Under the pieces are notes generated by a model, which did no database searches, was not told the origin of the DNA, and saw only the letters and a list, made by a program, of their open reading frames with translations. From Terriglobales bacterium (GTDB lineage Bacteria; Acidobacteriota; Terriglobia; Bryobacterales; Bryobacteraceae), in the NCBI GenBank assembly GCA_027485675.1, contig JAIXQP010000033.1, positions 124,001 through 188,000 of the forward strand: a stretch of DNA of 64,000 bases, given 5' to 3'. Below are positions 1 through 64,000 of this stretch, one piece after another. Within the stretch, counting starts at the first letter, position 1. Every line of letters starts with the position of its first letter. The position numbers were made by a program, and so were the translations under genes.

Positions 1-138
1 GGCATCTCGCCGGGGGGCCGCGTCCTCGGCCGCTTTAAGGGCACCGGCTATCGCCCCCACGTTGCCCAACGCATCAAAGCCTACGGCACCAAACTCGACG
101 ATGCCATCTTTGACGAAGTGCGGGAGGTCGTCGACTAA
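1..138 (+). CDS. cpaF: CpaF/TadA-type pilus assembly ATPase, C-terminal end (partial)
   Basis: Only the last 45 codons are present and the 5' part lies outside the window. The frame reads in from base 1 to a TAA at 136-138. The residues, including VLGRFKGTGYRP and an ending rich in Asp and Glu, resemble the end of CpaF ATPases, where a GRF.ATG.RP segment is typical. CpaF is the cytoplasmic secretion ATPase that powers Tad (Flp) pilus assembly. Its stop codon overlaps the ATG of tadB by one base, which supports the assignment and suggests translational coupling. With so little sequence the family call rests partly on the tadB and tadC neighbours. Confidence 0.75.
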   Translation, partial: GISPGGRVLGRFKGTGYRPHVAQRIKAYGTKLDDAIFDEVREVVD

Positions 139-1106
139 TGGGCTTCTTCCTCGTCGCCTTCGTCATCTTCAGCGTCGCCTTCCTCGCCGCCGGCTACTAC
201 GTCTTCAGCGTCCCTCAGCAGCAGGCCGCCGATGTGCTCGGCTCCCGGCTCCGCGAACTCCGCGCCCGTACCGGCGCCCGTCCCACCGGCCGTGGCAATC
301 TCGTCCGCCGCGAGGAGCGCGGCTCGTTCGCCTTCCTCGCCGATCTCTTCACTTGGGGCGGCCTCGTCGGCCGGCTGCAGAAATCCATCCGCCAGGCCGA
401 CCTCCGCTATCAGGCCACCGACGTCATCGGCCTCTGCCTCATCCTCTTCGTCGGCTTCCTGCTGCTGTTCAGTCTGTTCGTCCCCTCCCTCCTGCTCCGC
501 GTCCTCTTCTCCGGTCTGTTTGGCTTCGTTCCGGTGGCCTATATCCTTCGCCAGCGCGCCGCCCGGCTCGGCAAGTTCGAACATCAACTCCCCGACGCCA
601 TCGATCTCTTTAACCGCTCGATGAAAGCAGGCCACAACATCCAGTCGGGTCTCGAAACCATCTCGACGGAAGCCTCCGATCCAGTCAAACAGGAGTTCAA
701 GAAGTTGATGGAAGAGATGTCGCTCGGCTCCACGCTCGATGCCGCGCTCCACAATCTCGGCGAACGTGTCCCGCTCATCGATCTCAAGTTCTTCATCACC
801 GGCCTCATCCTGCAACGGCAAACTGGCGCCAACATGGTCGCTGTTCTCGAGAACCTCTCGACGCTCGTCCGCGAACGCCTCGCCCTGCAGGAGAAGATGA
901 AAGCCGCCACCGCCCAGCAGCGTTGGTCCGCCGCGCTGCTCTGCGGCATGCCCATCGTTTTCGGTCTTGCCCTTTGGGTCATGAAGCCCGAATACATCGA
1001 CGTCCTCGTCAACGATCCCGTCGGCAGTAAGTTCTTCGCCTATGGCGTCGTCTCCGAGGTGGTCGGCATTCTCGTCATCCGGAAGCTGTCGAGTCCGAAA
1101 ATATGA
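138..1106 (+). CDS. tadB: Tad pilus inner-membrane platform protein TadB (type II secretion F family)
   Basis: A 322-residue inner-membrane platform protein of the Tad (tight adherence, Flp pilus) machine, predicted to pair with TadC and the CpaF ATPase. It opens with a hydrophobic segment (about residues 2-24), has two more around 96-137, then a soluble T2SSF-type helical domain (about 148-275, containing FNRSMKAGHNIQSGL), and ends with two membrane segments. This is the usual TadB layout and length. The ATG overlaps the cpaF stop, and its own TGA overlaps the tadC ATG (ATGA), so the three genes form one operon. Confidence 0.9.
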   Translation: MGFFLVAFVIFSVAFLAAGYYVFSVPQQQAADVLGSRLRELRARTGARPTGRGNLVRREERGSFAFLADLFTWGGLVGRLQKSIRQADLRYQATDVIGLCLILFVGFLLLFSLFVPSLLLRVLFSGLFGFVPVAYILRQRAARLGKFEHQLPDAIDLFNRSMKAGHNIQSGLETISTEASDPVKQEFKKLMEEMSLGSTLDAALHNLGERVPLIDLKFFITGLILQRQTGANMVAVLENLSTLVRERLALQEKMKAATAQQRWSAALLCGMPIVFGLALWVMKPEYIDVLVNDPVGSKFFAYGVVSEVVGILVIRKLSSPKI

Positions 1107-2044
1107 TCACCGCGCTCTTCTTCCTCCTCACCTTCGCGGCGATCGCCGCCCTCCTCTGGAGCGGCTTTCAACTCCTGCAGCCGCCCGACAATCCGCTCGA
1201 TGACCGGCTCGACGAGCTCATGTCCATCAGCCGCGGCGGCGCCGGCCCGCAGAAGCGCCGTCAGTTCGGCACCGGCTTCTGGGAGCGCTTTCTCTACTTC
1301 CTCAATCTCGTTCCTGGCGTGGACAGCATTCTCGAAGAGAGCGAACTCCTGCTCCGCCAAGCCGGCATCCGCCGCCGCGAAGCGCTGGCTTACTATGCGA
1401 TGTTCAACCTGCTCTTCTTCATCGTGCTCTTCGCCGGCTCCTGGTTCATCCAGCCGGACGATAAGCCGCTGATCAACCGTCTCCTCGGCCTGGTCCCGGC
1501 GGTCCTCCTCGGCTGGCTCCTGCCGAAGCAGGTTCTCTACCGCCTCATGAGGCGCTACCGCAACAAGCTGCAGGAGTCGCTCCCCGATACGGTCGACCTG
1601 CTCGGCATCGTCCTTGGCACCGGCCTCGCGCTCGATCAGGCTCTCACCCGCGTCTGCGAAGAGATGCAGTTCATCTACCCCGAACTCTCCGCCGAGTTCT
1701 TCACGGTCGTCATGCAGGTGAAGGCCGGACAGGACCGTTCGAAAGCCTTCCAGCAACTGGTCCGCCGCACCGGCATTGAAGACATCAAGTCGCTCGCCGC
1801 CATGATCATCCAAAGCGAACGCTTCGGCACCAGCCTCTCGCAGGCGCTTAAGGTCTATGCCGATGCGCTCCGCGCCCGCCGCCGGCTGCGCGGCGAAGCG
1901 ATGGTCGGCAAGGCCGGCATCAAGATGGTGCTCGCTACCGTCGTCTTCATCCTGCCGGTGGTCTTCATCATCACGCTGGTCCCCGCGATGATATCGATGC
2001 TCAACAATCTCAAAGGCGGCATCGGCGCCAGCGCCGGCCGCTAG
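1103..2044 (+). CDS. tadC: Tad pilus inner-membrane platform protein TadC (type II secretion F family)
   Basis: A 313-residue partner of TadB. It has an N-terminal membrane segment (about 1-25), two central segments near residues 95-140, a T2SSF domain (about 155-285, including the stretch TGLALDQALTRVCEE) and a hydrophobic C-terminus, matching TadC topology. Together TadB and TadC form the membrane platform on which pilin is assembled. It is the last gene of the visible tad operon. No pilin, prepilin peptidase or secretin gene is in the window, so the rest of the locus must lie to the left. Its 3' end overlaps the convergent CoA-binding protein gene by four bases. Confidence 0.9.
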   Translation: MITALFFLLTFAAIAALLWSGFQLLQPPDNPLDDRLDELMSISRGGAGPQKRRQFGTGFWERFLYFLNLVPGVDSILEESELLLRQAGIRRREALAYYAMFNLLFFIVLFAGSWFIQPDDKPLINRLLGLVPAVLLGWLLPKQVLYRLMRRYRNKLQESLPDTVDLLGIVLGTGLALDQALTRVCEEMQFIYPELSAEFFTVVMQVKAGQDRSKAFQQLVRRTGIEDIKSLAAMIIQSERFGTSLSQALKVYADALRARRRLRGEAMVGKAGIKMVLATVVFILPVVFIITLVPAMISMLNNLKGGIGASAGR

Positions 2045-2427
2045 GCGAACAGCCGGCGGTGGACCTTCAGCAGGCAGCGGTCCTGCACCACGTCGAGGCC
2101 CTCGGGGATCTCCTCGCACGTGATGCCTTCCTGCAGCCACGCATAGCGCAAGCCCAGCGTCTTCATCTCGGCCAGGATGCCGGGCACCGCATCGGACGCC
2201 CGGAACACGTCCACCAGGTCAATCGTCTCCGGCACCGCGCTGAGCGAACGGTACGTCTTCTCGCCCAGCACCTCTTTCTCGAGCGGGTGCACCGGGATGA
2301 TGCGATATCCCTGCTTCTGCAGATACGCCGCCACCCCGTACGCCGGCCGGTCCGGCCGGTCTGACAATCCCACCACGGCGATCGTCTTCACCCGTTCGAG
2401 CAGCGCCCGAATCTCTGGGTCACTCAC
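2041..2427 (-). CDS. CoA-binding domain protein (YccU-like)
   Basis: A 128-residue single-domain Rossmann protein. The start (TIAVVGLSDRPDRPAYGVA) and the middle (YRIIPVHPLEKEVLGEK) match the small CoA-binding family that includes E. coli YccU. These proteins resemble the nucleotide-binding domain of succinyl-CoA synthetase. The biological role is not established. The start is a GTG that overlaps the end of the upstream rluB gene by eight bases, so it is probably translated from the same message as scpA, scpB and rluB. The 3' end runs four bases into tadC on the other strand. Confidence 0.85.
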   Translation of the reverse strand: MSDPEIRALLERVKTIAVVGLSDRPDRPAYGVAAYLQKQGYRIIPVHPLEKEVLGEKTYRSLSAVPETIDLVDVFRASDAVPGILAEMKTLGLRYAWLQEGITCEEIPEGLDVVQDRCLLKVHRRLFA

Positions 2428-3163
2428 TGGTCGCCACCAGCTTCTCGAGCTTCAAAATCCGCCGGAACTTCGCCACTTCCTTCGGATTCAAAGACCGCCA
2501 TTCCCCCTGCTTCAATTCGCCCAACTCGAGGAACCCGACCTTCACTCGCTTCAACTTCTCCACCAGCCGGCCGAAGTAGCGGAACATCATGCGGATCTGG
2601 TTCTGCCGCCCTTCAATCAACTGCACCTCATACCACGGGTTCTCTTGATTCTTCAGCATCTTCAGCCCCGCCGGCGCCGTCCGCTTGCCGTGCAGCGGCA
2701 CCCCGCGGCGGAACTGCTCTTCCTGCTCATGCGTCAGGTTGCCGGTCGTCTTCACCACGTAGGTCTTCACCAACTGGCTATGCGCGCTCATCACGCGGTT
2801 GGCAAACTCGCCGTCGTTGGTCAGCAGCAGCAGCCCTTCGGAGGCATAGTCCAGCCGCCCCACCGGATAGACCCGCTCCTTCAAGCCCTTCATCAACTGG
2901 TGCACCGTCGGCCGCCCTTCCGGGTCGTGCATGGTCGTGACGTATCCCACCGGCTTATTCAGCGCCAGATACAAAAAGCCCTTCGGCTTCTTGATCAGCT
3001 TGCCGTCCACCTTAATGTGGTCCGTGTCCAGGTCCGCCTTCGTCCCCAACTCGGTGACGATCTCGCCGTTGACGCTCACGCGCCCTTCGACGATCAACTG
3101 CTCCGCCTTCCGGCGGCTGGTCACCCCGGCGCCGGACAGGATCTTCTGCAAACGCTCCTGCAT
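2420..3163 (-). CDS. rluB: 23S rRNA pseudouridine synthase, RluB/RsuA family
   Basis: A 247-residue enzyme that converts a specific uridine in 23S rRNA to pseudouridine. The N-terminus is an S4 RNA-binding domain (MQERLQKILSGAGVTSRRKA, residues 1-20, extending to about 60). The catalytic domain carries the family motif GRLDYASEGLLLLT, whose Asp is the expected nucleophile. There is no long basic C-terminal tail. Its ATG overlaps the stop codon of scpB. This scpA-scpB-rluB arrangement is conserved in many bacteria. Confidence 0.93.
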   Translation of the reverse strand: MQERLQKILSGAGVTSRRKAEQLIVEGRVSVNGEIVTELGTKADLDTDHIKVDGKLIKKPKGFLYLALNKPVGYVTTMHDPEGRPTVHQLMKGLKERVYPVGRLDYASEGLLLLTNDGEFANRVMSAHSQLVKTYVVKTTGNLTHEQEEQFRRGVPLHGKRTAPAGLKMLKNQENPWYEVQLIEGRQNQIRMMFRYFGRLVEKLKRVKVGFLELGELKQGEWRSLNPKEVAKFRRILKLEKLVATSE

Positions 3164-3945
3164 TACGCCGCCCCCTCGGGCGCCGGCGTCTCTGCCGTCT
3201 CGGCTTCCCGCAACTCCAACGCCTCCGTGGTGGCCTCGGCCTCCTCTTCGCTGAACGCCAACCGCCGCAGCTCTTCAAACTCCTTGAGCGATGGCAGCTC
3301 CTTCAACGAACTCAGGCCAAACTGCACGAGAAACTCTTTATTTGTTTTATACAGAATCGGCTTGCCGATCACGTTCTTCCGCCCGGCCACCTGCACCAGC
3401 TTCCGGTCGAGCAGTGTCTTCAATACGCCGCCGCCCTGCACCCCGCGGATCTCCATGATCTCGGGCGCCGTAATCGGCTGCTTGTAGGCAATCACCGCCA
3501 AGGTCTCGAGCGCCGCCAGCGATAGCTTCAGCGGCGGTTTCAAATTCTTCACAAACAGCCGCACCTGCTCATGCAGCTCCGGCTTGGTCGCCATTTTAAA
3601 ACCGCCCGCGATCTCCTTGATCTGCAGGCCGCGCTCCGGCTTGGCAAACTCGTCCACCAGCTCGGCTAGCAAAGACTCGATCCGCGCCAGCGGTTGCCGC
3701 AGCGCCAGGGCGATCTGCTTGGCTTCAAGCGGCTCTTCCGTCACGTAGATAACGGCTTCGAGAATCGCCTTCAACTCCGTATCGGAGTACTCCGCCGCCG
3801 GCTCCGGCTCCGCTTCGGATGCGGGCTCCGGCTCCGCCTCCATCTCCACCGCCAACTCCCCCACCGGCTCCACCAGAGCCTCTACTGCTTCCACTTCCGC
3901 GGCGGCCGTCTCGGCCTGTTCCCGCGGTTCCAATTCGTCTGCCAT
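3163..3945 (-). CDS. scpB: Segregation and condensation protein B
   Basis: A 260-residue kleisin-associated subunit that works with ScpA and SMC in chromosome compaction and segregation. The conserved winged-helix region starts at about residue 55 (ELKAILEAVIYVTEEPLE) and includes ALETLAVIAYKQPITAPEI and the RGV.GGGVLKTLL-type signature typical of ScpB. The first 55 residues are an unusually acidic, Ala/Glu-rich extension (PEPASEAEPEPAAE) and are probably disordered. A further Glu/Ala-rich tail follows the second winged helix. It lies between scpA (10 bases upstream) and rluB (one-base overlap). Confidence 0.93.
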   Translation of the reverse strand: MADELEPREQAETAAAEVEAVEALVEPVGELAVEMEAEPEPASEAEPEPAAEYSDTELKAILEAVIYVTEEPLEAKQIALALRQPLARIESLLAELVDEFAKPERGLQIKEIAGGFKMATKPELHEQVRLFVKNLKPPLKLSLAALETLAVIAYKQPITAPEIMEIRGVQGGGVLKTLLDRKLVQVAGRKNVIGKPILYKTNKEFLVQFGLSSLKELPSLKEFEELRRLAFSEEEAEATTEALELREAETAETPAPEGAA

Positions 3946-3955
3946 AGCTTCCTAC

Positions 3956-4738
3956 TTAACTGTATTCTTCTTCTAACCGGGCGATCGCTTCGCCCTCGGG
4001 GAACGCCTCGTCGAAGCGGTCCGTCTTCGCCAGGCCAATATCGCCGAACGCTTCCGACTGCACCAGCTTGATGGCCTGATTCTTCACCATCTCGAGAATC
4101 GCCAGGAACATCGCAATCATCGCGTTCCGGCTCCGCTGCCGTTCAAACATCTCCGTGGCCGAAACACTCGCGCCCTTTCGCAGATCCCGCATGACGTTCT
4201 TCAGGTAATGGATCATGTCCGGCACCGTCACGTCTTCCTTGGTGATCTCGAACTGCGGCCGGTTCTTGGCCCGCTCAATCACCTTTTGCAGCGTCTGCAC
4301 CAGGTCAAACAGCGTCACCGAAAGGCCCTGCTCTTCCTCGGCCAGGAAGTCCTTCAGCGCCGGGTTCGACCACGCCGCCTCTTCCACCAGCCGCTTCTGC
4401 TGCAGCATCTCGGCGGCGTTCTTGAACCGCTCGTGCTCAATCAACCGTTCCACGAGCTCCTGCCGCGGATCCTCCTGCGGATCCATCTTTTCGAGTTCCG
4501 GGTCCCGCGGCAGCAGCGTCTTCGACTTGATGTGAATCAACGTCGCGGCCATGTACACGAACTCGGCGCTCAGCTCAATATCCAGCGCGTTCGCCTTCCC
4601 GATGTATTCCAAATACTGCGACGTAATCTTCGCAATCGGAATGTCGTAGATATTGATCTGGTGCTTGCGAATCAAGTCAAGCAGAAGGTCCAGGGGCCCT
4701 TCATACTGCTCGATATGGATTTGCAACGGAGACGACAC
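3956..4738 (-). CDS. scpA: Segregation and condensation protein A (kleisin)
   Basis: A 260-residue kleisin that bridges SMC heads and binds ScpB. The N-terminal signature is clear (YEGPLDLLLDLIRKHQINIY at about 12-31, then IPIAKITSQYLEYI), followed by AELVYMAATLIHIKSK-like residues and a C-terminal winged-helix region that includes ATEMFERQRSR and FLAILEMVKN. The start used here is a GTG at 4738, close to the end of the upstream S9 peptidase gene (stop at 4745), so it may be cotranscribed with that gene. Length is normal for the family. Confidence 0.93.
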   Translation of the reverse strand: MSSPLQIHIEQYEGPLDLLLDLIRKHQINIYDIPIAKITSQYLEYIGKANALDIELSAEFVYMAATLIHIKSKTLLPRDPELEKMDPQEDPRQELVERLIEHERFKNAAEMLQQKRLVEEAAWSNPALKDFLAEEEQGLSVTLFDLVQTLQKVIERAKNRPQFEITKEDVTVPDMIHYLKNVMRDLRKGASVSATEMFERQRSRNAMIAMFLAILEMVKNQAIKLVQSEAFGDIGLAKTDRFDEAFPEGEAIARLEEEYS

Positions 4739-4744
4739 TTCTAG

Positions 4745-6778
4745 TTAGGGTACCACCGTCACCGGCTTTTTCGTCCATTCCGTCACCCAGTCGAGGAACG
4801 TCTGGTACCACAGCAAGGTGTTCTGCGGCTTCCCGATCCAGTGCCCTTCGTCCGGAAACGTCAATAACTTCGACGGCACTTTCTTCATCTGCAGCGCGGT
4901 GAAAAGCTGCAACCCCTGCCCCAGCGGCACCCGGTAGTCCAGGTCTCCGTGGATCACCAGCGTCGGCGTCCGGAACTCGTTGACGAAGTAGCTCGGCGAC
5001 CATTTCGCGTAGGCGTCCGGGTTGTCCCACGGCATCCCCCGAAACTCCCAGTTCACAAACCACAGCTCTTCCGTTTCGCCCGCCATGCTCCGCAGGTCGT
5101 ACACCCCGGCGTGCGAAACAAACGCCTTGAACTTCTGCGTATGGCCCAGCATCCAGTTCACCATGTAGCCGCCGTAGCTGCCGCCCGCCGCCGCGAACCG
5201 CTCCGCGTCCGCCCACGGTTGCGCCGCCACGTGGTCGACGGTCGCCATGATGTCTTCGTAAACCTTCCCGCCCCAGTCGTTGTTGATGTCGTCGGTGAAC
5301 TTCTGCCCGTAGCCCGTGGAACCCCGCGGATTCGGCATCACCACCACGAATCCCGCCGCTGCAAAAATCTGCGGATTCCACCGGTAGCTCCACGCCTCGT
5401 TCCAGGCGCCCTGCGGCCCGCCGTGGATTAGGAACAACACCGGATACTTCTCCTGCACCGTGAATCCGGCCGGCTTCAGCACGAAACTCGAAACCTTCGC
5501 CCCCTCGGCGCCCGTTACCGTGATCTCTTCAAAGTTCGGCAGGTTGTACTCGGCGACGATCTCGTCGTTCATCTTCGTCAAGGGCGTAATCTTCCCGTCG
5601 CCCGAGTTCACCCGGTAAATCTCGGTCGGGTGCGACCCGTTCTGCTGCGTGAAGATAATGGTCCTGGCGTCCGGCGTAAACTGCACATCATCGTAGGTGG
5701 CATTGCCGGAGACGATCGACCGCGCCCCGCCCGTCCCACTCAGCACAAACATCTGAATGCTCTGCCGGCCCCGGTCTTCAATCGTGAAGAACAGCCGCGT
5801 CGAGTCCGGCGTCCACGTCAGGCTCTGCACATTCAGGTTAATGTTCTCGGTCAAATCGCGGACCTTGCCCTCGGTCCGCTTCATCAGGAACAGGCGCCAC
5901 CGGTCGGATTCGTATCCGGCGGTCTTCTGCGCCCGCCAGGCGATCCACTGTCCGTCCGGCGAATAGGCCGGCGAAACGTCCGCCCCTGGCGTGCTGGTGA
6001 TCTTGGTTGCCTCGCCGCCCTCCGGCGATACGGTGTAGAGATTGCTGTTCGTCGAAAGCGCCTGGTCGGCATCGGTGTTCACCACGTAGCAGATCTCTTT
6101 CGAATCTGGCGCAATCGCGTACCCGTCCGGCCCGCCCAGCGAGAACGTCGGCACCTCATGCGGACCCGGCGTCAGGTCGCGCGACTCGCCGCCCTCCACC
6201 TGCACCACCAGCAGATGGCTCCGCCGCTTCGACCGCCACTGGTTCCAATGCCGGTAGAGCAGGGAAGTGGCCACGCGGGCCTTCGTCTTCGCCGCCTTCT
6301 CCTCGGCCAGTTTCCGTTCGTTGCAGCTCTCGTTGGTGCACTCCGGGAACACTTCACTCACAAACAGCAGCCGCGTTCCGTCCGGGAAGAAGGTCACGCC
6401 GCCCGCCTCGGTCGCAATCTTGGTCACCTGCCGCTGCTCGGTCCCGTCCTGGTTCATCATCCAGATTTGCGACGATCCGGCCCGGTCGGAAATATAAGCG
6501 ACCCGCTTCGAGTCCGGCGACCACCGCGGCCGTTCATTGCTGCCCTCGCTCGTCAACGCAAACGGCGTCCCCCCCGCCAGGGGCACCGAGTAGATCTGAC
6601 TCGTCTTCTTGTTGCCTTCGAGGTCCACCGTTTGCACCACAAACAGCACCGTTTTGCCGTCCGGCGACAGTTGGGGGTCCGACAAGCGTTTCATCCGCAT
6701 CAACCCCGGGACATCAAACGGCTTGGCCGCCGTGAGACTCACGGCGAGAGCGGCCCAAAGACAAAGAATCCGCAGCAT
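4745..6778 (-). CDS. Secreted S9 family (prolyl oligopeptidase-type) peptidase
   Basis: A 677-residue exported serine peptidase. The ATG at 6778 gives a clear signal peptide (MLRILCLWAALAVSLTA). The frame stays open upstream to 7300, but that extension runs antisense through the carbonic-anhydrase-like gene and has no protein-like content. After the signal come WD40/PD40-like propeller repeats (LSPDGKTVLFV, SPDSKRVAYISD, SPDGQWIAWRA) to about residue 400, then an alpha/beta-hydrolase catalytic domain. The likely triad is Ser534 in GGSYGGY, Asp614 in HGDLDYR and His646 in DEGHW. This layout is typical of acylaminoacyl-peptidase or dipeptidyl-peptidase-like enzymes that degrade peptides in the periplasm. 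Confidence 0.93.
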   Translation of the reverse strand: MLRILCLWAALAVSLTAAKPFDVPGLMRMKRLSDPQLSPDGKTVLFVVQTVDLEGNKKTSQIYSVPLAGGTPFALTSEGSNERPRWSPDSKRVAYISDRAGSSQIWMMNQDGTEQRQVTKIATEAGGVTFFPDGTRLLFVSEVFPECTNESCNERKLAEEKAAKTKARVATSLLYRHWNQWRSKRRSHLLVVQVEGGESRDLTPGPHEVPTFSLGGPDGYAIAPDSKEICYVVNTDADQALSTNSNLYTVSPEGGEATKITSTPGADVSPAYSPDGQWIAWRAQKTAGYESDRWRLFLMKRTEGKVRDLTENINLNVQSLTWTPDSTRLFFTIEDRGRQSIQMFVLSGTGGARSIVSGNATYDDVQFTPDARTIIFTQQNGSHPTEIYRVNSGDGKITPLTKMNDEIVAEYNLPNFEEITVTGAEGAKVSSFVLKPAGFTVQEKYPVLFLIHGGPQGAWNEAWSYRWNPQIFAAAGFVVVMPNPRGSTGYGQKFTDDINNDWGGKVYEDIMATVDHVAAQPWADAERFAAAGGSYGGYMVNWMLGHTQKFKAFVSHAGVYDLRSMAGETEELWFVNWEFRGMPWDNPDAYAKWSPSYFVNEFRTPTLVIHGDLDYRVPLGQGLQLFTALQMKKVPSKLLTFPDEGHWIGKPQNTLLWYQTFLDWVTEWTKKPVTVVP

Positions 6779-6826
6779 TCTTCTTATTGTAGTGGACCCC
6801 TGCGCGATAATATCGTGGAGACGCTC

Positions 6827-7345
6827 ATGATTCGCCCTTTCCAAGGCATCCACCCCACCATCGCCCCCTCGGCCTACATCGACCCCGCCGCCGTCCTCAT
6901 CGGCCAAGTCACCATCGGCGAGAACGTGAGCGTTTGGCCCCACGCCACCCTCCGCGGCGATGTCAACAAGATCTTCATCGGCGACGACTCCAACATCCAG
7001 GACAACGCCGTCGTCCACGTCGAACACAAGCTCTTTGAATGCCACGTCGGCTGCCGGGTCACCGTCGGCCACTCCGTTGTTCTCCATGGCTGTGTCATCG
7101 AAGACGACTCGCTCATCGGCATCGGCGCCATCGTGCTCAACGGCGCTCGCGTCGGCCAGGGCTCCGTCGTCGCCGCCGGCTCGCTCGTGCCCGAAGGCAT
7201 GCAGATCCCCCCGGGCTCGCTGGTCATGGGCGTCCCCGCCAAAATCCGCCGCGAGGTCTCGGCCGAAGAGCAGGAACGCTTCCGCCTGAACGCCGCCCAC
7301 TACGTCAACCTAGGACAAACTTACAAGAATGATCAAAGCAGTTAA
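6827..7345 (+). CDS. Gamma-carbonic anhydrase-like hexapeptide-repeat protein
   Basis: A 172-residue left-handed beta-helix protein of the YrdA/PaaY/gamma-carbonic-anhydrase group. Hexapeptide repeats run from about residue 20 (AAVLIGQVTIGENVSVWP) to about 145. The three expected metal-binding histidines are present: His64 (AVVHVEH), His82 (VGHS) and His87 (LHGC). A metal-dependent hydratase or acyl-CoA-linked activity is plausible, but many relatives show little CO2 hydration, so substrate is open. The ATG at 6827 was chosen because the protein fold begins there and the frame upstream is antisense to the S9 peptidase. Its 3' end overlaps the start of hisS by 17 bases. Confidence 0.9.
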   Translation: MIRPFQGIHPTIAPSAYIDPAAVLIGQVTIGENVSVWPHATLRGDVNKIFIGDDSNIQDNAVVHVEHKLFECHVGCRVTVGHSVVLHGCVIEDDSLIGIGAIVLNGARVGQGSVVAAGSLVPEGMQIPPGSLVMGVPAKIRREVSAEEQERFRLNAAHYVNLGQTYKNDQSS

Positions 7346-8579
7346 GGGTACGCGGGACATCCTGCCGCCCCAATCCGGCGTTTGGAACCGCGTCGAAGCC
7401 ACCGCCCGCGAAGTCTTTCGCACGTTCAACTACCACGAGATCCGCACCCCCATCTTCGAGGAGACCGCTCTGTTCGCCCGCGGCGTCGGCGAAGAGACCG
7501 ACATCGTCTCAAAGGAGATGTACACCTTTGACGATCGCGACGGCTCCAAGCTCACCCTCCGCCCGGAGAACACCGCCTCCGTCATCCGCGCCTACATCGA
7601 GCACCGCCTCGACCAGATCCCTGGCACCAAGCGCCTCTACTACCTCGGGCCGATGTTCCGCCGCGAACGCCCGCAGAAAGGCCGCTACCGCCAGTTCTTC
7701 CAGATCGGCGCCGAAGCCATCGGCCTCGAATCCCCCGTGCTCGACGCCGAAATCATCGAACTCGTCTCGACGCTCCTCGGCTCCTGCGGCATCCACGATT
7801 CCCGTCTGCTCATCAACTCTGTCGGCGACCCCGACTCCCGCGGCCGCTACGTCGCCAAGCTGAAGGAGGAACTCGCCAGCCACATCGACGAGCTCTCGGC
7901 CGATTCCCAGCGCCGCGCCGTCACCAACCCCCTCCGCGTCCTCGACTCGAAGGATCCGCAGGACCAGCCGATCGTCGAAAAGCTCCCCAGCATCCACGAC
8001 TTTTTGAACGATAGTTGCCGCGATCACTTCGCCGCCGTCTGCCGCTATCTCACCGACCGGGGCATCGCCTACGAAGTCAACCCGCGCCTCGTCCGCGGCC
8101 TCGACTACTACACCCACACGACGTTCGAGTTTCTCCACGGCGCCCTCGGCGCGCAGAACGCCATCTGCGGCGGTGGCCGCTATAACGGTTTGGCGGAATC
8201 CCTCGGCTCCAAGGTCCCCGCCCCCGGCATCGGTTTCTCCATCGGCCAGGATCGTCTCCTGATGGCCGTCGAAGAGGCCAAGCCCGCCGGCTTCGATCCG
8301 AAGCCGCTCGATCTCTTCATCGCCCCAATGACGGAGGACGCTTTCCAACTCGGCGCCCGCGAAGCCAAGCGACTGCGCCAGTCCGGTTTCAGCGTCGAAG
8401 TAGCCCCCGCCGGCAAGTTCAAAAAGCTCCTCGAACTGGCCAGCAAATCCGGAGCCCGCTTCGCTCTGTTGATCGGTGACGACGAAATCGCCAACGGCCG
8501 CTTCGGCCTCAAGAATCTCGCGACCGGCGAGCAGCAGGCGGTTGCCGCGTTTGACCTCGCGGCCCATCTGCTAGCATGA
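7329..8579 (+). CDS. hisS: Histidyl-tRNA synthetase
   Basis: A 416-residue class II aminoacyl-tRNA synthetase that charges tRNA-His. It starts with KGTRDILPP and carries motif 1 and 2 regions (TLRPENTASVIRAY, YYLGPMFRRERPQKGRYRQF) and the histidine-specific segments RGLDYYTHTTFEF and GGGRYNGL. The C-terminal anticodon-binding domain covers about residues 325-416. Length is normal. It overlaps the gene on each side: 17 bases with the carbonic-anhydrase-like gene and four bases (ATGA) with the OsmC-like gene, so the three are probably cotranscribed. Confidence 0.97.
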   Translation: MIKAVKGTRDILPPQSGVWNRVEATAREVFRTFNYHEIRTPIFEETALFARGVGEETDIVSKEMYTFDDRDGSKLTLRPENTASVIRAYIEHRLDQIPGTKRLYYLGPMFRRERPQKGRYRQFFQIGAEAIGLESPVLDAEIIELVSTLLGSCGIHDSRLLINSVGDPDSRGRYVAKLKEELASHIDELSADSQRRAVTNPLRVLDSKDPQDQPIVEKLPSIHDFLNDSCRDHFAAVCRYLTDRGIAYEVNPRLVRGLDYYTHTTFEFLHGALGAQNAICGGGRYNGLAESLGSKVPAPGIGFSIGQDRLLMAVEEAKPAGFDPKPLDLFIAPMTEDAFQLGAREAKRLRQSGFSVEVAPAGKFKKLLELASKSGARFALLIGDDEIANGRFGLKNLATGEQQAVAAFDLAAHLLA

Positions 8580-9052
8580 CCGGGATGAGTGAACATACCG
8601 CCGTTGTTGAATGGCGCCGCGTCGAGGGCGAGGTCTTCGTTGACAACCGCTATTCACGCCGCCATGCTGTCACCTACGATGCCGACGTGACGGTCCCCCT
8701 GTCCGCCTCGCCGCACGTCGTACCGGTCCCCTACTCCGACCCCAGCGCGGTGGATCCGGAAGAGCTTTTTGTCACCTCGCTCGCCAGTTGCCACATGCTC
8801 TGTTTCTTGTACCTCGCTGCCAAAGCCGGCTACCTCGTCGATAGTTACCGCGACTCCGCCAGTGGCATCCTTGGCCGCAACGCCGCCGGCGCAGCCGCCA
8901 TCACGGTGGTCACCCTCCGGCCGCACTGCGAATTCTCCGGCGCTCGGCAGCCCAGCCCCGCCGAACTCGCCGCCCTGCATGATCAGGCCCACCACGACTG
9001 CTTCCTGGCCAGCTCCGTCCGCTCCGAGATCCGCGTCGAACCGGTGGTCTGA
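8576..9052 (+). CDS. OsmC family protein
   Basis: A 158-residue protein of the OsmC/Ohr-like peroxidase fold. It contains the family segment PEELFVTSLASCHMLCF with Cys72 and a second cysteine at position 142 (HHDCFLA), the pair normally used for thiol-dependent reduction of hydroperoxides. Closest in appearance to the general OsmC branch rather than Ohr. The ATG at 8576 overlaps the hisS stop. A second in-frame ATG at 8585 is an equally possible start. The role in organic hydroperoxide detoxification is inferred from the family. Confidence 0.88.
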   Translation: MTGMSEHTAVVEWRRVEGEVFVDNRYSRRHAVTYDADVTVPLSASPHVVPVPYSDPSAVDPEELFVTSLASCHMLCFLYLAAKAGYLVDSYRDSASGILGRNAAGAAAITVVTLRPHCEFSGARQPSPAELAALHDQAHHDCFLASSVRSEIRVEPVV

Positions 9053-9292
9053 AGTCCTCCGCCCCGCCTGCACCGGCTCGCCAGTTCAATAGCCGGAAAG
9101 ATCGTGGCCAACCCTCGGGGCGCCTGTGCTCGAATGCGCCCTGCGGCCCCACGACGAACAGTTTTTCTGACCCGCAGACGCCGCAGGGAACCCCGCCTTT
9201 GGCGCCCGGAAACGTGCACCGCCGAAGCCAATCTGCGAAACTATAAAGATTGCCATTTTTCGGGGCACTTCGCTTCGTTTCCTCAATTCTCC

Positions 9293-11086
9293 ATGCCTGA
9301 ACAAGTACCTTTGGATTTCCTCGGAGACCTGCGCCGCACCCATTCCTGCGGCCAACTGCGCGCCTCTGACGCCGGCTCCCGCTCGCTCGTGATGGGTTGG
9401 GTCCACCGCCGCCGCGACCTCGGCGGCGTGATCTTCATCCACCTTCGCGACCGTGATGGCGTCACGCAGGTCGTCTTCCACTCCGACGAAAAGTTCGCCG
9501 CCGTCCACGAGAAAGCAGAGATGCTGCGCAGCGAATACGTCATCGCGGTCGAAGGCCGCGTCGTCCTCCGCGACAAGGAAACCATCAATCCGGACATCCC
9601 CACCGGCGAAGTGGAAATCGTCGCCGACAAGATCTGGATCCTCAACGAAAGCAAGACCCCGCCCTTCCCCATGGAAGAGAACGTCGACGTCAGCGAGGAC
9701 GCCCGCCTCAAGTATCGCTACGTCGACCTGCGCCGCCCCCGCATGCAGCGCAACATCATGCTGCGCTCGAAGCTCAGCTTCGCCATCCGCGAAGAGCTCT
9801 ACCGCCAGGGCTTCCTCGAAATCGAAACGCCGTTCCTCACCAAGTCGACGCCCGAAGGCGCCCGCGACTTTCTCGTGCCCTCCCGCACCAGCCCCGGCGA
9901 GTTCTACGCGCTGCCCCAGTCCCCGCAGATCTTTAAGCAACTGCTCATGATCAGCGGATTTGAAAAGTACTTCCAGATCGTCCGCTGCTTCCGCGACGAA
10001 GACCTCCGCGCCGACCGCCAGCCCGAGTTCACCCAGATCGACCTCGAGATGAGCTTCCCGCAGCAGGAGACCATCTTCTCCACCATCGAGCCGCTGCTCG
10101 AACGGGTCTGCGCCGTCGCCGGCTTCTCCGGCGTCAAAGCTCCCTTCCCGCGCCTCACCTACGCCCAGGCCATGCGCAGCTACGGCATCGATAAGCCGGA
10201 CCTTCGCCTGCCCCCGTTCTACTGCGTCGAAGATCTCTTCCCGGTGGACGAAAACTTCGCTACCCCCGGTCTGCCCATCGCGGCCATTGTCATCCCCAAC
10301 GTTGGCCCCATCGCCCGCCGCGAACGCGACGAGATCAAGGCCTTCGGCGTCGAGCGCGGCCTCCGCGTCTTCGATGACGTCAAGCGCCTCGAACGCGACT
10401 TCCCCGAGGTGATGGCCAAGGTGCGCGAACGCGCGAGCGCCGGGGAAAACGACCTGCTCATTCTCGCCGGCTGGGTCGGAGAAGGGAAGGGGCCGATCCC
10501 CGAGTACACCGTTCTCCAGGCCGCCGGTCAACTGCGGCTTCACTGCGGCCAGAAGTTCAACGACCGCCACAAGCTTCTCGACCCCACCGACTTCCGCTTC
10601 CTCTGGGTGCTCGACTTCCCGATGTTCGAATGGGACGAAGAGGACAAGCGCTGGGTTGCCGCCCATCACCCCTTCACCTCCGTCCACGACGAAGACATCG
10701 ACAAGCTCACGGCCGATCCGGCCCGCTGCCGCGCCAAGTCCTACGACATCGTGCTCAACGGCACCGAACTTGGCTCCGGGTCGATCCGTATCCATCGCCG
10801 TGACGTGCAGTCGGCCGTCTTCAGTTCGCTCGGCCTGTCAATGGAAGAGGCGCAGACCAAGTTCGGCTTCCTGCTCGAAGCCCTCGAACACGGCGCCCCG
10901 CCGCACGGTGGTATCGCCCTGGGTCTCGACCGTCTCGTGATGATCCTGGCCGGCGAGAAGTCGCTCCGCGATGTCATCCCGTTCCCCAAGACCGCCAAGG
11001 GTACGGACCTGATGTGCGAGGCGCCCAGCGAGGTTCCCGACAAGAGCCTCCGCGACCTGCATATCCGGCTCGCCACGAAGAAGTAG
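9293..11086 (+). CDS. aspS: Aspartyl-tRNA synthetase
   Basis: A 597-residue bacterial-type AspRS. It has an N-terminal OB-fold anticodon-binding domain (about 17-115, with MGWVHRRRDLGGVIFIHLRD), the class II catalytic core with QIVRCFRDEDLRADRQPEF and the motif 3 segment LGLDRLVMILAG, and the bacterial GAD insertion between them. The ATG at 9293 gives the usual family N-terminus. The open frame upstream to 9104 has no family similarity. A separate asnS is present at about 61.3 kb, so this enzyme need not be non-discriminating. The 240 bases upstream (9053-9292) contain no recognisable gene, and a strong terminator follows. Confidence 0.97.
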   Translation: MPEQVPLDFLGDLRRTHSCGQLRASDAGSRSLVMGWVHRRRDLGGVIFIHLRDRDGVTQVVFHSDEKFAAVHEKAEMLRSEYVIAVEGRVVLRDKETINPDIPTGEVEIVADKIWILNESKTPPFPMEENVDVSEDARLKYRYVDLRRPRMQRNIMLRSKLSFAIREELYRQGFLEIETPFLTKSTPEGARDFLVPSRTSPGEFYALPQSPQIFKQLLMISGFEKYFQIVRCFRDEDLRADRQPEFTQIDLEMSFPQQETIFSTIEPLLERVCAVAGFSGVKAPFPRLTYAQAMRSYGIDKPDLRLPPFYCVEDLFPVDENFATPGLPIAAIVIPNVGPIARRERDEIKAFGVERGLRVFDDVKRLERDFPEVMAKVRERASAGENDLLILAGWVGEGKGPIPEYTVLQAAGQLRLHCGQKFNDRHKLLDPTDFRFLWVLDFPMFEWDEEDKRWVAAHHPFTSVHDEDIDKLTADPARCRAKSYDIVLNGTELGSGSIRIHRRDVQSAVFSSLGLSMEEAQTKFGFLLEALEHGAPPHGGIALGLDRLVMILAGEKSLRDVIPFPKTAKGTDLMCEAPSEVPDKSLRDLHIRLATKK

Positions 11087-11109
11087 CCAAACAGAGAAGT
11101 AGCCAAACA
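11080..11109 (+). repeat. Short tandem duplication over the aspS stop codon
   Basis: The 14-mer GAAGTAGCCAAACA occurs at 11080-11093 and again at 11096-11109, a 16-base period. The first copy contains the aspS TAG. It looks like a small slippage duplication between the gene and its terminator. No function is evident. Confidence 0.8.
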
Positions 11110-11142
11110 AAAAGGGCGCTGGCCGAAGCCAGCGCCCTTTTT
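11109..11142. terminator. Rho-independent terminator shared by aspS and the convergent oxidoreductase gene
   Basis: A perfect 10-bp GC-rich stem (GGGCGCTGGC at 11114-11123 and GCCAGCGCCC at 11128-11137) with a CGAA tetraloop. A-tract on the left and T-tract on the right make it usable in both directions, fitting its place between two convergent genes. Confidence 0.93.
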
Positions 11143-11161
11143 GCGTCTCGCCGAAGGCGGT

Positions 11162-12499
11162 TTACGCCTTCGGATTCTTGTCGACGATCTTGAACTTCTG
11201 CTCGTCGAAGTACAGCACCTTGCCCTGCCGGTAGCTCTGCACGGCCATCGTGATCAGCACCTGCGCATGCGCCGCCGTCTCCACGTCCAGCGTCGGCTTG
11301 TTCCGGCTCACCATGCAGTCCAGGAAGTTGCCCACGTGGGTGTCCATCGTGTTCAGGTCCTTCACCGGGATCTTCACGTCCTCGACGCCGAACTTGTACT
11401 TGTCGCCGCCGATCGGCTTGCGAACATCACCCCGGCCCGCCACTTCCGGCTTCAGAGTGATGAAGGGCGAGAAGCCTTCAAACCGGCCGTGCTCCACCAT
11501 GATGATGGTGCCTTCGTGGCCGCGGATCAGGCCCGGAATGTGCTGCGAGTTCGCCATCGACGAGCTCAGCACCAGCGAGTGGCCCTCTTCGTAGTCGGCG
11601 AGCAGGTTGAACGTGTCCGGCACTTCGCGGTCTTTGAACTCATAGATGCCGCCGCCAGCCATAACGCGGGTCGGGTACTGCGGCTTGGTCCAGCAGATGT
11701 TCATCGGCGCCACGACGTGGAAGAACAGGTCGGTGGCAATGCCGCCCGAGTAGTCCCAATACTTGCGGAAGCGGAAGAAACGGTCGGCGTCGTAGGGCCG
11801 CTTGGTGGCGTTGCCGAGCCACATCTTCCAGTCGATGTAGTTATCGCCCTTGCCGTCCGGACCAGCTTCCTTATCGATCGGCCAGTTCCATTCGCCTTCG
11901 ATGGAGTTGCGGTGATAGGAGCCCTGGCTCAACAGCATCTTGCCGATAGCGCCGTCGGCGATGTACTTCTTCGCCTGGTGCCACTGGTTGCCGGAGGTCG
12001 TCTGCGAGCCCACCTGCAGGACGCGCTTGGTCTCCTTCACGGTGTCCATCAACTGCTTCACTTCTTCCACCGTGTGGCACATCGGCTTTTCGACGTAGAC
12101 GTCCTTGCCGTTGTCCATCGCCGCCAGGGCCACCTTGGCGTGCCAATGGTCCGGGGTCGCCACGATCACCGCGTCGATCTCCGGGTTGTTCACCACTTCG
12201 CGCCAGTCGAGAGTGCCCTTGCACTTGAACCGCGCGGCGGCTTCCGTAACGCGTTTCTGGTAGACGTCACAAACCTGGGTGATCTGACACTTGCCGGTCT
12301 GCTCGCCCAATTTTGCGAAGACGTTGGCGACGTAGCGGCCACGGCCACCTACACCCACCACGCCGACGTTAATCTTGTCGTTGGCGCCAATCACCCGGCC
12401 GCTTTTCGCGGGGGCCGGCTTCGCCGCAAAAGCGGATCCTGCGGCCGATAGGGCGGCGCCGGCGCTGCCGGCGTTAATCAGAAAATCTCGACGTTCCAT
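11162..12499 (-). CDS. Tat-exported Gfo/Idh/MocA family oxidoreductase
   Basis: A 445-residue NAD(P)-dependent sugar or cyclitol oxidoreductase. The N-terminus is a twin-arginine signal ([20 protein letters not shown]), so export of the folded, cofactor-loaded enzyme is predicted. The Rossmann motif [14 protein letters not shown] follows at about 43-56, and EKPMCH is the conserved family motif that holds the catalytic Lys. The C-terminal half is the Gfo/Idh alpha/beta domain. Such exported oxidoreductases are abundant in Acidobacteriota and Planctomycetota and are usually linked to glycan breakdown. The substrate cannot be told from sequence. It stands alone, closed by the aspS-side terminator. 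Confidence 0.92.
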
Positions 12500-12609
12500 T
12501 CAGGGGACTCCTTCCGTCAGCGTCACAACCCGGACGCCGGACACACTTATAGTTGCGGGTTTAGACCCTTTCTCTGAGTCTACACCTGTAATCCCGCTGA
12601 ACCAACCTT

Positions 12610-13296
12610 TTATGGGGCGGTCCGCATGTCTCCGGGGGAACGCAGGGCGACCGGGTGGAAAATCCGGTACCAGACATAGCTCGTCAGAATGCTTCCCGCC
12701 GAGATCACCAGGTTCCCGACGTCCTTTACCTCATTTGGGAAGAACCGCAGCGCGTGACCCATCGCGTCAATGGTGCACTGCAGACCCAGTCCGGCGCTAA
12801 TCAGCAGGATCGTCTGGTCCCGCTTCCGATTCGAGAGCAAAAAGGACCATAGGATCAAATTCATCCCGGCCGAGACAAACGCCACGTCCCGGCTGATAAA
12901 GGTCATCCAACGGTTTGGTAACCCCCGGGAGAGCACATCAAAATGCCAGGCGCCCGAACCGATCAGCGCGGCCAAGAACCCGACGGCCAACAAGGTGACC
13001 GTTCGTCCGATGTTCGGCCGCAACTCTCCCGCCTTTCGCGTCAACACCAGCAGCAAGAGGACCCCGCATAGTTGCATCGAAAGCGAAAGGATCCAGTAAG
13101 CCGAACGGCTCACCCCGGTCCATGTCGCGCCGGAAACCAGAAAGGCAATGCTCATCGGGGCCGACAAACTGAATGTCAGGCACAAATAGGCGAATAGAAC
13201 CGGAAAGCGTCGCCACGCTCCCCCCAGCATCGCGTGCATCGCCCCGATGATGAACAGGGTCGTCAGACCGGTGGACAGGTAGTAAAAAGCATTCAC
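12610..13296 (-). CDS. Multi-pass membrane protein of unknown function
   Basis: A 228-residue hydrophobic protein with about six or seven predicted membrane spans (for example FYYLSTGLTTLFIIGAMHAM, MQLCGVLLLLVLT and TVTLLAVGFLAALIGSG) joined by short polar loops. No catalytic motif was recognised. It lies 69 bases downstream of the repeat-peptide gene on the same strand, with no obvious terminator between them, so it may be made with that peptide as a transporter, maturation or sensing partner. That link is an inference from position only. Confidence 0.75.
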   Translation of the reverse strand: MNAFYYLSTGLTTLFIIGAMHAMLGGAWRRFPVLFAYLCLTFSLSAPMSIAFLVSGATWTGVSRSAYWILSLSMQLCGVLLLLVLTRKAGELRPNIGRTVTLLAVGFLAALIGSGAWHFDVLSRGLPNRWMTFISRDVAFVSAGMNLILWSFLLSNRKRDQTILLISAGLGLQCTIDAMGHALRFFPNEVKDVGNLVISAGSILTSYVWYRIFHPVALRSPGDMRTAP

Positions 13297-13365
13297 CGCA
13301 AAACTCCTCGGCTAAAGCTAGGCCCGCCAAGATGTTTTGCGGTGAAAATGCTTGTAAAAAATGAA

Positions 13366-13668
13366 CTAGCCGACGAAAGTCCCGTTGTCGTCGGGAGGAG
13401 GAATCGGCCCGCCGTGAAGCGAGAACGTTCCATTATCGTCGGGAGGAGGAATCGGTCCGCCCTTAAGAGCAAACGTTCCGTTGTCGTCAGGAGGAGGAAT
13501 CGGGCCGCCGAAAAGCGCAAACGTACCGTTGTCATCCGGAGGGGGGATCGGCCCGCCCTTGACGAAATGGCTATCGTTCGTTCCACGAATCTCCGAAACA
13601 CCAGCGCTCACCGTGAGCACTAGCGCCATGCATACTACAGTTCCAAGTATAAGGTTTAGCTGCTTCAT
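13366..13668 (-). CDS. Secreted peptide with four near-identical 16-residue repeats
   Basis: A 100-residue protein: a signal-like N-terminus (MKQLNLILGTVVCMALVLTV, cut probably near residue 22), a short linker, then four copies of GGPIPPPDDNGTF followed by a 2-3 residue spacer (AL-F, AL-K, SL-H, VG). The units begin at residues 38, 54, 70 and 86. The ATG at 13668 was preferred to an in-frame GTG at 13698 because it starts directly at the signal. The layout (leader plus tandem cores) resembles multi-core secreted peptide precursors. No modifying enzyme or cysteine is seen, so this is a description and not a functional claim. A multi-pass membrane protein gene follows on the same strand. Confidence 0.8.
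   Translation of the reverse strand: MKQLNLILGTVVCMALVLTVSAGVSEIRGTNDSHFVKGGPIPPPDDNGTFALFGGPIPPPDDNGTFALKGGPIPPPDDNGTFSLHGGPIPPPDDNGTFVG
13369..13557 (-). repeat. Four tandem 48-bp repeats in the peptide gene
   Basis: The four coding units keep the same 48-base period and are highly similar in DNA as well as in protein; most differences are silent, with changes clustered in the three spacer codons. This indicates recent expansion or homogenisation of the array together with selection on the GGPIPPPDDNGTF core. Confidence 0.85.
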
Positions 13669-13844
13669 TGGTATCCGCTCACCCGGTGCTTTTCGCACTC
13701 AATTTTTACCTATAGGCTCTCAGGCTTCCTGCCCTAGATCTCCTCAGGTCTCAACCTTATTCTAAGCGGAGGGATACCATTTGTATGCTTAGGATTTTTC
13801 CTAGGGAGAGGTCGGTTGTTCCCGTTCTCATTACCCGGAAAACA

Positions 13845-13893
13845 AAACAAAAGGCAGGACTTATCTGAATTGCTTCAGGAAAGCCCTGCCTTA
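13845..13893 (-). terminator. Terminator downstream of the ExeA-like gene
   Basis: Read on the minus strand, AAGGCAGG and CCTGCCTT form an outer 8-bp stem (13851-13858 with 13885-13892) closed by a small inner hairpin (CTGAA and TTCAG), followed by TTTTGTTTTGTTTT. It sits about 40 bases past the ExeA-like stop codon and separates it from the peptide gene. Confidence 0.75.
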
Positions 13894-13933
13894 AAGTTTA
13901 GTCACTACTCGATCACCCACTCGGGGTGGTGTT

Positions 13934-14824
13934 CTAGTCCCCGCGGTCGCGCAGCGACGGCGCCTCGAACGAGTCTTCGTAGATGCTCCGCATCGGACGG
14001 AGCCGGCGACCTGGCCATTCCAGGCGCATATCGTCCGCCACCTCGTCCAACATCTTCTGCGTGCAGACCTTCGATTCCATCGCAAACGCCGTCAGCAACA
14101 GGTTGTCGCAGATGCCGTTGATCACGCGGGGGATGCCGCGGGAACGAATGTGGATCTCGCGGATCAGCTCGTCGGTGAAAACCGCCTGCTCGGCCAGTCC
14201 AACTTTCGCCAGGCGGCTGTCGATGTACTCGGCGGTCTCTTCCACCGAGAACGGCTTCAGGTTGTAGCGCAGGACGATCCGCTGCTTCAACTGCCGCAGA
14301 TTCGGCGCGTCCAGCTTCCGGTCAAACTCCGGCTGGCCGGCGAGGACGATCTGCAACAGCTTCCCCTTCCGGTTCTCCAAATTGCCCAGTAGCCGGATCT
14401 CCTCGAGCACATCCCATTCGAGATTGTGGGCCTCGTCGACGATCAGCACGGTCGTCCGTCCCTCGTTCGCCTGCTGGATCAGCAGGTTGTTCAGGGCAAA
14501 CAGAACTTCGGTCTTCGAGCTGCGGTCGCACCGCAGGTCGAGATCGTAGGCAATCATCTCAAAAAACTGCTGCGGGTTAATCCGCGAGTTAAAGAGAAAG
14601 GCAAACTCGATGTACTGCGATTCCAGATACTCGCGCAGACATTCAAGCATGGTGGTTTTGCCGGTACCCACCTCGCCCGTCAGCACGATGAAGCCCTTGC
14701 GGCTCTGCACCCCATAGATCAAGTTAGCCAACGCCTCTTCGTGTTGGGCACTCCGATAAAGAAACGCCGGATCCGGAGAGAGATTGAAAGGGTTATCCGT
14801 TATCCCAAAGAAAGCGTTGTACAT
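13934..14824 (-). CDS. ExeA/GspA-like AAA ATPase
   Basis: A 296-residue ATPase of the ExeA family (AAA_22 type). It begins with the family signature MYNAFFGITDNPFNLSPDPA and has Walker A GEVGTGKT (50-57), Walker B VLIVDEAH (126-132) and a C-terminal AAA lid (about 190-270). Relatives serve general secretion, as GspA/ExeA proteins without the peptidoglycan domain, or act in transposition. No secretion or transposase genes adjoin it, so its process is uncertain. It lies about 105 bases beyond the end of the Csm operon on the same strand, and read-through from csm5 is possible but not shown. Confidence 0.85.
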   Translation of the reverse strand: MYNAFFGITDNPFNLSPDPAFLYRSAQHEEALANLIYGVQSRKGFIVLTGEVGTGKTTMLECLREYLESQYIEFAFLFNSRINPQQFFEMIAYDLDLRCDRSSKTEVLFALNNLLIQQANEGRTTVLIVDEAHNLEWDVLEEIRLLGNLENRKGKLLQIVLAGQPEFDRKLDAPNLRQLKQRIVLRYNLKPFSVEETAEYIDSRLAKVGLAEQAVFTDELIREIHIRSRGIPRVINGICDNLLLTAFAMESKVCTQKMLDEVADDMRLEWPGRRLRPMRSIYEDSFEAPSLRDRGD

Positions 14825-14929
14825 AAGGGCAGCTGCGAACTATTTCATCCTACCATGCCAAGCTACCGATGCCTGCTGCAGACTCTATCGGCTGGTACTG
14901 GCACTTTCGTGAGGACTTCCCGTACAGGC

Positions 14930-15916
14930 CTATTCCACCTTAGAAAACTCCAGCCGAACCCAACCCGGCGCCGTTCCCGGCTCGCCGCCAAGATACAGAA
15001 TCCGCTGTGATTTCGGAAACGCGAACGCCGTCGCCAGCGCCTGCCGGTACCCGGGTACCGGTTCCAACAGCGCCCGGGCCGCCGCTAAGCGCGGACCCGT
15101 CGCAATGGACTTCGACAGGAAGCCACCGCCCCAGCCCACGCTCAGCAAACAGCCGCCTGCCGCCTCCACTCCGGCCAGATTTTTCTGTAGGCTCCCCAAA
15201 CGGTGCACCGTGGCGAACTCCCGCTGCCGGGCCAGCATTACGCCCGACTGCTCGGAAATCGCGGCAAACTCAGTCTCCCAATCGGCTTCCACCGTGCCCC
15301 GGCCGTGGAACACCGTGCCCGGCATCGCGCACTCGACAAAGGTCGGCGCCGCCTTCCAACGCAGTTCCGACCCGCCCGGCTTTACCGGCGCGGCCACCCG
15401 CGAGTAATACACCTGATAGCGGTCGCCCTGCTCCGGCCGGCCGTCGCCCAGCCGCCAGCCGCGCAGCAGCTTCGCCGCCGTCATTTTACGAAACGAAGCC
15501 AAATCGGCCGGGGCGGTCCGCGCGCTCAGCAGCGCCGTCTTCAAGGCCCCCTTCAGCGCCGTCGCCGGCACCTGCTTCCCCGCCGGTCCGGTACAAAACG
15601 TCGGGATGAATATTTCTTCATCCTTGGCCTGCTCCCACAAGGCGACCAGCCCGGGATCTTCGAGCGGAATTCGCCGTACGGCATAGGACTGCGCGTACCC
15701 GCCCCAGCTCTTGAATTCGAGGCGCCGCGCCCGGCTCAACTCCGCCAGATACCCCTCCATCCGGGGCGTCCCGGCGAGCCGCCGGAAGATCAGGCTCTGG
15801 TCAAGCACATTCACCTGGTCCTTCCAGACCATATAATCAATCGGCGCGAGGCGCTTTCCGTCGCCAATCAGCGTCGGCGTCAGCACCGTCAACCGCCAGC
15901 GAATCGGGATGCTCAC
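14930..15916 (-). CDS. csm5: Type III-A CRISPR effector subunit Csm5
   Basis: A 328-residue RAMP protein. The start is the GTG at 15916 inside the GTGA overlap with the csm4 stop; the open frame upstream of it is antisense-like and Gly-rich. The opening LTVLTPTLIGDGKRLAPIDY corresponds to the N-terminal RAMP strand and the LTP.HIG.G..L.PLDY pattern of Csm5. Further family features are ALKGALKTALL and the late glycine-rich VGWGGGFLSKS. Csm5 caps the crRNA 3' end of the Csm complex and helps recruit trimming nucleases in known systems. It is the last gene of the five-gene operon. Confidence 0.87.
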   Translation of the reverse strand: MSIPIRWRLTVLTPTLIGDGKRLAPIDYMVWKDQVNVLDQSLIFRRLAGTPRMEGYLAELSRARRLEFKSWGGYAQSYAVRRIPLEDPGLVALWEQAKDEEIFIPTFCTGPAGKQVPATALKGALKTALLSARTAPADLASFRKMTAAKLLRGWRLGDGRPEQGDRYQVYYSRVAAPVKPGGSELRWKAAPTFVECAMPGTVFHGRGTVEADWETEFAAISEQSGVMLARQREFATVHRLGSLQKNLAGVEAAGGCLLSVGWGGGFLSKSIATGPRLAAARALLEPVPGYRQALATAFAFPKSQRILYLGGEPGTAPGWVRLEFSKVE

Positions 15917-16824
15917 AGCGCCACCGCCACGGCCAAGCCGTTCCGGTACACCGGATGCGCCCATCCCTCCGGCGCGACGTCCTGCAAACTCCCGGCCGGA
16001 GCCAGCGCCGTATACACGACCGATCCTTCCGTCACCACCCGCTGCGCCCGCTTCGCCGCCGTCGTCCCTTCCACCCAGCCCGTGCGCACCGCCAGCCGGT
16101 AGGCGCCCTGTTCCCAGAACACCTCTTCCTCCGCCGCCGGGGCAAACAGGCTCAGCAGCCACCATCCCTTCGACCCATCGCCGGAAGGGCCCCGCCGCAG
16201 TAGCGCCTCGACGCTCTCTCCCCTCTCAAACCGCACCCCCACACTGCCGCCCCAGCCCAACGCCCGGTTGCCGCCCATCCCGGAATCGCCCAGCCACCGC
16301 AACGCCGCCTCGAGCCGTCCGGCCCACGCTTCGTCTTCGCAAACGGCCAAACCCCAGACGCCCGCGCCCTCGGCAAACTGGATCCCCGTCTTCGGCCCCG
16401 CGGCTTTCTCGACGTGCAACGGCCGGAACGGTCCGCCCGCTCCCGCCCGGTCGGCCGCCAGCAGGCAGCCGGAGCCCGGATCGAGCACCCAACGGGACTC
16501 GGCCAATCCGCCTTCACTCACCAGATCCCGGATCGCCGGCAAGGGGAGAAATCGCACCAACTTCGGCCGCAGCCGCTGCAGTCCGCTGGCCGGGGGCCAG
16601 GCAGACGCCGGCGGGGGCGCGAACAAGGTCCCGTGCTGCCAGGGAAACAGGCTGCTCAGCCGCACCGCGCTCCCCATGGCCAACCACTCTTCCAGCCATC
16701 CCAACCGGTCCATCGCCGCGCAGACCGCTCCGTAGAACGTATCGCTGGCCACCAGCGACGGACCCGCCGCCGCGGCGCTCCACGCCCCGCGGGCCTCGAA
16801 CCGGAACAGGATCGCCTGCGCCAT
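15913..16824 (-). CDS. csm4: Type III-A CRISPR effector subunit Csm4
   Basis: A 303-residue RAMP (Cas5-like) protein expected to bind the crRNA 5' tag and to contact Cas10. The ATG at 16824 lies four bases after the csm3 stop and starts MAQAILFRFEARGAWSA, a typical Csm4 opening strand. FYGAVCAAMDRLGW matches the D.L.GAL.. helix and GNRALGWGGSVGVRF is the glycine-rich RAMP loop. The frame extends upstream to 16896, but that part overlaps csm3. Its TGA overlaps the csm5 GTG. Confidence 0.87.
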   Translation of the reverse strand: MAQAILFRFEARGAWSAAAAGPSLVASDTFYGAVCAAMDRLGWLEEWLAMGSAVRLSSLFPWQHGTLFAPPPASAWPPASGLQRLRPKLVRFLPLPAIRDLVSEGGLAESRWVLDPGSGCLLAADRAGAGGPFRPLHVEKAAGPKTGIQFAEGAGVWGLAVCEDEAWAGRLEAALRWLGDSGMGGNRALGWGGSVGVRFERGESVEALLRRGPSGDGSKGWWLLSLFAPAAEEEVFWEQGAYRLAVRTGWVEGTTAAKRAQRVVTEGSVVYTALAPAGSLQDVAPEGWAHPVYRNGLAVAVAL

Positions 16825-16828
16825 GCCG

Positions 16829-17659
16829 CTATTCCGCCAGCGCCGCGGCGAATCCTTCGCCACGAACCAATTCCTGCAGCGCCGCCAGGTCTCCACTCGC
16901 GAGGAGCTCGGCCTCGGCGCTCTCGCCCAGATAGAAGCCTTTGCCGCGCCACGTCAGCCGGCAATCGGTGAACCGAACCCGCCCGCTGCCCCGCGAACCG
17001 CTGCCGCCCAAAGCATCATCTTCGAGCAACCGCAGGCCCTGCACCAGCAGCCCGGCGAGCGACGCATCGCCCTCGGCCAATTGATCGAGCACGAAACGAA
17101 CCCGGAACCGCGCCCCGGCCGGAACCCGCTCGAGCGTCCGCGGATTGGCCTGGGCCGTAATCCGGTCAATCGCGTTCTCGCTCTTCACTTCGGTCAATTC
17201 GTCGTCGAGAAACTCCCGCATCGGCGCGGTGATCGAGTCGAGATCGAGCGGCGCATCGTAGATGGTCAGACGCGCCGGGGTGGCGGACCGGCCATCGAGC
17301 GCTTCCCCGCGCACCCGCTCCGTACGGCTCGGGCTCCGGCCGAACAGCAGACAGATCGCGTCGTCCGGGCGGTCGCTCTGGTGAATCCGCACCTCCTGGC
17401 CCCGCCGCCGGGAGAGGTAAATCAACTCCTCGGGCGAAGTGAGGCCGTGCGCGTGTTCGAGCAGGCTGCGCAGCCGCCCCCGGAGCGAGGAACCCGGCAC
17501 GATGGGCCGGCCGAACGCATCCTTAACCACCGGATTGTCGGCGCCGCCGATTTCGAGCGATCCCTTGCCCGCGCCAATGTGCAGGCCGGTCTCGCAGTGC
17601 AACACCGCTTCGAGAATCAATTTGCCGCGCAGGCGCAGCGTGGGTTTCGGTTCGCTCAT
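16829..17659 (-). CDS. csm3: Type III-A CRISPR effector backbone subunit Csm3 (target-RNA endonuclease)
   Basis: A 276-residue Cas7-like RAMP protein. The segment ETGLHIGAG...GGADNPVVKD followed by IVPGSSLRGRLRSLL is diagnostic for Csm3. By alignment with characterised Csm3 proteins, whose catalytic Asp is at position 32 or 33 in G.IDSPVIKD, the matching residue here is Asp41, so target-RNA cleavage at 6-nt intervals should be intact. GSGSRGSGRVRF is the glycine-rich RAMP loop. At 276 residues it is longer than most Csm3 proteins (about 220). It lies six bases after csm2 and four before csm4. Confidence 0.95.
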   Translation of the reverse strand: MSEPKPTLRLRGKLILEAVLHCETGLHIGAGKGSLEIGGADNPVVKDAFGRPIVPGSSLRGRLRSLLEHAHGLTSPEELIYLSRRRGQEVRIHQSDRPDDAICLLFGRSPSRTERVRGEALDGRSATPARLTIYDAPLDLDSITAPMREFLDDELTEVKSENAIDRITAQANPRTLERVPAGARFRVRFVLDQLAEGDASLAGLLVQGLRLLEDDALGGSGSRGSGRVRFTDCRLTWRGKGFYLGESAEAELLASGDLAALQELVRGEGFAAALAE

Positions 17660-17665
17660 GGCTGG

Positions 17666-18118
17666 TTACTCGTTATAGGCAATGATGGCTTCAAACAGGT
17701 CGCGGAACCGCTCGTAAGCGGCCAGTTCGTTTTTGCGGGTTACCTGCAGCAGCAGTTTTTCGAGCGGGTCCAGGCTGCGCAGCGAATGGCGGGCCAACGT
17801 ATAGGCCAGCCGCGCCCGGAACATGACGAACTCGTGCTGGCGCTCGCTCTCCGGCGCCCGGCAGGCGCGCCGTACCGCGTTGTACAGTCGCCGCAACTGG
17901 CTCCGCGTGCCCGAGTCCATATCGTGCAGCCGGGCCACCAGAACGTGCGCCTGGTTGTCCAGATACAGGCTGTCGGAACAGAGTTTGGCGAGGTCGATCT
18001 CGACGTTCGATTCCTGACGCGGACGGTCCCGGTCGCGTTCCCGGTCGTCGCGCCGCGGGGGGCGTCCGCCGTCCCGTTTGGGGCGGTCGTCGCGGCGAGG
18101 CTGTCTCTCTTCGGCCAT
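17666..18118 (-). CDS. csm2: Type III-A CRISPR effector small subunit Csm2
   Basis: A 150-residue small subunit. Residues about 40-150 form the helical Csm2 domain (LYNAVRRACRA, FVMFRARLAYTLARH, LEKLLLQVTRK). The first 38 residues are an extension made almost only of Arg, Asp and Pro (RDDRERDRDRPRQ) that is absent from well-known Csm2 proteins and is probably a disordered, nucleic-acid-binding tail. An AAGGAG ribosome-binding site precedes the ATG. The gene lies 21 bases after cas10. Csm2 normally lines the target-RNA strand in the complex. Confidence 0.88.
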   Translation of the reverse strand: MAEERQPRRDDRPKRDGGRPPRRDDRERDRDRPRQESNVEIDLAKLCSDSLYLDNQAHVLVARLHDMDSGTRSQLRRLYNAVRRACRAPESERQHEFVMFRARLAYTLARHSLRSLDPLEKLLLQVTRKNELAAYERFRDLFEAIIAYNE

Positions 18119-18139
18119 ATTCGCTCCTTACAGATTCCG

Positions 18140-19492
18140 TTATGAAGGTGTGCCTTCGAGGCGTGCCCAGGCCAGCGCCACGTAGCCGGTGGGGCGCAGT
18201 TGGCGCCGTCCGGCCGCTTCGGCGGTGAGTTGCCCGAGCAGAGTATCCCACTGCTTCTCAAATGCGTCGCTTTCGCGGACGTCGATCGCCCGCCGCAGCC
18301 GGCGGTGGAGCCGCCAGGGCTTATCGAGGGTGCGGCCGCGGCGCCGGGCCCGCGCGGACGCCAGGTCGCTTCCCGCCGCCGGGTCCGTATAGAAACTCTC
18401 CAGTTCGGCCAGGAATTCGGGCGAAGCATGGAAGCGGCTGAGCAGCTTCCGCATCTGCCCTTTGATCTCGGCGGCCTCTTTCAACTGGGTCCAATCGAGC
18501 GTCCGGCCAAACAACGAGATCGCGTTCTTACCGGAGGCCTTCACGGTTTCGAGCGCCTCCGCCGAGCGGGAAAACACACTGGCCAGCGACTCGCCGCGCC
18601 GGGCGTGGACGATCGCCATCGAGACGCTCCGCGAAGCGCCCTCCCGCTGTTCGTCCAATTGGCGCAGCATCAGGCCGGCCACGCGGCGCATCTCCTTGGC
18701 GAAATCGAGCAGCGCGTCCCAGGGTGCGGCGACGGCGAAGTCATCGCCGCCGCTAAACAGCACCGTCACCCGGGAGGCGAACTCCTCGCTGGCCGCTACC
18801 CGCGCCAACTCTCCGGCGACAAAATTCTTGAACGTCAACGACAACTGCAGATACTCTTCGGCCGTCGTCGCGGCCAGCAGCCGCGGACCGACGTTGTCGA
18901 GGTCCGCCGTCAGGACGCCCCACTTGCGCGCATGCGGCAGCGGCTGGCTGACGGCAATCGGCAGCGGCCATTGGTGTCTCCCCGCGTCGGCCAGGAAGCC
19001 CGTGGGATCCTCAGCGGACCAGCCTACATTCGCCGCCGGCCGGAGCGAGGCCACCAGGTTGTCGTAGGGAAAGGGCATGCCGCCATCGGTAAGGACGCCC
19101 AGCGGCAGCCGGGGCGTATCCCGCCGCTGCCGCAAACCCGCATCGAGGCGTTTGCGAATGTCCGGCCAAAGCCCCAGATTTTCCGTGCTGCTCCAGGCCA
19201 GGCCCACCCGGCCGTTGGTCACCGTGATGAGGCGCTCGCTCAGCGTGGTGAGGAACTGTTCGGCCGCCGGTACCGAGGCTTCCGGCAGAACCAGTAAGAA
19301 ACGTCCGCCGGTCGCCGCTCCCAGCAGGAGGGGCGATAAGCCCAGTTCCGCGAGGAGCGCCCGCGGGGCGATCTCCCCCAGCAGCGCGAACCACTGACAC
19401 CGGCTCAAAAACGCTTCGCCACCCAAGCCGTCTTCAGCCAGCAGGGCGTTGATTCCGAAAAATTTGGCTTGGAGGAAGACCTGGAGCGACAT
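18140..19492 (-). CDS. cas10: Compact Cas10/Csm1 lacking the HD nuclease and zinc-finger regions
   Basis: A 450-residue Cas10, against roughly 750-850 for a usual Csm1. It begins within what is normally the first Palm domain (LLAELGLSPLLLGAATGGRF at 47-66 matches LLEELGLS..L..GGG.F). The second Palm domain is complete: WGVLTADLDNVG (191-202) and FSGGDDFAVAAPWD (246-259) with GGDD at 248-251, the site of cyclic oligoadenylate synthesis. There is no HD pair at the N-terminus and no C..C zinc ribbon; only one Cys (residue 32) was seen. The frame stays open upstream, but that DNA encodes rluD on the other strand, whose start is only 45 bases away. A helical C-terminal D4-like domain follows. Confidence 0.9.
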   Translation of the reverse strand: MSLQVFLQAKFFGINALLAEDGLGGEAFLSRCQWFALLGEIAPRALLAELGLSPLLLGAATGGRFLLVLPEASVPAAEQFLTTLSERLITVTNGRVGLAWSSTENLGLWPDIRKRLDAGLRQRRDTPRLPLGVLTDGGMPFPYDNLVASLRPAANVGWSAEDPTGFLADAGRHQWPLPIAVSQPLPHARKWGVLTADLDNVGPRLLAATTAEEYLQLSLTFKNFVAGELARVAASEEFASRVTVLFSGGDDFAVAAPWDALLDFAKEMRRVAGLMLRQLDEQREGASRSVSMAIVHARRGESLASVFSRSAEALETVKASGKNAISLFGRTLDWTQLKEAAEIKGQMRKLLSRFHASPEFLAELESFYTDPAAGSDLASARARRRGRTLDKPWRLHRRLRRAIDVRESDAFEKQWDTLLGQLTAEAAGRRQLRPTGYVALAWARLEGTPS

Positions 19493-19527
19493 CGGCTTGG
19501 CGGCGCTGCAAAACCTCAATGTAGCAT

Positions 19528-19536
19528 GGAGGAGGG
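19528..19536 (+). promoter_or_regulatory. Ribosome-binding site that sets the rluD start
   Basis: GGAGGAGGG lies directly before the ATG at 19538. An upstream in-frame ATG at 19526 has no Shine-Dalgarno sequence and overlaps this one, so the downstream ATG is chosen. Confidence 0.75.
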
Positions 19537-19537
19537 A

Positions 19538-20395
19538 ATGACCTATCAGTTTGTGGTCACCGGGACAGAAAGGACTTCGGTGAAGCAGTTTCTCTTTCGC
19601 CATCTGCCGGCCTTCTCCCGGTTCGCTTTGCGGCAGGCGGCTGCCGCGGGGGCCTGCCGCGTGGACGGGGAGTCCGTGCCGGCCAGCTACCGCTTGCGCG
19701 CCGGGCAGGTGGTGGAGTTTTCGCTCGACCCCGAGCCCCAGCGCACTATCCTGGCGGAGGAGTTGCCGCTCGATATCCTCTATGAGGACGACTCGCTGGC
19801 GGTCGTGAACAAACCAGCCGGCATGCTGGTGCACCCCACGGCGCGCGAACGCCACGGTACCGTGGCTAACGCGCTCCTGGGCCACTGGCGGGGCGAAAAC
19901 CGGCGGCCGACGTTTCCCCATCGTCTGGACCGCGACACCTCCGGCGTGCTGGTCGTCGCCAAAGACGCCGCGGCCGCCACCTCGTTGGCCCTGCAGTTTG
20001 AGAACCGGCAGGTCCACAAAACCTACGTCGCGCTGGTCGCCGGCCTGGTGGCCGAACCGCGAGAAATCGACGCTCCCATTGGCCGTGTGGGGGGAGAGAC
20101 GCCGCCGTGGCAGGTTCGGCCCGAAGGCCGTCCGTCGCTTTCCCGCCTGACGCCCGTCGAATGGCAGGGCACGGCAACGCTCGTAAACTTGGAGCCGGTG
20201 ACCGGCCGGACGAACCAACTGCGTATCCACTGCGCCTCGATCGGCCATCCGATTCTGGGAGACCGGCTATATGGAGGACCGCCGGCGCCGCGGCTGTGCC
20301 TGCACGCGAGCCAACTCGAGTTCCGACACCCGGCGAGCGGGCGGGAGATGACCGTGGAGACTTCCCGGGTGTATTTTAATTTTCAGTTAAAATAA
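19538..20395 (+). CDS. rluD: 23S rRNA pseudouridine synthase, RluD/RluA family
   Basis: A 285-residue pseudouridine synthase. An N-terminal S4-type RNA-binding region (about 12-75) precedes the catalytic domain, with ILYEDDSLAVVNKPAGMLVH (80-99) and the active-site motif HRLDRDTSG (catalytic Asp131), then VTGRTNQLRIHCASIGHPI. Substrate specificity (RluD against other RluA-type enzymes) cannot be fixed from sequence alone. It is divergent from cas10 with only 45 bases between the two start codons, so their promoters must overlap or lie inside the neighbouring genes. An AT-rich inverted repeat (ATTTTAA and TTAAAAT) covers its stop codon. Confidence 0.92.
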   Translation: MTYQFVVTGTERTSVKQFLFRHLPAFSRFALRQAAAAGACRVDGESVPASYRLRAGQVVEFSLDPEPQRTILAEELPLDILYEDDSLAVVNKPAGMLVHPTARERHGTVANALLGHWRGENRRPTFPHRLDRDTSGVLVVAKDAAAATSLALQFENRQVHKTYVALVAGLVAEPREIDAPIGRVGGETPPWQVRPEGRPSLSRLTPVEWQGTATLVNLEPVTGRTNQLRIHCASIGHPILGDRLYGGPPAPRLCLHASQLEFRHPASGREMTVETSRVYFNFQLK

Positions 20396-20470
20396 AATCA
20401 ATTTAAATCGTAATGGATTGTCGCGCCATCTCTTCCCGCAGTAGCAATCGATTGCTAAGGAGATCTGAGA

Positions 20471-20956
20471 ATGAAAAAGTTTGTCCTGCGCGCGGCCGCT
20501 CTGGCCCTTCCCCTGTTCCTGACGGTTGGCCAAGCGGCCGCCGCCGACATCGTTGACACCGCCGTTGCGGCTGGTTCGTTTAAGACCCTGGTTGCCGCTG
20601 TGAAGGCCGCCGGTCTCGTGGAGACCCTGAAGGGCAAGGGCCCGTTCACGGTGTTCGCTCCGACCGACGAGGCGTTTGCCAAGCTGCCGGCCGGCACGAT
20701 CGACTCCCTCCTGAAGCCGGAGAACAAGGCCAAGCTGGCCGCGATTCTGACCTACCATGTGGTTGCGGGTAAGGTGATGGCGGCTGATGTGGTGAAAGTG
20801 AAGTCGGCCAAGTCCGTGCAGGGCGGCGACATTGCGGTGAAGGTGAGCGGCGGCAAGGTGATGTTGAACGGCACCTCCCAGGTTGTGAAGACCGACATCG
20901 GCACCGACAACGGCGTCATCCACGTGATCGACACCGTGATCATGCCCAAGATGTAA
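20471..20956 (+). CDS. Secreted fasciclin (FAS1) domain protein
   Basis: A 161-residue exported protein: a signal peptide (about 1-24, [20 protein letters not shown], ending AAA) then one complete FAS1 domain. The family landmarks are [13 protein letters not shown], the H1 box [17 protein letters not shown], the H2 region [10 protein letters not shown] and the ending [16 protein letters not shown]1 domains act in adhesion or in binding small hydrophobic ligands; which applies here is unknown. A good ribosome-binding site (AAGGAG) lies ten bases before the ATG, and a strong terminator follows directly, so it is a single-gene transcript. The 75 bases upstream are AT-rich and likely hold its promoter. 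Confidence 0.93.
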
Positions 20957-20988
20957 GTACCGGTTCAGTTTTGTGTCGATTCTTTCGC

Positions 20989-21018
20989 GCCGGGACCCTT
21001 AAGGGTCCCGGCTTTTTT
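20989..21018 (+). terminator. Rho-independent terminator of the fasciclin gene
   Basis: Perfect inverted repeat GCCGGGACCC (20989-20998) and GGGTCCCGGC (21003-21012) around TTAA, followed by six T. Confidence 0.93.
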
Positions 21019-21064
21019 GGCGATACACTGTCTGGAGGCCCTTCGCGGCGGGGAACGCAGACTC

Positions 21065-24000
21065 TTGCAGAGAATTTCCGTTTCGTTGGCGGTTTTTTTA
21101 TTTTTTGGGGCGCCGTTAGCCGCCCAGCGCTACGCCTTGGAGCACTTTGGCTTCGAGTCTGGTCTGCGCAGTCTGGCGATCCGGACCATTTCTCAGGACA
21201 CCGAGGGCTATCTGTGGGTCGGGACCACCGGTGGTCTGTTCCGGTTCGACGGGCACCGCTTTGTCATCTTCCGGACTAACGAAGGCTTGGCCGATGCGAG
21301 CGTAACCTGCCAATTGAACACGGCGGCGGGGGACCGGATCGTCGCCACGAGCCACGGTTTGGTGACGTACAAGGATGGGCACTTTGTAGCGGCCCGCCTG
21401 CCGGCCGGTGAGTACCGGTTTCCGGGGCCCCAATGTTTGGCGGCCGGCCAGGCCGGAGTGGTGTATGCGAATTCGGCGCAAGGCCCGTTACGGGGCAAGA
21501 AAGAGCCGGACGGGAGCTGGACGTTTGTCCGCCTGGCATCGATCGACTTGGCCGGCGGGCGGAGCATCCAGCAAGACCGCTCCGGAGCGCTATGGTTCTC
21601 CTGCGGAACTACCGTGTGCCGCCAGGAACCCGGCGGAGCGGTGGAACCGATTGGAGAACGATTTGGACTTCCGCCGGCGGAGTACTCGGGGCTCGTAGAG
21701 GATGCCAAAGGGAGTTTGTGGGTGCGCAGCCGGACGGCCGCGTACTATTTGCCGTCCGGCGCCCAACGCTTCTCTCCCGGGGGAGTAGCCCTTTCGCCCA
21801 TCGGTAGAGGGAACTCGATCCATGTGGGCCCGCAGGGCTACGTCTGGCTCCCCACCTACCACGGCATCCTGACGCAGGCGGGGGCCGCGCCGGGTGAGTG
21901 GAAACGCTACAGCCGCGATCAGGGAATGCCGGCCGACGCCACGACCGCGATTTTCTGGGATCGGTACGGGGTGCCGTGGGTTGGCATGGAGTCGAGGGGC
22001 TTGGTGCGGTGGCATGGATTCCCCGGCAGCCCGAGCTACCAGAAAGCCGATGGGCTCAGCGACGATGCCGTCACTTCATTTGCCCGGGATGCTTCGGGGG
22101 CGCTGTGGGTGGGCACGAAGGCCGGACTGAACCGTCTCAGCCCGGACGGCGACCGGTTCGAGGTTTGGCGGCGCGGGCAAGGCATTCCGGCCGATGAGGT
22201 GCGGGAGTTGCAGCCGGCGGCCGATGGCGGAATCTGGGTGGCGACGAAGGAAGACGGCCTGTTTCATTTCGACGGGACCCGGCGGATCGCGCGCGCCTAT
22301 GGCGAGGCCGATGGTCTGCCGGACGGCCGGATTACCAACCTTCTGCTCGATCGCCGGCAACGGCTGTGGGTCAGCACCCGGAGCGGCCTCTTCTCCGCTG
22401 ATACGTCCAAGGCGCCAATCCGCTTCGAGCCCTTTCCGGTTCCTTATGCTAGCAAGGGACCGAAGACGATTTATCGCGTCGTGGCCGGCGAAGGGGACGA
22501 GCTCTGGGTAGCAGGCACCGGGGGCTTGGGGCGATGGGACGGCAAGCGGTGGCTGCTCTATGGGAAGGCGAGCGGTCTCCGGTCGGATAATTTCGTCTTT
22601 CTGGCTGTTCGGAGTTCCCGCGAAGTCTGGGTTGGCTATGGCGGCGTGGAAGGGGTTTCCCGCATGCTCCTCCGGCCGGATTTTTCGGTGGAGAACGTCG
22701 AGCATTTCAACCAGGGAGGAGCGCTGCATAGCGACAACATCAGCTTTCTCAGCCGGGACAGTCAGGGACGGATCTGGGTGGGAACGAATGCCGGCATCGA
22801 TGTTTTCGATGGGTTACGCTGGCGGTACCTGGGGATCCGGAACGGAATGATTTGGCATGACTGTGTGCTGAACGCGTTTGGGGAGGATCCGAGTGGTGAC
22901 TTCTATGTGGGCACAGAAAACGGCTTTTCCCGTTTGGCCCGTTCGCTTCTCGATCCCCCCAAGATACCGACGCTAGTGCGGTTTGTCGGTCTCTCCCTCG
23001 ATGGCGAACCGCAGAGCCTCACCGCGGCCCGGATGCCTCCCGGCGACCTGCGGATCGAGTTTGCCAATCTGCGCCTGACCGGAGAGGCCTCGTTTCGCTA
23101 CCGGCTCGAACGCGACGACTCCGCCGGTAGCGCAGTCTGGCGGACGGCTTCGCTTCCGGAGTTGAACCTGTCGCAGCCTGCCCCGGGGCGCTACCGTCTC
23201 GATGTGGTGGCACAGGAGGTGGATGGGACCTGGACCGAGCAGCCAGCGACGCTTCACTTTGAGATTCTTCCCGAATTCTGGCAGGAACCCTGGTTCCGGA
23301 TCTCGATTGCGCTGGCTGGCGCCTTGGGCCTGGCTCTCTTCTTCCGCTTCCGGCGGCGGCGCGAACTGGAAACCCGGCGGGAGCTCGAGCACGCGGTGCA
23401 GGAACGAACCCAGCATATCGAGGCGCAAAAGGAACAGATTGCAGGGCTGCTCGAACAGGCGCAGCACAGCAACGAACTGAAGAGCGAGTTCCTCGCCAAC
23501 ATGAGTCACGAGATCCGGACCCCGATGAACGGCGTACTGGGCATGACCGAGCTGGCGTTGGCCACCGAGCTTTCCGTGGAGCAGCGGGGCTACCTCGACA
23601 CCGTGCACCACTCGGCGAGCAGCTTGCTGCAGGTGCTCAACGACATTCTCGATTTCTCGAAAATCGAAGCCGGCCGGTTGGACATTGAATGTGTCGGTTT
23701 CGGCGTGCGTCAACTCGTGGAAGAGGCCGTCAAACCGTTTCGCTTCGCCGCCCAACAAAAGGGTTTGGCACTCCGAGTGGAATGCGGCGAGGAGTTGCCG
23801 GAGCAGGTGGGCGGCGACCCCGGTCGCCTGCGGCAGATCCTCACCAATCTGATAGGCAACGCCATCAAGTTCACCGAACACGGAGAGATCGTCGTGACGG
23901 TGGAACTGCGCGAAACCGGGGCCGCCGGTCCCCTGGTTGCCTTCCGGGTGCGGGACACGGGCATCGGAATCGCTCCCGCCAGCTTACCGATCATCTTTGA

Positions 24001-24622
24001 CCACTTCCGGCAGGCCGATGGTTCGATGACGCGGAGGTATGGCGGCACGGGACTGGGTCTGGCCATCTGCCGGCGTCTGGCGGAGTTGATGGGCGGTGCG
24101 CTGACCGTGACCAGCCAACTGGGGGTGGGCAGCGAATTCACGTGCACGCTGCGCCTGGCGAACTCCTGGCCCGTGGTGGAGCCGCGAACTCCGCTCGCCA
24201 TCACCCCGGCGGCGGCTTCCCTACGGATCCTGGTGGCGGAGGACAACGAGGTAAGCCGCCGCTTGGCGTACCGGCTCCTGACCCGTCAAGGTCATGTGGT
24301 CAGCACCGCCGTGGACGGGCGCGAGGCGGTGGCCCGGCATGCGGCCGGGGGCATCGACTTGATCTTCATGGATATGCAGATGCCCGAACTCGGGGGGCTC
24401 GAAGCGGTGCAGGCGATCCGGATCGCCGAGCAGGGCTCCGGACGCCGGACGCCGATTGTGATGTTAACAGCCAACGCCATGCAGGGAGACCGGGAGCGTT
24501 GCCTTGCGAGCGGGGCGGACGGCTATTTGACCAAGCCGGTCAGCGCCGAGCAGTTACAGGCGGCCATCGTTCAGCAGGCGGAACATTGGTCACCCGGGTT
24601 AACTTTAACGGAACCGGGTTAA
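21065..24622 (+). CDS. Hybrid sensor histidine kinase with Reg_prop beta-propellers, Y_Y_Y domain and receiver
   Basis: A one-component-style hybrid kinase of about 1185 residues. The N-terminus is a signal/anchor ([17 protein letters not shown]), followed by about 12-14 Reg_prop propeller repeats ([49 protein letters not shown]), a Y_Y_Y domain (about 650-745) and one membrane helix (about 755-775). The cytoplasmic part has a dimerisation/His domain ([15 protein letters not shown], His815), an ATPase domain ([31 protein letters not shown]) and a C-terminal receiver with Asp1103 ([10 protein letters not shown]). The TTG at 21065 is preferred for its upstream GGGGAA; a TTG at 21017 lies in the preceding terminator. 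No ATG fits. Such proteins usually sense glycan fragments. Confidence 0.9.
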
Positions 24623-24624
24623 CT
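24594..24624 (+). repeat. Direct repeat CCGGGTTAACT at the end of the hybrid kinase gene
   Basis: CCGGGTTAACT occurs at 24594-24604 and 24614-24624, 20 bases apart, over the last codons and stop of the kinase gene and about 100 bases before the dioxygenase gene. The two-turn spacing would suit a regulator site, but no supporting evidence is available. Confidence 0.35.
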
Positions 24625-24717
24625 GTCAAAGAGTGTTAAGAACTTCCAAGTTTTGGGGGATTCGGGCGAAATTGCCGGTAAGTTGAGAGAGTAAGCAACC
24701 GCTACCGGAGACCTACT

Positions 24718-26106
24718 TTGTCTACTTTTTCGCTACCCTCCCGCCGTTCCCTGCTGCACGGAGCCACTCTGGCTCCCTTCTTCTGGACGGCCAAGGGCGC
24801 TTTCGCCCAAGCTCTGACGGCCACCCCGGCCTTGACGATTGGCCCCTACTACCCCAACCAGCTTCCGCTCGACCTCGATAATGACCTGCTGCTCATCAAT
24901 GACTCCTTGACGCCGAGCGTTGGCGAGATCCTGTGGGTGACTGGACGCATCCTCGATCGCTCCGGGAATCCCGTTCGCGGCGCGGTGGTGGAGATCTGGC
25001 AGGCGGATAACAACGGCGCCTATATCCACACCGGCAGCCCGCTCACCAACCGGGAACCCAACTTTCAGGGATACGGCAAGTTTGAAACGGCCTCGGACGG
25101 CCGCTACCTGTTCCGTACCGTGAAGCCGGGCATCTACCCCGGGCGGACCCGGCATATTCACTATCAGATCAAGACGCCTAATCGGGGGGACCTGGTCACG
25201 CAGCTTCACTTCACCGGCGAAGCTCTCAACGCGAACGACGGCGTGCTGAACGGGGTGCGGGACGCGGCACAGCGGGCCTCCATTATCCGGCCGATCGAGG
25301 CCGTGGAGAGCTCTTCGCTCAACGAGAAGCGGGTAAGCTTCGACATCGTCATGGGCTTTACGCCGGAAGACGCGCCGGCCGGCACCGGGCCGGTGATCTC
25401 TTCGCGGAGCGGTGTGGTGAACGCCGCGGGCTTTGACACGGGCGTGGCGCCGGGCGCCTGGGTCAGCATCCATGGGTTCCGCCTCGCCGCGACGACGCGC
25501 ACCTGGACCGCCGCCGATATCGTGAACGGCCGGCTGCCCACCGCCCTCGACGGAGTCAGCGTGACCATCAACGGACGGGAAGCCGCCGTGTACTACGTCA
25601 GCCCGAATCAGCTCAACGTGCTCGCGCCGGCCGATACGCTCACCGGCACCTCCACGGTGGTCGTCAGGAACGCCAACGGCGCTTCGGCCGCGGCTTCCGT
25701 GCAGATGAGCGCCGCCCGGCCCGGCTTCTTCCGGCTGGCGCAGGAGTATGTCGTGGCGACGGACCCAGCCGGCGGCTACGTGGGCCCCAGCAATCTGGTG
25801 GAGGGATTGTTGACGATTCCGGCCAAGCCGTTGTCGACGATTACGCTTTGGGGGACGGGCTTCGGGCCGACGAATCCGGCGCTTGCCTCCGGCGAGGTGG
25901 TCACCAACGCCAGTCCGCTGCAGAACGTGCCGGTGATCCGGTTCGGCAATACCGTGGCGCAGGTTACCTATGCCGGGGTGACCGCAGCGGGACTGTGCCA
26001 GTTCAACGTCGTCGTGCCCGATCTCGCCAACGGCGACTATCCGGTGGTGGCACAGGTCAACGGGGTCCGCACGAGTAGCGCCGCGCGCCTTCGCGTGCAG
26101 CGGTAA
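24718..26106 (+). CDS. Tat-exported intradiol ring-cleavage dioxygenase fused to a Solibacter-type C-terminal domain
   Basis: A 462-residue two-part protein. A twin-arginine signal (SRRSLLHGATLAPFF) precedes an intradiol dioxygenase domain (about 38-220). The expected non-haem Fe(III) ligands are all present: Tyr102 (NNGAYIH), Tyr140 (KPGIYPG), and His146 and His148 (RHIHYQ). Residues about 235-462 match the extracellular C-terminal domain common in Solibacter proteins (VVNAAGFDTGVAPGAWVSI, YYVSPNQLNVLAP, LWGTGFGPTNPA). Periplasmic or surface cleavage of catechol-type aromatics, perhaps linked to plant matter, is a reasonable inference. The start is a TTG nine bases after GGAG. It follows the hybrid kinase by 95 bases. 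Confidence 0.9.
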   Translation: MSTFSLPSRRSLLHGATLAPFFWTAKGAFAQALTATPALTIGPYYPNQLPLDLDNDLLLINDSLTPSVGEILWVTGRILDRSGNPVRGAVVEIWQADNNGAYIHTGSPLTNREPNFQGYGKFETASDGRYLFRTVKPGIYPGRTRHIHYQIKTPNRGDLVTQLHFTGEALNANDGVLNGVRDAAQRASIIRPIEAVESSSLNEKRVSFDIVMGFTPEDAPAGTGPVISSRSGVVNAAGFDTGVAPGAWVSIHGFRLAATTRTWTAADIVNGRLPTALDGVSVTINGREAAVYYVSPNQLNVLAPADTLTGTSTVVVRNANGASAAASVQMSAARPGFFRLAQEYVVATDPAGGYVGPSNLVEGLLTIPAKPLSTITLWGTGFGPTNPALASGEVVTNASPLQNVPVIRFGNTVAQVTYAGVTAAGLCQFNVVVPDLANGDYPVVAQVNGVRTSSAARLRVQR

Positions 26107-26109
26107 GGA

Positions 26110-26137
26110 CCAGGGAGCCGTGCGGGCGACTCCCTGG
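26110..26137. terminator. Hairpin between convergent dioxygenase and peroxiredoxin genes
   Basis: CCAGGGAG (26110-26117) and CTCCCTGG (26130-26137) form a perfect 8-bp stem with a 12-base loop, directly after the dioxygenase stop and just past the peroxiredoxin stop on the other strand. No T-tract follows, so termination is uncertain. Confidence 0.45.
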
Positions 26138-26149
26138 CGCTCGTACGGC

Positions 26150-26677
26150 TTACTTCTTTTTGAGGCGCGAACAAACGGCAGCGGTCGCTTCGTTATGCGC
26201 GGCGGGCTTGGGATCAGCGACGATTTCGATGATCTTGCCCTCCTTGTCAATCACGAAGGTGGTACGGCTGGCGATGCCCCGGTCTTCCATCAGGACGCCA
26301 TAGGCCTTGGCCGTGGCGCGATTGGGGAAATCGCTCAACAAAGGAAACGCCAAACTCAGATCATCCGAGAACCGCTTGAGGGATGGGGCTGCGTCGACGC
26401 TGATGCCAAACAGCTGAGTCTCCGACTCATTGATCGTTTGGATTCCAGCCTGGAATCCTTTCATTTCCGCCGTTCAACCACCGGTAAACGCGAGCGGGAA
26501 AAAGGCGAGCACCACATTTTGTTTGCCTTTGAAGTCCGCAAGCGAGAACGATTTGCCGGGAACGGAGGAGGGCAGTTTCTCAAAGCCGGGCGCCATGTCG
26601 CCGACTTTGAGATGGGTCTTTCCGCCCTGGGCAAGAAGCGCAGTGGCGGCGACCAGACTCAAAAACAGAGTTTTCAT
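26150..26677 (-). CDS. Selenocysteine-containing peroxiredoxin (AhpC/TSA-like) with in-frame UGA
   Basis: A 175-residue thioredoxin-fold peroxidase if UGA at 26474-26476 is read as selenocysteine. Residues 1-16 look like a signal peptide. The frame then gives VGDMAPGFEKLPSSVPGKSF, VVLAFFPLAFTGG, UGA (residue 68), TAEMKGFQAG and on to a normal peroxiredoxin C-terminus. In cysteine homologues this segment reads FTGGCTAEM, so the UGA falls exactly on the peroxidatic cysteine. Sequence on both sides stays conserved and in frame, which argues against a decayed gene. A SECIS-like hairpin lies 15 bases downstream. Cys169 (AAVCSR) may be the resolving thiol. An automated call would split this into two fragments. 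Confidence 0.88.
26440..26458 (-). promoter_or_regulatory. Bacterial SECIS element for the peroxiredoxin UGA
   Basis: On the coding strand, 15 bases after the UGA, GGATTCCA and TGGAATCC form a perfect 8-bp stem with the loop GGC. The UGA-to-loop distance of 23 bases and a loop beginning GG fit the published bacterial SECIS pattern (16-37 nt, G-rich loop start). The hairpin lies inside the coding sequence, as is usual in bacteria. Confidence 0.82.
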
Positions 26678-26727
26678 AGTGGACCTCTCCGTTGACTAGT
26701 TTAGTGGAGGCGAGGGCGGATTGGGAA

Positions 26728-28077
26728 TCACCACGGCAGCGGTAAATTGACGATTTCGTTGCCGCCGGCTTTGGAGTCGACGGTGCGCCGCAGGGTCTTT
26801 CCCTCGCCGAGGAAGACGATCCATTCGTACTTGCGATCCAACTTCGATTCGATCTCCAGGCGGAGGAATTCGGCCGACGGCCCGGCGTGCACCTGCGAGA
26901 TGTCTTCGAGGTCGGACTCCCAGAGGAAGAACTCGGCGCCGAGCTTGGGGGTGTAGTGGAGCTGCATCGTCTCGCCCTCGGCGAGCGGGAGAATGGCTCC
27001 GTTTCGTAAAAAGAAGATTGGCTTCGTTTCGTTGCCGGTGACTTCGATGGTCTGGCGGCCCTTGTGGGTGATGCCGGTGTGGATGTCGGTCCAGTTGCCG
27101 CGGGGGAGATAGACCGTCCGTTTGCTTTGGCCGCAGAGCGGGGCGACGAGAAGTTCATCGCCGAGCAGGTATTCGTCGGCGCGCTCGCGGGCTTCGACCT
27201 CGGTGGGGTACTGGAAGGGCAGCGGATGGATCATCGGATAGCCGCGGTCGCGGACCTCCTGCAGATAGGTGACCAGGAAGATGCGGAGGCGTTCGCGCCA
27301 GGCGGGGTTGGCCATGGGTTGATCGCGATAGACCATTGGGAGGCCGGCGGCGAAGGCCTCGGAGGCGGGGTAGTGGTCCAGGTTCACGGCCGGGACCGTG
27401 GTGCCGGACAGCGCGGCGTGGACGAGAGAGTGAACCAGGGAACAGGGGTCGGCCTGTTTGTCCATCTTGCGGGCGTAGCGCGGGACGTTGCGGGTGGAGA
27501 GCAGTTCCACGTCGCTGGGCGAGTACTCGATGGAGCCGCCGATCTTGAACCGCTCGTCGTAGATCTCTTTGGGCGAGGGGCCGTAGTGGAACAGGTATTC
27601 CAGGCGATCGGCGCCGGCGATGGAGATGCGGGCTAGCGCTTTGTTGGAGGCGGCGAGGTCGAAGCGGTAGCGGCCGTAGTTTTTGTGGTCGAGCGCGTAG
27701 CCGGCCGTCGAGATCAGGAAGGGGGATTGCGAGGCGATTTCGCGGCCGCGGGCGCCGAGCCGGACGTCGGTGCGGGGTCCGAGGCCGAAGAACTCTTCCG
27801 TGGTCGGCGAGTGGCGGCTGAGGACGATCTCGCCGTCGATGCGCCGGGCCGGCGCGGCTTCTGAAAGGAGTACCTTGCCGGTGGAGACGGCGAGCACGTT
27901 CAACTGCCCGGTGCTGCTGATGCGGACGATCAGGTGTTCGGACTTCAGTTCCTGATTCTGGGCCGGACCGGGGGAGGCGCCCCAGGTCCGGATGAATTTG
28001 AAAGTCGACGGCGAGAGGAAGTCAAAGTCGATCTTGCCGTCGGCCAGGGGGAGGGTGAGAAGGAGTGCGAGCCACAT
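26728..28077 (-). CDS. GH31-like protein with a shrunken, probably inactive catalytic barrel
   Basis: A 449-residue protein with an N-terminal signal (MWLALLLTLPLADG). Residues 30-170 match the GH31 N-terminal beta domain (EEFFGLGPRTDVRL, KNYGRYRFDLA, LEYLFHYGPSPKEIYDE). The C-terminal third matches the end of GH31 enzymes (YPMIHPLPFQYPTE, DEYLLGDELLVAPL, RTVYLPRGNWTDIHTG, IFFLRNGAILPLAEG). Only about 60-70 residues lie between them, where normal GH31 enzymes carry several hundred with the W.D.NE catalytic segment, and no nucleophile motif was found. Either an internal deletion has produced a pseudoenzyme or the fold was repurposed. It abuts the M24 gene (TAAATG) and precedes the peroxiredoxin. 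Confidence 0.75.
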   Translation of the reverse strand: MWLALLLTLPLADGKIDFDFLSPSTFKFIRTWGASPGPAQNQELKSEHLIVRISSTGQLNVLAVSTGKVLLSEAAPARRIDGEIVLSRHSPTTEEFFGLGPRTDVRLGARGREIASQSPFLISTAGYALDHKNYGRYRFDLAASNKALARISIAGADRLEYLFHYGPSPKEIYDERFKIGGSIEYSPSDVELLSTRNVPRYARKMDKQADPCSLVHSLVHAALSGTTVPAVNLDHYPASEAFAAGLPMVYRDQPMANPAWRERLRIFLVTYLQEVRDRGYPMIHPLPFQYPTEVEARERADEYLLGDELLVAPLCGQSKRTVYLPRGNWTDIHTGITHKGRQTIEVTGNETKPIFFLRNGAILPLAEGETMQLHYTPKLGAEFFLWESDLEDISQVHAGPSAEFLRLEIESKLDRKYEWIVFLGEGKTLRRTVDSKAGGNEIVNLPLPW

Positions 28078-29250
28078 TTAGATCAGGAGCATCTTTTCTT
28101 GCTTTTCGCCGGTGACGCGGGCTTCGGTATCGCCGATGAACATGTTGATCTCCGAGCGGATGCCGAACTCGGGCAGGTAGATGCCGGGTTCGACGGAGAA
28201 GCAGGTCCAGGGGATGACGCGGCGTTCGTCGTGGGTTTCAAGGTTGTCCATGTTGGCGCCAGAGCCGTGGACCTCCTCGCCGATGGAGTGGCCGGTGCGA
28301 TGGACGAAGTACTCGGCGAAGCCGTGCTCGCGGATGTGGCCGCGGCAGGCGTCGTCTACTTCGAAGCCGTAGAGCGGCTGGCCGTTGGCAATGGCGGTTT
28401 GCACCTTGGCGATGGCGGCGTCGCGCGCGCCGGTCACCACGTTGAATACGTTCTGGACTTCCGAGGGAATCTCGTGGCCGGTGTGGCCGGTCCAGGTGAT
28501 GTCGTAGTAGACCGAGCCGGGGCGGGCGAGTTTGGCCCACATGTCGATGAGGACGACGTCGCCCTGCTGAATCAGGGCGCTATCTTCGGCGCGGGGCTCG
28601 TAGTGGGGGTTCGAACAGTTGGCGTTGACGGCGACGATGGGGCCATGGTCGGTGAACAGGCCGGCGCGTTCAAACGCCTGGCGGACGAAGGCGGCGATGA
28701 TCCATTCGTTGACGAGTTCGCGGCCGCGGAGGCGGTCGCCGATCTCTTCGAAGGCTTGGCGGCGGATCTCGTCGACGAGCTTGCCGGCGGCGAGATGGGA
28801 GTCGAGCTTGTCCTGGTTCCAGCGGGCTTCGAAATACTGCACGAGGTTGGCGGAGGTGGCGACTTCGACGCCGCGGCCGCGGACGAGTTCGACGGTGCCG
28901 GCGTCGACCATCGCGACGTAGGGGATGGCGCAGTCCGGCGAGTACTGCATGGCGACGCGGCGGCAGCCGGCGAGGAGCGTCGCGAGGCCGTCGACCTGTG
29001 TGGCCCAACTCGAATAGACGTGCGTCGAGCCGGGCAGGGCGCCGAGCATGTTCCGTTCAATGCGGTGTTCGAGTTTGCGCGGTTCGCCTTCGGCCGGGAT
29101 GAGGTAGTACCAGCGGCGGCTGGGGGTACGCGGCGGATCGAAGTTCAGGATCCGGTAGGCGAGGGGGTCGCGGAGATGGTGGTCGAAGAAGAGCCAACCA
29201 TCGAGTTTTTCTTCGCGGAGCGCGGCTTGGATTGCAGAGAGATTCATCAT
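28078..29250 (-). CDS. M24 family metallopeptidase (Xaa-Pro aminopeptidase-like)
   Basis: A 390-residue cytoplasmic pita-bread-fold protein. The N-terminal creatinase-like domain spans about 1-140. The catalytic domain holds the five dinuclear-metal ligands in order: Asp in DVVLIDMWAK, Asp in VYYDITWTGH, His in HRTGHSIGEEVHG, Glu in CFSVEPGIYLP and Glu in IRSEINMF. Most likely a proline-specific aminopeptidase acting on peptides, which suits the peptide transporter gene directly upstream (overlapping ATGATGA). The exact specificity cannot be settled from sequence. Confidence 0.93.
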   Translation of the reverse strand: MMNLSAIQAALREEKLDGWLFFDHHLRDPLAYRILNFDPPRTPSRRWYYLIPAEGEPRKLEHRIERNMLGALPGSTHVYSSWATQVDGLATLLAGCRRVAMQYSPDCAIPYVAMVDAGTVELVRGRGVEVATSANLVQYFEARWNQDKLDSHLAAGKLVDEIRRQAFEEIGDRLRGRELVNEWIIAAFVRQAFERAGLFTDHGPIVAVNANCSNPHYEPRAEDSALIQQGDVVLIDMWAKLARPGSVYYDITWTGHTGHEIPSEVQNVFNVVTGARDAAIAKVQTAIANGQPLYGFEVDDACRGHIREHGFAEYFVHRTGHSIGEEVHGSGANMDNLETHDERRVIPWTCFSVEPGIYLPEFGIRSEINMFIGDTEARVTGEKQEKMLLI

Positions 29251-30701
29251 TTGACGCCACCCATCATGGTACGGAGAGGTTTGATAAAGAGAACTAGGAG
29301 GAGCCCGGCGCCGATGGCAAAGGCGCCGACGTAGCCAAAGAGCGTGTCGAGCGGCATGCTCTCATAGAAGCCGGCCAGACGGCCGCCGATGTAATTCCCG
29401 ACGCTGGTGGCGAGAAACCAGACGCCCATAATGACGCCAACGACTTTGGCGGGGGAGAGTTTCGTCATCGCGCTGAGGCCGACGGGGCTCAGGCAGAGCT
29501 CGCCGATGGTGTGGAGCAGATAGGTGAGCGTGAGCCAGAGCGGGCTTACCTTGGATCCGGTGGCGGCCAGGCTCGCGGCAGGCATCAGCGTCAGGAACCC
29601 GGCGCCCACGAACACCAGGCCCAGGACGAACTTCGCGGCGACGGAAGGCTCCCGCGGACCGAGCTTGATCCAGATCCAGCCGAACACCGGGGCGAGAGCG
29701 ATCAGGAAGATGGAGTTGAGCGACTGAAACCAGGTGGACGGGAAGGGCAGGCCGAAGAGCTGGTTGTCCGTCTTCTCATCGGCGAAGAGATTGAGCGTGG
29801 AGCCGGCCTGTTCAAACGAAGACCAGAAGATGGAAGCCACCAGGAAGAGGACGAAGATGACGAGGATTCGTTTGCGTTCGGTGGCGGTCCAGGGTCCGAA
29901 GTAGACGCCGGCGAAGACGACAACGATGACCGCCAGCAGCAGGACGCCGAGCGCGTCGGCTAACTGCGTGACCGTGGCGGAGATGATGCCGGTGCTGATG
30001 AGAAGCGGGACGCCGAGAAGCACGGCGAGACCGATCCAGAGATACCGCTTCTGCGTGGCCGCTTCGGCGGGCGAGGAGAAGGGGGCGGGCTGTAGGCCGG
30101 CGTCGCCGAGGTGCTTGCTGCCGAGGAGGAACTGGACGAGCCCCAGGGTCATGCCGGCGCCGACGACGAGGAACGCGAGGCGCCACTCAATCATCTGGCC
30201 GACGTAGCCGGCAACGAGAGGGGCGAAGAAGGCGCCGATGTTGATGCCCATGTAGTAGATGGAGAAGCCGGCGTCGCGGCGGTTATCGCCGGGCTCATAG
30301 AGCGAGCCGACGAGCGTCGAGACGTTAGGCTTGAGCAGTCCGGTGCCGAGGCTGACGAGGGTCAGGCCGAGATAGAACATTTCGACCGAGGGCGCGGCGA
30401 GACAGAAGTTGCCGGCGGCGATGCCGATGCCGCCGTAGATGACGGCCTTGCGCTGGCCGATAAACCGGTCCGCCAGCCAGCCGCCGGGGATGCTCATCAG
30501 GTAGACGAGCGAGACGACCATGCCATACACGGCCGCGCCTTTGCCTTTGTCAAACTGCAGGCCTGTCGGCGAGATCATATACAGCAGCAGCAGGGCGCGC
30601 ATGCCGTAGTAACTGAACCGTTCCCACATCTCGGTGAAGAACAGGGTCGCCAAGCCGCGGGGGTGGCCGAAAAATCGCGTGTCTAAGTTCGCCGTCGCCA
30701 T
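29247..30701 (-). CDS. POT/PTR2 family proton-coupled oligopeptide transporter
   Basis: A 484-residue major-facilitator protein with about 12-14 membrane spans. The N-terminal family signature is clear (FGHPRGLATLFFTEMWERFSYYGM region) and is followed by GGWLADRFIGQRKAVIYGG and FSIYYMGINIGAFFAPLVAG, the usual POT motifs. It imports di- and tripeptides with protons. The start lies 19 bases inside the end of the ABC ATPase gene and its stop overlaps the M24 peptidase start, so peptide import and breakdown are encoded together. Confidence 0.93.
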   Translation of the reverse strand: MATANLDTRFFGHPRGLATLFFTEMWERFSYYGMRALLLLYMISPTGLQFDKGKGAAVYGMVVSLVYLMSIPGGWLADRFIGQRKAVIYGGIGIAAGNFCLAAPSVEMFYLGLTLVSLGTGLLKPNVSTLVGSLYEPGDNRRDAGFSIYYMGINIGAFFAPLVAGYVGQMIEWRLAFLVVGAGMTLGLVQFLLGSKHLGDAGLQPAPFSSPAEAATQKRYLWIGLAVLLGVPLLISTGIISATVTQLADALGVLLLAVIVVVFAGVYFGPWTATERKRILVIFVLFLVASIFWSSFEQAGSTLNLFADEKTDNQLFGLPFPSTWFQSLNSIFLIALAPVFGWIWIKLGPREPSVAAKFVLGLVFVGAGFLTLMPAASLAATGSKVSPLWLTLTYLLHTIGELCLSPVGLSAMTKLSPAKVVGVIMGVWFLATSVGNYIGGRLAGFYESMPLDTLFGYVGAFAIGAGLLLVLFIKPLRTMMGGVK

Positions 30702-31873
30702 TCAATCTCCATCTGCAAGTGCAACATGCCAGCCGTTTCTTTGGGGTCGATGACGGCAAAGGTCAACACATCGTCAATCCAGTCCTGGCTGGCCCCGTCC
30801 CAGTGCTGCGTGGCAACCGTCAGTGTATATTCCTGGCGGCTAAGCAGGCAATCAAAACGAAAATCGAGTTCGATGGTCTCGCCGGCCTTGACCAGTCCGA
30901 GGGGGCGCTGCTCGACGCGGGTGTTGGTGCCGTAGACGTCGAGGCCGAGGCGGTTGCGGATGAGCATGCCGAAGATCGGGTTGTCGCAGTCGCGCAGGAA
31001 TTTCGCGGTGATGCGGACGGTGGCGGGCTGGCCAGAGTCGAGGGCGGTGGTGGATTCGCCGCGGTGGTTGAGCAGGAGGACGGATTCGATTTTGCTGTGT
31101 TCGTCGCCGTGGCGGTAGCTGCCGAGCGGGGTGGCCGCCTCGCGCAGTTGCAGTTCGTGGACGAGGCCGACGTAGCGGTTGACGACGTCGTTCGGGGTGC
31201 CGACGGCGACCACTTCGCCATGCAGCATCAGGGCGGCGCGGGTGGCCAGGCGCTTCACCATGCCGAGATCGTGGGAGACGAAGAGGATGGTGATGCCGCG
31301 TTCCTTGAGCTCTTCGAGTTTGTGGATGCAGCGGTTGGCGAAGATGGCGTCGCCGACGGCGAGGGCTTCATCGACGATGAGGATTTCGGGATCGACGTGG
31401 ATGGCGGTGGCGAAGGCGAGACGGACGTACATGCCGCTCGAATACTCTTTGACGGGCCGGTCCATGAAGTCGCCGATTTCGGCGAAGGCGGCGATGGCGG
31501 GGAAGGCGGCTTCGATCTCGGGGCGGGAGAGGCCCATGATCTCGCCATTGAGGATGACGTTTTCGCGGCCGGTGAACTCCGGGTTAAAGCCGGCGCCGAG
31601 TTCGAGCAGGGCGGCGATGCGCCCGGCGGCGACGACGCGGCCGCGCGTGGGCTGCATGATACCGGCGACGATCTGCAGCAGGGTGCTTTTGCCGGAGCCG
31701 TTGGGGCCGACCAGGGCGAACACTTCACCGGACTCCACCGTCAGGTTGACATCGCGCAGGGCCCAAAACTCCTTGGGGCGCTTTTCGTCGAGGAAGGGAA
31801 GCGCGGCGAGAAGGCGGTCGGCGGGTTGGGCGAAGAGCGAATAGATCTTCGAAACGTGTTGGATCGATACCAA
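30683..31873 (-). CDS. ABC transporter ATPase of the polysaccharide-export (Wzt) type
   Basis: A 396-residue protein with an ABC ATPase domain (about 1-245) and a C-terminal extension. Walker A is GPNGSGKST, the signature is EYSSGMYVRLAFA, Walker B is ILIVDEAL, and the H-loop is in LFVSHDLG. This matches Wzt/TagH-type export ATPases, including FWALRDVNLTVESGEVFALVG at the start. Residues about 250-396 form a beta-rich Wzt_C-like domain that in known systems reads the glycan's terminal modification. No Wzm permease or glycan synthesis gene is in the window, so the partner lies elsewhere. It overlaps the POT gene. Confidence 0.9.
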   Translation of the reverse strand: MVSIQHVSKIYSLFAQPADRLLAALPFLDEKRPKEFWALRDVNLTVESGEVFALVGPNGSGKSTLLQIVAGIMQPTRGRVVAAGRIAALLELGAGFNPEFTGRENVILNGEIMGLSRPEIEAAFPAIAAFAEIGDFMDRPVKEYSSGMYVRLAFATAIHVDPEILIVDEALAVGDAIFANRCIHKLEELKERGITILFVSHDLGMVKRLATRAALMLHGEVVAVGTPNDVVNRYVGLVHELQLREAATPLGSYRHGDEHSKIESVLLLNHRGESTTALDSGQPATVRITAKFLRDCDNPIFGMLIRNRLGLDVYGTNTRVEQRPLGLVKAGETIELDFRFDCLLSRQEYTLTVATQHWDGASQDWIDDVLTFAVIDPKETAGMLHLQMEIEWRRRT

Positions 31874-31903
31874 CCTTCAATTATCAGCGATATCCTCGAA
31901 GGG

Positions 31904-32359
31904 ATGGGTAAAGAGGCGGTGATTCCGCAGCGGGCCGCGAGGGCGCTGTTGCGGGCGGTGGACTGGTTGACGGAGAGCGAGGTGGACTTTCAGGTCACGG
32001 GGGATACGGCGGCGCGGTTCTATGGCGCCAGGCTGGCGATTCGCGAGATTGAATTGACCGTGGCGGCGAGTGTCATCGAGCGGCTGGGGGAGGGCGTCGA
32101 ATGGCAGCAGAACGAGCGGTGGGAGCGGCTGACGCTGGTGCGGGACGGGGTGCGGCTGGTGGCGAGTTCGGCGCGGTGCTTTGAGGCGCGGCGTGGGAAG
32201 TGGGTATCCGTGCGGGCCGACCTGCGGCACAATACCTGGATTGACTTTCAGGGCCGCCACATTCCTTTCGAAACGCGCGGCCCTCTGATGCGGCGCTATG
32301 AACGCCTCGGTGAGGATGAACCCGTGCGGCAGATGCTCGCCGGGAGCCACTGCAGTTAG
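31904..32359 (+). CDS. Small nucleotidyltransferase-fold-like protein
   Basis: A 151-residue protein on the opposite strand to its neighbours. The stretch VDFQVTGDTAARFYGARLAI resembles the G..A...YG.R.T..ID.. segment of nucleotidyltransferase-like (MNT/AbiEii type) folds, but the following acidic pair reads REIELTV, so the metal site may be degenerate. No other family was recognised. The ATG at 31904 was used; a GTG a few codons later is possible. It begins about 30 bases from the start of the divergent ABC ATPase gene. Its end overlaps the DUF481 gene by four bases. Confidence 0.6.
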   Translation: MGKEAVIPQRAARALLRAVDWLTESEVDFQVTGDTAARFYGARLAIREIELTVAASVIERLGEGVEWQQNERWERLTLVRDGVRLVASSARCFEARRGKWVSVRADLRHNTWIDFQGRHIPFETRGPLMRRYERLGEDEPVRQMLAGSHCS

Positions 32360-33435
32360 TCGGCCGGCTTGGCGAAGGTGAGGCGGATGCCGGTGGTGAA
32401 CAGCAGGTCGTTGGTCTTGGCGCCGGGAACGGGGTTGCTCAGGTAGCGGTTGCTGAAGCCGACGTTCCAGGCCAACCACTTATTGATGTTGGTGGACAGG
32501 CCGGTGTCGAAGTTCAGGCGGTAGTTGCCGGTGTTGGAGACGTTCGGGTAGAAGACCAGCCGCTCGGTGAACACCATGTTGCTGGCGAGCTTATGGTTGA
32601 GCTCGTTGCCGAGGATGAGTTCGGTCGAAGTCCGGCGAAGGCCGGTGGAGAAGAACTCCTTGTTGAGGTTGGCGCCGCCGAACAGGTCGAACAGGGTCCG
32701 CTTGCTCTGGATGACGTGATAGCCGCCGCCGCCGCCGAGGACGAAGCGGAGGTCCAAGCGCTGGAACTCATCGAATTCGAGATCGGAGAGCGCGAAGACG
32801 AACGACTTCTTGCTCAGGTTGAGGTCGTACCGGCCGCCGCCGCGGATGGCGTTGGCGGTCTGTTGGGTACGGCCCTGCAGCCGGGCGTTGGTGTTGATGC
32901 TCGTGAAATAGAGGGTGATCTTGTCCCGCGAGGTGGCGCGGGCGAGGTTGGCGCCGAGGTTGAAGGTGTTGGTCTCGGCGTTGCCGCGGGTGGCGGCATA
33001 ACCGGCATCGAAGAAGCCGGTCCAGAGGTCGAGGAGCCGGGGGTTGGTGAGGCGATCGAGGCGGGCGAGGTAGCGGGTCTGCTCCTCTTCCGAGCGGATG
33101 GTGGCGATCTTGTCCTTGGTGGTCTCGACCTTGCCGGCGGCGGCCGTGGTGACGGTGTAGCGGTCGGCCTCCGCCTTGAGGGCGCCAACGATGATCTGGC
33201 CATCTTTGAGGACCAGACTCAGGGGAGCGCCGGAGTCGATGCTGGTAATAGCGGCGAAGGGGATCTTCACCTCACCCGCCAATTCAGACTTCAGGGTGAG
33301 AGAATCGCCTTCGACGCGAATGACAGTTCCAGTGAGGCGGTCTCCGTTTTTCATCGTAACGGAGTCAGCCAGGAGGGTTCCCGCCAGAAGAACTGAGGCC
33401 AGAAGGCCCAAGGGGAACGATTTGGGAATATGCAT
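32356..33435 (-). CDS. DUF481 family outer-membrane protein
   Basis: A 359-residue exported protein: signal peptide (about 1-23, ending GTLLADSV), an N-terminal region of about 110 residues (VTMKNGDRLTGTVIRVEGDS, an SH3-like/Bx-type pattern seen in many Acidobacteria), then a DUF481 beta-barrel (about 140-359) with alternating strands such as YDLNLSKKSFVFALSDLEF and YRLNFDTGLSTNINKW. The function of DUF481 proteins is not known. The ATG at 33435 follows AAGGA, and the frame upstream runs through the structured leader. It is a single gene read toward the nucleotidyltransferase-like gene. Confidence 0.88.
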   Translation of the reverse strand: MHIPKSFPLGLLASVLLAGTLLADSVTMKNGDRLTGTVIRVEGDSLTLKSELAGEVKIPFAAITSIDSGAPLSLVLKDGQIIVGALKAEADRYTVTTAAAGKVETTKDKIATIRSEEEQTRYLARLDRLTNPRLLDLWTGFFDAGYAATRGNAETNTFNLGANLARATSRDKITLYFTSINTNARLQGRTQQTANAIRGGGRYDLNLSKKSFVFALSDLEFDEFQRLDLRFVLGGGGGYHVIQSKRTLFDLFGGANLNKEFFSTGLRRTSTELILGNELNHKLASNMVFTERLVFYPNVSNTGNYRLNFDTGLSTNINKWLAWNVGFSNRYLSNPVPGAKTNDLLFTTGIRLTFAKPAD

Positions 33436-33600
33436 GAGGGATTCCTTAAAAAAATCATCCCAGAGAGAACGGGGGAGGGCAGGTGGGGCACACAGAGCCA
33501 CCCGTACGAGTCGGCCGGAGATGCCGACTCCTGAGAAGGAGGCCTCACCCAACCTTTCCGGTTCTCACCGGGCTCAGCGTAGCACGGGCCTACCGCTCCA
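33436..33600 (-). promoter_or_regulatory. Structured 5' leader of the DUF481 gene (candidate RNA element)
   Basis: Between the DUF481 ATG and about 33600 the minus strand folds into several hairpins: CCGGT with ACCGG and a GAGA tetraloop (33558-33571), CTCCT with AGGAG just after it, and an 8-bp GAGTCGGC/GCCGACTC stem (33508-33530). A weak promoter-like pair (TTGCAT, 17 bases, CATTCT at 33631-33636 and 33608-33613) would start the transcript near 33600. No known riboswitch class was recognised. Confidence 0.4.
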
Positions 33601-33709
33601 AGTTTCTAGAATGGCAAGTTGAGCCGCAGGATGCAATCTTTTTCATCTAGATCGTTTGCCCGTCCGTCGCGTTTCAGAGGGGACGAAAAAGTCATGACAT
33701 AATCTCGTT

Positions 33710-34828
33710 ATGAATTCTGAATCCAGGCGCAATTTTGTGAAAGCCGCGGCCGCTTTCACCATCGTCAGCCCGCAGGCGGTTCGTGGCTCGCAGGCGAACT
33801 CGGCGATGACTCTTGGGCTGATCGGTTGCGGGAACCGGGGATTGTACGTAAGCGGGATCTTTGCCAAGAACGAGAACGCGCGCGTCGCCGGCTTTAACGA
33901 CATCTACGAGGACCGGTTTCAGGCGGCGGCGCAGAAGTATTCGGGCGCCAAGCGGTACAACTCCTACGATGAGATGCTGGCGGACAAGGGCATTGACGCG
34001 GTGCTGATCGCCACGCCGGCCTTCCTGCATCCGGAGCATTTCGAGCGCGCCGTGAAGGCGAAGAAGCACATCTTCTGCGAGAAGCCGGCGGGCGTGGATG
34101 CGCCCGGGGTGCTGCGGTTTTTGAAGGCGGCGCGGAGCGCCGATCCGACGAAGCGGATCTCGATGGACTATCAGCAGCGCTACGGGACCGAGTACCGGAA
34201 GGGCCATGCTCTCGTGAAATCGGGCGAGCTAGGCCGCATCAGCCAGATTCGGGCGGCGTGGATGGGCGGCGGGCCGCCGATCAAGAAGGGACACGATCCG
34301 AAAGAAGAGCGCATTCGGAACTGGTTCTTCTACCGGGAGCTTTCGGGCGACATGCTGATTGAGCAGGACTGCCACAACATCGACGTCGTGAACTGGTTCA
34401 TGGGGACGCATCCCGTGCGGGTTTCGGGCTTTGGTTCGCGGATGCAGCGGACGCAGATCGGCGACATCTATGACAACCTCTCGCTGAGCTATCAGTACGA
34501 GGACGGCACCATCTTCAGCTTCACGGCCAACCAGTTCGGCAACCCTGGATGGACGGACGTCTCCGAGACGTTCGTGTGCGAGAAGGGCGTGGTGAACGTG
34601 TCGCGGAAGGGCGTTAAAATCTACCGTCCTGGCAAGCCGGTGGAGGAGATCGAGACGAAGTACGACATCACCCAGGACGGCGTGAACCAGTTTGTGGCGG
34701 GCGTACGCGCGGGCCAGGTGGAGAACGCCGGCCTATGGGGCGGTGAGAGCACGCTGTCGGCCGTGATGGGCTTGATGGCGTGTACTTCGGGCCAGCCGAT
34801 GACCTGGGAGAAGGTGAATCAGGCCTAA
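33710..34828 (+). CDS. Tat-exported Gfo/Idh/MocA family oxidoreductase
   Basis: A 372-residue oxidoreductase with a twin-arginine signal (SRRNFVKAAAAFTIVSPQAV). The Rossmann motif MTLGLIGCGNRG follows at about 33, and CEKPAGVD is the conserved motif with the catalytic Lys. Two-domain layout and the late HNIDVVNWFMG, with a His-Asp pair often seen in these enzymes, fit the family. It is shorter than the paralogue at 11.2 kb and only distantly similar. The substrate, presumably a sugar derivative, is unknown. Its stop overlaps the convergent cdsA gene by four bases. Confidence 0.92.
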   Translation: MNSESRRNFVKAAAAFTIVSPQAVRGSQANSAMTLGLIGCGNRGLYVSGIFAKNENARVAGFNDIYEDRFQAAAQKYSGAKRYNSYDEMLADKGIDAVLIATPAFLHPEHFERAVKAKKHIFCEKPAGVDAPGVLRFLKAARSADPTKRISMDYQQRYGTEYRKGHALVKSGELGRISQIRAAWMGGGPPIKKGHDPKEERIRNWFFYRELSGDMLIEQDCHNIDVVNWFMGTHPVRVSGFGSRMQRTQIGDIYDNLSLSYQYEDGTIFSFTANQFGNPGWTDVSETFVCEKGVVNVSRKGVKIYRPGKPVEEIETKYDITQDGVNQFVAGVRAGQVENAGLWGGESTLSAVMGLMACTSGQPMTWEKVNQA

Positions 34829-35616
34829 AGCAGGCGCAGCAGGTAGTAGAACAGGGGCGCGGAGAGGCAGACCGAGTCGGCGCGGTCGAGCACTCCTCCG
34901 TGCCCCTGAATCATTTGGCCCCAGTCTTTGAGGCCGCGGCGGCGCTTCATGGCGGAGAGGAGTAGGCCTCCGGCTACGCCGGCGGAGGCGATGGCCACGG
35001 CGAGGGCGGCCGCGGTGGGCCGCGGGAAAGGGGTGAGCCAGTGGACGCCCGCGCCGAGGGCAGCTGCGCCCAGCAGGCCGCCGAGGAGGCCTTCGACGGT
35101 CTTATTCGGTGAGATGGCGGGCGCGAGTTTGTGGCGGCCCAGCGCTTTGCCAGCGAGGAACTGGAAGACGTCGCTGGCCTGGGCGATGAGCACGAGGAAG
35201 ACCATCAACAATGGGTGGAGGGCCGGGATGTGCGCGGGGCCGGCTACGGCGAGGAGCAGGGCCCAGCGCTGGCGCGGCGCGAGGAGGGCGGGGAGGATGA
35301 CTGCCGGCGGCAGGCCGGCGATGACGACGCCATATTGGGCGGCGACGAGCAGGGCGGTGAGCGGGGTGAGGGCTCCGAATTCGCGGAGGCCCTGGAGAGA
35401 GACGAGGACGAAGAAGGCGATGATGGCGGCGGGCCCGGCGAGGAGGCCGAGACCCATCAGGGTGATCATGATCCACCAGCCGCGGATACGGGCGTTGATG
35501 TGGGCGATGCCGGGGCCCGGAGAGCGTTTTCCCGAAACGAAGCCAATGAGGGAGGCGAGGAGGAGGACGGCGTAGAGTCCGCCAAAGACCCAACCGGCGG
35601 CTGGCCAGAGGTTCAT
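34825..35616 (-). CDS. cdsA: Phosphatidate cytidylyltransferase
   Basis: A 263-residue inner-membrane enzyme that makes CDP-diacylglycerol from phosphatidate and CTP. Multiple membrane spans are followed by the CdsA signature: ISPNKTVEGLLGG and KRRRGLKDWGQMIQGHGG ending LDRADS. The ATG at 35616 begins MNLWPAAGWVFGGL inside an ATGA overlap with plsC; the longer open frame upstream is antisense to plsC and Pro-rich. Together with plsC it forms a two-step lipid-precursor operon. This is a non-canonical site for cdsA, which often sits next to uppS or dxr. Confidence 0.92.
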   Translation of the reverse strand: MNLWPAAGWVFGGLYAVLLLASLIGFVSGKRSPGPGIAHINARIRGWWIMITLMGLGLLAGPAAIIAFFVLVSLQGLREFGALTPLTALLVAAQYGVVIAGLPPAVILPALLAPRQRWALLLAVAGPAHIPALHPLLMVFLVLIAQASDVFQFLAGKALGRHKLAPAISPNKTVEGLLGGLLGAAALGAGVHWLTPFPRPTAAALAVAIASAGVAGGLLLSAMKRRRGLKDWGQMIQGHGGVLDRADSVCLSAPLFYYLLRLL

Positions 35617-36152
35617 GCCACCAACTCCCGCAGGCGGGCGAGAAATTCGGGTTTGGCTTCGTTTCGTTGGAGGCGGGTTGGGGGGCGGAAGGTGACGGTC
35701 CAGCCGGTCCAGCGGTGATCGATGCGGATGGGATAGAGGGCGCAGTCCGGGCGCTGGGCGGCGAGGTGATAGATGCCGCTGCGGAAGGGGAGGAGTTGGC
35801 GGCCGTCGCCGCGGGTGCCTTCGGGGAAGAGGAGGAGGGAGTGGCCGCGGTCGAGGGCGGCGAGCATGGGGGCGAGGGGGTCGTGGGCGCGGTCGACGAC
35901 GGTGCGGTCGACGAGGACGGCGTCGAAGATTTGGCGGGCGAGGAAGCGGCGGAGGGGGTTGGCCTGCCAGTAGTCGGCGGCGGCGACGGGGTGGGTGGGG
36001 CGGGGGAGGCTGAGGCGGAGGACGGCGAAGTCGAAGTGGCTGGCGTGGTTCGAGAAGAAGATATGCGGGCCGGGAGGCGGGGCGGGGCACTCGCGGCGGA
36101 CGCGGGAGAGGGTGAGGAGGCGGGCTCCGAGGGCGATGCCGTCTGCGATCAT
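35613..36152 (-). CDS. 1-acylglycerol-3-phosphate O-acyltransferase family protein
   Basis: A 179-residue PlsC-type acyltransferase. It has the catalytic H(X)4D motif (NHASHFD, His36 to Asp41) and the substrate-binding FPEGTRGDG block. It is shorter than typical PlsC and lacks an obvious N-terminal membrane helix. The expected reaction is acylation of lysophosphatidate to phosphatidate, which CdsA (next gene) would use. Overlaps on both sides (ATGA) support one operon. Confidence 0.9.
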   Translation of the reverse strand: MIADGIALGARLLTLSRVRRECPAPPPGPHIFFSNHASHFDFAVLRLSLPRPTHPVAAADYWQANPLRRFLARQIFDAVLVDRTVVDRAHDPLAPMLAALDRGHSLLLFPEGTRGDGRQLLPFRSGIYHLAAQRPDCALYPIRIDHRWTGWTVTFRPPTRLQRNEAKPEFLARLRELVA

Positions 36153-36508
36153 AACCAGGCTGACGCCAACAGGATAGCTTGGAGGGCGCAGGCGGCGAGT
36201 TGGAGCTTCCAGAGGCGGAGGGAGGCGCGGGTGCGTTCGTCGAGGGAGCGGGGAGCGAGGCGGCGGCGGAGGCCGAAGCGGAGGAGCCAGGCGTCGAGTT
36301 GAGCTTCGTGTCCGGGGAGGGAGTCAAAGAGGGCGGCGTCGATGGCCACGCGGAGTGCTATATAGCAATGTAGGAGCCAGATGAGGAGGCTGAGGGGGAG
36401 GGCGGGGTGGTGGGTTTGGAACCAGGCGTAGGCGGCGATGAGGGCGAGGACGTGGCCGGTTTGGGCGATGAGTGCGCCGGAGCGGAGGATGCTGGGGGTG
36501 GGGTTCAT
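36149..36508 (-). CDS. Small membrane protein of the plsC-cdsA operon
   Basis: A 119-residue protein with about three hydrophobic segments (SGALIAQTGHVLALIAAYAW, LPLSLLIWLLHCYIALRVAI and LQLAACALQAILLASAWL). No family was recognised. The TGA overlaps the plsC ATG, a spacing that supports it as a real gene and as the first of a three-gene lipid operon. A role in assisting the acyltransferase is possible but unsupported. Confidence 0.6.
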   Translation of the reverse strand: MNPTPSILRSGALIAQTGHVLALIAAYAWFQTHHPALPLSLLIWLLHCYIALRVAIDAALFDSLPGHEAQLDAWLLRFGLRRRLAPRSLDERTRASLRLWKLQLAACALQAILLASAWL

Positions 36509-36887
36509 GGGTGGGCGGTTGGGTGCTGCGCGAGGCAGTGGCGTGTGGCTGGGGGGCTGGGTTTGGGCTGGGATTGGCGGTGCGGGGTGAGTGGGCGCTT
36601 CTGCGGATTGGTTTGGGTGGGGGAGTGGCGGCGAGGGTGGAGCGGGCGTGCTTGCGGGTTAGGTTGGGCGGCGGGGGTGGGCGCAGGCGGGGTGGGGGTG
36701 CTGTGGTTCTTGGGTTGAGCGGCGGGATTGGCGAGGGTGCTGGGGTGGATGAGTGAGTGGCGGTGCGGGGTGAGTGGGCGATTCTGCGGATTGGTTTGGG
36801 TGGGGGAGTGGCGGCGAGGGGCGAGTGGGCGTACTCTCGGCTTGGGTTGGGCGGCGGGGTTGGTGAGGGTGCTGGGGCGGGGTCGGA
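36509..36887. repeat. G-rich intergenic repeat tract
   Basis: This 379-base stretch between a three-gene lipid operon and the PAP2 gene holds no convincing gene. A 63-base unit (starting TGGCGGTGCGGGGTGAGTGG) occurs at 36575-36637 and again at 36758-36820 with one mismatch. A second unit of about 35 bases (TTGGGTTGAGCGGCGGG-like, ending GGGTGCTGGGG) occurs near 36710-36745 and 36843-36877. The plus strand is dominated by runs of G, so G-quadruplex formation is possible. Pro-rich open frames on the minus strand are composition artefacts. It must contain the promoter of the minus-strand operon that starts at 36508. Confidence 0.8.
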
Positions 36888-38075
36888 TCATGGGAGGTCG
36901 GCCCATTCTTCAAGGCGCTCGCGGTGGCCGCGGTGGAGATAGATCTGCGGGCGGCGGGAACGGATGTGCTCCAAGGCTTCGTCGACCGTGGCCGCTCGGC
37001 CCGTCGCCAGGAGCCAGGCGGCTACCGAGATCGCACTGCGCGACCGGCCTAACGCGCAGAACACCAGCGTCGGGCGGGGCATCGCTTCAATCGCGTTGAC
37101 GGCGCGGCGGAGCTGGTCGTGCGACGGGACGACGAGATCCAGCATCGGTATGTTGCGGTACTCCGAATCGCGGGGGGTGACCGGGAGTTCAGCCGTCACA
37201 TCCACCATCGCCCCAGGCCATTGGCCCCGGCGGGGGGCGCGGCCGAGCCAGACGCCGTCGGCGATCTCCTGCGCCATGGCCTCGCGGCGCGTGAACGCCC
37301 AAGAGTTCATCTTGGCGAACCAGCGATGAGGGGCCAGCAGCCAAAACGCGATGGGATTGCCCTTGCGGAAGAGATGGGGGTCGCCGACGGCGTAGATCGC
37401 GGCAACCAGCAGCCAGGCGCCGGCCGCCCACCAGGCCCACCAGCCGGCGAAAACGAAGATGCCGGCGCCGCCGAGATAGAGCAGCGCAAGTTTGTCGCTG
37501 GGGGTGCGGACCGTCGAAGCGGGACGGGGAATCAACCAAAGACAGAACAGGCCCACCCAGAGGCCGGCGGGCAGGTCGATGAAGTGATGCTGATAGGTGG
37601 TCAGGGTCGAGAGCGCGGCCAGCGTCAGCCACGCGGTAACCCAACGGGAGCGGTAGCGGGCGGCCAGGATGACCGCGAGACTGACGTGGAGCGAAGGCGC
37701 CTGATTGTAGGGCAGGTCGAAAGAAGAGAGGCTATCGAAGAGCCAGCCGGGGATGCCGTCGACGGGCGGGCGGAGGAAGGTGACCTTCAAGGGGAACAGG
37801 AGGAAGCCGGCGAGCGAGACGAGCTGGGCGGTGAGGAGGCGGAGACCATGCTGGTCGAGCTCTTCCTTGGTGCCGGGGAGGAAGAAGGAGATGGCGTAAA
37901 AGAGATCCGTGGACCAGTAGGGGAGGATGGTCCAGGCGAGGAACGGGATGTGATGCTCCCAGGAGAAGACGAAGCTGCCGACGGGTTCCCGGAGGCTGGT
38001 GACCCAATTGGTAAACCCGTAGCTCAGGAAGAAGAAGGGACCGAGAAAGGCAAGCCAGAGGAAGGGACGGATCAC
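36888..38075 (-). CDS. PAP2 superfamily phosphatase fused to a dual-specificity phosphatase domain
   Basis: A 395-residue membrane protein. The N-terminal two-thirds is a PAP2-like membrane domain with YNQAPSLHVSLAV and HHFIDLPAGL, the phosphatase motifs for lipid or polyprenyl phosphates. The C-terminal part (about 270-395) is a dual-specificity/Tyr-phosphatase-like domain with the CX5R loop CALGRSR (Cys340, Arg346). The usual preceding His is Phe here (VFC), which may weaken activity. It is the last gene of the overlapping operon CDP-alcohol transferase, hydrolase-methyltransferase, phosphatase, a set that recurs in several phyla and is thought to handle phospholipids. Confidence 0.88.
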   Translation of the reverse strand: MIRPFLWLAFLGPFFFLSYGFTNWVTSLREPVGSFVFSWEHHIPFLAWTILPYWSTDLFYAISFFLPGTKEELDQHGLRLLTAQLVSLAGFLLFPLKVTFLRPPVDGIPGWLFDSLSSFDLPYNQAPSLHVSLAVILAARYRSRWVTAWLTLAALSTLTTYQHHFIDLPAGLWVGLFCLWLIPRPASTVRTPSDKLALLYLGGAGIFVFAGWWAWWAAGAWLLVAAIYAVGDPHLFRKGNPIAFWLLAPHRWFAKMNSWAFTRREAMAQEIADGVWLGRAPRRGQWPGAMVDVTAELPVTPRDSEYRNIPMLDLVVPSHDQLRRAVNAIEAMPRPTLVFCALGRSRSAISVAAWLLATGRAATVDEALEHIRSRRPQIYLHRGHRERLEEWADLP

Positions 38076-39769
38076 GTGGGGTTCCTGCGGGCGAGCGAGA
38101 CGGTGAAGATGCCGAACTCGTCGATGAGCTGGTCGACTTTGGTGAAGCCGGCGGCTTCGACGAGTTGATCGAGTTCGGCCTGGGTGCGTCGCCGCATGAC
38201 CCAGGCGCCGCCGCCGCGGTGGCTGGGCAGGGTGCGGGCGATCATTTCGAGCTGCGGGTGCCAGGGCTGGCCAGTATAGAGAAGATAGCCGCCGGCTTCG
38301 ACGGCTTCGGCGACGCCGGCGAGCGCTTTGCGGACAGGATCGTTTTCGGGGAAGAGTTCAAAGAGGCCGGAGATGATGGCGGCGTTGTGACGGAGGCCCT
38401 GGTAGGCGGCGGGATTGAAGGCGTCGGCTTGTTCGAAGCGAACGCGATGGGCGAGGCCGCGCGAATCGATGAGGGCGCGGCCGGCTTCGACGTTGGCGGG
38501 GTCGAAGTCGCGGAGCAGGGCGGAGGCGTTGGCGGGGAGAGCGTCGAGGACGTAGCGGCCATGGCCGGCGGCGATATCGAGGAGATGCAGAGGCCGTTCA
38601 GCGCCGATGCAGGCGAGGAGTTTTTCGATGTGGGTTTTGCGAATGCGGATGCCGCGCCAGCCGATGGCGTTGAGGTAGCCGAAGTCGATCAACTTGCCGA
38701 TGGGCGTGATGCCGGAGGACTGGTTGCGATAGACGTAGTCGAGCGAGGCGCCGGAATCGAAGCCGGTGCGGAGGCCGAGGCGAATGCCATCGGAGAGGCG
38801 GCCGCCCGTGCGCATGCTCCATTTGGTGCCGGCGTAGCGGAGGGGCTTGGGCTCGGAGTAGGCGTCGAATTCGGCTTTGGTGAAGCCGCGCTTGTCGGCG
38901 CTGAGGAGGGAAGGCCGTTCCGGCGGCGCATTGAAGACGCGATTGAGGAAGATGCGGACTTTGGTGAGGGCCTGGGCGCGGTCCTTTTCGCCGAGGGTGT
39001 CGTGGAAGAACTCGGGGAAGGCGTGGAGCTCTTTGGTGGGGGAGCCGAGGTTGTTGAAGAACTCGTGCTGGGGGCCGGAGCGGACGACCCAATCCTGGCC
39101 GGAGACGAGGACCTGGGTGGGGGTCTGGATGGCGGCGGCGTCGGAGACGATGCGGTCGGCGGTGTCGTAGAGGCCGAGGAGGACGCGGACGGAGATGGCG
39201 CGGGTGATGAGGGGGTCGGACTCGTAGGAGGCGATGCGGGCGGGGTCGTGGGTGAGGAGTTTGGCTTTGACGTAGGACTGGACGAAGAAATTGCCGCGGA
39301 GGGCGAGCATCAACGAGAGGCCGAGGCGGGCGAAGGGGACGTAGAGATTGACGCTGAAGGCGGGGGCGACCAGTACCATGGCGCGGAGCTTGGGGGCATA
39401 GTCGTGGACCCAGGCGGTGGCGATGACGCTGGCGAGGCTTTGGGCGAGGACGGCGAGGTTCTCGATGGCGATGCCGTGGGTCTGGGAGACGTGGCGGGCG
39501 AAATCATCGAGGTCGCGGATGGAGCGGGCGAGGCTGGGGCTATCGCCGCGTTCGCCGGGGGAGCGGCCGTGGCCGCGGGCGTCCCAGGCGAAGATGGCGT
39601 GGTGGGGGAGGTTGACTTCGTCGACGATGTGCTGGAGGCGGCCGGAGTGTTCGTGGCCGCGGTGGAGCAGGAGGATGCCGTTGACGCCGGCGCCGGGCCA
39701 GTAGCGGTAGAACAGGCGCACCCCGTCGGTGGTTTCAAACCAGAGTTCTTCGGCGATTCTCGGGTTCAT
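38072..39769 (-). CDS. Alpha/beta hydrolase-methyltransferase fusion protein
   Basis: A 565-residue two-domain protein. Residues about 1-290 form a monoacylglycerol-lipase-type alpha/beta hydrolase (GVNGILLLHRGHEHSGR, AWDARGHGRSPGERG; nucleophile probably Ser111 in LAQSLAS, with the usual flanking glycines absent). Residues about 370-565 form a class I SAM-dependent methyltransferase (LLDIAAGHGRYVLDAL, motif I). Fusions of this kind next to CDP-alcohol transferases and PAP2-DSP proteins occur in other bacteria. It overlaps both neighbours by four bases. Its substrate is not known; a lysophospholipid or headgroup is plausible. Confidence 0.88.
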   Translation of the reverse strand: MNPRIAEELWFETTDGVRLFYRYWPGAGVNGILLLHRGHEHSGRLQHIVDEVNLPHHAIFAWDARGHGRSPGERGDSPSLARSIRDLDDFARHVSQTHGIAIENLAVLAQSLASVIATAWVHDYAPKLRAMVLVAPAFSVNLYVPFARLGLSLMLALRGNFFVQSYVKAKLLTHDPARIASYESDPLITRAISVRVLLGLYDTADRIVSDAAAIQTPTQVLVSGQDWVVRSGPQHEFFNNLGSPTKELHAFPEFFHDTLGEKDRAQALTKVRIFLNRVFNAPPERPSLLSADKRGFTKAEFDAYSEPKPLRYAGTKWSMRTGGRLSDGIRLGLRTGFDSGASLDYVYRNQSSGITPIGKLIDFGYLNAIGWRGIRIRKTHIEKLLACIGAERPLHLLDIAAGHGRYVLDALPANASALLRDFDPANVEAGRALIDSRGLAHRVRFEQADAFNPAAYQGLRHNAAIISGLFELFPENDPVRKALAGVAEAVEAGGYLLYTGQPWHPQLEMIARTLPSHRGGGAWVMRRRTQAELDQLVEAAGFTKVDQLIDEFGIFTVSLARRNPT

Positions 39770-40326
39770 GCGGCGAGGCCCTGGCGGACGCGGTTAAAGA
39801 TCGTGAGGGTAAGCAGAGCCACTATTATCCATGGGAGCCAGCCTGGAATGGGAAGGCCCACCCCGAGGGCGACGGCGAGAGCGCCGTACAGGAGAGCGCG
39901 GTCGCTTTTGCCGAGGGGGCCATCGTTGCGGCGGCCGGCGGGGCCGAGGAGGCCGGCGGCTTCGGTGATGGAGGCGAGGACGATGGCGGCGCCCATGACC
40001 CAGGGGTTCAAAAAGACGAAGGGGGCGGCGAGGGCGGCGTCGGCGAAGAGGTCGCCGAGTTCGTTGAGATAGGCGCCGAGACGGGTGGGTTGGCTGAACT
40101 CGCGGGCGAGGAGGCCGTCGATGGCGTTGAGGGCCATGCGGAGGAAGAGGAAGCCGGGGAGGAGGAGAAAGAAATTGCTATAGAGCACATAAGCGCCGAC
40201 GGCGCAGGAGGCGAGGGCGGTGAAGAGGGTGACCTGGTTGGCGGAGACGCCGGCGCGGGCGAGAGAGCGGGCGAGGGGGCGCAGCAGTTGCTGAAAGCGC
40301 GGCTTCAGGGCGTAAAGACTCGGCAA
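39766..40326 (-). CDS. CDP-alcohol phosphatidyltransferase family protein
   Basis: A 186-residue integral membrane enzyme. The TTG start at 40326 gives MPSLYALKPRFQQLLRPLAR, the typical N-terminus of this subfamily, and is preceded by GGTTGGA. The active-site motif is DGLLAR (70-75), Gly84, then Asn88, Asp92 and Asp96, so the usual third Asp is Asn. In the main family D(X)2DG(X)2AR(X)8G(X)3D(X)3D builds the metal site. It transfers a phospho-alcohol from a CDP-linked donor. It is the first gene of the three-gene operon and diverges from the acyltransferase gene with 24 bases between starts. Confidence 0.85.
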   Translation of the reverse strand: MPSLYALKPRFQQLLRPLARSLARAGVSANQVTLFTALASCAVGAYVLYSNFFLLLPGFLFLRMALNAIDGLLAREFSQPTRLGAYLNELGDLFADAALAAPFVFLNPWVMGAAIVLASITEAAGLLGPAGRRNDGPLGKSDRALLYGALAVALGVGLPIPGWLPWIIVALLTLTIFNRVRQGLAA

Positions 40327-40350
40327 TCCAACCGATTCTACAATGGGAAG

Positions 40351-41385
40351 TTGCAAAACCGGCTGACATCTCTCGACGCGTTCCGCGGCATGATTATGGC
40401 GTTCATGGTGCTGGTGAATACACCGGGCACCGGGGCGTACGTGTATCCGCCGTTGCGGCATGCGGAATGGCACGGGTGGACACCGACGGACGTCGTGTTT
40501 CCGTCGTTTGTCTGGATTGTGGGGGTGGCGATTACTCTCGCGCGAAGGCCGACGATGGGGAAGACGCTGCGGCGGGGGGCGGTGCTGTTCGGGTTGGGGT
40601 TGCTGGTTTACTTGTACCCGTACTTTGATTTTTCGACGGCGCGGATTTTAGGGGTGCTGCAGCGGATTGCGATTTGTTATGTGGTGACGGTGGCGATCTA
40701 CCTGTGGACGGGGGTGCGGGGGCAGATTCTGTGGACGGTCGGGCTGCTGGTGGGCTACTGGGTGTTGATGGTGGTGGGCGGGGAGGGGCGGTTCGATGTG
40801 GAGGGCAACTTTGCCCATACGGTGGACCGGATGTTGCTGGGGGTGCATAACTACGCGAACACGAAGACCTGGGACCCGGAGGGGATTGTGAGCACGATTC
40901 CGGCCATTGCGACGTGTTTGCTGGGGGTGCTGGCCGGGCACGTGCTGGCGCGGAAGGAGGAGTTGGCGCGGCGGTGCACGTGGATGTTTTTGACCGGGAA
41001 TTTGTTGCTGGCGGCGGCGTTTGTTCTAGACCACTGGCTGCCGATTAACAAGCAACTGTGGACGAGCTCGTTCACGTTGCTGATGGCCGGTTTGGACTTT
41101 GTGATGCTGGCGATGATGGCCTGGCTGGTGGACGAGTACAAGGTGCAGAAGCCGTTTGCGCCGTTTGTGATTCTGGGGCGGAACGCGATTGCGGTGTACA
41201 TGGCTTCGGAGCTGATTGACATTTCGCTCCATGCGCTGAAGTGGCGGGTGCCGCTGTACGAGAGCTTGTTCGCGCCGCTGGCTTCGCCGATGAATGCTTC
41301 CTTGCTCTATGCGGTGGCCTATGTGCTGGTGAATTTCCTGATTGCGTTGGGGCTGCACCGGCGCGGTTGGTACCTGAGGGCGTAA
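40351..41385 (+). CDS. DUF5009/HGSNAT-like membrane acyltransferase
   Basis: A 344-residue protein with about ten membrane spans. The start (MQNRLTSLDAFRGMIMAFMV) is the diagnostic LS.DxFRG..I..M motif of bacterial COG4299 proteins related to heparan-alpha-glucosaminide N-acetyltransferase, which acetylate sugars across the membrane. NTPGTGAYVYPPLRHAEWHG is the next family block. The TTG at 40351 is used because no ATG is near and it fits the family start; GGGAAG lies just before it. It is followed by the AAA ATPase gene after two bases. Confidence 0.83.
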   Translation: MQNRLTSLDAFRGMIMAFMVLVNTPGTGAYVYPPLRHAEWHGWTPTDVVFPSFVWIVGVAITLARRPTMGKTLRRGAVLFGLGLLVYLYPYFDFSTARILGVLQRIAICYVVTVAIYLWTGVRGQILWTVGLLVGYWVLMVVGGEGRFDVEGNFAHTVDRMLLGVHNYANTKTWDPEGIVSTIPAIATCLLGVLAGHVLARKEELARRCTWMFLTGNLLLAAAFVLDHWLPINKQLWTSSFTLLMAGLDFVMLAMMAWLVDEYKVQKPFAPFVILGRNAIAVYMASELIDISLHALKWRVPLYESLFAPLASPMNASLLYAVAYVLVNFLIALGLHRRGWYLRA

Positions 41386-41387
41386 CG

Positions 41388-42995
41388 ATGGGAAGCTGTG
41401 GCGCGACATTAGCGGGCGGGCGTTCGGCGGCGATTGGCCGGGGCGAGAGTTTGGTCGAGTTTTGTTTCGACCACTTCGAGATGCTGTCGAACTCGAACCG
41501 GGAAGCGGTGTTTGTGCTGCATGCGGTGGGGGTGGACGAGGAGGGACGGACGGCGGCGTTCGCGCTGCTGCACGTGGACGGGGTGGCGCAGTATTTCACG
41601 GCGCGGTGGGGGCGGAGCGGCGTGGGGTCGCACCACTTCGGGCCGATTCCGGTGCCGGTGGAGGAGGACGACCGGCCGGGGATTATGGTGTACGGGTCGC
41701 GAGCGTGCACGTTCACGTGGCGGAGTCATCAGTGGGAGATCACGGGCGTGCAGAGTTCGCCGCAGTTTGAGTTTTCGGCGCTGCATGGGGAGACGCTGGT
41801 GGAGCCGTGGAACCTGCGGAACGCGTGGGCGCTGCGGGACGGGCGGCCGGTTTGCGATGTGGACGCGCTGCCGGACGGCGAGCACGGGGAGTTGACGAAA
41901 GATCCGGAGTCGGCCGAATCGTACCGGGTGCGGTTCGGGGGGCGGATCTGGCGGCGATGGCGGCATCAGCATACGGGGAAGCAGTCGGTGGAGGTGCTGG
42001 CGTTCGATATCGATGCGCGGGATATCGAGGCTTCGTTGGATGCGGTGTGGGCGGAGATTGGCGGGCAGGAGGAGGCCAAGCGAGAGCTGGTGCGGGCGAT
42101 TCAGTGGCCGGTGCTGTATCCGGAGCTGTTTTTGTTGTTCAAGCGGCGGCGGTCGCGCGGGGTGCTGCTGTATGGCCCGCCGGGATGTGGGAAGACGCTG
42201 CTGGGGAAGGCGGTGGTGAAGCTGTTGGCGGCGCTGTACCGGCGGAAGGCGGACGATGGCGGCTTTCAGTACGTGAAGGGCCATCAGCTGCTGGACCAGT
42301 ACGTGGGCAACTCCGAGAAGGGCGTGAAGGAGCTGTTCGACCGGGCGCGACGGTGGAAGGAGGACAAGGGCTACCCGGCGGTGCTGTTCTTCGATGAGGC
42401 CGATGCGTTGTTCAAGCGGCGGCCGCAGGGGGATTCGAGCTTTACGTTGGTGCCGGCGCTGCTGGCCGAGATGGACGGCATGGACGAGAGCGGCGCGTTT
42501 CTGATTCTGGCGACGAACCGGCCGGACGCGTTGGACCTGGCGGTGACGCGGCCGGGGCGCGTGGACCGGAAGATTCGGATTACGCGGCCGGACGAGAGCG
42601 GCTGCCAGCGGATCTTTGCGATTCATCTGGACGGGGTGTTTTTGGCCGAGGGGTTGACGCTGGAGGCGATTAGCACGGCGGCGGCGCGGGAGCTGTTTTC
42701 GGCGGCGCACCGGTTGTACGACGTCGAGTGGGAGGATGGCACGCAAGAAGGGTTCTTGCTGAAGGACCTGGCGAGCGGGGCGCTGGTGCAGAACATTGTG
42801 GACCGGGCGACGGCGAACAAGATGGAGCACTGCATTGAGAACGGCGTGCGGGAGGGATTGAACGTGGCCGATGTGGCGCGGGCGATCGATGAGGTGCAGG
42901 CGGAGCAGTTGCTTTCGAACCATCCGGAAGAGGTAGCGGAGTTTGCCGAGGTTCGGCGGCGGCGGATCGCCGATGTGCGGAAGGCAAGCTTATGA
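41388..42995 (+). CDS. ARC/Mpa-like AAA ATPase with a divergent N-terminus
   Basis: A 535-residue AAA protein. The ATPase core has Walker A GPPGCGKT (263-270), pore-loop-like HQLLDQYVGNSEKGVKELF, Walker B VLFFDEAD (332-339) and arginine finger RPGRVDRKI. The C-terminal stretch WEDGTQEGFLLKDLASGALV and NIVDRA matches the end of ARC/Mpa proteasomal ATPases ([27 protein letters not shown]). However, the N-terminal 220 residues show no coiled coil or OB-domain signature, and the protein ends KASL without the GQYL/HbYX tail used to dock on a proteasome. No proteasome, pup, pafA or dop gene is nearby. Its substrate is unknown. Confidence 0.85.
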   Translation: MGSCGATLAGGRSAAIGRGESLVEFCFDHFEMLSNSNREAVFVLHAVGVDEEGRTAAFALLHVDGVAQYFTARWGRSGVGSHHFGPIPVPVEEDDRPGIMVYGSRACTFTWRSHQWEITGVQSSPQFEFSALHGETLVEPWNLRNAWALRDGRPVCDVDALPDGEHGELTKDPESAESYRVRFGGRIWRRWRHQHTGKQSVEVLAFDIDARDIEASLDAVWAEIGGQEEAKRELVRAIQWPVLYPELFLLFKRRRSRGVLLYGPPGCGKTLLGKAVVKLLAALYRRKADDGGFQYVKGHQLLDQYVGNSEKGVKELFDRARRWKEDKGYPAVLFFDEADALFKRRPQGDSSFTLVPALLAEMDGMDESGAFLILATNRPDALDLAVTRPGRVDRKIRITRPDESGCQRIFAIHLDGVFLAEGLTLEAISTAAARELFSAAHRLYDVEWEDGTQEGFLLKDLASGALVQNIVDRATANKMEHCIENGVREGLNVADVARAIDEVQAEQLLSNHPEEVAEFAEVRRRRIADVRKASL

Positions 42996-43005
42996 TGGGG
43001 GTTCC

Positions 43006-44427
43006 ATGTCGAAGATCATGATGGTGGCGAGCGAGGTGGCTCCGTTTGTAAAGACGGGCGGCCTGGCGGACGTGATGGGTTCTCTGCCAGCGGCGCTGGC
43101 GCGGGCGGGGGAGAGCGTGACGGTGGTGATGCCGCGCTACCGGGGCGTGGACGCGCCGGACTTCTATCTTCTGCGCTCCGACCTGGCGATTTGGCTGAAC
43201 GGCTTCCGGCACAGCGTGGATATTGTGGCGTGCGAACGGGAGGGGGTACGATACCTGTTCGTGGACGCGCCGTGGTTTTACAACCGGGACGGGGTGTACA
43301 CCTCCGGCGGCAAGGACTGGGGCGATAACCACATCCGGTACGCGATCCTTTGTCTGGCGGCGTTGGCGATTGCGCGGGAGATGGACGCCCCGGAGATCTT
43401 CCACGTGCATGACTGGCAGACGGCGCTGCTGCCGGTGTACAAGAAGACTTGGTTTGGCGGGGATCCGCGGTTGATTGGCGCCAAGACGATGTTGACGATC
43501 CATAACCTGGGGTATCAGGGCCGGTTCGGGCCGTCGGCGATGGGGGAGTTGGGGCTGGATCCGAACCTATTCCATCCGGGGGTGATGGAGTATCACGGGG
43601 ACGTGAATCTGCTGAAGGGTGGGTTGGTGGAGAGTGACTGGTTGACGACGGTGAGCCCGCGGTACGCGCAGGAGATTCAGACGGCGGAGTATGGGTTTGG
43701 GCTAGAGGGGTTGCTGAGCGCGCGGTCGGGGAGCTTGACCGGGATTTTGAACGGCGTCGATTACCGGGATTGGGATCCGGCGACGGACCGGTATCTGCCG
43801 GCGAACTACTCGCCGGAGGATTTGAGCGGGAAGATCGAGTGTAAGCGGCATTTGGTGGAGTATTTCGGATTGCCGCCGGAGGCGATGGAGCGGCCGCTGA
43901 TCGGGATTGTGTCGCGGTTTGCTGAGCAGAAGGGTTTTGATTTGATTGAGCAGATTGCCGGGGCGCTGGCGGATGAGCCGATGTCGCTGGTGGCGCTGGG
44001 CTCGGGGAATCCGCATTGGGAACATATGTTCCGGCACTTGACGAGTTGGCGGCCGGAGAAGTTCGCCAACTGGATTGGGTTCTCGAACGAGATGGCGCAC
44101 AAGATCGAGGCGGGTTCGGATATTTTCCTGATGCCGAGCCGGTATGAGCCGTGCGGTCTCAACCAGATCTACAGCTTGAAGTACGGGACGCCGCCGGTGG
44201 TCCGCGCCACGGGGGGGCTGGATGATACGATCGATGGAGAAACCGGATTCAAGTTTTGGGAGTATCACCCCGATGCTCTGTTGAAGGGCGTACGGTATGC
44301 GATCGAGAGATGGTATGACCGGGACGGCTGGCAGGAGCGGATGCGGCGCGGCATGGCGAAGGATTATTCGTGGGATCGCTCGGCCGGGGAGTACCAGAGA
44401 CTGTACGCGCAACTGCTCGGTCGTTGA
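43006..44427 (+). CDS. glgA: Glycogen synthase (ADP-glucose type)
   Basis: A 473-residue GT5 glycosyltransferase that adds glucose from ADP-glucose to glycogen. The N-terminal KTGGLADV motif (Lys16) binds ADP-glucose. The central THNLGYQG segment and the C-terminal sugar-nucleotide domain with FLMPSRYEPCGLNQIYSLKYG and GTPPVVRATGGL are typical. The ATG at 43006 is preferred over the longer frame because it gives MSKIMMVASEVAPFVKTGG, the normal start. It lies ten bases after the AAA ATPase gene. Confidence 0.96.
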   Translation: MSKIMMVASEVAPFVKTGGLADVMGSLPAALARAGESVTVVMPRYRGVDAPDFYLLRSDLAIWLNGFRHSVDIVACEREGVRYLFVDAPWFYNRDGVYTSGGKDWGDNHIRYAILCLAALAIAREMDAPEIFHVHDWQTALLPVYKKTWFGGDPRLIGAKTMLTIHNLGYQGRFGPSAMGELGLDPNLFHPGVMEYHGDVNLLKGGLVESDWLTTVSPRYAQEIQTAEYGFGLEGLLSARSGSLTGILNGVDYRDWDPATDRYLPANYSPEDLSGKIECKRHLVEYFGLPPEAMERPLIGIVSRFAEQKGFDLIEQIAGALADEPMSLVALGSGNPHWEHMFRHLTSWRPEKFANWIGFSNEMAHKIEAGSDIFLMPSRYEPCGLNQIYSLKYGTPPVVRATGGLDDTIDGETGFKFWEYHPDALLKGVRYAIERWYDRDGWQERMRRGMAKDYSWDRSAGEYQRLYAQLLGR

Positions 44428-44470
44428 ATCTTTTTCCGGGGCGTGACATCCAAGCAAGTGGAGATTAGGA

Positions 44471-44800
44471 ATGGCAGGACAAAACACACTTACGTTCACC
44501 GACGGCGCATGGGACACCGAGGTGCTGAAATCTGATAAACCCGTCCTTGTGGACTTCTGGGCCGAATGGTGCGGCCCGTGCCGGATGCTGGCGCCCACGA
44601 TTGATGCGGTGGCGGCGGACTACGACGGCCGCGTGAAGGTGGGCAAGTTGAACGTGGACGAGAACGGCAATGCGACGATGCGCTACGGCATCCGGGGCAT
44701 TCCGGCGCTGATCCTGTTCAAGGACGGCCAAGTGGTCGCGCAGAAGGTGGGCGCGGTTTCGAAGACCGAGATCGCCTCGATGCTGGACGCGGCTCTCTAA
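44471..44800 (+). CDS. trxA: Thioredoxin
   Basis: A 109-residue thioredoxin with the active site WCGPC (33-37) in [16 protein letters not shown], and the conserved cis-Pro segment [11 protein letters not shown]. It provides reducing power to ribonucleotide reductase, peroxiredoxins and others, and may serve the selenoperoxidase in this window. A ribosome-binding site (GGAGATTAGGA) precedes the ATG, and a terminator follows. It is separated from glgA by 43 bases. Confidence 0.97.
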
Positions 44801-44819
44801 AGTTTCTCCCGCAAGCAAA

Positions 44820-44855
44820 GAAAAAGCCCCGGCTGAGTGATCAGCCGGGGCTTTC
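44820..44855. terminator. Bidirectional terminator between trxA and ilvD
   Basis: A 14-bp stem (AAAGCCCCGGCTGA at 44823-44836 and TCAGCCGGGGCTTT at 44841-44854) with a GTGA loop lies between the two convergent genes, with A- and T-tracts on either side. Confidence 0.93.
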
Positions 44856-44866
44856 GCGCGTTTGGG

Positions 44867-46540
44867 CTACTCTTCGAAGTGGCTGGTGACGGCGCCTTTC
44901 GCCGAGGAGCCGACCAGGGCGATGTACTTGGCAAAGACACCGTTGGTGTACTTCCAGGGCGGCTTGGTCCAGTTGGCGAAGCGGGCCTCGATGGTCTCCG
45001 GGGCGAGTTCGACATCGATGGACGACTTCTCGAGATCGATGGAGATGATGTCGCCATCCTCGACGATGGCGATGGGGCCGTGGTCGACGGCTTCGGGTGC
45101 GACGTGGCCGATCATGAAGCCACGGGTGGCGCCGCTGAAGCGGCCGTCGGTGAGGAGGACGACATCTTCGCCGAGGCCAGCGCCCATGATGGCGCCGGTG
45201 ACGCCGAGCATCTCGCGCATGCCGGGGCCGCCCTTGGGGCCTTCATAGCGGATGACGACGACGTCGCCGGCTTGGATCTTGCCGGCCTGAACGGCGGCCA
45301 TGGCGTCTTCTTCGCGGTTGAAGCAGCGGGCGGGGCCGCGATGGCTCTTTTTGGCGATGCCGGTGACCTTGAGGACGGAGCCTTCCGGGGCGAGCGAACC
45401 TTTGAGGATCAGCAGGCCGCCGGTCTTCTTGATGGGCGCGTCGAGCGGCTTGATGACCTGCTGGCCGGGGGTTTCGACGACGGCCGCGAGCTCTTCATTG
45501 ATGGTTTTGCCGGTGACGGTCATGGCGCTGCCATCGGCGTAGCCGCCATCGACGAGACGCTTGGCGATCAGCGGGATGCCGCCCGCGGCATCGACGTCGG
45601 CGGCGAAATACTTGCCGGCGGGTTTGATGTCGAGATAGAGCGGGGTGCGCTGGCTGATGGTTTGGAAGTCGTCGATGTCGAGGGCGACACCGGCGTCCTT
45701 GGCCATGGCGAGCAGGTGCAGCACGGCGTTAGTGGAGCCGCCGCTGGCCGCGACCGAGGCGATGGCGTTTTCAAACGCGGTGCGGGTGCAGATGTCTCGG
45801 GGCTTGATGTCGTTCTTGACCGCATCCATGATGACTTTGCCGCAGTAGCGGGAGACGTCGTCCTTGCGGGGGTCAACCTGAGGCACGCTGGCGGTGAACA
45901 TGGGGGCGAGGCCGATGACTTCCATGACGGTGGCCATGGTGTTGGCGGTGAACTGGCCGCCGCAGGCGCCGGGGCCGGGGCAGGCGTGGTCTTCAATGGC
46001 GAGAAGTTCGGCGTCGGTGATCTTGCCGGCGGCGTTGGCGCCGACCGCCTCGAAGACGTCCTGGATCGACAGGAGCTTGTCGCCCAGCTTGCCGGGCATG
46101 ATGGATCCGCCGTAGAGGATGACGCTGGGGATGTTGAGGCGGAGGAGACCCATGGCGGCGCCGGGGATGGTCTTATCGCAGGCGACGAGGGTGACGAGGC
46201 CGTCGAACATGTAACCGCGGGCGGTGAGTTCGATGGAGTCGGCGATGAGGTCGCGGCTGACAAGCGAGGCCTTCATGCCTTCAGTGCCCATGGTGACGCC
46301 GTCGCTGATGGCGATGGTGTTGAACTCCATGGGGGTGCCGCCGGCGGCGCGGACGCCTTCCTTGACTTTTTCGGCCAGGGCGCGCAGGTTGTAGTTGCAC
46401 GGCATGGTCTCAATCCAGGTATTGGCGATTCCGATGATCGGCTTGCGGAGGTCCTCGTCGGTGAAGCCGATGGCCTTGAGCATGGAACGCGCCGGCGCGC
46501 GATCGCGGCCTTGGGTGATGGTATAGCTGCGAAGTGACAT
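44867..46540 (-). CDS. ilvD: Dihydroxy-acid dehydratase
   Basis: A 557-residue iron-sulfur enzyme of branched-chain amino acid synthesis (2,3-dihydroxy acid to 2-keto acid). Cluster cysteines are in [16 protein letters not shown] and [16 protein letters not shown]; substrate and Mg residues lie in the same segments. The N-terminus begins [20 protein letters not shown] as expected. It is convergent with trxA across the terminator and divergent from the 2-hydroxyacid dehydrogenase gene. Isolated from other ilv genes here. Confidence 0.96.
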
Positions 46541-46584
46541 AGAGCCCTCCTATTCTATCGGGTTCATGCGATACAATGCCCGCC

Positions 46585-47589
46585 ATGAAACGATTCCTCG
46601 TGATCCTGGCCGCGTGCGCCGCCCTGCTGCCGGCGCAACAGAAGAAGATTTTGGTGGTGGGCGACGCCGAGGTCGCCAAGGAGTTGCAGAGCGTTTCGGA
46701 CAAGGTGCGGGTGGTGACCGTTACGCGGGAAACCATGGCGAATGAGATTGCTGATGCGGACGCCGTGGTGGGCGAGGTGCGGCCGCAGGATGTGCGGGCG
46801 GGGAAGAAGCTGAAGTGGGTGCAGACGATGAGCGCGGGCGTCGAGCGGGTGTTGCATCTGGCGGGTGGGGCGGACCTGCGCGATTCGAACATCATTCTGA
46901 CGAACAACCAGATTGTGCAGGGGCCGGAGATTGCGGACCACGCGCTGGCGATGCTGCTGGCGCTGTCGCGCGGGATCTACAAGTTTGTGGGCGACCGGAC
47001 GACGGAGACGTGGCAGCCGCGGCCGTATCCGGGGATTGAGTTGAATGGACGGACGGCGGTGGTGGTCGGCTGCGGCGGCATTGGGCAGCAGATTGCGTTG
47101 CGGAGCTGGGCTTTCGGGATGACGGTGGTGTGCGTCGACCCGGAGGATCTGCCGTATTCGCCGTTCGTCAAGAAAGTGGTGAAGCCGGACCAGTTAGACG
47201 AGGTGGTGCCGGAGGCGGATGTGATTTTCATCTCGGCGCCGCATACCGAGAAGAGCCATAAGATGATGGGGCCGAAGCAGTTCGAACTGATGAAGAAAGA
47301 CAGCTACTTCATTGCGGTGAGCCGGGGCGGGATCTACGACATGGGGGGCCTGGTGAAGGCGCTTGACAGCAAGCGGATCGCGGGCGCGGGGGTGGATGTG
47401 ACGGATCCGGAGCCGCTGCCGCAGGGGCATGCGCTGTGGAAATTTCAGAACGCGATCATTACGCCGCACATTGCCGGACGCAGCGATAAGGACCGGGCGC
47501 GGATGATTGGGACGATTAAAGAGAACGTGAAGCGGTTCGTGGATGGCCGGCCGATGCTCAATGTAGTGGACAAGCAGAAGGGCTATTGA
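46585..47589 (+). CDS. D-2-hydroxyacid dehydrogenase with a secretion signal
   Basis: A 334-residue NAD-dependent dehydrogenase of the D-isomer family. The cofactor-binding loop is VVGCGGIGQQI and the catalytic residues appear as Arg in SRGGIYD, Glu in DPEPLPQG and His in TPHIAGRS. The unusual point is the N-terminus: MKRFLVILAACAALLPAQQ looks like a cleavable signal, which is rare for an NAD enzyme. The ATG at 46585 starts this segment cleanly; the ATG at 46576 adds three residues. Only 44 bases separate it from the divergent ilvD. Confidence 0.87.
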   Translation: MKRFLVILAACAALLPAQQKKILVVGDAEVAKELQSVSDKVRVVTVTRETMANEIADADAVVGEVRPQDVRAGKKLKWVQTMSAGVERVLHLAGGADLRDSNIILTNNQIVQGPEIADHALAMLLALSRGIYKFVGDRTTETWQPRPYPGIELNGRTAVVVGCGGIGQQIALRSWAFGMTVVCVDPEDLPYSPFVKKVVKPDQLDEVVPEADVIFISAPHTEKSHKMMGPKQFELMKKDSYFIAVSRGGIYDMGGLVKALDSKRIAGAGVDVTDPEPLPQGHALWKFQNAIITPHIAGRSDKDRARMIGTIKENVKRFVDGRPMLNVVDKQKGY

Positions 47590-47602
47590 CGAATCTATAA
47601 GG

Positions 47603-48451
47603 ATGTCCTCCCCACCTCGCGTAGCCGTCCTCGGCGCCGGCAATATGGGCGCCGCGCTCATTGGCGGCATGTTGAAAGCCGAGGTGGCGGAGGCGGCGCA
47701 TTGCGTGGCCACGACGCGGACGGAGGCGTCGGCCGCGGCGCTCGAGAAGCGGTTCGGCATCCTGGCCACGGCGGGCGGCAACCGCGAAGCGGCTAAGGGG
47801 GCGGATATCGTCATCCTGGCCGTGAAGCCCGTGAATATCCCAAAGGTGATTCGGGAGATTCGCGATGAGCTGCGGGAAGACCAGATCCTGATTTCGCTGG
47901 CGGCGTCGCTGCCGCTGGCGGTGATTGAGGCGGAGGTCCGGCTGCGGATGCCAGTGTTCCGGGCGATGCCGAATATTCCGGTGATTGTCGAAGAGGGCGC
48001 CATCGGCATCTGTCATAACGCGGTGGCGACGCGGGCGCAGCGGGAGATCGTCGAGAGCCTGTTCCGCGCGGTGGGCGTGGTGGCGTGGGTGGACGATGAG
48101 CAGATGGACGCCGTGACGGCGCTATCGGGATCGGGTCCGGCCTACGTCTACATCTTTATCGAGGCGATGATTGCGGCGGGGCTGAAGATGGGCCTTTCGC
48201 GGGAGATCTCGACGCGGCTGGCCGAGCAGACGGTGCTGGGCGCGGCGAAGCATGTGCGGGATTCGGGGCTGCATCCGGCGATCCTGCGGGACCAGGTGAT
48301 CACGCCGGGGGGCGTGACGATAGCGGCCATTCACGAACTCGAACGGCACGGGTTGCGGAGCATGTTGATTTCGGCCATTGAGACGGCCACGCTGCATAGC
48401 CGGAAGCGGACCAACGCCATGCTCGAAGATCTCGAAAATTCAATTTCATGA
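47603..48451 (+). CDS. proC: Pyrroline-5-carboxylate reductase
   Basis: A 282-residue NAD(P)H-dependent enzyme of the last step of proline synthesis. The Rossmann motif VAVLGAGNMGAALIGG is at residues 7-22. The PNIPVIV segment, LSGSGPAYVYIFIEA, and the C-terminal DQVITPGGVTIAAI are the family signatures. It lies 13 bases after the dehydrogenase gene and overlaps the PIG-L gene (ATGA), so the three genes likely share a message. Confidence 0.96.
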   Translation: MSSPPRVAVLGAGNMGAALIGGMLKAEVAEAAHCVATTRTEASAAALEKRFGILATAGGNREAAKGADIVILAVKPVNIPKVIREIRDELREDQILISLAASLPLAVIEAEVRLRMPVFRAMPNIPVIVEEGAIGICHNAVATRAQREIVESLFRAVGVVAWVDDEQMDAVTALSGSGPAYVYIFIEAMIAAGLKMGLSREISTRLAEQTVLGAAKHVRDSGLHPAILRDQVITPGGVTIAAIHELERHGLRSMLISAIETATLHSRKRTNAMLEDLENSIS

Positions 48452-49200
48452 TGCATCACATTCTTTCGATTCATGCCCATCCGGACGACGCGGAGATTTT
48501 GGCCGGAGGGACGCTGGCGCTGCTGGCAAAGGCGGGCCACCGGGTGACGATCGTCTCGATGACGCCGGGCGACTGCGGGTCCATGGAGTGGGGGCCGGAG
48601 GAGACCGCGGCGACCCGCCGGGCCGAGGCTGCCAACGCGGCGGCGTTGATTGGCGCGGGCTATGAGTGCGCCGAGTTTCGCGATCTGGCGATTTTCAACG
48701 ACGACGCCAGCCGGCGCCGCGTGACGGAGTTGATTCGCCGGCAGCAGCCGACGATTATTCTGACTTCGTCGCCGACGGACTACCATTGCGACCACGAGGC
48801 GACGAGCATTCTGGTGCGGGACGCCTGTTTCGCGGTGTCCTGTCCGAACTACCGCTGCGGAGAGGCGCCGCCACTGCCGGGGATTCCGCACCTGTACTTT
48901 ATGGATTCGATTGAGGGGCGGGACCGCGATGGCCGGCCGGTGCATGCGGACTTCGCCGTGGAGATTGGCGCCGAGTTCGCCCAGAAGCGGGAGATGCTGG
49001 CGGCGCACGCCAGTCAACGCGATTGGTTGCAGAAGCAGCACGGGATGGACGACTATTTGAAGTCGATGGAGGAGTGGACGCGGGCGCGGGGGCAGTCGGT
49101 GGCCGTGCCGTACGCGGAGGGGTTCCGGCAGTATAAGCACCATCCGTATCCGGCAACTCCGTTGCTGCAGGAGTTGGTGGGCGCCCGGTTGCGCCGTTAG
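48448..49200 (+). CDS. PIG-L family N-acetyl sugar deacetylase-like protein
   Basis: A 250-residue LmbE/PIG-L metalloenzyme. The zinc site is made by HAHPDDAE at residues 9-16 and the later DYHCDHEAT. Members remove N-acetyl groups from glucosamine derivatives; BshB in bacillithiol synthesis and MshB in mycothiol synthesis are relatives, but nothing here identifies a thiol pathway. It overlaps proC by four bases and precedes the TonB-dependent receptor by 14 bases. Confidence 0.9.
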   Translation: MMHHILSIHAHPDDAEILAGGTLALLAKAGHRVTIVSMTPGDCGSMEWGPEETAATRRAEAANAAALIGAGYECAEFRDLAIFNDDASRRRVTELIRRQQPTIILTSSPTDYHCDHEATSILVRDACFAVSCPNYRCGEAPPLPGIPHLYFMDSIEGRDRDGRPVHADFAVEIGAEFAQKREMLAAHASQRDWLQKQHGMDDYLKSMEEWTRARGQSVAVPYAEGFRQYKHHPYPATPLLQELVGARLRR

Positions 49201-49214
49201 ACAAAGAGAGTGGA

Positions 49215-50978
49215 ATGCGTTTACTTGTTGTTTGGGTGATTGGTTGTGTCGCTCTGGCCCAGGAGCCGGAGAAGAAGACGATCGTGGTGACGGGGTCGTA
49301 TCAGGCGATTCCGCTCGAAGAGGCCGATCGTTCGGTGAAGGCGATTCCAGCGCGGGAGTTGGCTCCGCTGGCGGGTTCGGTGAGCGATCTATTGAATCTC
49401 GATGCTTCAGTGGACCTGCGGGAGCGGGCGCCGGGAGCGGTGAATAGCGGCCTGTCGATTCGCGGCGGGAGCTTTGGCCAATCGTTAATTCTGTGGAACG
49501 GTCTGCGGCTGAATAGCGTGCACACGTCGAATTTGAGCATGGATCTGCCGATTCCGCTCGAGTCGATGACGCAGGTGGAGATCTTGAAGGGCTCGGGTTC
49601 GACGCTCTATGGCTCTGACGCGACGGCCGGGGTGATCAATGTGATTTCCAGGCCGCCGGCGCAGAGCGAGGTTCGGTTCCGGAGCGGCTTCGGCAGTTGG
49701 GGGACGCAGCAGCAGCACGCCTCGGTGGCCTATGTCGGCAAGGGCCTTGCGCAGCACTTCACGATGGCGCGGGATTTTTCGCGGGGCTTCATGGAGAACC
49801 GGGATTACCGGAATCTTTCCGTGGCTTCGCAGACGCAGTTCCGGCAGACGGAGGTGACGCTGGCGATGAACGACCGGCCCTACGGCGCCGAGCAGTTCTA
49901 CGGGAACTTTAACTCCTGGGAGCGGACCAAGGGATGGTTCGCCGGGGTGCGGCAGGGGATCGGGCAGAAGACGGACATTCTGTTTGCGTATCGCCGGAAT
50001 ACCGACCTGTTTGTGTTGTACCGGGACCGTCCGCAGGTGTTCACGAATCGTCATGCGGTGGAGACGTGGCAGGCGAGCGTGCGGCGGGCGGAGAATCTGC
50101 CGCGGAATGCGCGGCTGCACTACGGCGCCGAGTTTTTGGGCGACCGGATTGAATCGAATAATCTGGGGCGGCATGCGCGGGCGCGGTCGGCGGTCTATGC
50201 GGCTTACGACATTCGGGCGTTGCAGCGGTTTTCGTTGACGATCGGGCTGCGCGATGAGATCTACCAGAACTTCCAGCACCAGTTGAACCCGTCGGCGGGG
50301 TTGGGTTTCTGGCTGAACTCGCGGGCGAAGCTGCGCGCTTCGGCGAGCCGGGCGTTCCGGCTGCCGACCTACACGGACCTCTACTACCGGGACCCGGCGA
50401 ACATCGGCAATCCGTTGCTGCGTCCGGAGCGGGCTTGGACGATCGAGAGTGGATTGGACCTGACGCTGCCGCGGGAAGCCAAAGTGGCGCTGACGGTTTT
50501 CCAGCGGCGCGAGCGGGACGGCATTGATTTCGTCCGGCGATCGGCGGCGGACATCTGGCGGGCGACGAATTTTCAGGCGCTGAATTTCACCGGGGTGGAG
50601 GCGCAGATGACGGTGGTGGCGGCGCGGAAGCACCGGGTGGAACTCTCCTACACCGGGCTGAACGGCGCGCAGACCGTCCTATCGGGACTGCAATCGAAGT
50701 ACGTGTTCAACTATCCGCGGCATGCGGGCGTAGGGACGTGGCAGGCGGCTTGGAGTAACGGCATGATGGCGCGGACGCGGTTGGGGGCGATCGAGCGGTT
50801 CGGGCGGTCTCCCTATGCCGTGTGGGATACGTTTCTGGCCTATCAAAAAGGGCGGGTTCGTCCGTACCTGCAAGTGGCGAATCTGACGTCCACCCGGTAT
50901 GAAGAGCTGATTGGGGTACGGATGCCCGGGCGCAGTTTTGTGGGCGGGCTTGAACTAGTTCTCTATCGGCCGCGATAA
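49215..50978 (+). CDS. TonB-dependent outer-membrane receptor
   Basis: A 587-residue outer-membrane receptor: short signal peptide (about 1-15, MRLLVVWVIGCVALA), a TonB-box-like segment KKTIVVTGS, a plug domain (about 35-150, with LSIRGGSFGQSLILWNGLRL and GSTLYGSDATAGVINVISR) and a 22-strand barrel ending in aromatic residues. It resembles the small BtuB/vitamin- and siderophore-type receptors in length. The ligand cannot be told from sequence. No TonB, ExbB or ExbD gene is adjacent. Confidence 0.93.
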   Translation: MRLLVVWVIGCVALAQEPEKKTIVVTGSYQAIPLEEADRSVKAIPARELAPLAGSVSDLLNLDASVDLRERAPGAVNSGLSIRGGSFGQSLILWNGLRLNSVHTSNLSMDLPIPLESMTQVEILKGSGSTLYGSDATAGVINVISRPPAQSEVRFRSGFGSWGTQQQHASVAYVGKGLAQHFTMARDFSRGFMENRDYRNLSVASQTQFRQTEVTLAMNDRPYGAEQFYGNFNSWERTKGWFAGVRQGIGQKTDILFAYRRNTDLFVLYRDRPQVFTNRHAVETWQASVRRAENLPRNARLHYGAEFLGDRIESNNLGRHARARSAVYAAYDIRALQRFSLTIGLRDEIYQNFQHQLNPSAGLGFWLNSRAKLRASASRAFRLPTYTDLYYRDPANIGNPLLRPERAWTIESGLDLTLPREAKVALTVFQRRERDGIDFVRRSAADIWRATNFQALNFTGVEAQMTVVAARKHRVELSYTGLNGAQTVLSGLQSKYVFNYPRHAGVGTWQAAWSNGMMARTRLGAIERFGRSPYAVWDTFLAYQKGRVRPYLQVANLTSTRYEELIGVRMPGRSFVGGLELVLYRPR

Positions 50979-50997
50979 ACTATCGAAGGACCCTTTT

Positions 50998-52473
50998 TTG
51001 TTTCGCCACCTCTGCACCATCGCCCTCCTGGGGAGTCTCTCTCTGGTTCGCGCTGCCGAACCGGGACAGTTGGATGCCAACGTGTCCCTGTTCACGGTGA
51101 TGTGCGCGCTGCACGCGGCCGGTTATGACGCCGAGATCGATTCGCCGAACAACCATCCAATTCGGGCGGCGGCGGTGAAGAATCTGGCGGCGCGGAAGCT
51201 GACGACGGCGGGCGAGTTGCGCGAGTGGCTCGAGAATCGCAAGTTGGGGCCGAAGCGGTTGGATCTGAACCGGTTCATCTCCTTTGCGCTCTCCGTGGAC
51301 GGGCCGCCGAACTTCAACTACAAGTTTCAGTCGCACGAGATGCCGCCGGATGTGGTGCCGCTGCAGGGCTTCGAGCGGCTGGTGAGCCGCTTCTACGCCG
51401 AGGCGCAGGTGGAAGAGCTTTACAAGCAGGCTCAGCCCGCCATTGAGAAGATGCTCGAGGCCTATCAGGGGCCGGTGGTGAGTACGCTGGGTCAGGTGAA
51501 TGGATATCTGCGCAATCCCACGAGCGGATACGCGGGCCGCCGGTTCTCGGTGATTGTCGAACTCCTCGGTCCGCCCAACCACATCCAGACGCGCGCTTAC
51601 CGGGATGACTACTACCTGGTGCTGACGCCGTCGCCCGAGGTGCAGACGGAGTATATCCGGTACGCGTACCTGCAATACCTGCTTGATCCGCTGACGTTCA
51701 AGTTCGCCGAGAAGCTCGAAAAGAAGAAGCCGCTGATTGATCTGGCGCAGGCGGCGCCCGCCCTAGAGGAGCATTACAAGGCCGACTTTTCGCTGTTGGC
51801 GACGGCGAGCCTGATCCGGGCGATTGAGGCGCGGCTCGACAAACGGAAAGACCCGGCGCAGGCGCTGCGCGAGGGATTCATTCTGACGCCGTACTTCACC
51901 GAGGCGCTGGCCAAGTATGAAACGCAGGAGGCGTCGATGCGCCTCTACTATCCAGAGATGATCGACGCGATCGACCTCAAAAAAGAGGACAAGCGGCTGG
52001 CGGCGGTGGACTTTTTGACCGAGCGGCCGGTGAAGGCCGTGAAGGTGGCCCCGAAGGAAGAGAAGGTGGAGCTGACCGGGGTGTTCAAGACCCTGGAAGA
52101 GGCCGAGGATCTTTACCGGGGTGCGAAGCTGGAACCGGCGCGCGAACGATTCCTGCGTGCGTTACAGGAGACGGCAGACCAACCGCTGCATGCGAAGGCA
52201 TATTATGGTTTGGGCCGCGTCGCCGCTCGACAGGCCAATCTGGACCTGGCCGAGAAATTGTTCACGAAAGTGCTGGAGCTGTCTCCGGATCCGCAGACCA
52301 AAGCCTGGACCCACGTCTACCTCGGCAATCTTGCCGAGCGGGCGCAGGAACCGGAGAAGGCCGTGGTTCAGTTTGAAGCAGCGATGGCCATCCCCGGCGC
52401 CACGGCCGCGGCTCGCGAGACCGCCCGGCAAGCGCTCACCAAGTTAGCTAATACCCCGAAGGAGAAGGAATGA
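50998..52473 (+). CDS. Secreted TPR-containing protein
   Basis: A 491-residue exported protein with a signal peptide (about 1-20, LCTIALLGSLSLVRA). The first 340 residues show no recognised domain; the C-terminal region (about 365-480) has several TPR motifs (EDLYRGAKLEPARERFLRAL, AYYGLGRVAARQANLDLAEK). The start is a TTG eight bases after AAGGA, since no ATG is suitable. It overlaps the next TPR gene (ATGA) and is probably a pair with it. Protein-protein scaffolding is the only safe inference. Confidence 0.8.
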   Translation: MFRHLCTIALLGSLSLVRAAEPGQLDANVSLFTVMCALHAAGYDAEIDSPNNHPIRAAAVKNLAARKLTTAGELREWLENRKLGPKRLDLNRFISFALSVDGPPNFNYKFQSHEMPPDVVPLQGFERLVSRFYAEAQVEELYKQAQPAIEKMLEAYQGPVVSTLGQVNGYLRNPTSGYAGRRFSVIVELLGPPNHIQTRAYRDDYYLVLTPSPEVQTEYIRYAYLQYLLDPLTFKFAEKLEKKKPLIDLAQAAPALEEHYKADFSLLATASLIRAIEARLDKRKDPAQALREGFILTPYFTEALAKYETQEASMRLYYPEMIDAIDLKKEDKRLAAVDFLTERPVKAVKVAPKEEKVELTGVFKTLEEAEDLYRGAKLEPARERFLRALQETADQPLHAKAYYGLGRVAARQANLDLAEKLFTKVLELSPDPQTKAWTHVYLGNLAERAQEPEKAVVQFEAAMAIPGATAAARETARQALTKLANTPKEKE

Positions 52474-53225
52474 TCATGTCCCGTTTTGTCCGCCTCGCAT
52501 TCAGCGTGGGCCTCGCCGCCGCTGTTATGGTGGCCCAGCCCAAGCCGAAATCGCAGAAAGAAGTCGATGCCATTATGGCCATGCAGAATGCGCAGGATGC
52601 GGACTCGCGCATCAAGGCCGCTCAGGCTTTGATTACCAAGTTCGCGGATACGGAGTTCAAGCCGTTTGCGCTGTATGTGATTGCCTCTTCCTTCCAGCAG
52701 AAGGGGGACGTTGAAAACGCGATTGTTTGGGCGGAGAAGACGCTCGAAGTCGATAAGACCAACTTCATGTGCATGAACATGATCGCTTCGGGCCTGGCGC
52801 AGAAGACCCGCGAGTTCGACCTCGATAAGGAAGACAAGCTGGGACGCGCCGAGAAGATGGCGAATGCGTCGATGGAAGCGCTGAAGACGGCGACCAAGCC
52901 GAATCCGCAGATTCCGGACGACCAGTGGGAGATGATCAAGAAGGATTACGCGGCCGAAGCGCATCAGGCATTGGGACTGGTGGCGATGGTGCGGAAGAAG
53001 TATCCGGAGGCGATCGCTGCCTTCAAGACGGCCGTCGAGACGGCGGCGCAGCCGGATCCGGCGACGATGGTGCGGTTGGCGAGCGCCTACAATCTGGCCA
53101 ACCAGCCGGATAACGCGATTGCGGCGGCCGACCGGGCCATGGCGGTGCCTGACGTGAATCCGACGATCAAGCAGATTGCTGCTTCGGAGAAGGAACGCGC
53201 GACGAAGGCGAAGGCTGGCAAGTAG
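52470..53225 (+). CDS. Secreted tetratricopeptide-repeat protein
   Basis: A 251-residue exported protein: signal peptide (about 1-23) followed by TPR-like helical pairs (DSRIKAAQALITKFADTEF, FALYVIASSFQQKGDVENAI, EAHQALGLVAMVRKKYPEAI, VRLASAYNLANQPDNAI). The role is unknown. It begins in an ATGA overlap with the preceding TPR gene and is followed at five bases by rnc, so the three may share a transcript. Confidence 0.82.
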   Translation: MIMSRFVRLAFSVGLAAAVMVAQPKPKSQKEVDAIMAMQNAQDADSRIKAAQALITKFADTEFKPFALYVIASSFQQKGDVENAIVWAEKTLEVDKTNFMCMNMIASGLAQKTREFDLDKEDKLGRAEKMANASMEALKTATKPNPQIPDDQWEMIKKDYAAEAHQALGLVAMVRKKYPEAIAAFKTAVETAAQPDPATMVRLASAYNLANQPDNAIAAADRAMAVPDVNPTIKQIAASEKERATKAKAGK

Positions 53226-53230
53226 GCCGG

Positions 53231-53932
53231 ATGGACGCGGCTTGGAAGCCTCTGGCCGAGAAGATCGGTCACCAGTTTCAACGTCCGGAGCTTCTGGTCC
53301 GCGCCCTAACGCATAAGTCCCGTATCGCCGAGAAATCCGAGGCCGATCCCACCCGGGATAATGAGCAGCTCGAGTTTCTCGGCGATTCCATTTTGGGCTT
53401 CCTGGTCAGCGAGGCGCTGATTGCCCGGTTTCCGCACTATCCGGAAGGGAAGCTGTCGAAGCTGAAGGCCTGGCTGGTGTCTTCGGTGCACCTGCTGGCG
53501 ATTGCGGAGTCTCTAGGCCTAGGGGAGTATCTCCTGCTCGGCCGTGGGGAAGAGATGAGCGGGGGACGGGGGAAACGGGCGCTGCTGGCGAACGCGGTGG
53601 AGGCGATTCTGGCGGCGTTGTACCTGGACGGAGGGATGGCGGCGGCGCGGGCGTTTGTCGACAGCCGGGTGTTGCGGGACGGCGTGGACCTGGAGGCGGG
53701 GGTGCCGGCCGGGGTGACGGACCACAAGTCGATGCTGCAGGAGAAGGTGCAGGCGTTGAAGTACCCGCCGCCGAAGTATGCGACGGTGGCCGAGCGGGGG
53801 CCGGAGCACGCCAAGACGTTCACGGTGGAGGTGCGGGTGGGGAAGGCGCTGCAGGCCGTGGCGGAAGGGGTTTCGAAGAAGGAAGCGAGCCAGCGCGCGG
53901 CCGAACTGCTGCTGGCCCAGTTGAGCGGCTAA
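53231..53932 (+). CDS. rnc: Ribonuclease III
   Basis: A 233-residue endoribonuclease that processes double-stranded RNA, including rRNA precursors. The catalytic signature NEQLEFLGDSILGFLVS and the second acidic helix NAVEAILAALYLD supply the Mg-binding acids, and a double-stranded RNA-binding domain occupies about 160-233. Length is normal. It follows the TPR gene by five bases and precedes motA by eleven. Confidence 0.95.
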   Translation: MDAAWKPLAEKIGHQFQRPELLVRALTHKSRIAEKSEADPTRDNEQLEFLGDSILGFLVSEALIARFPHYPEGKLSKLKAWLVSSVHLLAIAESLGLGEYLLLGRGEEMSGGRGKRALLANAVEAILAALYLDGGMAAARAFVDSRVLRDGVDLEAGVPAGVTDHKSMLQEKVQALKYPPPKYATVAERGPEHAKTFTVEVRVGKALQAVAEGVSKKEASQRAAELLLAQLSG

Positions 53933-53943
53933 AATCTGGCGGT

Positions 53944-54822
53944 TTGTGGTCGATAACGCCCATAGTTATGTTTGTAATTATTGGTGCGCTTGTCGTTATC
54001 GGATCCGTTCTGGGCGGCTATTTGCTCTCCCACGGAAAACTGCCGATTCTCTTTCAGCCTTTCGAGTTGATGATCATTCTGGGAGCGGCCATCGGCACCT
54101 TGCTGATTGGCAATCCGCTCTCGGTGGTGATCGGCATCGTGAAGGCTGCCCTGGGAACCCTGAAGGGGAGCCCGTACAACAAAGCCTTCTACACGGAGCA
54201 GTTGAAGATGTTGAACGACGTCTTCACGTACGCGCGGAAGAACGGCCTGGTGAAGCTGGAGGCGGACGTTGAGGAGCCGGATAAGAGCCAGCTCTTCAGC
54301 AAGTACAAGACGCTGACGAGCAATCACCATGCGATGCATTTTGTCTGTGACACGTTGCGCATGGCGATCAGCGGCGGCGTGGGCCATTTCGAGATCGACC
54401 AGATGATGGAGCTCGACATGGAAGTGCACCATCACGAGGCCGAGGAGCCGGTGCATGCGCTGAACACGATGTCGGACGCGCTGCCGGGCTTGGGCATTGT
54501 GGCGGCGGTGTTGGGTATCGTGATCACGATGGGATCGCTGGGCGGTCCCCCGGAAGAGATCGGCCACCACGTGGCGGCCGCGCTGGTGGGAACGTTCCTC
54601 GGCATTTTGATGTGCTACGGCTTTTTCGGGCCGCTGGCCGGCAACATGGCCAAGATTGCGGCGGCCGAAAAGGAGTACTTCAACTTCCTGCGGGTTGGTC
54701 TGATCAGCTTCATCAAGGGTTCGGCGCCAATTCTGGCCACCGAGTTTGCGCGGCGATCGATCCCGGCGCATTTCCGCCCGTCGTTTAAAGAGATGGAAAA
54801 GGCCGTTAAGGGAGGCGCGTAG
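53944..54822 (+). CDS. motA: Flagellar motor stator protein MotA (pair 1)
   Basis: A 292-residue stator subunit with four predicted membrane segments. The opening MFVIIGALVVIGSVLGGYLL, the next ELMIILGAAIGTLLIG, and the C-terminal pair DALPGLGIVAAVLGIVITMG and HHVAAALVGTFLGILMCYG are MotA family features. With MotB it forms the proton- or sodium-driven stator. The TTG at 53944 was used; an ATG at 53968 starts the first hydrophobic segment directly and is an alternative. It is followed by motB after two bases. Confidence 0.92.
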   Translation: MWSITPIVMFVIIGALVVIGSVLGGYLLSHGKLPILFQPFELMIILGAAIGTLLIGNPLSVVIGIVKAALGTLKGSPYNKAFYTEQLKMLNDVFTYARKNGLVKLEADVEEPDKSQLFSKYKTLTSNHHAMHFVCDTLRMAISGGVGHFEIDQMMELDMEVHHHEAEEPVHALNTMSDALPGLGIVAAVLGIVITMGSLGGPPEEIGHHVAAALVGTFLGILMCYGFFGPLAGNMAKIAAAEKEYFNFLRVGLISFIKGSAPILATEFARRSIPAHFRPSFKEMEKAVKGGA

Positions 54823-54824
54823 TC

Positions 54825-55682
54825 ATGGCAGAAGAGCAGCCGATATACGTCATCAAGAAGATCGTCAAAGGCGGTGGCCATCATGGCGGGGCGTGGAAGG
54901 TGGCTTATGCCGACTTCGTCACCGCCATGATGGCGTTTTTCATGGTGCTGTGGTTGTTGAGCTCGTCCGAAGAGGTGCAGAAGGCCGTGGGCGGGTACTT
55001 CTCGGACCCGGAGGGCAGCGGGAAGCAGGTGGGTACGCAGCAGGCCGGGGCGGGCGGTGAGTCGATCAGCCTGGCGGCGAACGACATGGAGAAGCTCAAG
55101 GACAAGCTGGAAGAGGCGATGCGGGATACGCCGCAGTTCCAGAAGATCAAGGAGCAGGTGAAGATGATCGTCACGGGCGAGGGGCTGCGGGTGGAGCTGC
55201 TCGAGAGCGACGTGGGTACGTTTTTCGAGTCCGGCAGTCCGGCGCCGACGGAGCGGGCGACGGTTCTGCTCGGCACGCTGGCGCAGGAGATCGGGAAGCT
55301 GCCGAACAAGGTGTTCATGGAAGGCCACACGGACTCGAAGCCTTTCGTGGGCGACTACACGAACTGGGAGCTTTCGGCCGATCGCGCCAACACGGCCCGC
55401 CGGGTGATGCAGCTCTATGGCGTCCGGGCCGATCAAGTGGCGCAGGTGCGCGGCTTTGCGGACCAGGCGCTGCGGGTGGCCGATAAGCCGAACGATGCTT
55501 CCAACCGTCGGATCTCGATCATCATCAAGTATCTGGATGCGCCGCCGGCGCCGCCGAAAGCGGAGAAGAAGGCGGATGGGCACGGCAAAGACGAACACGG
55601 CAAAGACGAGCACGGCAAGGACGAACACGGGAAGGACGAACACGGCAAAGAGGAACCAGCAAAGAAGGCGGCCGCTCACTAG
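54825..55682 (+). CDS. motB: MotB-type stator protein with HGKDE repeats (pair 1)
   Basis: A 285-residue stator subunit. The single membrane helix contains the proton-binding Asp30 (VAYADFVTAMMAFFMVLWLL), and an OmpA-like peptidoglycan-binding domain covers about 120-240 (FMEGHTDSKPF, NWELSADRANTARRVM). The C-terminus is a repetitive HGKDE x5-type tail (about 253-277) not seen in usual MotB; its function is unknown. The terminator overlaps its stop codon. Pairs with the upstream motA. Confidence 0.9.
   Translation: MAEEQPIYVIKKIVKGGGHHGGAWKVAYADFVTAMMAFFMVLWLLSSSEEVQKAVGGYFSDPEGSGKQVGTQQAGAGGESISLAANDMEKLKDKLEEAMRDTPQFQKIKEQVKMIVTGEGLRVELLESDVGTFFESGSPAPTERATVLLGTLAQEIGKLPNKVFMEGHTDSKPFVGDYTNWELSADRANTARRVMQLYGVRADQVAQVRGFADQALRVADKPNDASNRRISIIIKYLDAPPAPPKAEKKADGHGKDEHGKDEHGKDEHGKDEHGKEEPAKKAAAH
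55581..55655 (+). repeat. Five 15-bp repeats encoding HGKDE/HGKEE in motB
   Basis: CACGGCAAAGACGAA-like units occupy 55581-55595, 55596-55610, 55611-55625, 55626-55640 and 55641-55655, varying mainly at third codon positions. The array encodes a charged tail after the OmpA-like domain. Confidence 0.88.
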
Positions 55683-55701
55683 AGCGGCCGTTTTAGTTTT
55701 T
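55669..55701 (+). terminator. Terminator overlapping the end of motB (pair 1)
   Basis: CGGCCGCTC (55669-55677) and GAGCGGCCG (55682-55690) form a 9-bp stem with an ACTA loop, followed by TTTTAGTTTTT. It includes the TAG of motB and lies between convergent motB genes. Confidence 0.85.
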
Positions 55702-56442
55702 GGGCTCCAGTTGCGCGGCGGTGGCGTTGAGGATCACGATATCCACGCGCCGGTTCTTGGCTCTGCCGTCTTCGGTGTTGTTATCGGCCAGGGGCACCGT
55801 GTCGCCGTATCCCATCACCGCCATTCTCCCCCGGTCGATGCCGTAACGCTCTTCAAAGAGGGCCATCACCGAGATGGCTCGCGCGGCCGAGAGGTCCCAG
55901 TTGCTGCGGAAGCGCTCGGTTTGAATAGGAATCGAATCGGTGTGGCCTTCGAGGCGAATGGGGTTCGACAGGCGCTGGAGGCTCTTGGCTACCTTCTCAA
56001 TGCTGGGCAGAGCCGTTTCGTAGACGCCATCGTCGCCGGAGGGGAAGAAACCGGCCTGCCGCAGGCTGACGACCAACCCGCGCTGCGTCATCTGTACTTC
56101 CATGGAGCCGTTGCCGACCTCTTTCTTTAGGTCGGTGAGGAGCTTTTCCAACGTCGGGCGCAGATCGGGCTGGCTGCCACCGGGACCGCGCCACTGGGCG
56201 TTGCCTTTGCCTTTGTCATCGACTGTACCGCCGAGAATGCCAGCGATCTTGGCGACGAGCCGATCGTTCTCGAGCGCCCGTTTGACCGAGTCCGAGATCA
56301 TCTGCTGGCGGCCCTTATCGGCCTGGGAGCTGGCGAAGAGAACGACGAAGAAGGCGAACAGGAGCGTAATGAAGTCGGCGTAGGAGACGAGCCAGCGCTC
56401 ATGGTTCTCGCGTTCTTCCGGGCGCCGCCGCGGGTTTCTCAT
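55693..56442 (-). CDS. motB: OmpA/MotB-type stator protein (pair 2)
   Basis: A 249-residue MotB homologue. The membrane helix carries the likely ion-binding Asp23 (WLVSYADFITLLFAFFVVLF), and the OmpA-like domain is at about 130-245 (RLEGHTDSIPIQ, NWDLSAARAISVM). An N-terminal basic stretch (RNPRRRPEERENHERW) is typical of MotB. It overlaps its motA by four bases. The gene runs toward the first pair, so the two stator operons converge. Confidence 0.92.
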   Translation of the reverse strand: MRNPRRRPEERENHERWLVSYADFITLLFAFFVVLFASSQADKGRQQMISDSVKRALENDRLVAKIAGILGGTVDDKGKGNAQWRGPGGSQPDLRPTLEKLLTDLKKEVGNGSMEVQMTQRGLVVSLRQAGFFPSGDDGVYETALPSIEKVAKSLQRLSNPIRLEGHTDSIPIQTERFRSNWDLSAARAISVMALFEERYGIDRGRMAVMGYGDTVPLADNNTEDGRAKNRRVDIVILNATAAQLEPKN

Positions 56443-57248
56443 GCCACCCTCTGGCGCGAAGGCCGGGGCGAGGCGGCAGGGTCGGTATCGAGATAGGTCT
56501 CAAGCTTGTCCTTGATCAGTTTGGGATTCAATCCGTCCACGATGGCCAGTACCCCTTCGATCATCATTTCGCGGGACTCACTCTCCAGCCGCGCCCGGGC
56601 CTTGATCTTGTTTCCGGCCGGAAGGAACAGCAGATTCGCCAAGGCGACGCCATAGACCGTGGCGACGAAGGAGACCGCAATACCGTGGCCGACCCGGTCG
56701 ATGTCAGCAAGGTTTTTCATGACTTGAATCAAGCCCATCACGGCGCCAATGATGCCGACCGTCGGCGAATAGCTGCCGGCGCTCTCCCAGATCTTGGCTT
56801 CCTGTTCGGCGCGAGCCTCGCGCACTTGAATGTCCAACTCCATCATCCGGCGCAGTTCGGTGGTATCGACGCCATCGACGGCGAGCTTCAGGGCCTTCAA
56901 CAGGAAGGGATCCTGAATATTGTCGAACTCGTCTTCGAGCGAGATGAGCCCCATGCGGCGGGCCCGAGTCGCCAGGCTGACGATCTCTTCGACAATGTCG
57001 GGCTTCGATTGCGGCGATTCGAATACAACGTCCCGCAACCGCAGAACGCCGCCGCGGAGGGTCCGCAAGGGATAGTGGACCATCACGGCGCCGACCGTTC
57101 CGCCCAGAACGATCAACAGGGCGGTATGCTGCGCGACATCCTGCAGCGAACCTCCTTCGAGCAGAAGTCCCCCGAGAATGGCCAACACGGCGAGTGCCAA
57201 GCCACCCAGGGTGGCGAGGTCCGGCCGGAAATTGCCTTTACCTGCCAT
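56439..57248 (-). CDS. motA: MotA/TolQ/ExbB-type stator protein (pair 2)
   Basis: A 269-residue MotA homologue with a normal four-segment layout (LATLGGLALAVLAILGGLLL, TALLIVLGGTVGAVM, SPTVGIIGAVMGLIQVM, GIAVSFVATVYGVALANLLF). This is the MotA branch common in flagellar operons with FlbD. It overlaps the flbD gene by 11 bases and motB by four. Together with the first pair the genome therefore carries two distinct stator sets at one locus. Confidence 0.92.
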   Translation of the reverse strand: MAGKGNFRPDLATLGGLALAVLAILGGLLLEGGSLQDVAQHTALLIVLGGTVGAVMVHYPLRTLRGGVLRLRDVVFESPQSKPDIVEEIVSLATRARRMGLISLEDEFDNIQDPFLLKALKLAVDGVDTTELRRMMELDIQVREARAEQEAKIWESAGSYSPTVGIIGAVMGLIQVMKNLADIDRVGHGIAVSFVATVYGVALANLLFLPAGNKIKARARLESESREMMIEGVLAIVDGLNPKLIKDKLETYLDTDPAASPRPSRQRVA

Positions 57249-57453
57249 GAGCGGCCGTCAACTGCGGGACAGTCTGATGGACACGCCGGCGGAACGCTAC
57301 GACTCGATCAATCACCTCGGTGGGCGTCTCGCGCACCACCACTTTCTGGCCATTGGTCAAGCGAACGATCGTATCCGGCATCGATTCGATCTGTTCGATC
57401 AAATCGTCATTGAGCACCATCGGTAAACCGTTGATGCGGGTCAGAGCAATCAT
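57238..57453 (-). CDS. flbD: FlbD family flagellar protein
   Basis: A 71-residue small protein. The pattern MIALTRINGLPMVLNDDLIE followed by IESMPDTIVRLTNGQKVVVRET is characteristic of the FlbD family, found next to motA/motB in flagellar operons. Its function is not well defined. The coding end overlaps motA by 11 bases. No other flagellar genes are in the window. Confidence 0.9.
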   Translation of the reverse strand: MIALTRINGLPMVLNDDLIEQIESMPDTIVRLTNGQKVVVRETPTEVIDRVVAFRRRVHQTVPQLTAAHGR

Positions 57454-57504
57454 TTGAGTGGAAGCCTCATGAGCCTTTTCGGCTTACGCGGTCAACTCTT
57501 GAGG

Positions 57505-57960
57505 CTATTTGAGGAGCTTGAGGATGGCCTTCAATTCGGCCTGGACTTCGCTCCAACTTTCGCGGGGAATTCCTTCCTCCATGGCGAAGAGCGCCGCCTG
57601 CTGTTTGCGGGGCTTTACCGCCGGCTTGGGGGCGGCAGCGGGTTTCGCCCGCTGTTCGAGCGCCTTGCGCGCCCCTTCAATCGTGAAGCGCTTATCATAA
57701 AGCAGCCGCTTGATTTCGAGGATTAGTTCCACCTCTTTCCGGGGGTAGAGGCGTTGGTTGGTGCCGCTTTTCTTGGGCCGGAGTTGCGAGAACTCCGATT
57801 CCCAATACCGCAAGACGTACGGCTTCACTCCCGCGAGCTTACTCACATCGCCGATGCGGAAGTAGAGCTTGTTGGGGATTTCCTGGTTCTCCGGAAGGAT
57901 CTCGCCTTCGGGAGTCGATTCTGGCCGGTTGCGCGCAGACACCTTGTGCATAGTATGCAC
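57505..57960 (-). CDS. MerR family transcriptional regulator
   Basis: A 151-residue regulator. The MerR winged helix-turn-helix is at about 31-100 (YFRIGDVSKLAGVKPYVLRY, W, then GTNQRLYPRKEVELILEIKRL). The C-terminal part is Pro/Ala-rich with a short helix (EVQAELKAILKLL) and no effector-binding cysteines. It resembles the heat-shock-linked or HspR-unlike single MerR proteins near ihf or pheS genes of other bacteria, but no target is evident. It lies upstream of flbD on the same strand with 51 bases between, containing an imperfect inverted repeat (AGCCTCATGAG and CTCTTGAGGCT). Confidence 0.88.
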   Translation of the reverse strand: MHTMHKVSARNRPESTPEGEILPENQEIPNKLYFRIGDVSKLAGVKPYVLRYWESEFSQLRPKKSGTNQRLYPRKEVELILEIKRLLYDKRFTIEGARKALEQRAKPAAAPKPAVKPRKQQAALFAMEEGIPRESWSEVQAELKAILKLLK

Positions 57961-58007
57961 CCGGCAAAGGCGTCGGCGCTACCCCGGGGCGTTACCATAG
58001 AAGTTTC

Positions 58008-58727
58008 ATGCAAGTCCTCTCCGGGATCCACCCCGTTACCGAAGCCCTTCGCGCCGGCCAGCCGATTGAGCGCATCCTGATTGCGAAAGGAGCGGGCGGT
58101 CCGAAGCTGCAGCTCATCATCGACCTCGCCAAGAAGGCTAAGGTTCCGCTGCGCTACGAACCGCGGGAAGCGCTCGACCGTTCGAGCAAGGCCGCCACGC
58201 ACCAGGGCGTCGTGGCGTTTACGACGGGGCAGCGCTATGCCCAGTTCGCCGAGATTCCGGAAAAGGCGCAACTTCTGGTGCTGCTCGATGGCGTTGAGGA
58301 CCCGCATAACCTCGGCGCCATTATCCGTTCGGCGCACGCCGCCGGTGCTGATGCGGTGCTGTTGCCGGACCGCCGCGCCGCTCCCGTGACGGAGGTGGCC
58401 GCCAAGGCCGCCGCCGGGGCGCTGGCGCATATGCCGATCGTGCGCATCGGGAACGTCGCGCAGACGCTCGAGAAACTCAAGCAGCAGGGTTTTTGGATTT
58501 ATGGGTTGACCGAGCGGGGTACGGAGACCTACGACAAAGTCCCGTTCAACCTGCCGACCGTGCTGGTGGTGGGGGCGGAAGGGGCCGGGCTGCACGATCT
58601 GGTGGCGAAGAACTGCGACGTGCTCGTCAACATCCCGATGTACGGAAAAATTGGGTCGCTAAACGTAAGTGTCGCTACCGGCATTGCGTTATTTGAGTGG
58701 CGGCGCCGCGCTGCGGCGAGCCGTTAG
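58008..58727 (+). CDS. rlmB: 23S rRNA (guanosine-2'-O-)-methyltransferase, RlmB-like (SpoU family)
   Basis: A 239-residue trefoil-knot methyltransferase. The N-terminal substrate-binding domain (about 1-78, VLSGIHPVTEALRAG) is followed by the SpoU catalytic domain with DPHNLGAIIRSA, LVVGAEGAGL and the knot motif IPMYGKIGSLNVSVATGIAL. It uses S-adenosylmethionine to methylate a ribose in rRNA or tRNA; RlmB is the best fit. It diverges from the merR gene with 47 bases between. Confidence 0.93.
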   Translation: MQVLSGIHPVTEALRAGQPIERILIAKGAGGPKLQLIIDLAKKAKVPLRYEPREALDRSSKAATHQGVVAFTTGQRYAQFAEIPEKAQLLVLLDGVEDPHNLGAIIRSAHAAGADAVLLPDRRAAPVTEVAAKAAAGALAHMPIVRIGNVAQTLEKLKQQGFWIYGLTERGTETYDKVPFNLPTVLVVGAEGAGLHDLVAKNCDVLVNIPMYGKIGSLNVSVATGIALFEWRRRAAASR

Positions 58728-58745
58728 AGCGATACCATAGGAAGA

Positions 58746-60416
58746 ATGCGCCCCATCCTTGCGCTGTGTCTCGCGGTAGTTACTCTACTCGCCCCTCTTG
58801 ATGCTGCTGTTCCGGTTCGCGCCCGTAAAGCCATGGTTGTCTCTCGTGAGGCCCATGCCACGGACGCTGGTGTATCTGTTCTGAAGTCCGGCGGAAACGC
58901 GGTGGACGCCGCCATCGCCGTCGGCCTGGCGCTGGCGGTGACCCATCCTTCGGCCGGTAACATTGGCGGCGGCGGATTCATGCTGGTCCGCTTCGCCGAT
59001 GGCCGGACTACGTTTATTGACTTCCGCGAACGCGCGCCGGAGAAGGCGACGCGCGACATGTACCTCGATAAAGACGGCAAGCCGACGCGCGACTCGCTGC
59101 TTGGCTGGCGGGCGGCCGGGATCCCCGGCACGGTGCGCGGCTTTGAGCTGGCGCATCAGAAGTACGGCAAGGCCAAATGGGCGACGCTGGTGGCGCCGGC
59201 GGTGAAGCTGGCCAAGCAGGGGTTCCCGGTGAGCTACGGCCTGGCCAATAGCCTCAAGAGTGCGAAGAACCTGCCGCAGTTTGCTGATTCCAAGCGGATC
59301 TTCCAACGCGATGGCAACTACCTCGAACCCGGCGACCGGCTGGTGCAGGCCGAACTCGGGGCGGTTTTGGAGCGGATCCAGAAGGTGGGGCCCAAGGACT
59401 TCTACGAAGGGCAGACCGCGCGGAAGATGGTGGCGGCCATGGAGAAGATGGGCGGCCTGTTCACGTTGAACGACCTCAAGAACTATAAGGCCGTCGAGCG
59501 GACGCCGCTCTCGGGCATGTACCGCGGCCACGAGATCATCACGGCGCCGCCGCCGAGTTCGGGCGGGATTGGCATTCTGCAGATGCTCGGGGTGCTCGAG
59601 AAGACCAAGTACGCGGACTCCGGCGCGGGATCGGCGCAGGCGATCCACTACACCGCTGAAGCGATGCGCCGCTACTACGCGGACCGCTCCGAACACCTCG
59701 GGGACCCGGACTTCTTCACGGTGCCGACCAAGCGGCTGCTGGACCCGCGCTACATTACCAAGCTGCGCGATTCGATTGACCCCAACGCGGCGACCAACTC
59801 CGATCAGATCAAGCCGGGCAATCTGGCGCCATACGAATCCACCGAGACGACGCATTATTCGATCGTCGATGAGGCCGGCAACGCCGTGGCGGTGACCTAC
59901 ACGTTGAACGGCGGTTACGGTTCCGGGGCGACGGTGCCGGGCCTGGGGATTCTGCTCAACAACGAGATGGACGATTTCTCGGTGAAGCCCGGCGCGCCGA
60001 ATATGTATGGGGCGATCGGGGGCGAAGCCAACGCGATTCAGCCGGGCAAGCGGCCGCTGAGTTCGATGAGCCCGAGCATTGTGCTGAAGGACGGCAAGCT
60101 GGCGCTGGTGGTGGGCACGCCGGGTGGCACCCGCATTCTGACCAGTGTCATGCAGGTGATCCAGAACGTGATCGACTTCCGGATGCCAATTCAGAACGCC
60201 GTGAACTTCCCCCGCTTCCATCATCAATGGCGCCCGGATAAGCTGTATCTCGAACCCGGCTTTTCGCCGGACACCCGGCGGCTGCTCGAACAGAAGGGCC
60301 ATACGCTCGAAACCGCCGCCAGCATTTGCGAGATCTCCGCGATTCAGGTGGAGGCCACCGGCTGGCTGGCCGGCGCGGCGGACCCTCGCGTGGAAGGCAA
60401 GGCGGCCGGGTACTAA
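58746..60416 (+). CDS. ggt: Gamma-glutamyltranspeptidase
   Basis: A 556-residue Ntn-hydrolase with a signal peptide (about 1-21, LALCLAVVTLLAPLDA). The precursor self-cleaves before the nucleophile, here predicted as Thr369 in ETTHYSIVD. Other family segments are GNIGGGGFMLVR and AAGIPGTVRGF in the large subunit, and PGKRPLSSMSP and GTPGGTRI in the small subunit. It degrades glutathione and other gamma-glutamyl compounds in the periplasm. It lies 18 bases after rlmB. Confidence 0.95.
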   Translation: MRPILALCLAVVTLLAPLDAAVPVRARKAMVVSREAHATDAGVSVLKSGGNAVDAAIAVGLALAVTHPSAGNIGGGGFMLVRFADGRTTFIDFRERAPEKATRDMYLDKDGKPTRDSLLGWRAAGIPGTVRGFELAHQKYGKAKWATLVAPAVKLAKQGFPVSYGLANSLKSAKNLPQFADSKRIFQRDGNYLEPGDRLVQAELGAVLERIQKVGPKDFYEGQTARKMVAAMEKMGGLFTLNDLKNYKAVERTPLSGMYRGHEIITAPPPSSGGIGILQMLGVLEKTKYADSGAGSAQAIHYTAEAMRRYYADRSEHLGDPDFFTVPTKRLLDPRYITKLRDSIDPNAATNSDQIKPGNLAPYESTETTHYSIVDEAGNAVAVTYTLNGGYGSGATVPGLGILLNNEMDDFSVKPGAPNMYGAIGGEANAIQPGKRPLSSMSPSIVLKDGKLALVVGTPGGTRILTSVMQVIQNVIDFRMPIQNAVNFPRFHHQWRPDKLYLEPGFSPDTRRLLEQKGHTLETAASICEISAIQVEATGWLAGAADPRVEGKAAGY

Positions 60417-60420
60417 CATC

Positions 60421-61251
60421 ATGAATCACGCCGTTTCCACGCACTTTTTCGTCAACCACCGGTTGAATAACGTCTGGCTCGATAAGATCTATGAAGCCGG
60501 CATTCCGGCGGTGGAGATCTTTTGTGCCAAACAGCATCTCGACTGGCACAATAAGGCGCAGATTAATGAACTGGCGCACTGGTTTTCGGACGCCCCGCTG
60601 AAGCTGCACTCGCTGCATTCGCCCATGTTCAACGATGAAGTGTGGGGGCGCACGGGCCCCTCGTCGATCATCAACATCGCCGACCGGAACAAGCCGCGCC
60701 GGATTGCGGCCGTCGACGAGATCAAGCGGGCGCTCGAGATCGCCGACCGGATCCCGTGCCGGTATCTGGTGCAGCATCTGGGCGCGCCGGTGGACGATTT
60801 TGACGAGGGCAAGCTGGAGGCGGCGTTCAGTTCGCTCGAAGAGATCAGCCTGTTTGCGCGGCACCGGGGGGTGGAGGTGCTGCTTGAGAACATCCCGAAC
60901 GGGCTGAGTTCGGCCGAGCGGCTGAACTACTTCCTCGGCATTACGCATCTCAATCTCGGCTACTGTCTCGATGTGGGCCATGCGAATCTCATGGACGGCG
61001 TGGCGCCGACGTTTGAGTTGATGAAAGACCGCATCAAGTCCACGCACGTGCACGATAACAACGGCAAGGACGATAAACATCTCTTTCCTACCTTGGCCGA
61101 AGGCGGCACGGTGAACTGGGCGGAAACCATGAGCCTGCTTCGCTCCCGCGAGCACCAGTATCCTCTCTTGCTTGAACTCAAAGAGAGCCCGGACTTCCAG
61201 CAACCGCTCGAAGCCATCCAACGCATTTTTGAAAACCTGGAGAAACTGTAA
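60421..61251 (+). CDS. Sugar phosphate isomerase/epimerase-like (AP endonuclease 2 family) protein
   Basis: A 276-residue TIM-barrel protein. It contains the metal-site segments VLLENIPNG (Glu), LGYCLDVGHANLMDG (Asp, His), STHVHDNNGKDDKHL (His, Asp) and LLLELKESPDF (Glu) in the order found in xylose-isomerase-like enzymes and endonuclease IV. The specific substrate is unknown. It lies five bases after ggt and abuts asnS (stop TAA followed directly by ATG). Confidence 0.87.
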   Translation: MNHAVSTHFFVNHRLNNVWLDKIYEAGIPAVEIFCAKQHLDWHNKAQINELAHWFSDAPLKLHSLHSPMFNDEVWGRTGPSSIINIADRNKPRRIAAVDEIKRALEIADRIPCRYLVQHLGAPVDDFDEGKLEAAFSSLEEISLFARHRGVEVLLENIPNGLSSAERLNYFLGITHLNLGYCLDVGHANLMDGVAPTFELMKDRIKSTHVHDNNGKDDKHLFPTLAEGGTVNWAETMSLLRSREHQYPLLLELKESPDFQQPLEAIQRIFENLEKL

Positions 61252-62562
61252 ATGTCCCTCGCTCACGTCCGGATCGCGGACATCGCCCAGCACGACGGTC
61301 AAACCGTGACCCTCGCCGGCTGGCTCTATAACCTCCGCAAAAGCGGCAAAATCTGCTTCCCGATTCTGCGGGATGGCTCCGGCATTATCCAATGTGTCGC
61401 CGTGAAGGCCAACCTGCCGGAGGAGACTTTCGAAGCGCTCAAGAATCTGACGCAGGAATCGTCGGTGAAGATCACGGGTAAGGTTCGCGCTGAACAGCGC
61501 GCCACCGGCGGCTTCGAACTCGACGTCGAGTCCTGCGAGATTCTGCAGCGGGTTCCCGAAGAGACGCCGTATCCGATTACGCCGAAGGACCACGGCATCG
61601 ATTTTCTGATGGACCATCGCCATCTGTGGCTGCGTTCGCGGCGGCAGTTCGCGATTGGGAAAGTGCGGCACGAGGTGATCAAAGCTACGCGCGACTACTT
61701 CGACGAGAACGGCTTCACGCTGGTGGATTGCCCGATCTTTACGCCGGCGGCCTGCGAGGGGACGACGACCCTGTTCGAGGTCGATTACTTCGAAGACGAG
61801 AAGGTGTATCTCACGCAGTCCGGGCAGTTATACAACGAAGCGAACGCCATGGCGTTCGGGAAGGTGTACTGCTTCGGCCCGACCTTCCGGGCGGAGAAGT
61901 CGAAGACGCGCCGGCACCTGACCGAGTTCTGGATGGTGGAGCCGGAGATGGCCTATGCCACGCTCGAGGACGTGAAGGAGTTGGCCGAAGGGCTCGTCTG
62001 CTTCATTGTGCAGCGGGTGCTGGCCAATCGCCGGACGGAGCTCGCGATTCTCGAACGCGACGTTTCGAAGCTCGAAGCGATCACCGGGCCGTTCCCGCGG
62101 ATCAGCTACGACGAGGCGGTGAAGATCCTGCAGCGCAAGGGCAGCGAGATCGAGTGGGGCAGCGACTTTGGCGGGACCGATGAGACGTTGCTGGCCGAAG
62201 AGTTCGACCGGCCGGTGTTGGTTGAAAAGTATCCGGCGCAGGTGAAGGCGTTCTACTTCCAGCCGGATAGCGAGCGGCCGGAACTCGCGCTCGGCGTCGA
62301 TATGCTGGCGCCGGAGGGATATGGCGAGATCATCGGCGGCGGGCAGCGGATCCACGACTATGACCTGTTGCTGAAGCGGATTGAAGAGCATCATCTGCCG
62401 AAGGAAGCGTTTGACTGGTACTTGGACCTGCGCCGCTTCGGCAGCGTGCCGCACGCTGGTTTTGGCATGGGTATTGAGCGGTGCGTGGCGTGGATGTGCG
62501 GCCTCGAACATATCCGGGAGACGATCGCTTATCCCCGGATGCTCTACCGGACGAGGCCCTAG
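61252..62562 (+). CDS. asnS: Asparaginyl-tRNA synthetase
   Basis: A 436-residue class II synthetase. It has an N-terminal OB-fold ([18 protein letters not shown] at about 19-36) and motifs 2 and 3 of the Asp/Asn group ([20 protein letters not shown] and [15 protein letters not shown]). The bacterial AspRS insertion domain is absent, and the [12 protein letters not shown] segment is AsnRS-like, which separates it from aspS. Direct Asn-tRNA charging implies a discriminating AspRS is sufficient. It abuts the preceding isomerase gene and its TAG overlaps the arginase GTG. Confidence 0.93.
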
Positions 62563-63479
62563 TGCATTCGAAATCGACCATCGCCATTATCGGCGCGCCG
62601 GTGGACCTGGGCGCGGGACGCCGCGGCGTCGACATGGGGCCTTCGGCGATTCGCGTCGCCGGCCTGGGGCGGCGTTTGGCCGCCCTTGGCTACACGATTG
62701 AAGATCGGGGCAACGTGGCCGTGGAGCAGGCGGAGGCGATTCCGGCGGGGCCGGCGAACTCGCACCATCTGCCCGAGATCGCCGACGCCTGCGGGCGCGT
62801 GGCCGCGTTGGTGACGGCGGTGCTCGAACAGGGGAAGCTGCCGCTGATCCTGGGCGGGGACCATTCGATTTCGGCCGGTTCGGTGAGCGGTGTGGCGCAG
62901 TTTTACCAGCAACGAAACGAAGCCATTGGGATTATCTGGATGGATGCCCACGCGGATATGAACACGCCGGAGACGACGCCGAGCGGCAATGTGCATGGGA
63001 TGCCGCTGGCTTCGTTGATTGGCGATGGTCCGCCGGAGCTTGTGAATCTGGGCGGGTTTTCGCCGAAGGTGGATCCGCGGAACGTGGCGATTATTGGGCT
63101 GCGCGATGTGGATGCGCTGGAGGCCCGGCATGTGAAGGCGACGGGCGTCCGCGCGTTCACGATGCGGGATATTGACGAGCGGGGCATGCCGGCGGTGATG
63201 CAGGAGGCGATTGCGCTGGCGAGCGCCGGCACGGCCGGGATCCATCTGAGCTTTGATATGGACTCGATCGACCCGGACGAGGCCCCCGGCGTGGGCACGC
63301 CCGTGCGGGGCGGGCTGAGCTACCGGGAGATGCATCTGGCGATGGAGATTTTGGCTGACTCCGGCCAACTGGTGAGCCTCGAAGTGGTGGAAGTGAATCC
63401 GGTGCTCGATGTGGCTAACCGAACCGCTGATCTCGCCGTCGAAGTGTTGACGTCGGCCTTAGGAAAGAAAATTCTGTGA
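62562..63479 (+). CDS. rocF: Arginase
   Basis: A 305-residue ureohydrolase that splits arginine into ornithine and urea. The start is the GTG at 62562 overlapping the asnS TAG; the frame stays open upstream but lies within asnS. Metal ligands for the two Mn ions are His101 (GGDHS), Asp128, His130 and Asp132 (DAHADMN), and the later Asp pair in SFDMDSIDP. PGVGTPVRGGLSYREMH is the arginase ending. Arginase rather than agmatinase is favoured by this ending and by the N-terminal GAPVDLGAGRRGVDMGP. Confidence 0.93.
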   Translation: MHSKSTIAIIGAPVDLGAGRRGVDMGPSAIRVAGLGRRLAALGYTIEDRGNVAVEQAEAIPAGPANSHHLPEIADACGRVAALVTAVLEQGKLPLILGGDHSISAGSVSGVAQFYQQRNEAIGIIWMDAHADMNTPETTPSGNVHGMPLASLIGDGPPELVNLGGFSPKVDPRNVAIIGLRDVDALEARHVKATGVRAFTMRDIDERGMPAVMQEAIALASAGTAGIHLSFDMDSIDPDEAPGVGTPVRGGLSYREMHLAMEILADSGQLVSLEVVEVNPVLDVANRTADLAVEVLTSALGKKIL

Positions 63480-64000
63480 AAATGCGCGTTGCAGTTCTTC
63501 AAGGCGGCCGGAGCGGCGAACATGAGATTTCGCTGCGTTCGGCCAAATCCGTCTCGGCGGCGCTGGCCGCCAATGGCCACGAGGTTGTGCCGTACGTCAT
63601 CTCGCTCGAAGGCAGGTGGAGCCCGGCTCCGCTGCTGCCGGAGCCGGGGGCGAATCCGGGCATTGACGTCGTCTTCCCGGTGCTCCACGGCACCTTCGGC
63701 GAGGATGGCACCGTGCAGGGGCTGCTGGAGCTGGCTGATTTGCCGTACGTGGGGCCGGGGGTGATGGCGTCCGCGCTGGCGATGGATAAGGAGCTGCTGA
63801 AGCGGGTCTGCGCCGAGCGGGGGCTGCCGGTGACGGAGTACGTGACGCAGTACCGGGGCGCGTTGGACCCCTACGCGATCGAGGCCGTTTTTGCCTACCC
63901 GGTGTTTGTGAAGCCGGCGAACCTGGGCAGTTCGGTGGGCATCTCAAAGGCGCACGACCATGCCGAACTGGTGGCGGCGCTCGAGTTCGCGGCGCGTTAT
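63476..64000 (+). CDS. ddl: D-alanine--D-alanine ligase (partial, 3' end outside window)
   Basis: The first 175 codons are present and the frame runs off the end of the window. The N-terminal domain reads VLQGGRSGEHEISLRSAKSV, the standard Ddl glycine-rich loop with the EHE.S motif, followed by FPVLHGTFGEDGTVQGLLEL and PYVGPGVMASALAMDKELLK, and FVKPANLGSSVGISK of the ATP-grasp domain. Ddl makes the D-Ala-D-Ala dipeptide for peptidoglycan. The GTG at 63476 (overlapping the arginase TGA) is eight bases after AGGAAAG and is preferred; an ATG at 63482 is possible. Confidence 0.95.
   Translation, partial: MKMRVAVLQGGRSGEHEISLRSAKSVSAALAANGHEVVPYVISLEGRWSPAPLLPEPGANPGIDVVFPVLHGTFGEDGTVQGLLELADLPYVGPGVMASALAMDKELLKRVCAERGLPVTEYVTQYRGALDPYAIEAVFAYPVFVKPANLGSSVGISKAHDHAELVAALEFAARY

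Follow-up and report, generated by a model that had tools for sequence, protein, structure and literature searches.

Our analysis indicates that the window studied here, by which we mean the whole stretch of 64,000 nucleotides, carries on its minus strand, at 26150–26677, an intact gene that very probably encodes an exported AhpE-like selenoperoxiredoxin, in which the selenocysteine Sec68 would probably be resolved as a selenenylsulfide with Cys169. We regard recoding of the in-frame UGA as nearly certain. Computation establishes the reading frame and the selenocysteine (Sec) machinery, the conservation of the UGA and of a cysteine, and the constraint on the hairpin; taken together the sequences leave us in little doubt that the protein itself would contain Sec.

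The gene comprises 175 codons and a TAA stop, and its single in-frame UGA lies at 26474–26476. Six nucleotides before the ATG stands GGAGAGG (26684–26690, minus strand), which we take to be Shine-Dalgarno-like. Open reading frame finding under table 11 yields a 104-residue frame beyond the UGA, at 26150–26464; gene callers that read UGA as a stop would thus split the gene, and a widespread enzyme may for this reason be absent from annotations. The first-pass annotation had proposed that two apparent half-genes form one peroxiredoxin if the UGA is read as Sec. Its coordinates were correct, the strand, unstated there, is minus, and the joined product indeed has 175 residues with U68 and an AhpC-TSA domain (Pfam PF00578, 114 bits, cut-off 26). 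With UGA translated as Sec the surroundings of residue 68 read VLAFFPLAFTGGUTAEMKGF, so that the PxxxTxxU motif is present as PLAFTGGU. The gene sits on contig C29 of a 6.59 Mb genome that is 97% complete, and its nearest named relatives are in metagenome-assembled genomes titled Acidobacteria, Bryobacteraceae, Bryobacterales or Candidatus Sulfopaludibacter.

The protein is identified as a peroxiredoxin by homology to AhpE/PrxQ-type members. In a sequence search of the PDB the best matches are the AhpE chains of M. tuberculosis (E 3.5e-21), and in the alignment to AhpE (Rv2238c; PDB 4x1u, 1xvw) FFPLAFTG and the active residue coincide, U68 standing opposite the active Cys; the earlier proposal that the UGA occupies the peroxidatic site is thereby borne out. 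An AlphaFold model of the window protein has a mean pLDDT of 90.3 (below 50 for residues 1–16), and its top Foldseek matches are Sulfolobus Bcp4, which comes first, M. tuberculosis AhpE and Sulfolobus Bcp1, the AhpE chains giving TM scores of 0.72–0.80 by query length. AhpE ranks first in the PDB sequence search, third in a profile search, and is mixed with Bcp in Foldseek; according to a passage in PMC5302317, whole-sequence comparison separates AhpE from PrxQ only with difficulty. Among NCBIfam models the highest score is that of NF006960 (PrxQ/Bcp), 74.7, yet it falls under the cut-off of 140, and the scores for the two selenoperoxidase models encountered, PrxU (NF040737; 50.2 against 270) and Prx-SUH (NF045827; 45.9 against 298), lie far under theirs. 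PDB titles describe AhpE as a 1-Cys peroxiredoxin, and in the present family a second, C-terminal cysteine is conserved. P61, T65 and R138 are likewise conserved, and we presume that they have a catalytic role. Given these residues and the modelled peroxiredoxin fold, the protein is highly likely to act as a peroxidase.

The first-pass annotation had called for a search of the genome for selA, selB, selD and tRNA-Sec, and all four are there: selA scores 454 bits (cut-off 268), selB 380 (cut-off 242), selD 357 (cut-off 125) and a tRNA-Sec with anticodon tca, on a different contig, 70.1 (cut-off 47). The Sec reading therefore does not fail for want of machinery. ARAGORN found no tRNA in the window and none in the stretch around selB. 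Across 150 genomes of the order, selA is matched at E ≤ 1e-40 in 126, in 124 of them above the cut-off; at the same threshold the model matched E. coli alone among 14 control genomes, so the test discriminates. The selD gene of the same genome (L242, C23:56056–56964) has, by direct translation, one in-frame UGA of its own, at U11 of the stretch read, which probably makes it another selenoprotein encoded here.

We searched the 150 order genomes with the window protein and read the codon for residue 68 in the fetched stretches. It is UGA in at least 108 of them, with the frame continuing downstream, and the draw's 12 members of the genus, the source genome among them, all have it. A draw of 199 genomes from the phylum, again with the source genome included and with at least one genome (G003) common to the order draw, gave matches at E ≤ 1e-28 in 38 and none in 161. 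Outside the source genome there were 39 matching stretches in 37 genomes, 35 with UGA and four with a Cys codon, and the 35 UGA loci come from 33 of the 198 other genomes. Further UGA copies occur in named records titled Pyrinomonadaceae (L189), Chloroflexi (L195) and Acidobacteriota or Acidobacteria (L191 and L217). Sequencing error or decay would not explain a UGA kept at one residue across an order and a phylum. UGA copies among the matches listed are found in 102 of the 126 genomes with selA, as against 6 of the 24 without it (Fisher p 1.9e-7, uncorrected for ancestry), and 24 of the 126 selA genomes have no UGA copy among the matches listed. The six UGA genomes lacking selA are fragmented assemblies of 390 to 1080 contigs; selB is above its cut-off in five of them, with a partial match below the cut-off in the sixth (G147), and tRNA-Sec is matched in three and not in the other three. 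In the four Cys-copy genomes without selA (G020, G075, G116 and G031) selB never exceeds its cut-off, and in G031 the match to tRNA-Sec is marginal (49.5 bits, cut-off 47).

Downstream of the UGA lies a hairpin (26440–26458, minus strand) whose stem, GGATTCCA paired with TGGAATCC, encloses a GGC loop at 26448–26450; it starts 15 nucleotides after the UGA, and the loop follows at 23 nucleotides. The constraints on bacterial SECIS elements (bSECIS) set out in a passage of PMC13188914 are a loop of 3–9 nucleotides, a stem of 4–16 base pairs, a G in the first two loop positions, a spacing of 16–37 nucleotides and a minimum free energy of −7.5 kcal/mol or below. The window hairpin agrees with them (3 nt, 8 bp, GGC, 23 nt, −11.1 kcal/mol), so that the stem, loop and spacing put forward in the first-pass annotation fit the published limits. 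An Rfam scan of the window gave nothing above gathering scores, and no library model therefore bore on the hairpin. For the window gene, codons of the same protein redrawn synonymously give an 8-bp stem in 1.1% of 20,000 sequences and an energy equal or lower in 8.9% of 3,000, and against dinucleotide shuffles the z values are −1.5, −2.15 and −3.0 for three window lengths. The folding energy of this gene taken alone is thus the weaker evidence.

What settles the hairpin is a synonymous test over the whole family rather than over the single gene. The set comprised 130 UGA loci, drawn from 108 order genomes and 17 named loci, which became 116 distinct Sec 48-mers when L238, being too short, was left out and duplicates were merged; 21 Cys copies with a GG-C site served as the control. 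The Sec forms have on average 6.56 of the 8 pairs, as against 4.40 on synonymous redrawing (sd 0.07, 300 draws; z about 32), whereas the Cys forms have 2.86 against 2.77 redrawn (sd 0.20; z 0.5), that is, no excess, and 20 of the 21 have at most three stacked pairs. Counted from the loop outwards the pairs are kept in 111, 115, 115, 116, 105, 105, 52 and 42 of the 116 sequences, from which it follows that the inner six form the family core and the outer two do not belong to it. Three core pairs (kept in 116, 115 and 115) show swaps of A-T for T-A and of C-G for T-A. The codons differ in pairs, as TTC..GGA (Phe, Gly), TAC..GGT (Tyr, Gly) and TAT..GAT (Tyr, Asp), and the last, in which Asp replaces Gly and the stem is preserved, is found in 12 distinct 48-mers; these come from L189, L217 and two order-level groups in the draw. 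Among the 26 UGA copies of the phylum draw that have the C-terminal Cys, 23 stack five or more pairs in the same register. The other three, L247, L260 and L279, show no stem in that register, the only one examined.

The C-terminal cysteine, the Cys-form relatives and the spread of the gene through the phylum were overlooked in the first-pass annotation. Cys169 of the window protein, a candidate resolving residue encoded by TGT at 26171–26173 (minus strand), lies in the last helix of the AlphaFold model (residues 158–174). A Cys at +98 to +101 from Sec, near the C-terminus, is present in 128 of the 130 UGA copies, the exceptions being L195 and L238, the latter cut by a contig end, and in 21 of the 23 remaining family copies; among other peroxiredoxins only 2 of 31 have a Cys even at +96 to +105. 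At the other end of the protein stands a predicted signal peptide, MKTLFLSLVAATALLA (26630–26677, minus strand), with cleavage placed by eye before QGG. We scored signals by a home-made rule, which looks for a start codon, a positive residue and a hydrophobic stretch before the domain. The window gene satisfies it, as do 124 of 127 UGA copies (L039, L241 and L195, whose upstream parts are short, are omitted) and 19 of 21 Cys copies; among other peroxiredoxins it holds for 5 of 31. The secretion signal noted earlier for the window gene thus recurs across the family by this rule, which makes export quite likely. In the phylum draw 31 of the 35 UGA loci have a signal-like N-terminus and 26 the C-terminal Cys.

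The phylum draw also contains a second class of UGA peroxiredoxins, UTxEC, with a Cys four residues after Sec and without the C-terminal Cys; its nine loci (L263–L265, L275, L276, L278, L281, L282 and L284) show no full stem in the same register, the only one examined. In L195, on the contig titled Chloroflexi, the active site has divergent surroundings (GGUERELRKF), the C-terminal Cys is missing from its usual place, and the usual register shows no stem.

How would such an enzyme be made and work? Ribosomes supplied with SelB and Sec-tRNA(Sec) would decode the UGA (26476–26474 in the direction of reading) as Sec, directed by the hairpin, and the AhpE-like product would probably be exported by means of its N-terminal signal peptide. 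The Sec68 selenolate would then attack hydrogen peroxide or organic peroxides, and the resulting selenenic acid would probably be resolved by Cys169 of the same or a partner subunit to give a selenenylsulfide, which some extracytoplasmic thiol donor would reduce. Since Cys169 is conserved, the selenenylsulfide is the most likely resolved state, and we somewhat favor Cys169 as the resolving residue. In the flanks of 41 named loci there is no conserved neighbor that is a candidate for the reductant; synteny is seen within the genus, and one long membrane-type protein is common to six other loci.

Copies with Cys in place of Sec allow a look at how the two forms are related. A rapidly built tree, with the active residue masked, covers 125 Sec, 22 Cys and 9 outgroup rows (156 in all). 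It requires Sec and Cys to interchange 11 times, and starred branches force at least four of these changes; several Cys copies, G020 and the Cys copy of L182 among them, lie nested within Sec copies. The tree program warned of long branches, and the outgroup does not fall to one side of any branch, so that we infer the direction of change from the nesting alone. One Cys copy of the 21, in G067 (L144, G067:C18:141781–142263), retains all eight hairpin pairs and looks like a recent Sec-to-Cys change with a relic SECIS. In G022 a second, decayed copy lies directly upstream of the intact gene (L137, G022:C8:143250–143531); its active position is an Arg codon, after which come a stop and a frame break. 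In four relatives from the genus (L036–L039) a Cys peroxiredoxin gene (ICTxQLC) adjoins the Sec gene on the opposite strand.

Could the UGA be something other than a Sec codon? A pseudogene, or a sequencing error that turned a TGC or TGT codon for Cys into TGA, would at first sight look just like this, one early stop in a frame that is open elsewhere, and the decayed second copy in G022 makes decay conceivable. We nevertheless reject this explanation as vanishingly improbable, since at least 108 of the 150 genomes have the TGA at this place and an open frame behind it, and the hairpin is constrained in the TGA copies and not in the Cys copies. We also reject, as very improbable, a UGA read as Trp or Cys through a suppressor or a changed code. 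Its sole support is an open frame under other codes as well; against it stand SelA, SelB and a tRNA-Sec with anticodon tca in the genome, the alignment of the residue with Cys in relatives, and the use of TGA as the gene's own terminal stop in 12 of 127 UGA copies of the family. It is just as improbable that the hairpin is a by-product of the protein sequence and that another signal serves the UGA. The energy of the window gene, matched or beaten in 8.9% of synonymous recodings, would agree with such an origin, as would the 12 of 35 phylum UGA loci without a stem in register (the nine UTxEC loci and three others), but the family-wide z of 32, the paired Phe/Gly, Tyr/Gly and Tyr/Asp differences and the presence of three or fewer stacked pairs in 20 of 21 Cys forms speak against it. 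Thus the Sec reading is upheld by the Sec genes in the genome, by the UGA kept across order and phylum and by a hairpin that co-varies.

A different question is how the oxidized Sec would be resolved. It is possible, if rather unlikely, that the protein works in the one-Cys manner of AhpE, an external thiol reducing Sec68 directly and Cys169 having a structural or other role. The AhpE chains are the closest solved relatives by sequence, the model resembles them at TM 0.72–0.80, and the titles of 1xvw and 1xxu call AhpE a 1-Cys peroxiredoxin. Such a scheme is however at odds with the conservation of the Cys at +98 to +101, which 128 of the 130 UGA copies and 21 of the 23 others possess and which has a counterpart in just 2 of 31 other peroxiredoxins. 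For this reason we retain resolution by Cys169 as the preferred reading.

Sec peroxiredoxins with a TxxU motif are a published family of bacterial selenoproteins (passages in PMC1794560, PMC13188914 and PMC9312934). Twelve members are given at one place in PMC1794560, and a section of PMC9312934 places the family before the predicted ones and cites a protein of Eubacterium acidaminophilum. For Acidobacteria a part of PMC1794560 counts three selenoprotein families and four selenoproteins, unnamed there, and for Occallatibacter a part of PMC12013277 counts three known selenoproteins, also unnamed there. A literature search over titles and displayed abstracts gave none on this acidobacterial peroxiredoxin, of which an earlier record may exist. 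With the published family the window gene has in common PF00578, PxxxTxxU, a UGA at the peroxidatic site and a hairpin that conforms to bSECIS, and it differs in its signal-like N-terminus and C-terminal Cys, in a comparison confined to these features. We conclude that the window gene belongs to the Sec-peroxiredoxin kind and, on that comparison of features, that it may be a variant of it.

From AhpE, which is cytosolic and has Cys where the window protein has Sec, the latter is set apart by its signal-like N-terminus and C-terminal Cys; the alignment ends at window residue 149, so that no counterpart of Cys169 is seen. The same two features and Sec itself distinguish it from the PrxQ/Bcp proteins of Sulfolobus (Bcp1, Bcp4). 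Moreover, the PrxQ-type copies among the stretches read have a second Cys shortly after the active residue, which the window protein lacks.

More generally, we lean modestly towards the proposal that Acidobacteriota share a distinct class of exported selenoperoxiredoxins which, with a peroxidatic Sec and a C-terminal resolving Cys, would act as extracytoplasmic selenenylsulfide peroxidases. In this proposal the in-frame SECIS would dictate one amino acid of the protein, the stem determining whether it is Gly or Asp, and the nested Cys copies would reflect repeated loss of Sec, in one case with the hairpin left behind. If this is true, a phylum represented here chiefly by environmental assemblies would possess a selenium-dependent peroxidase outside the cytoplasm, and one would have to ask which reductant serves its Sec in that location. 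The Sec copies, the Cys copies and the one Cys copy with a relic hairpin would together constitute a natural experiment on the retention and loss of Sec.
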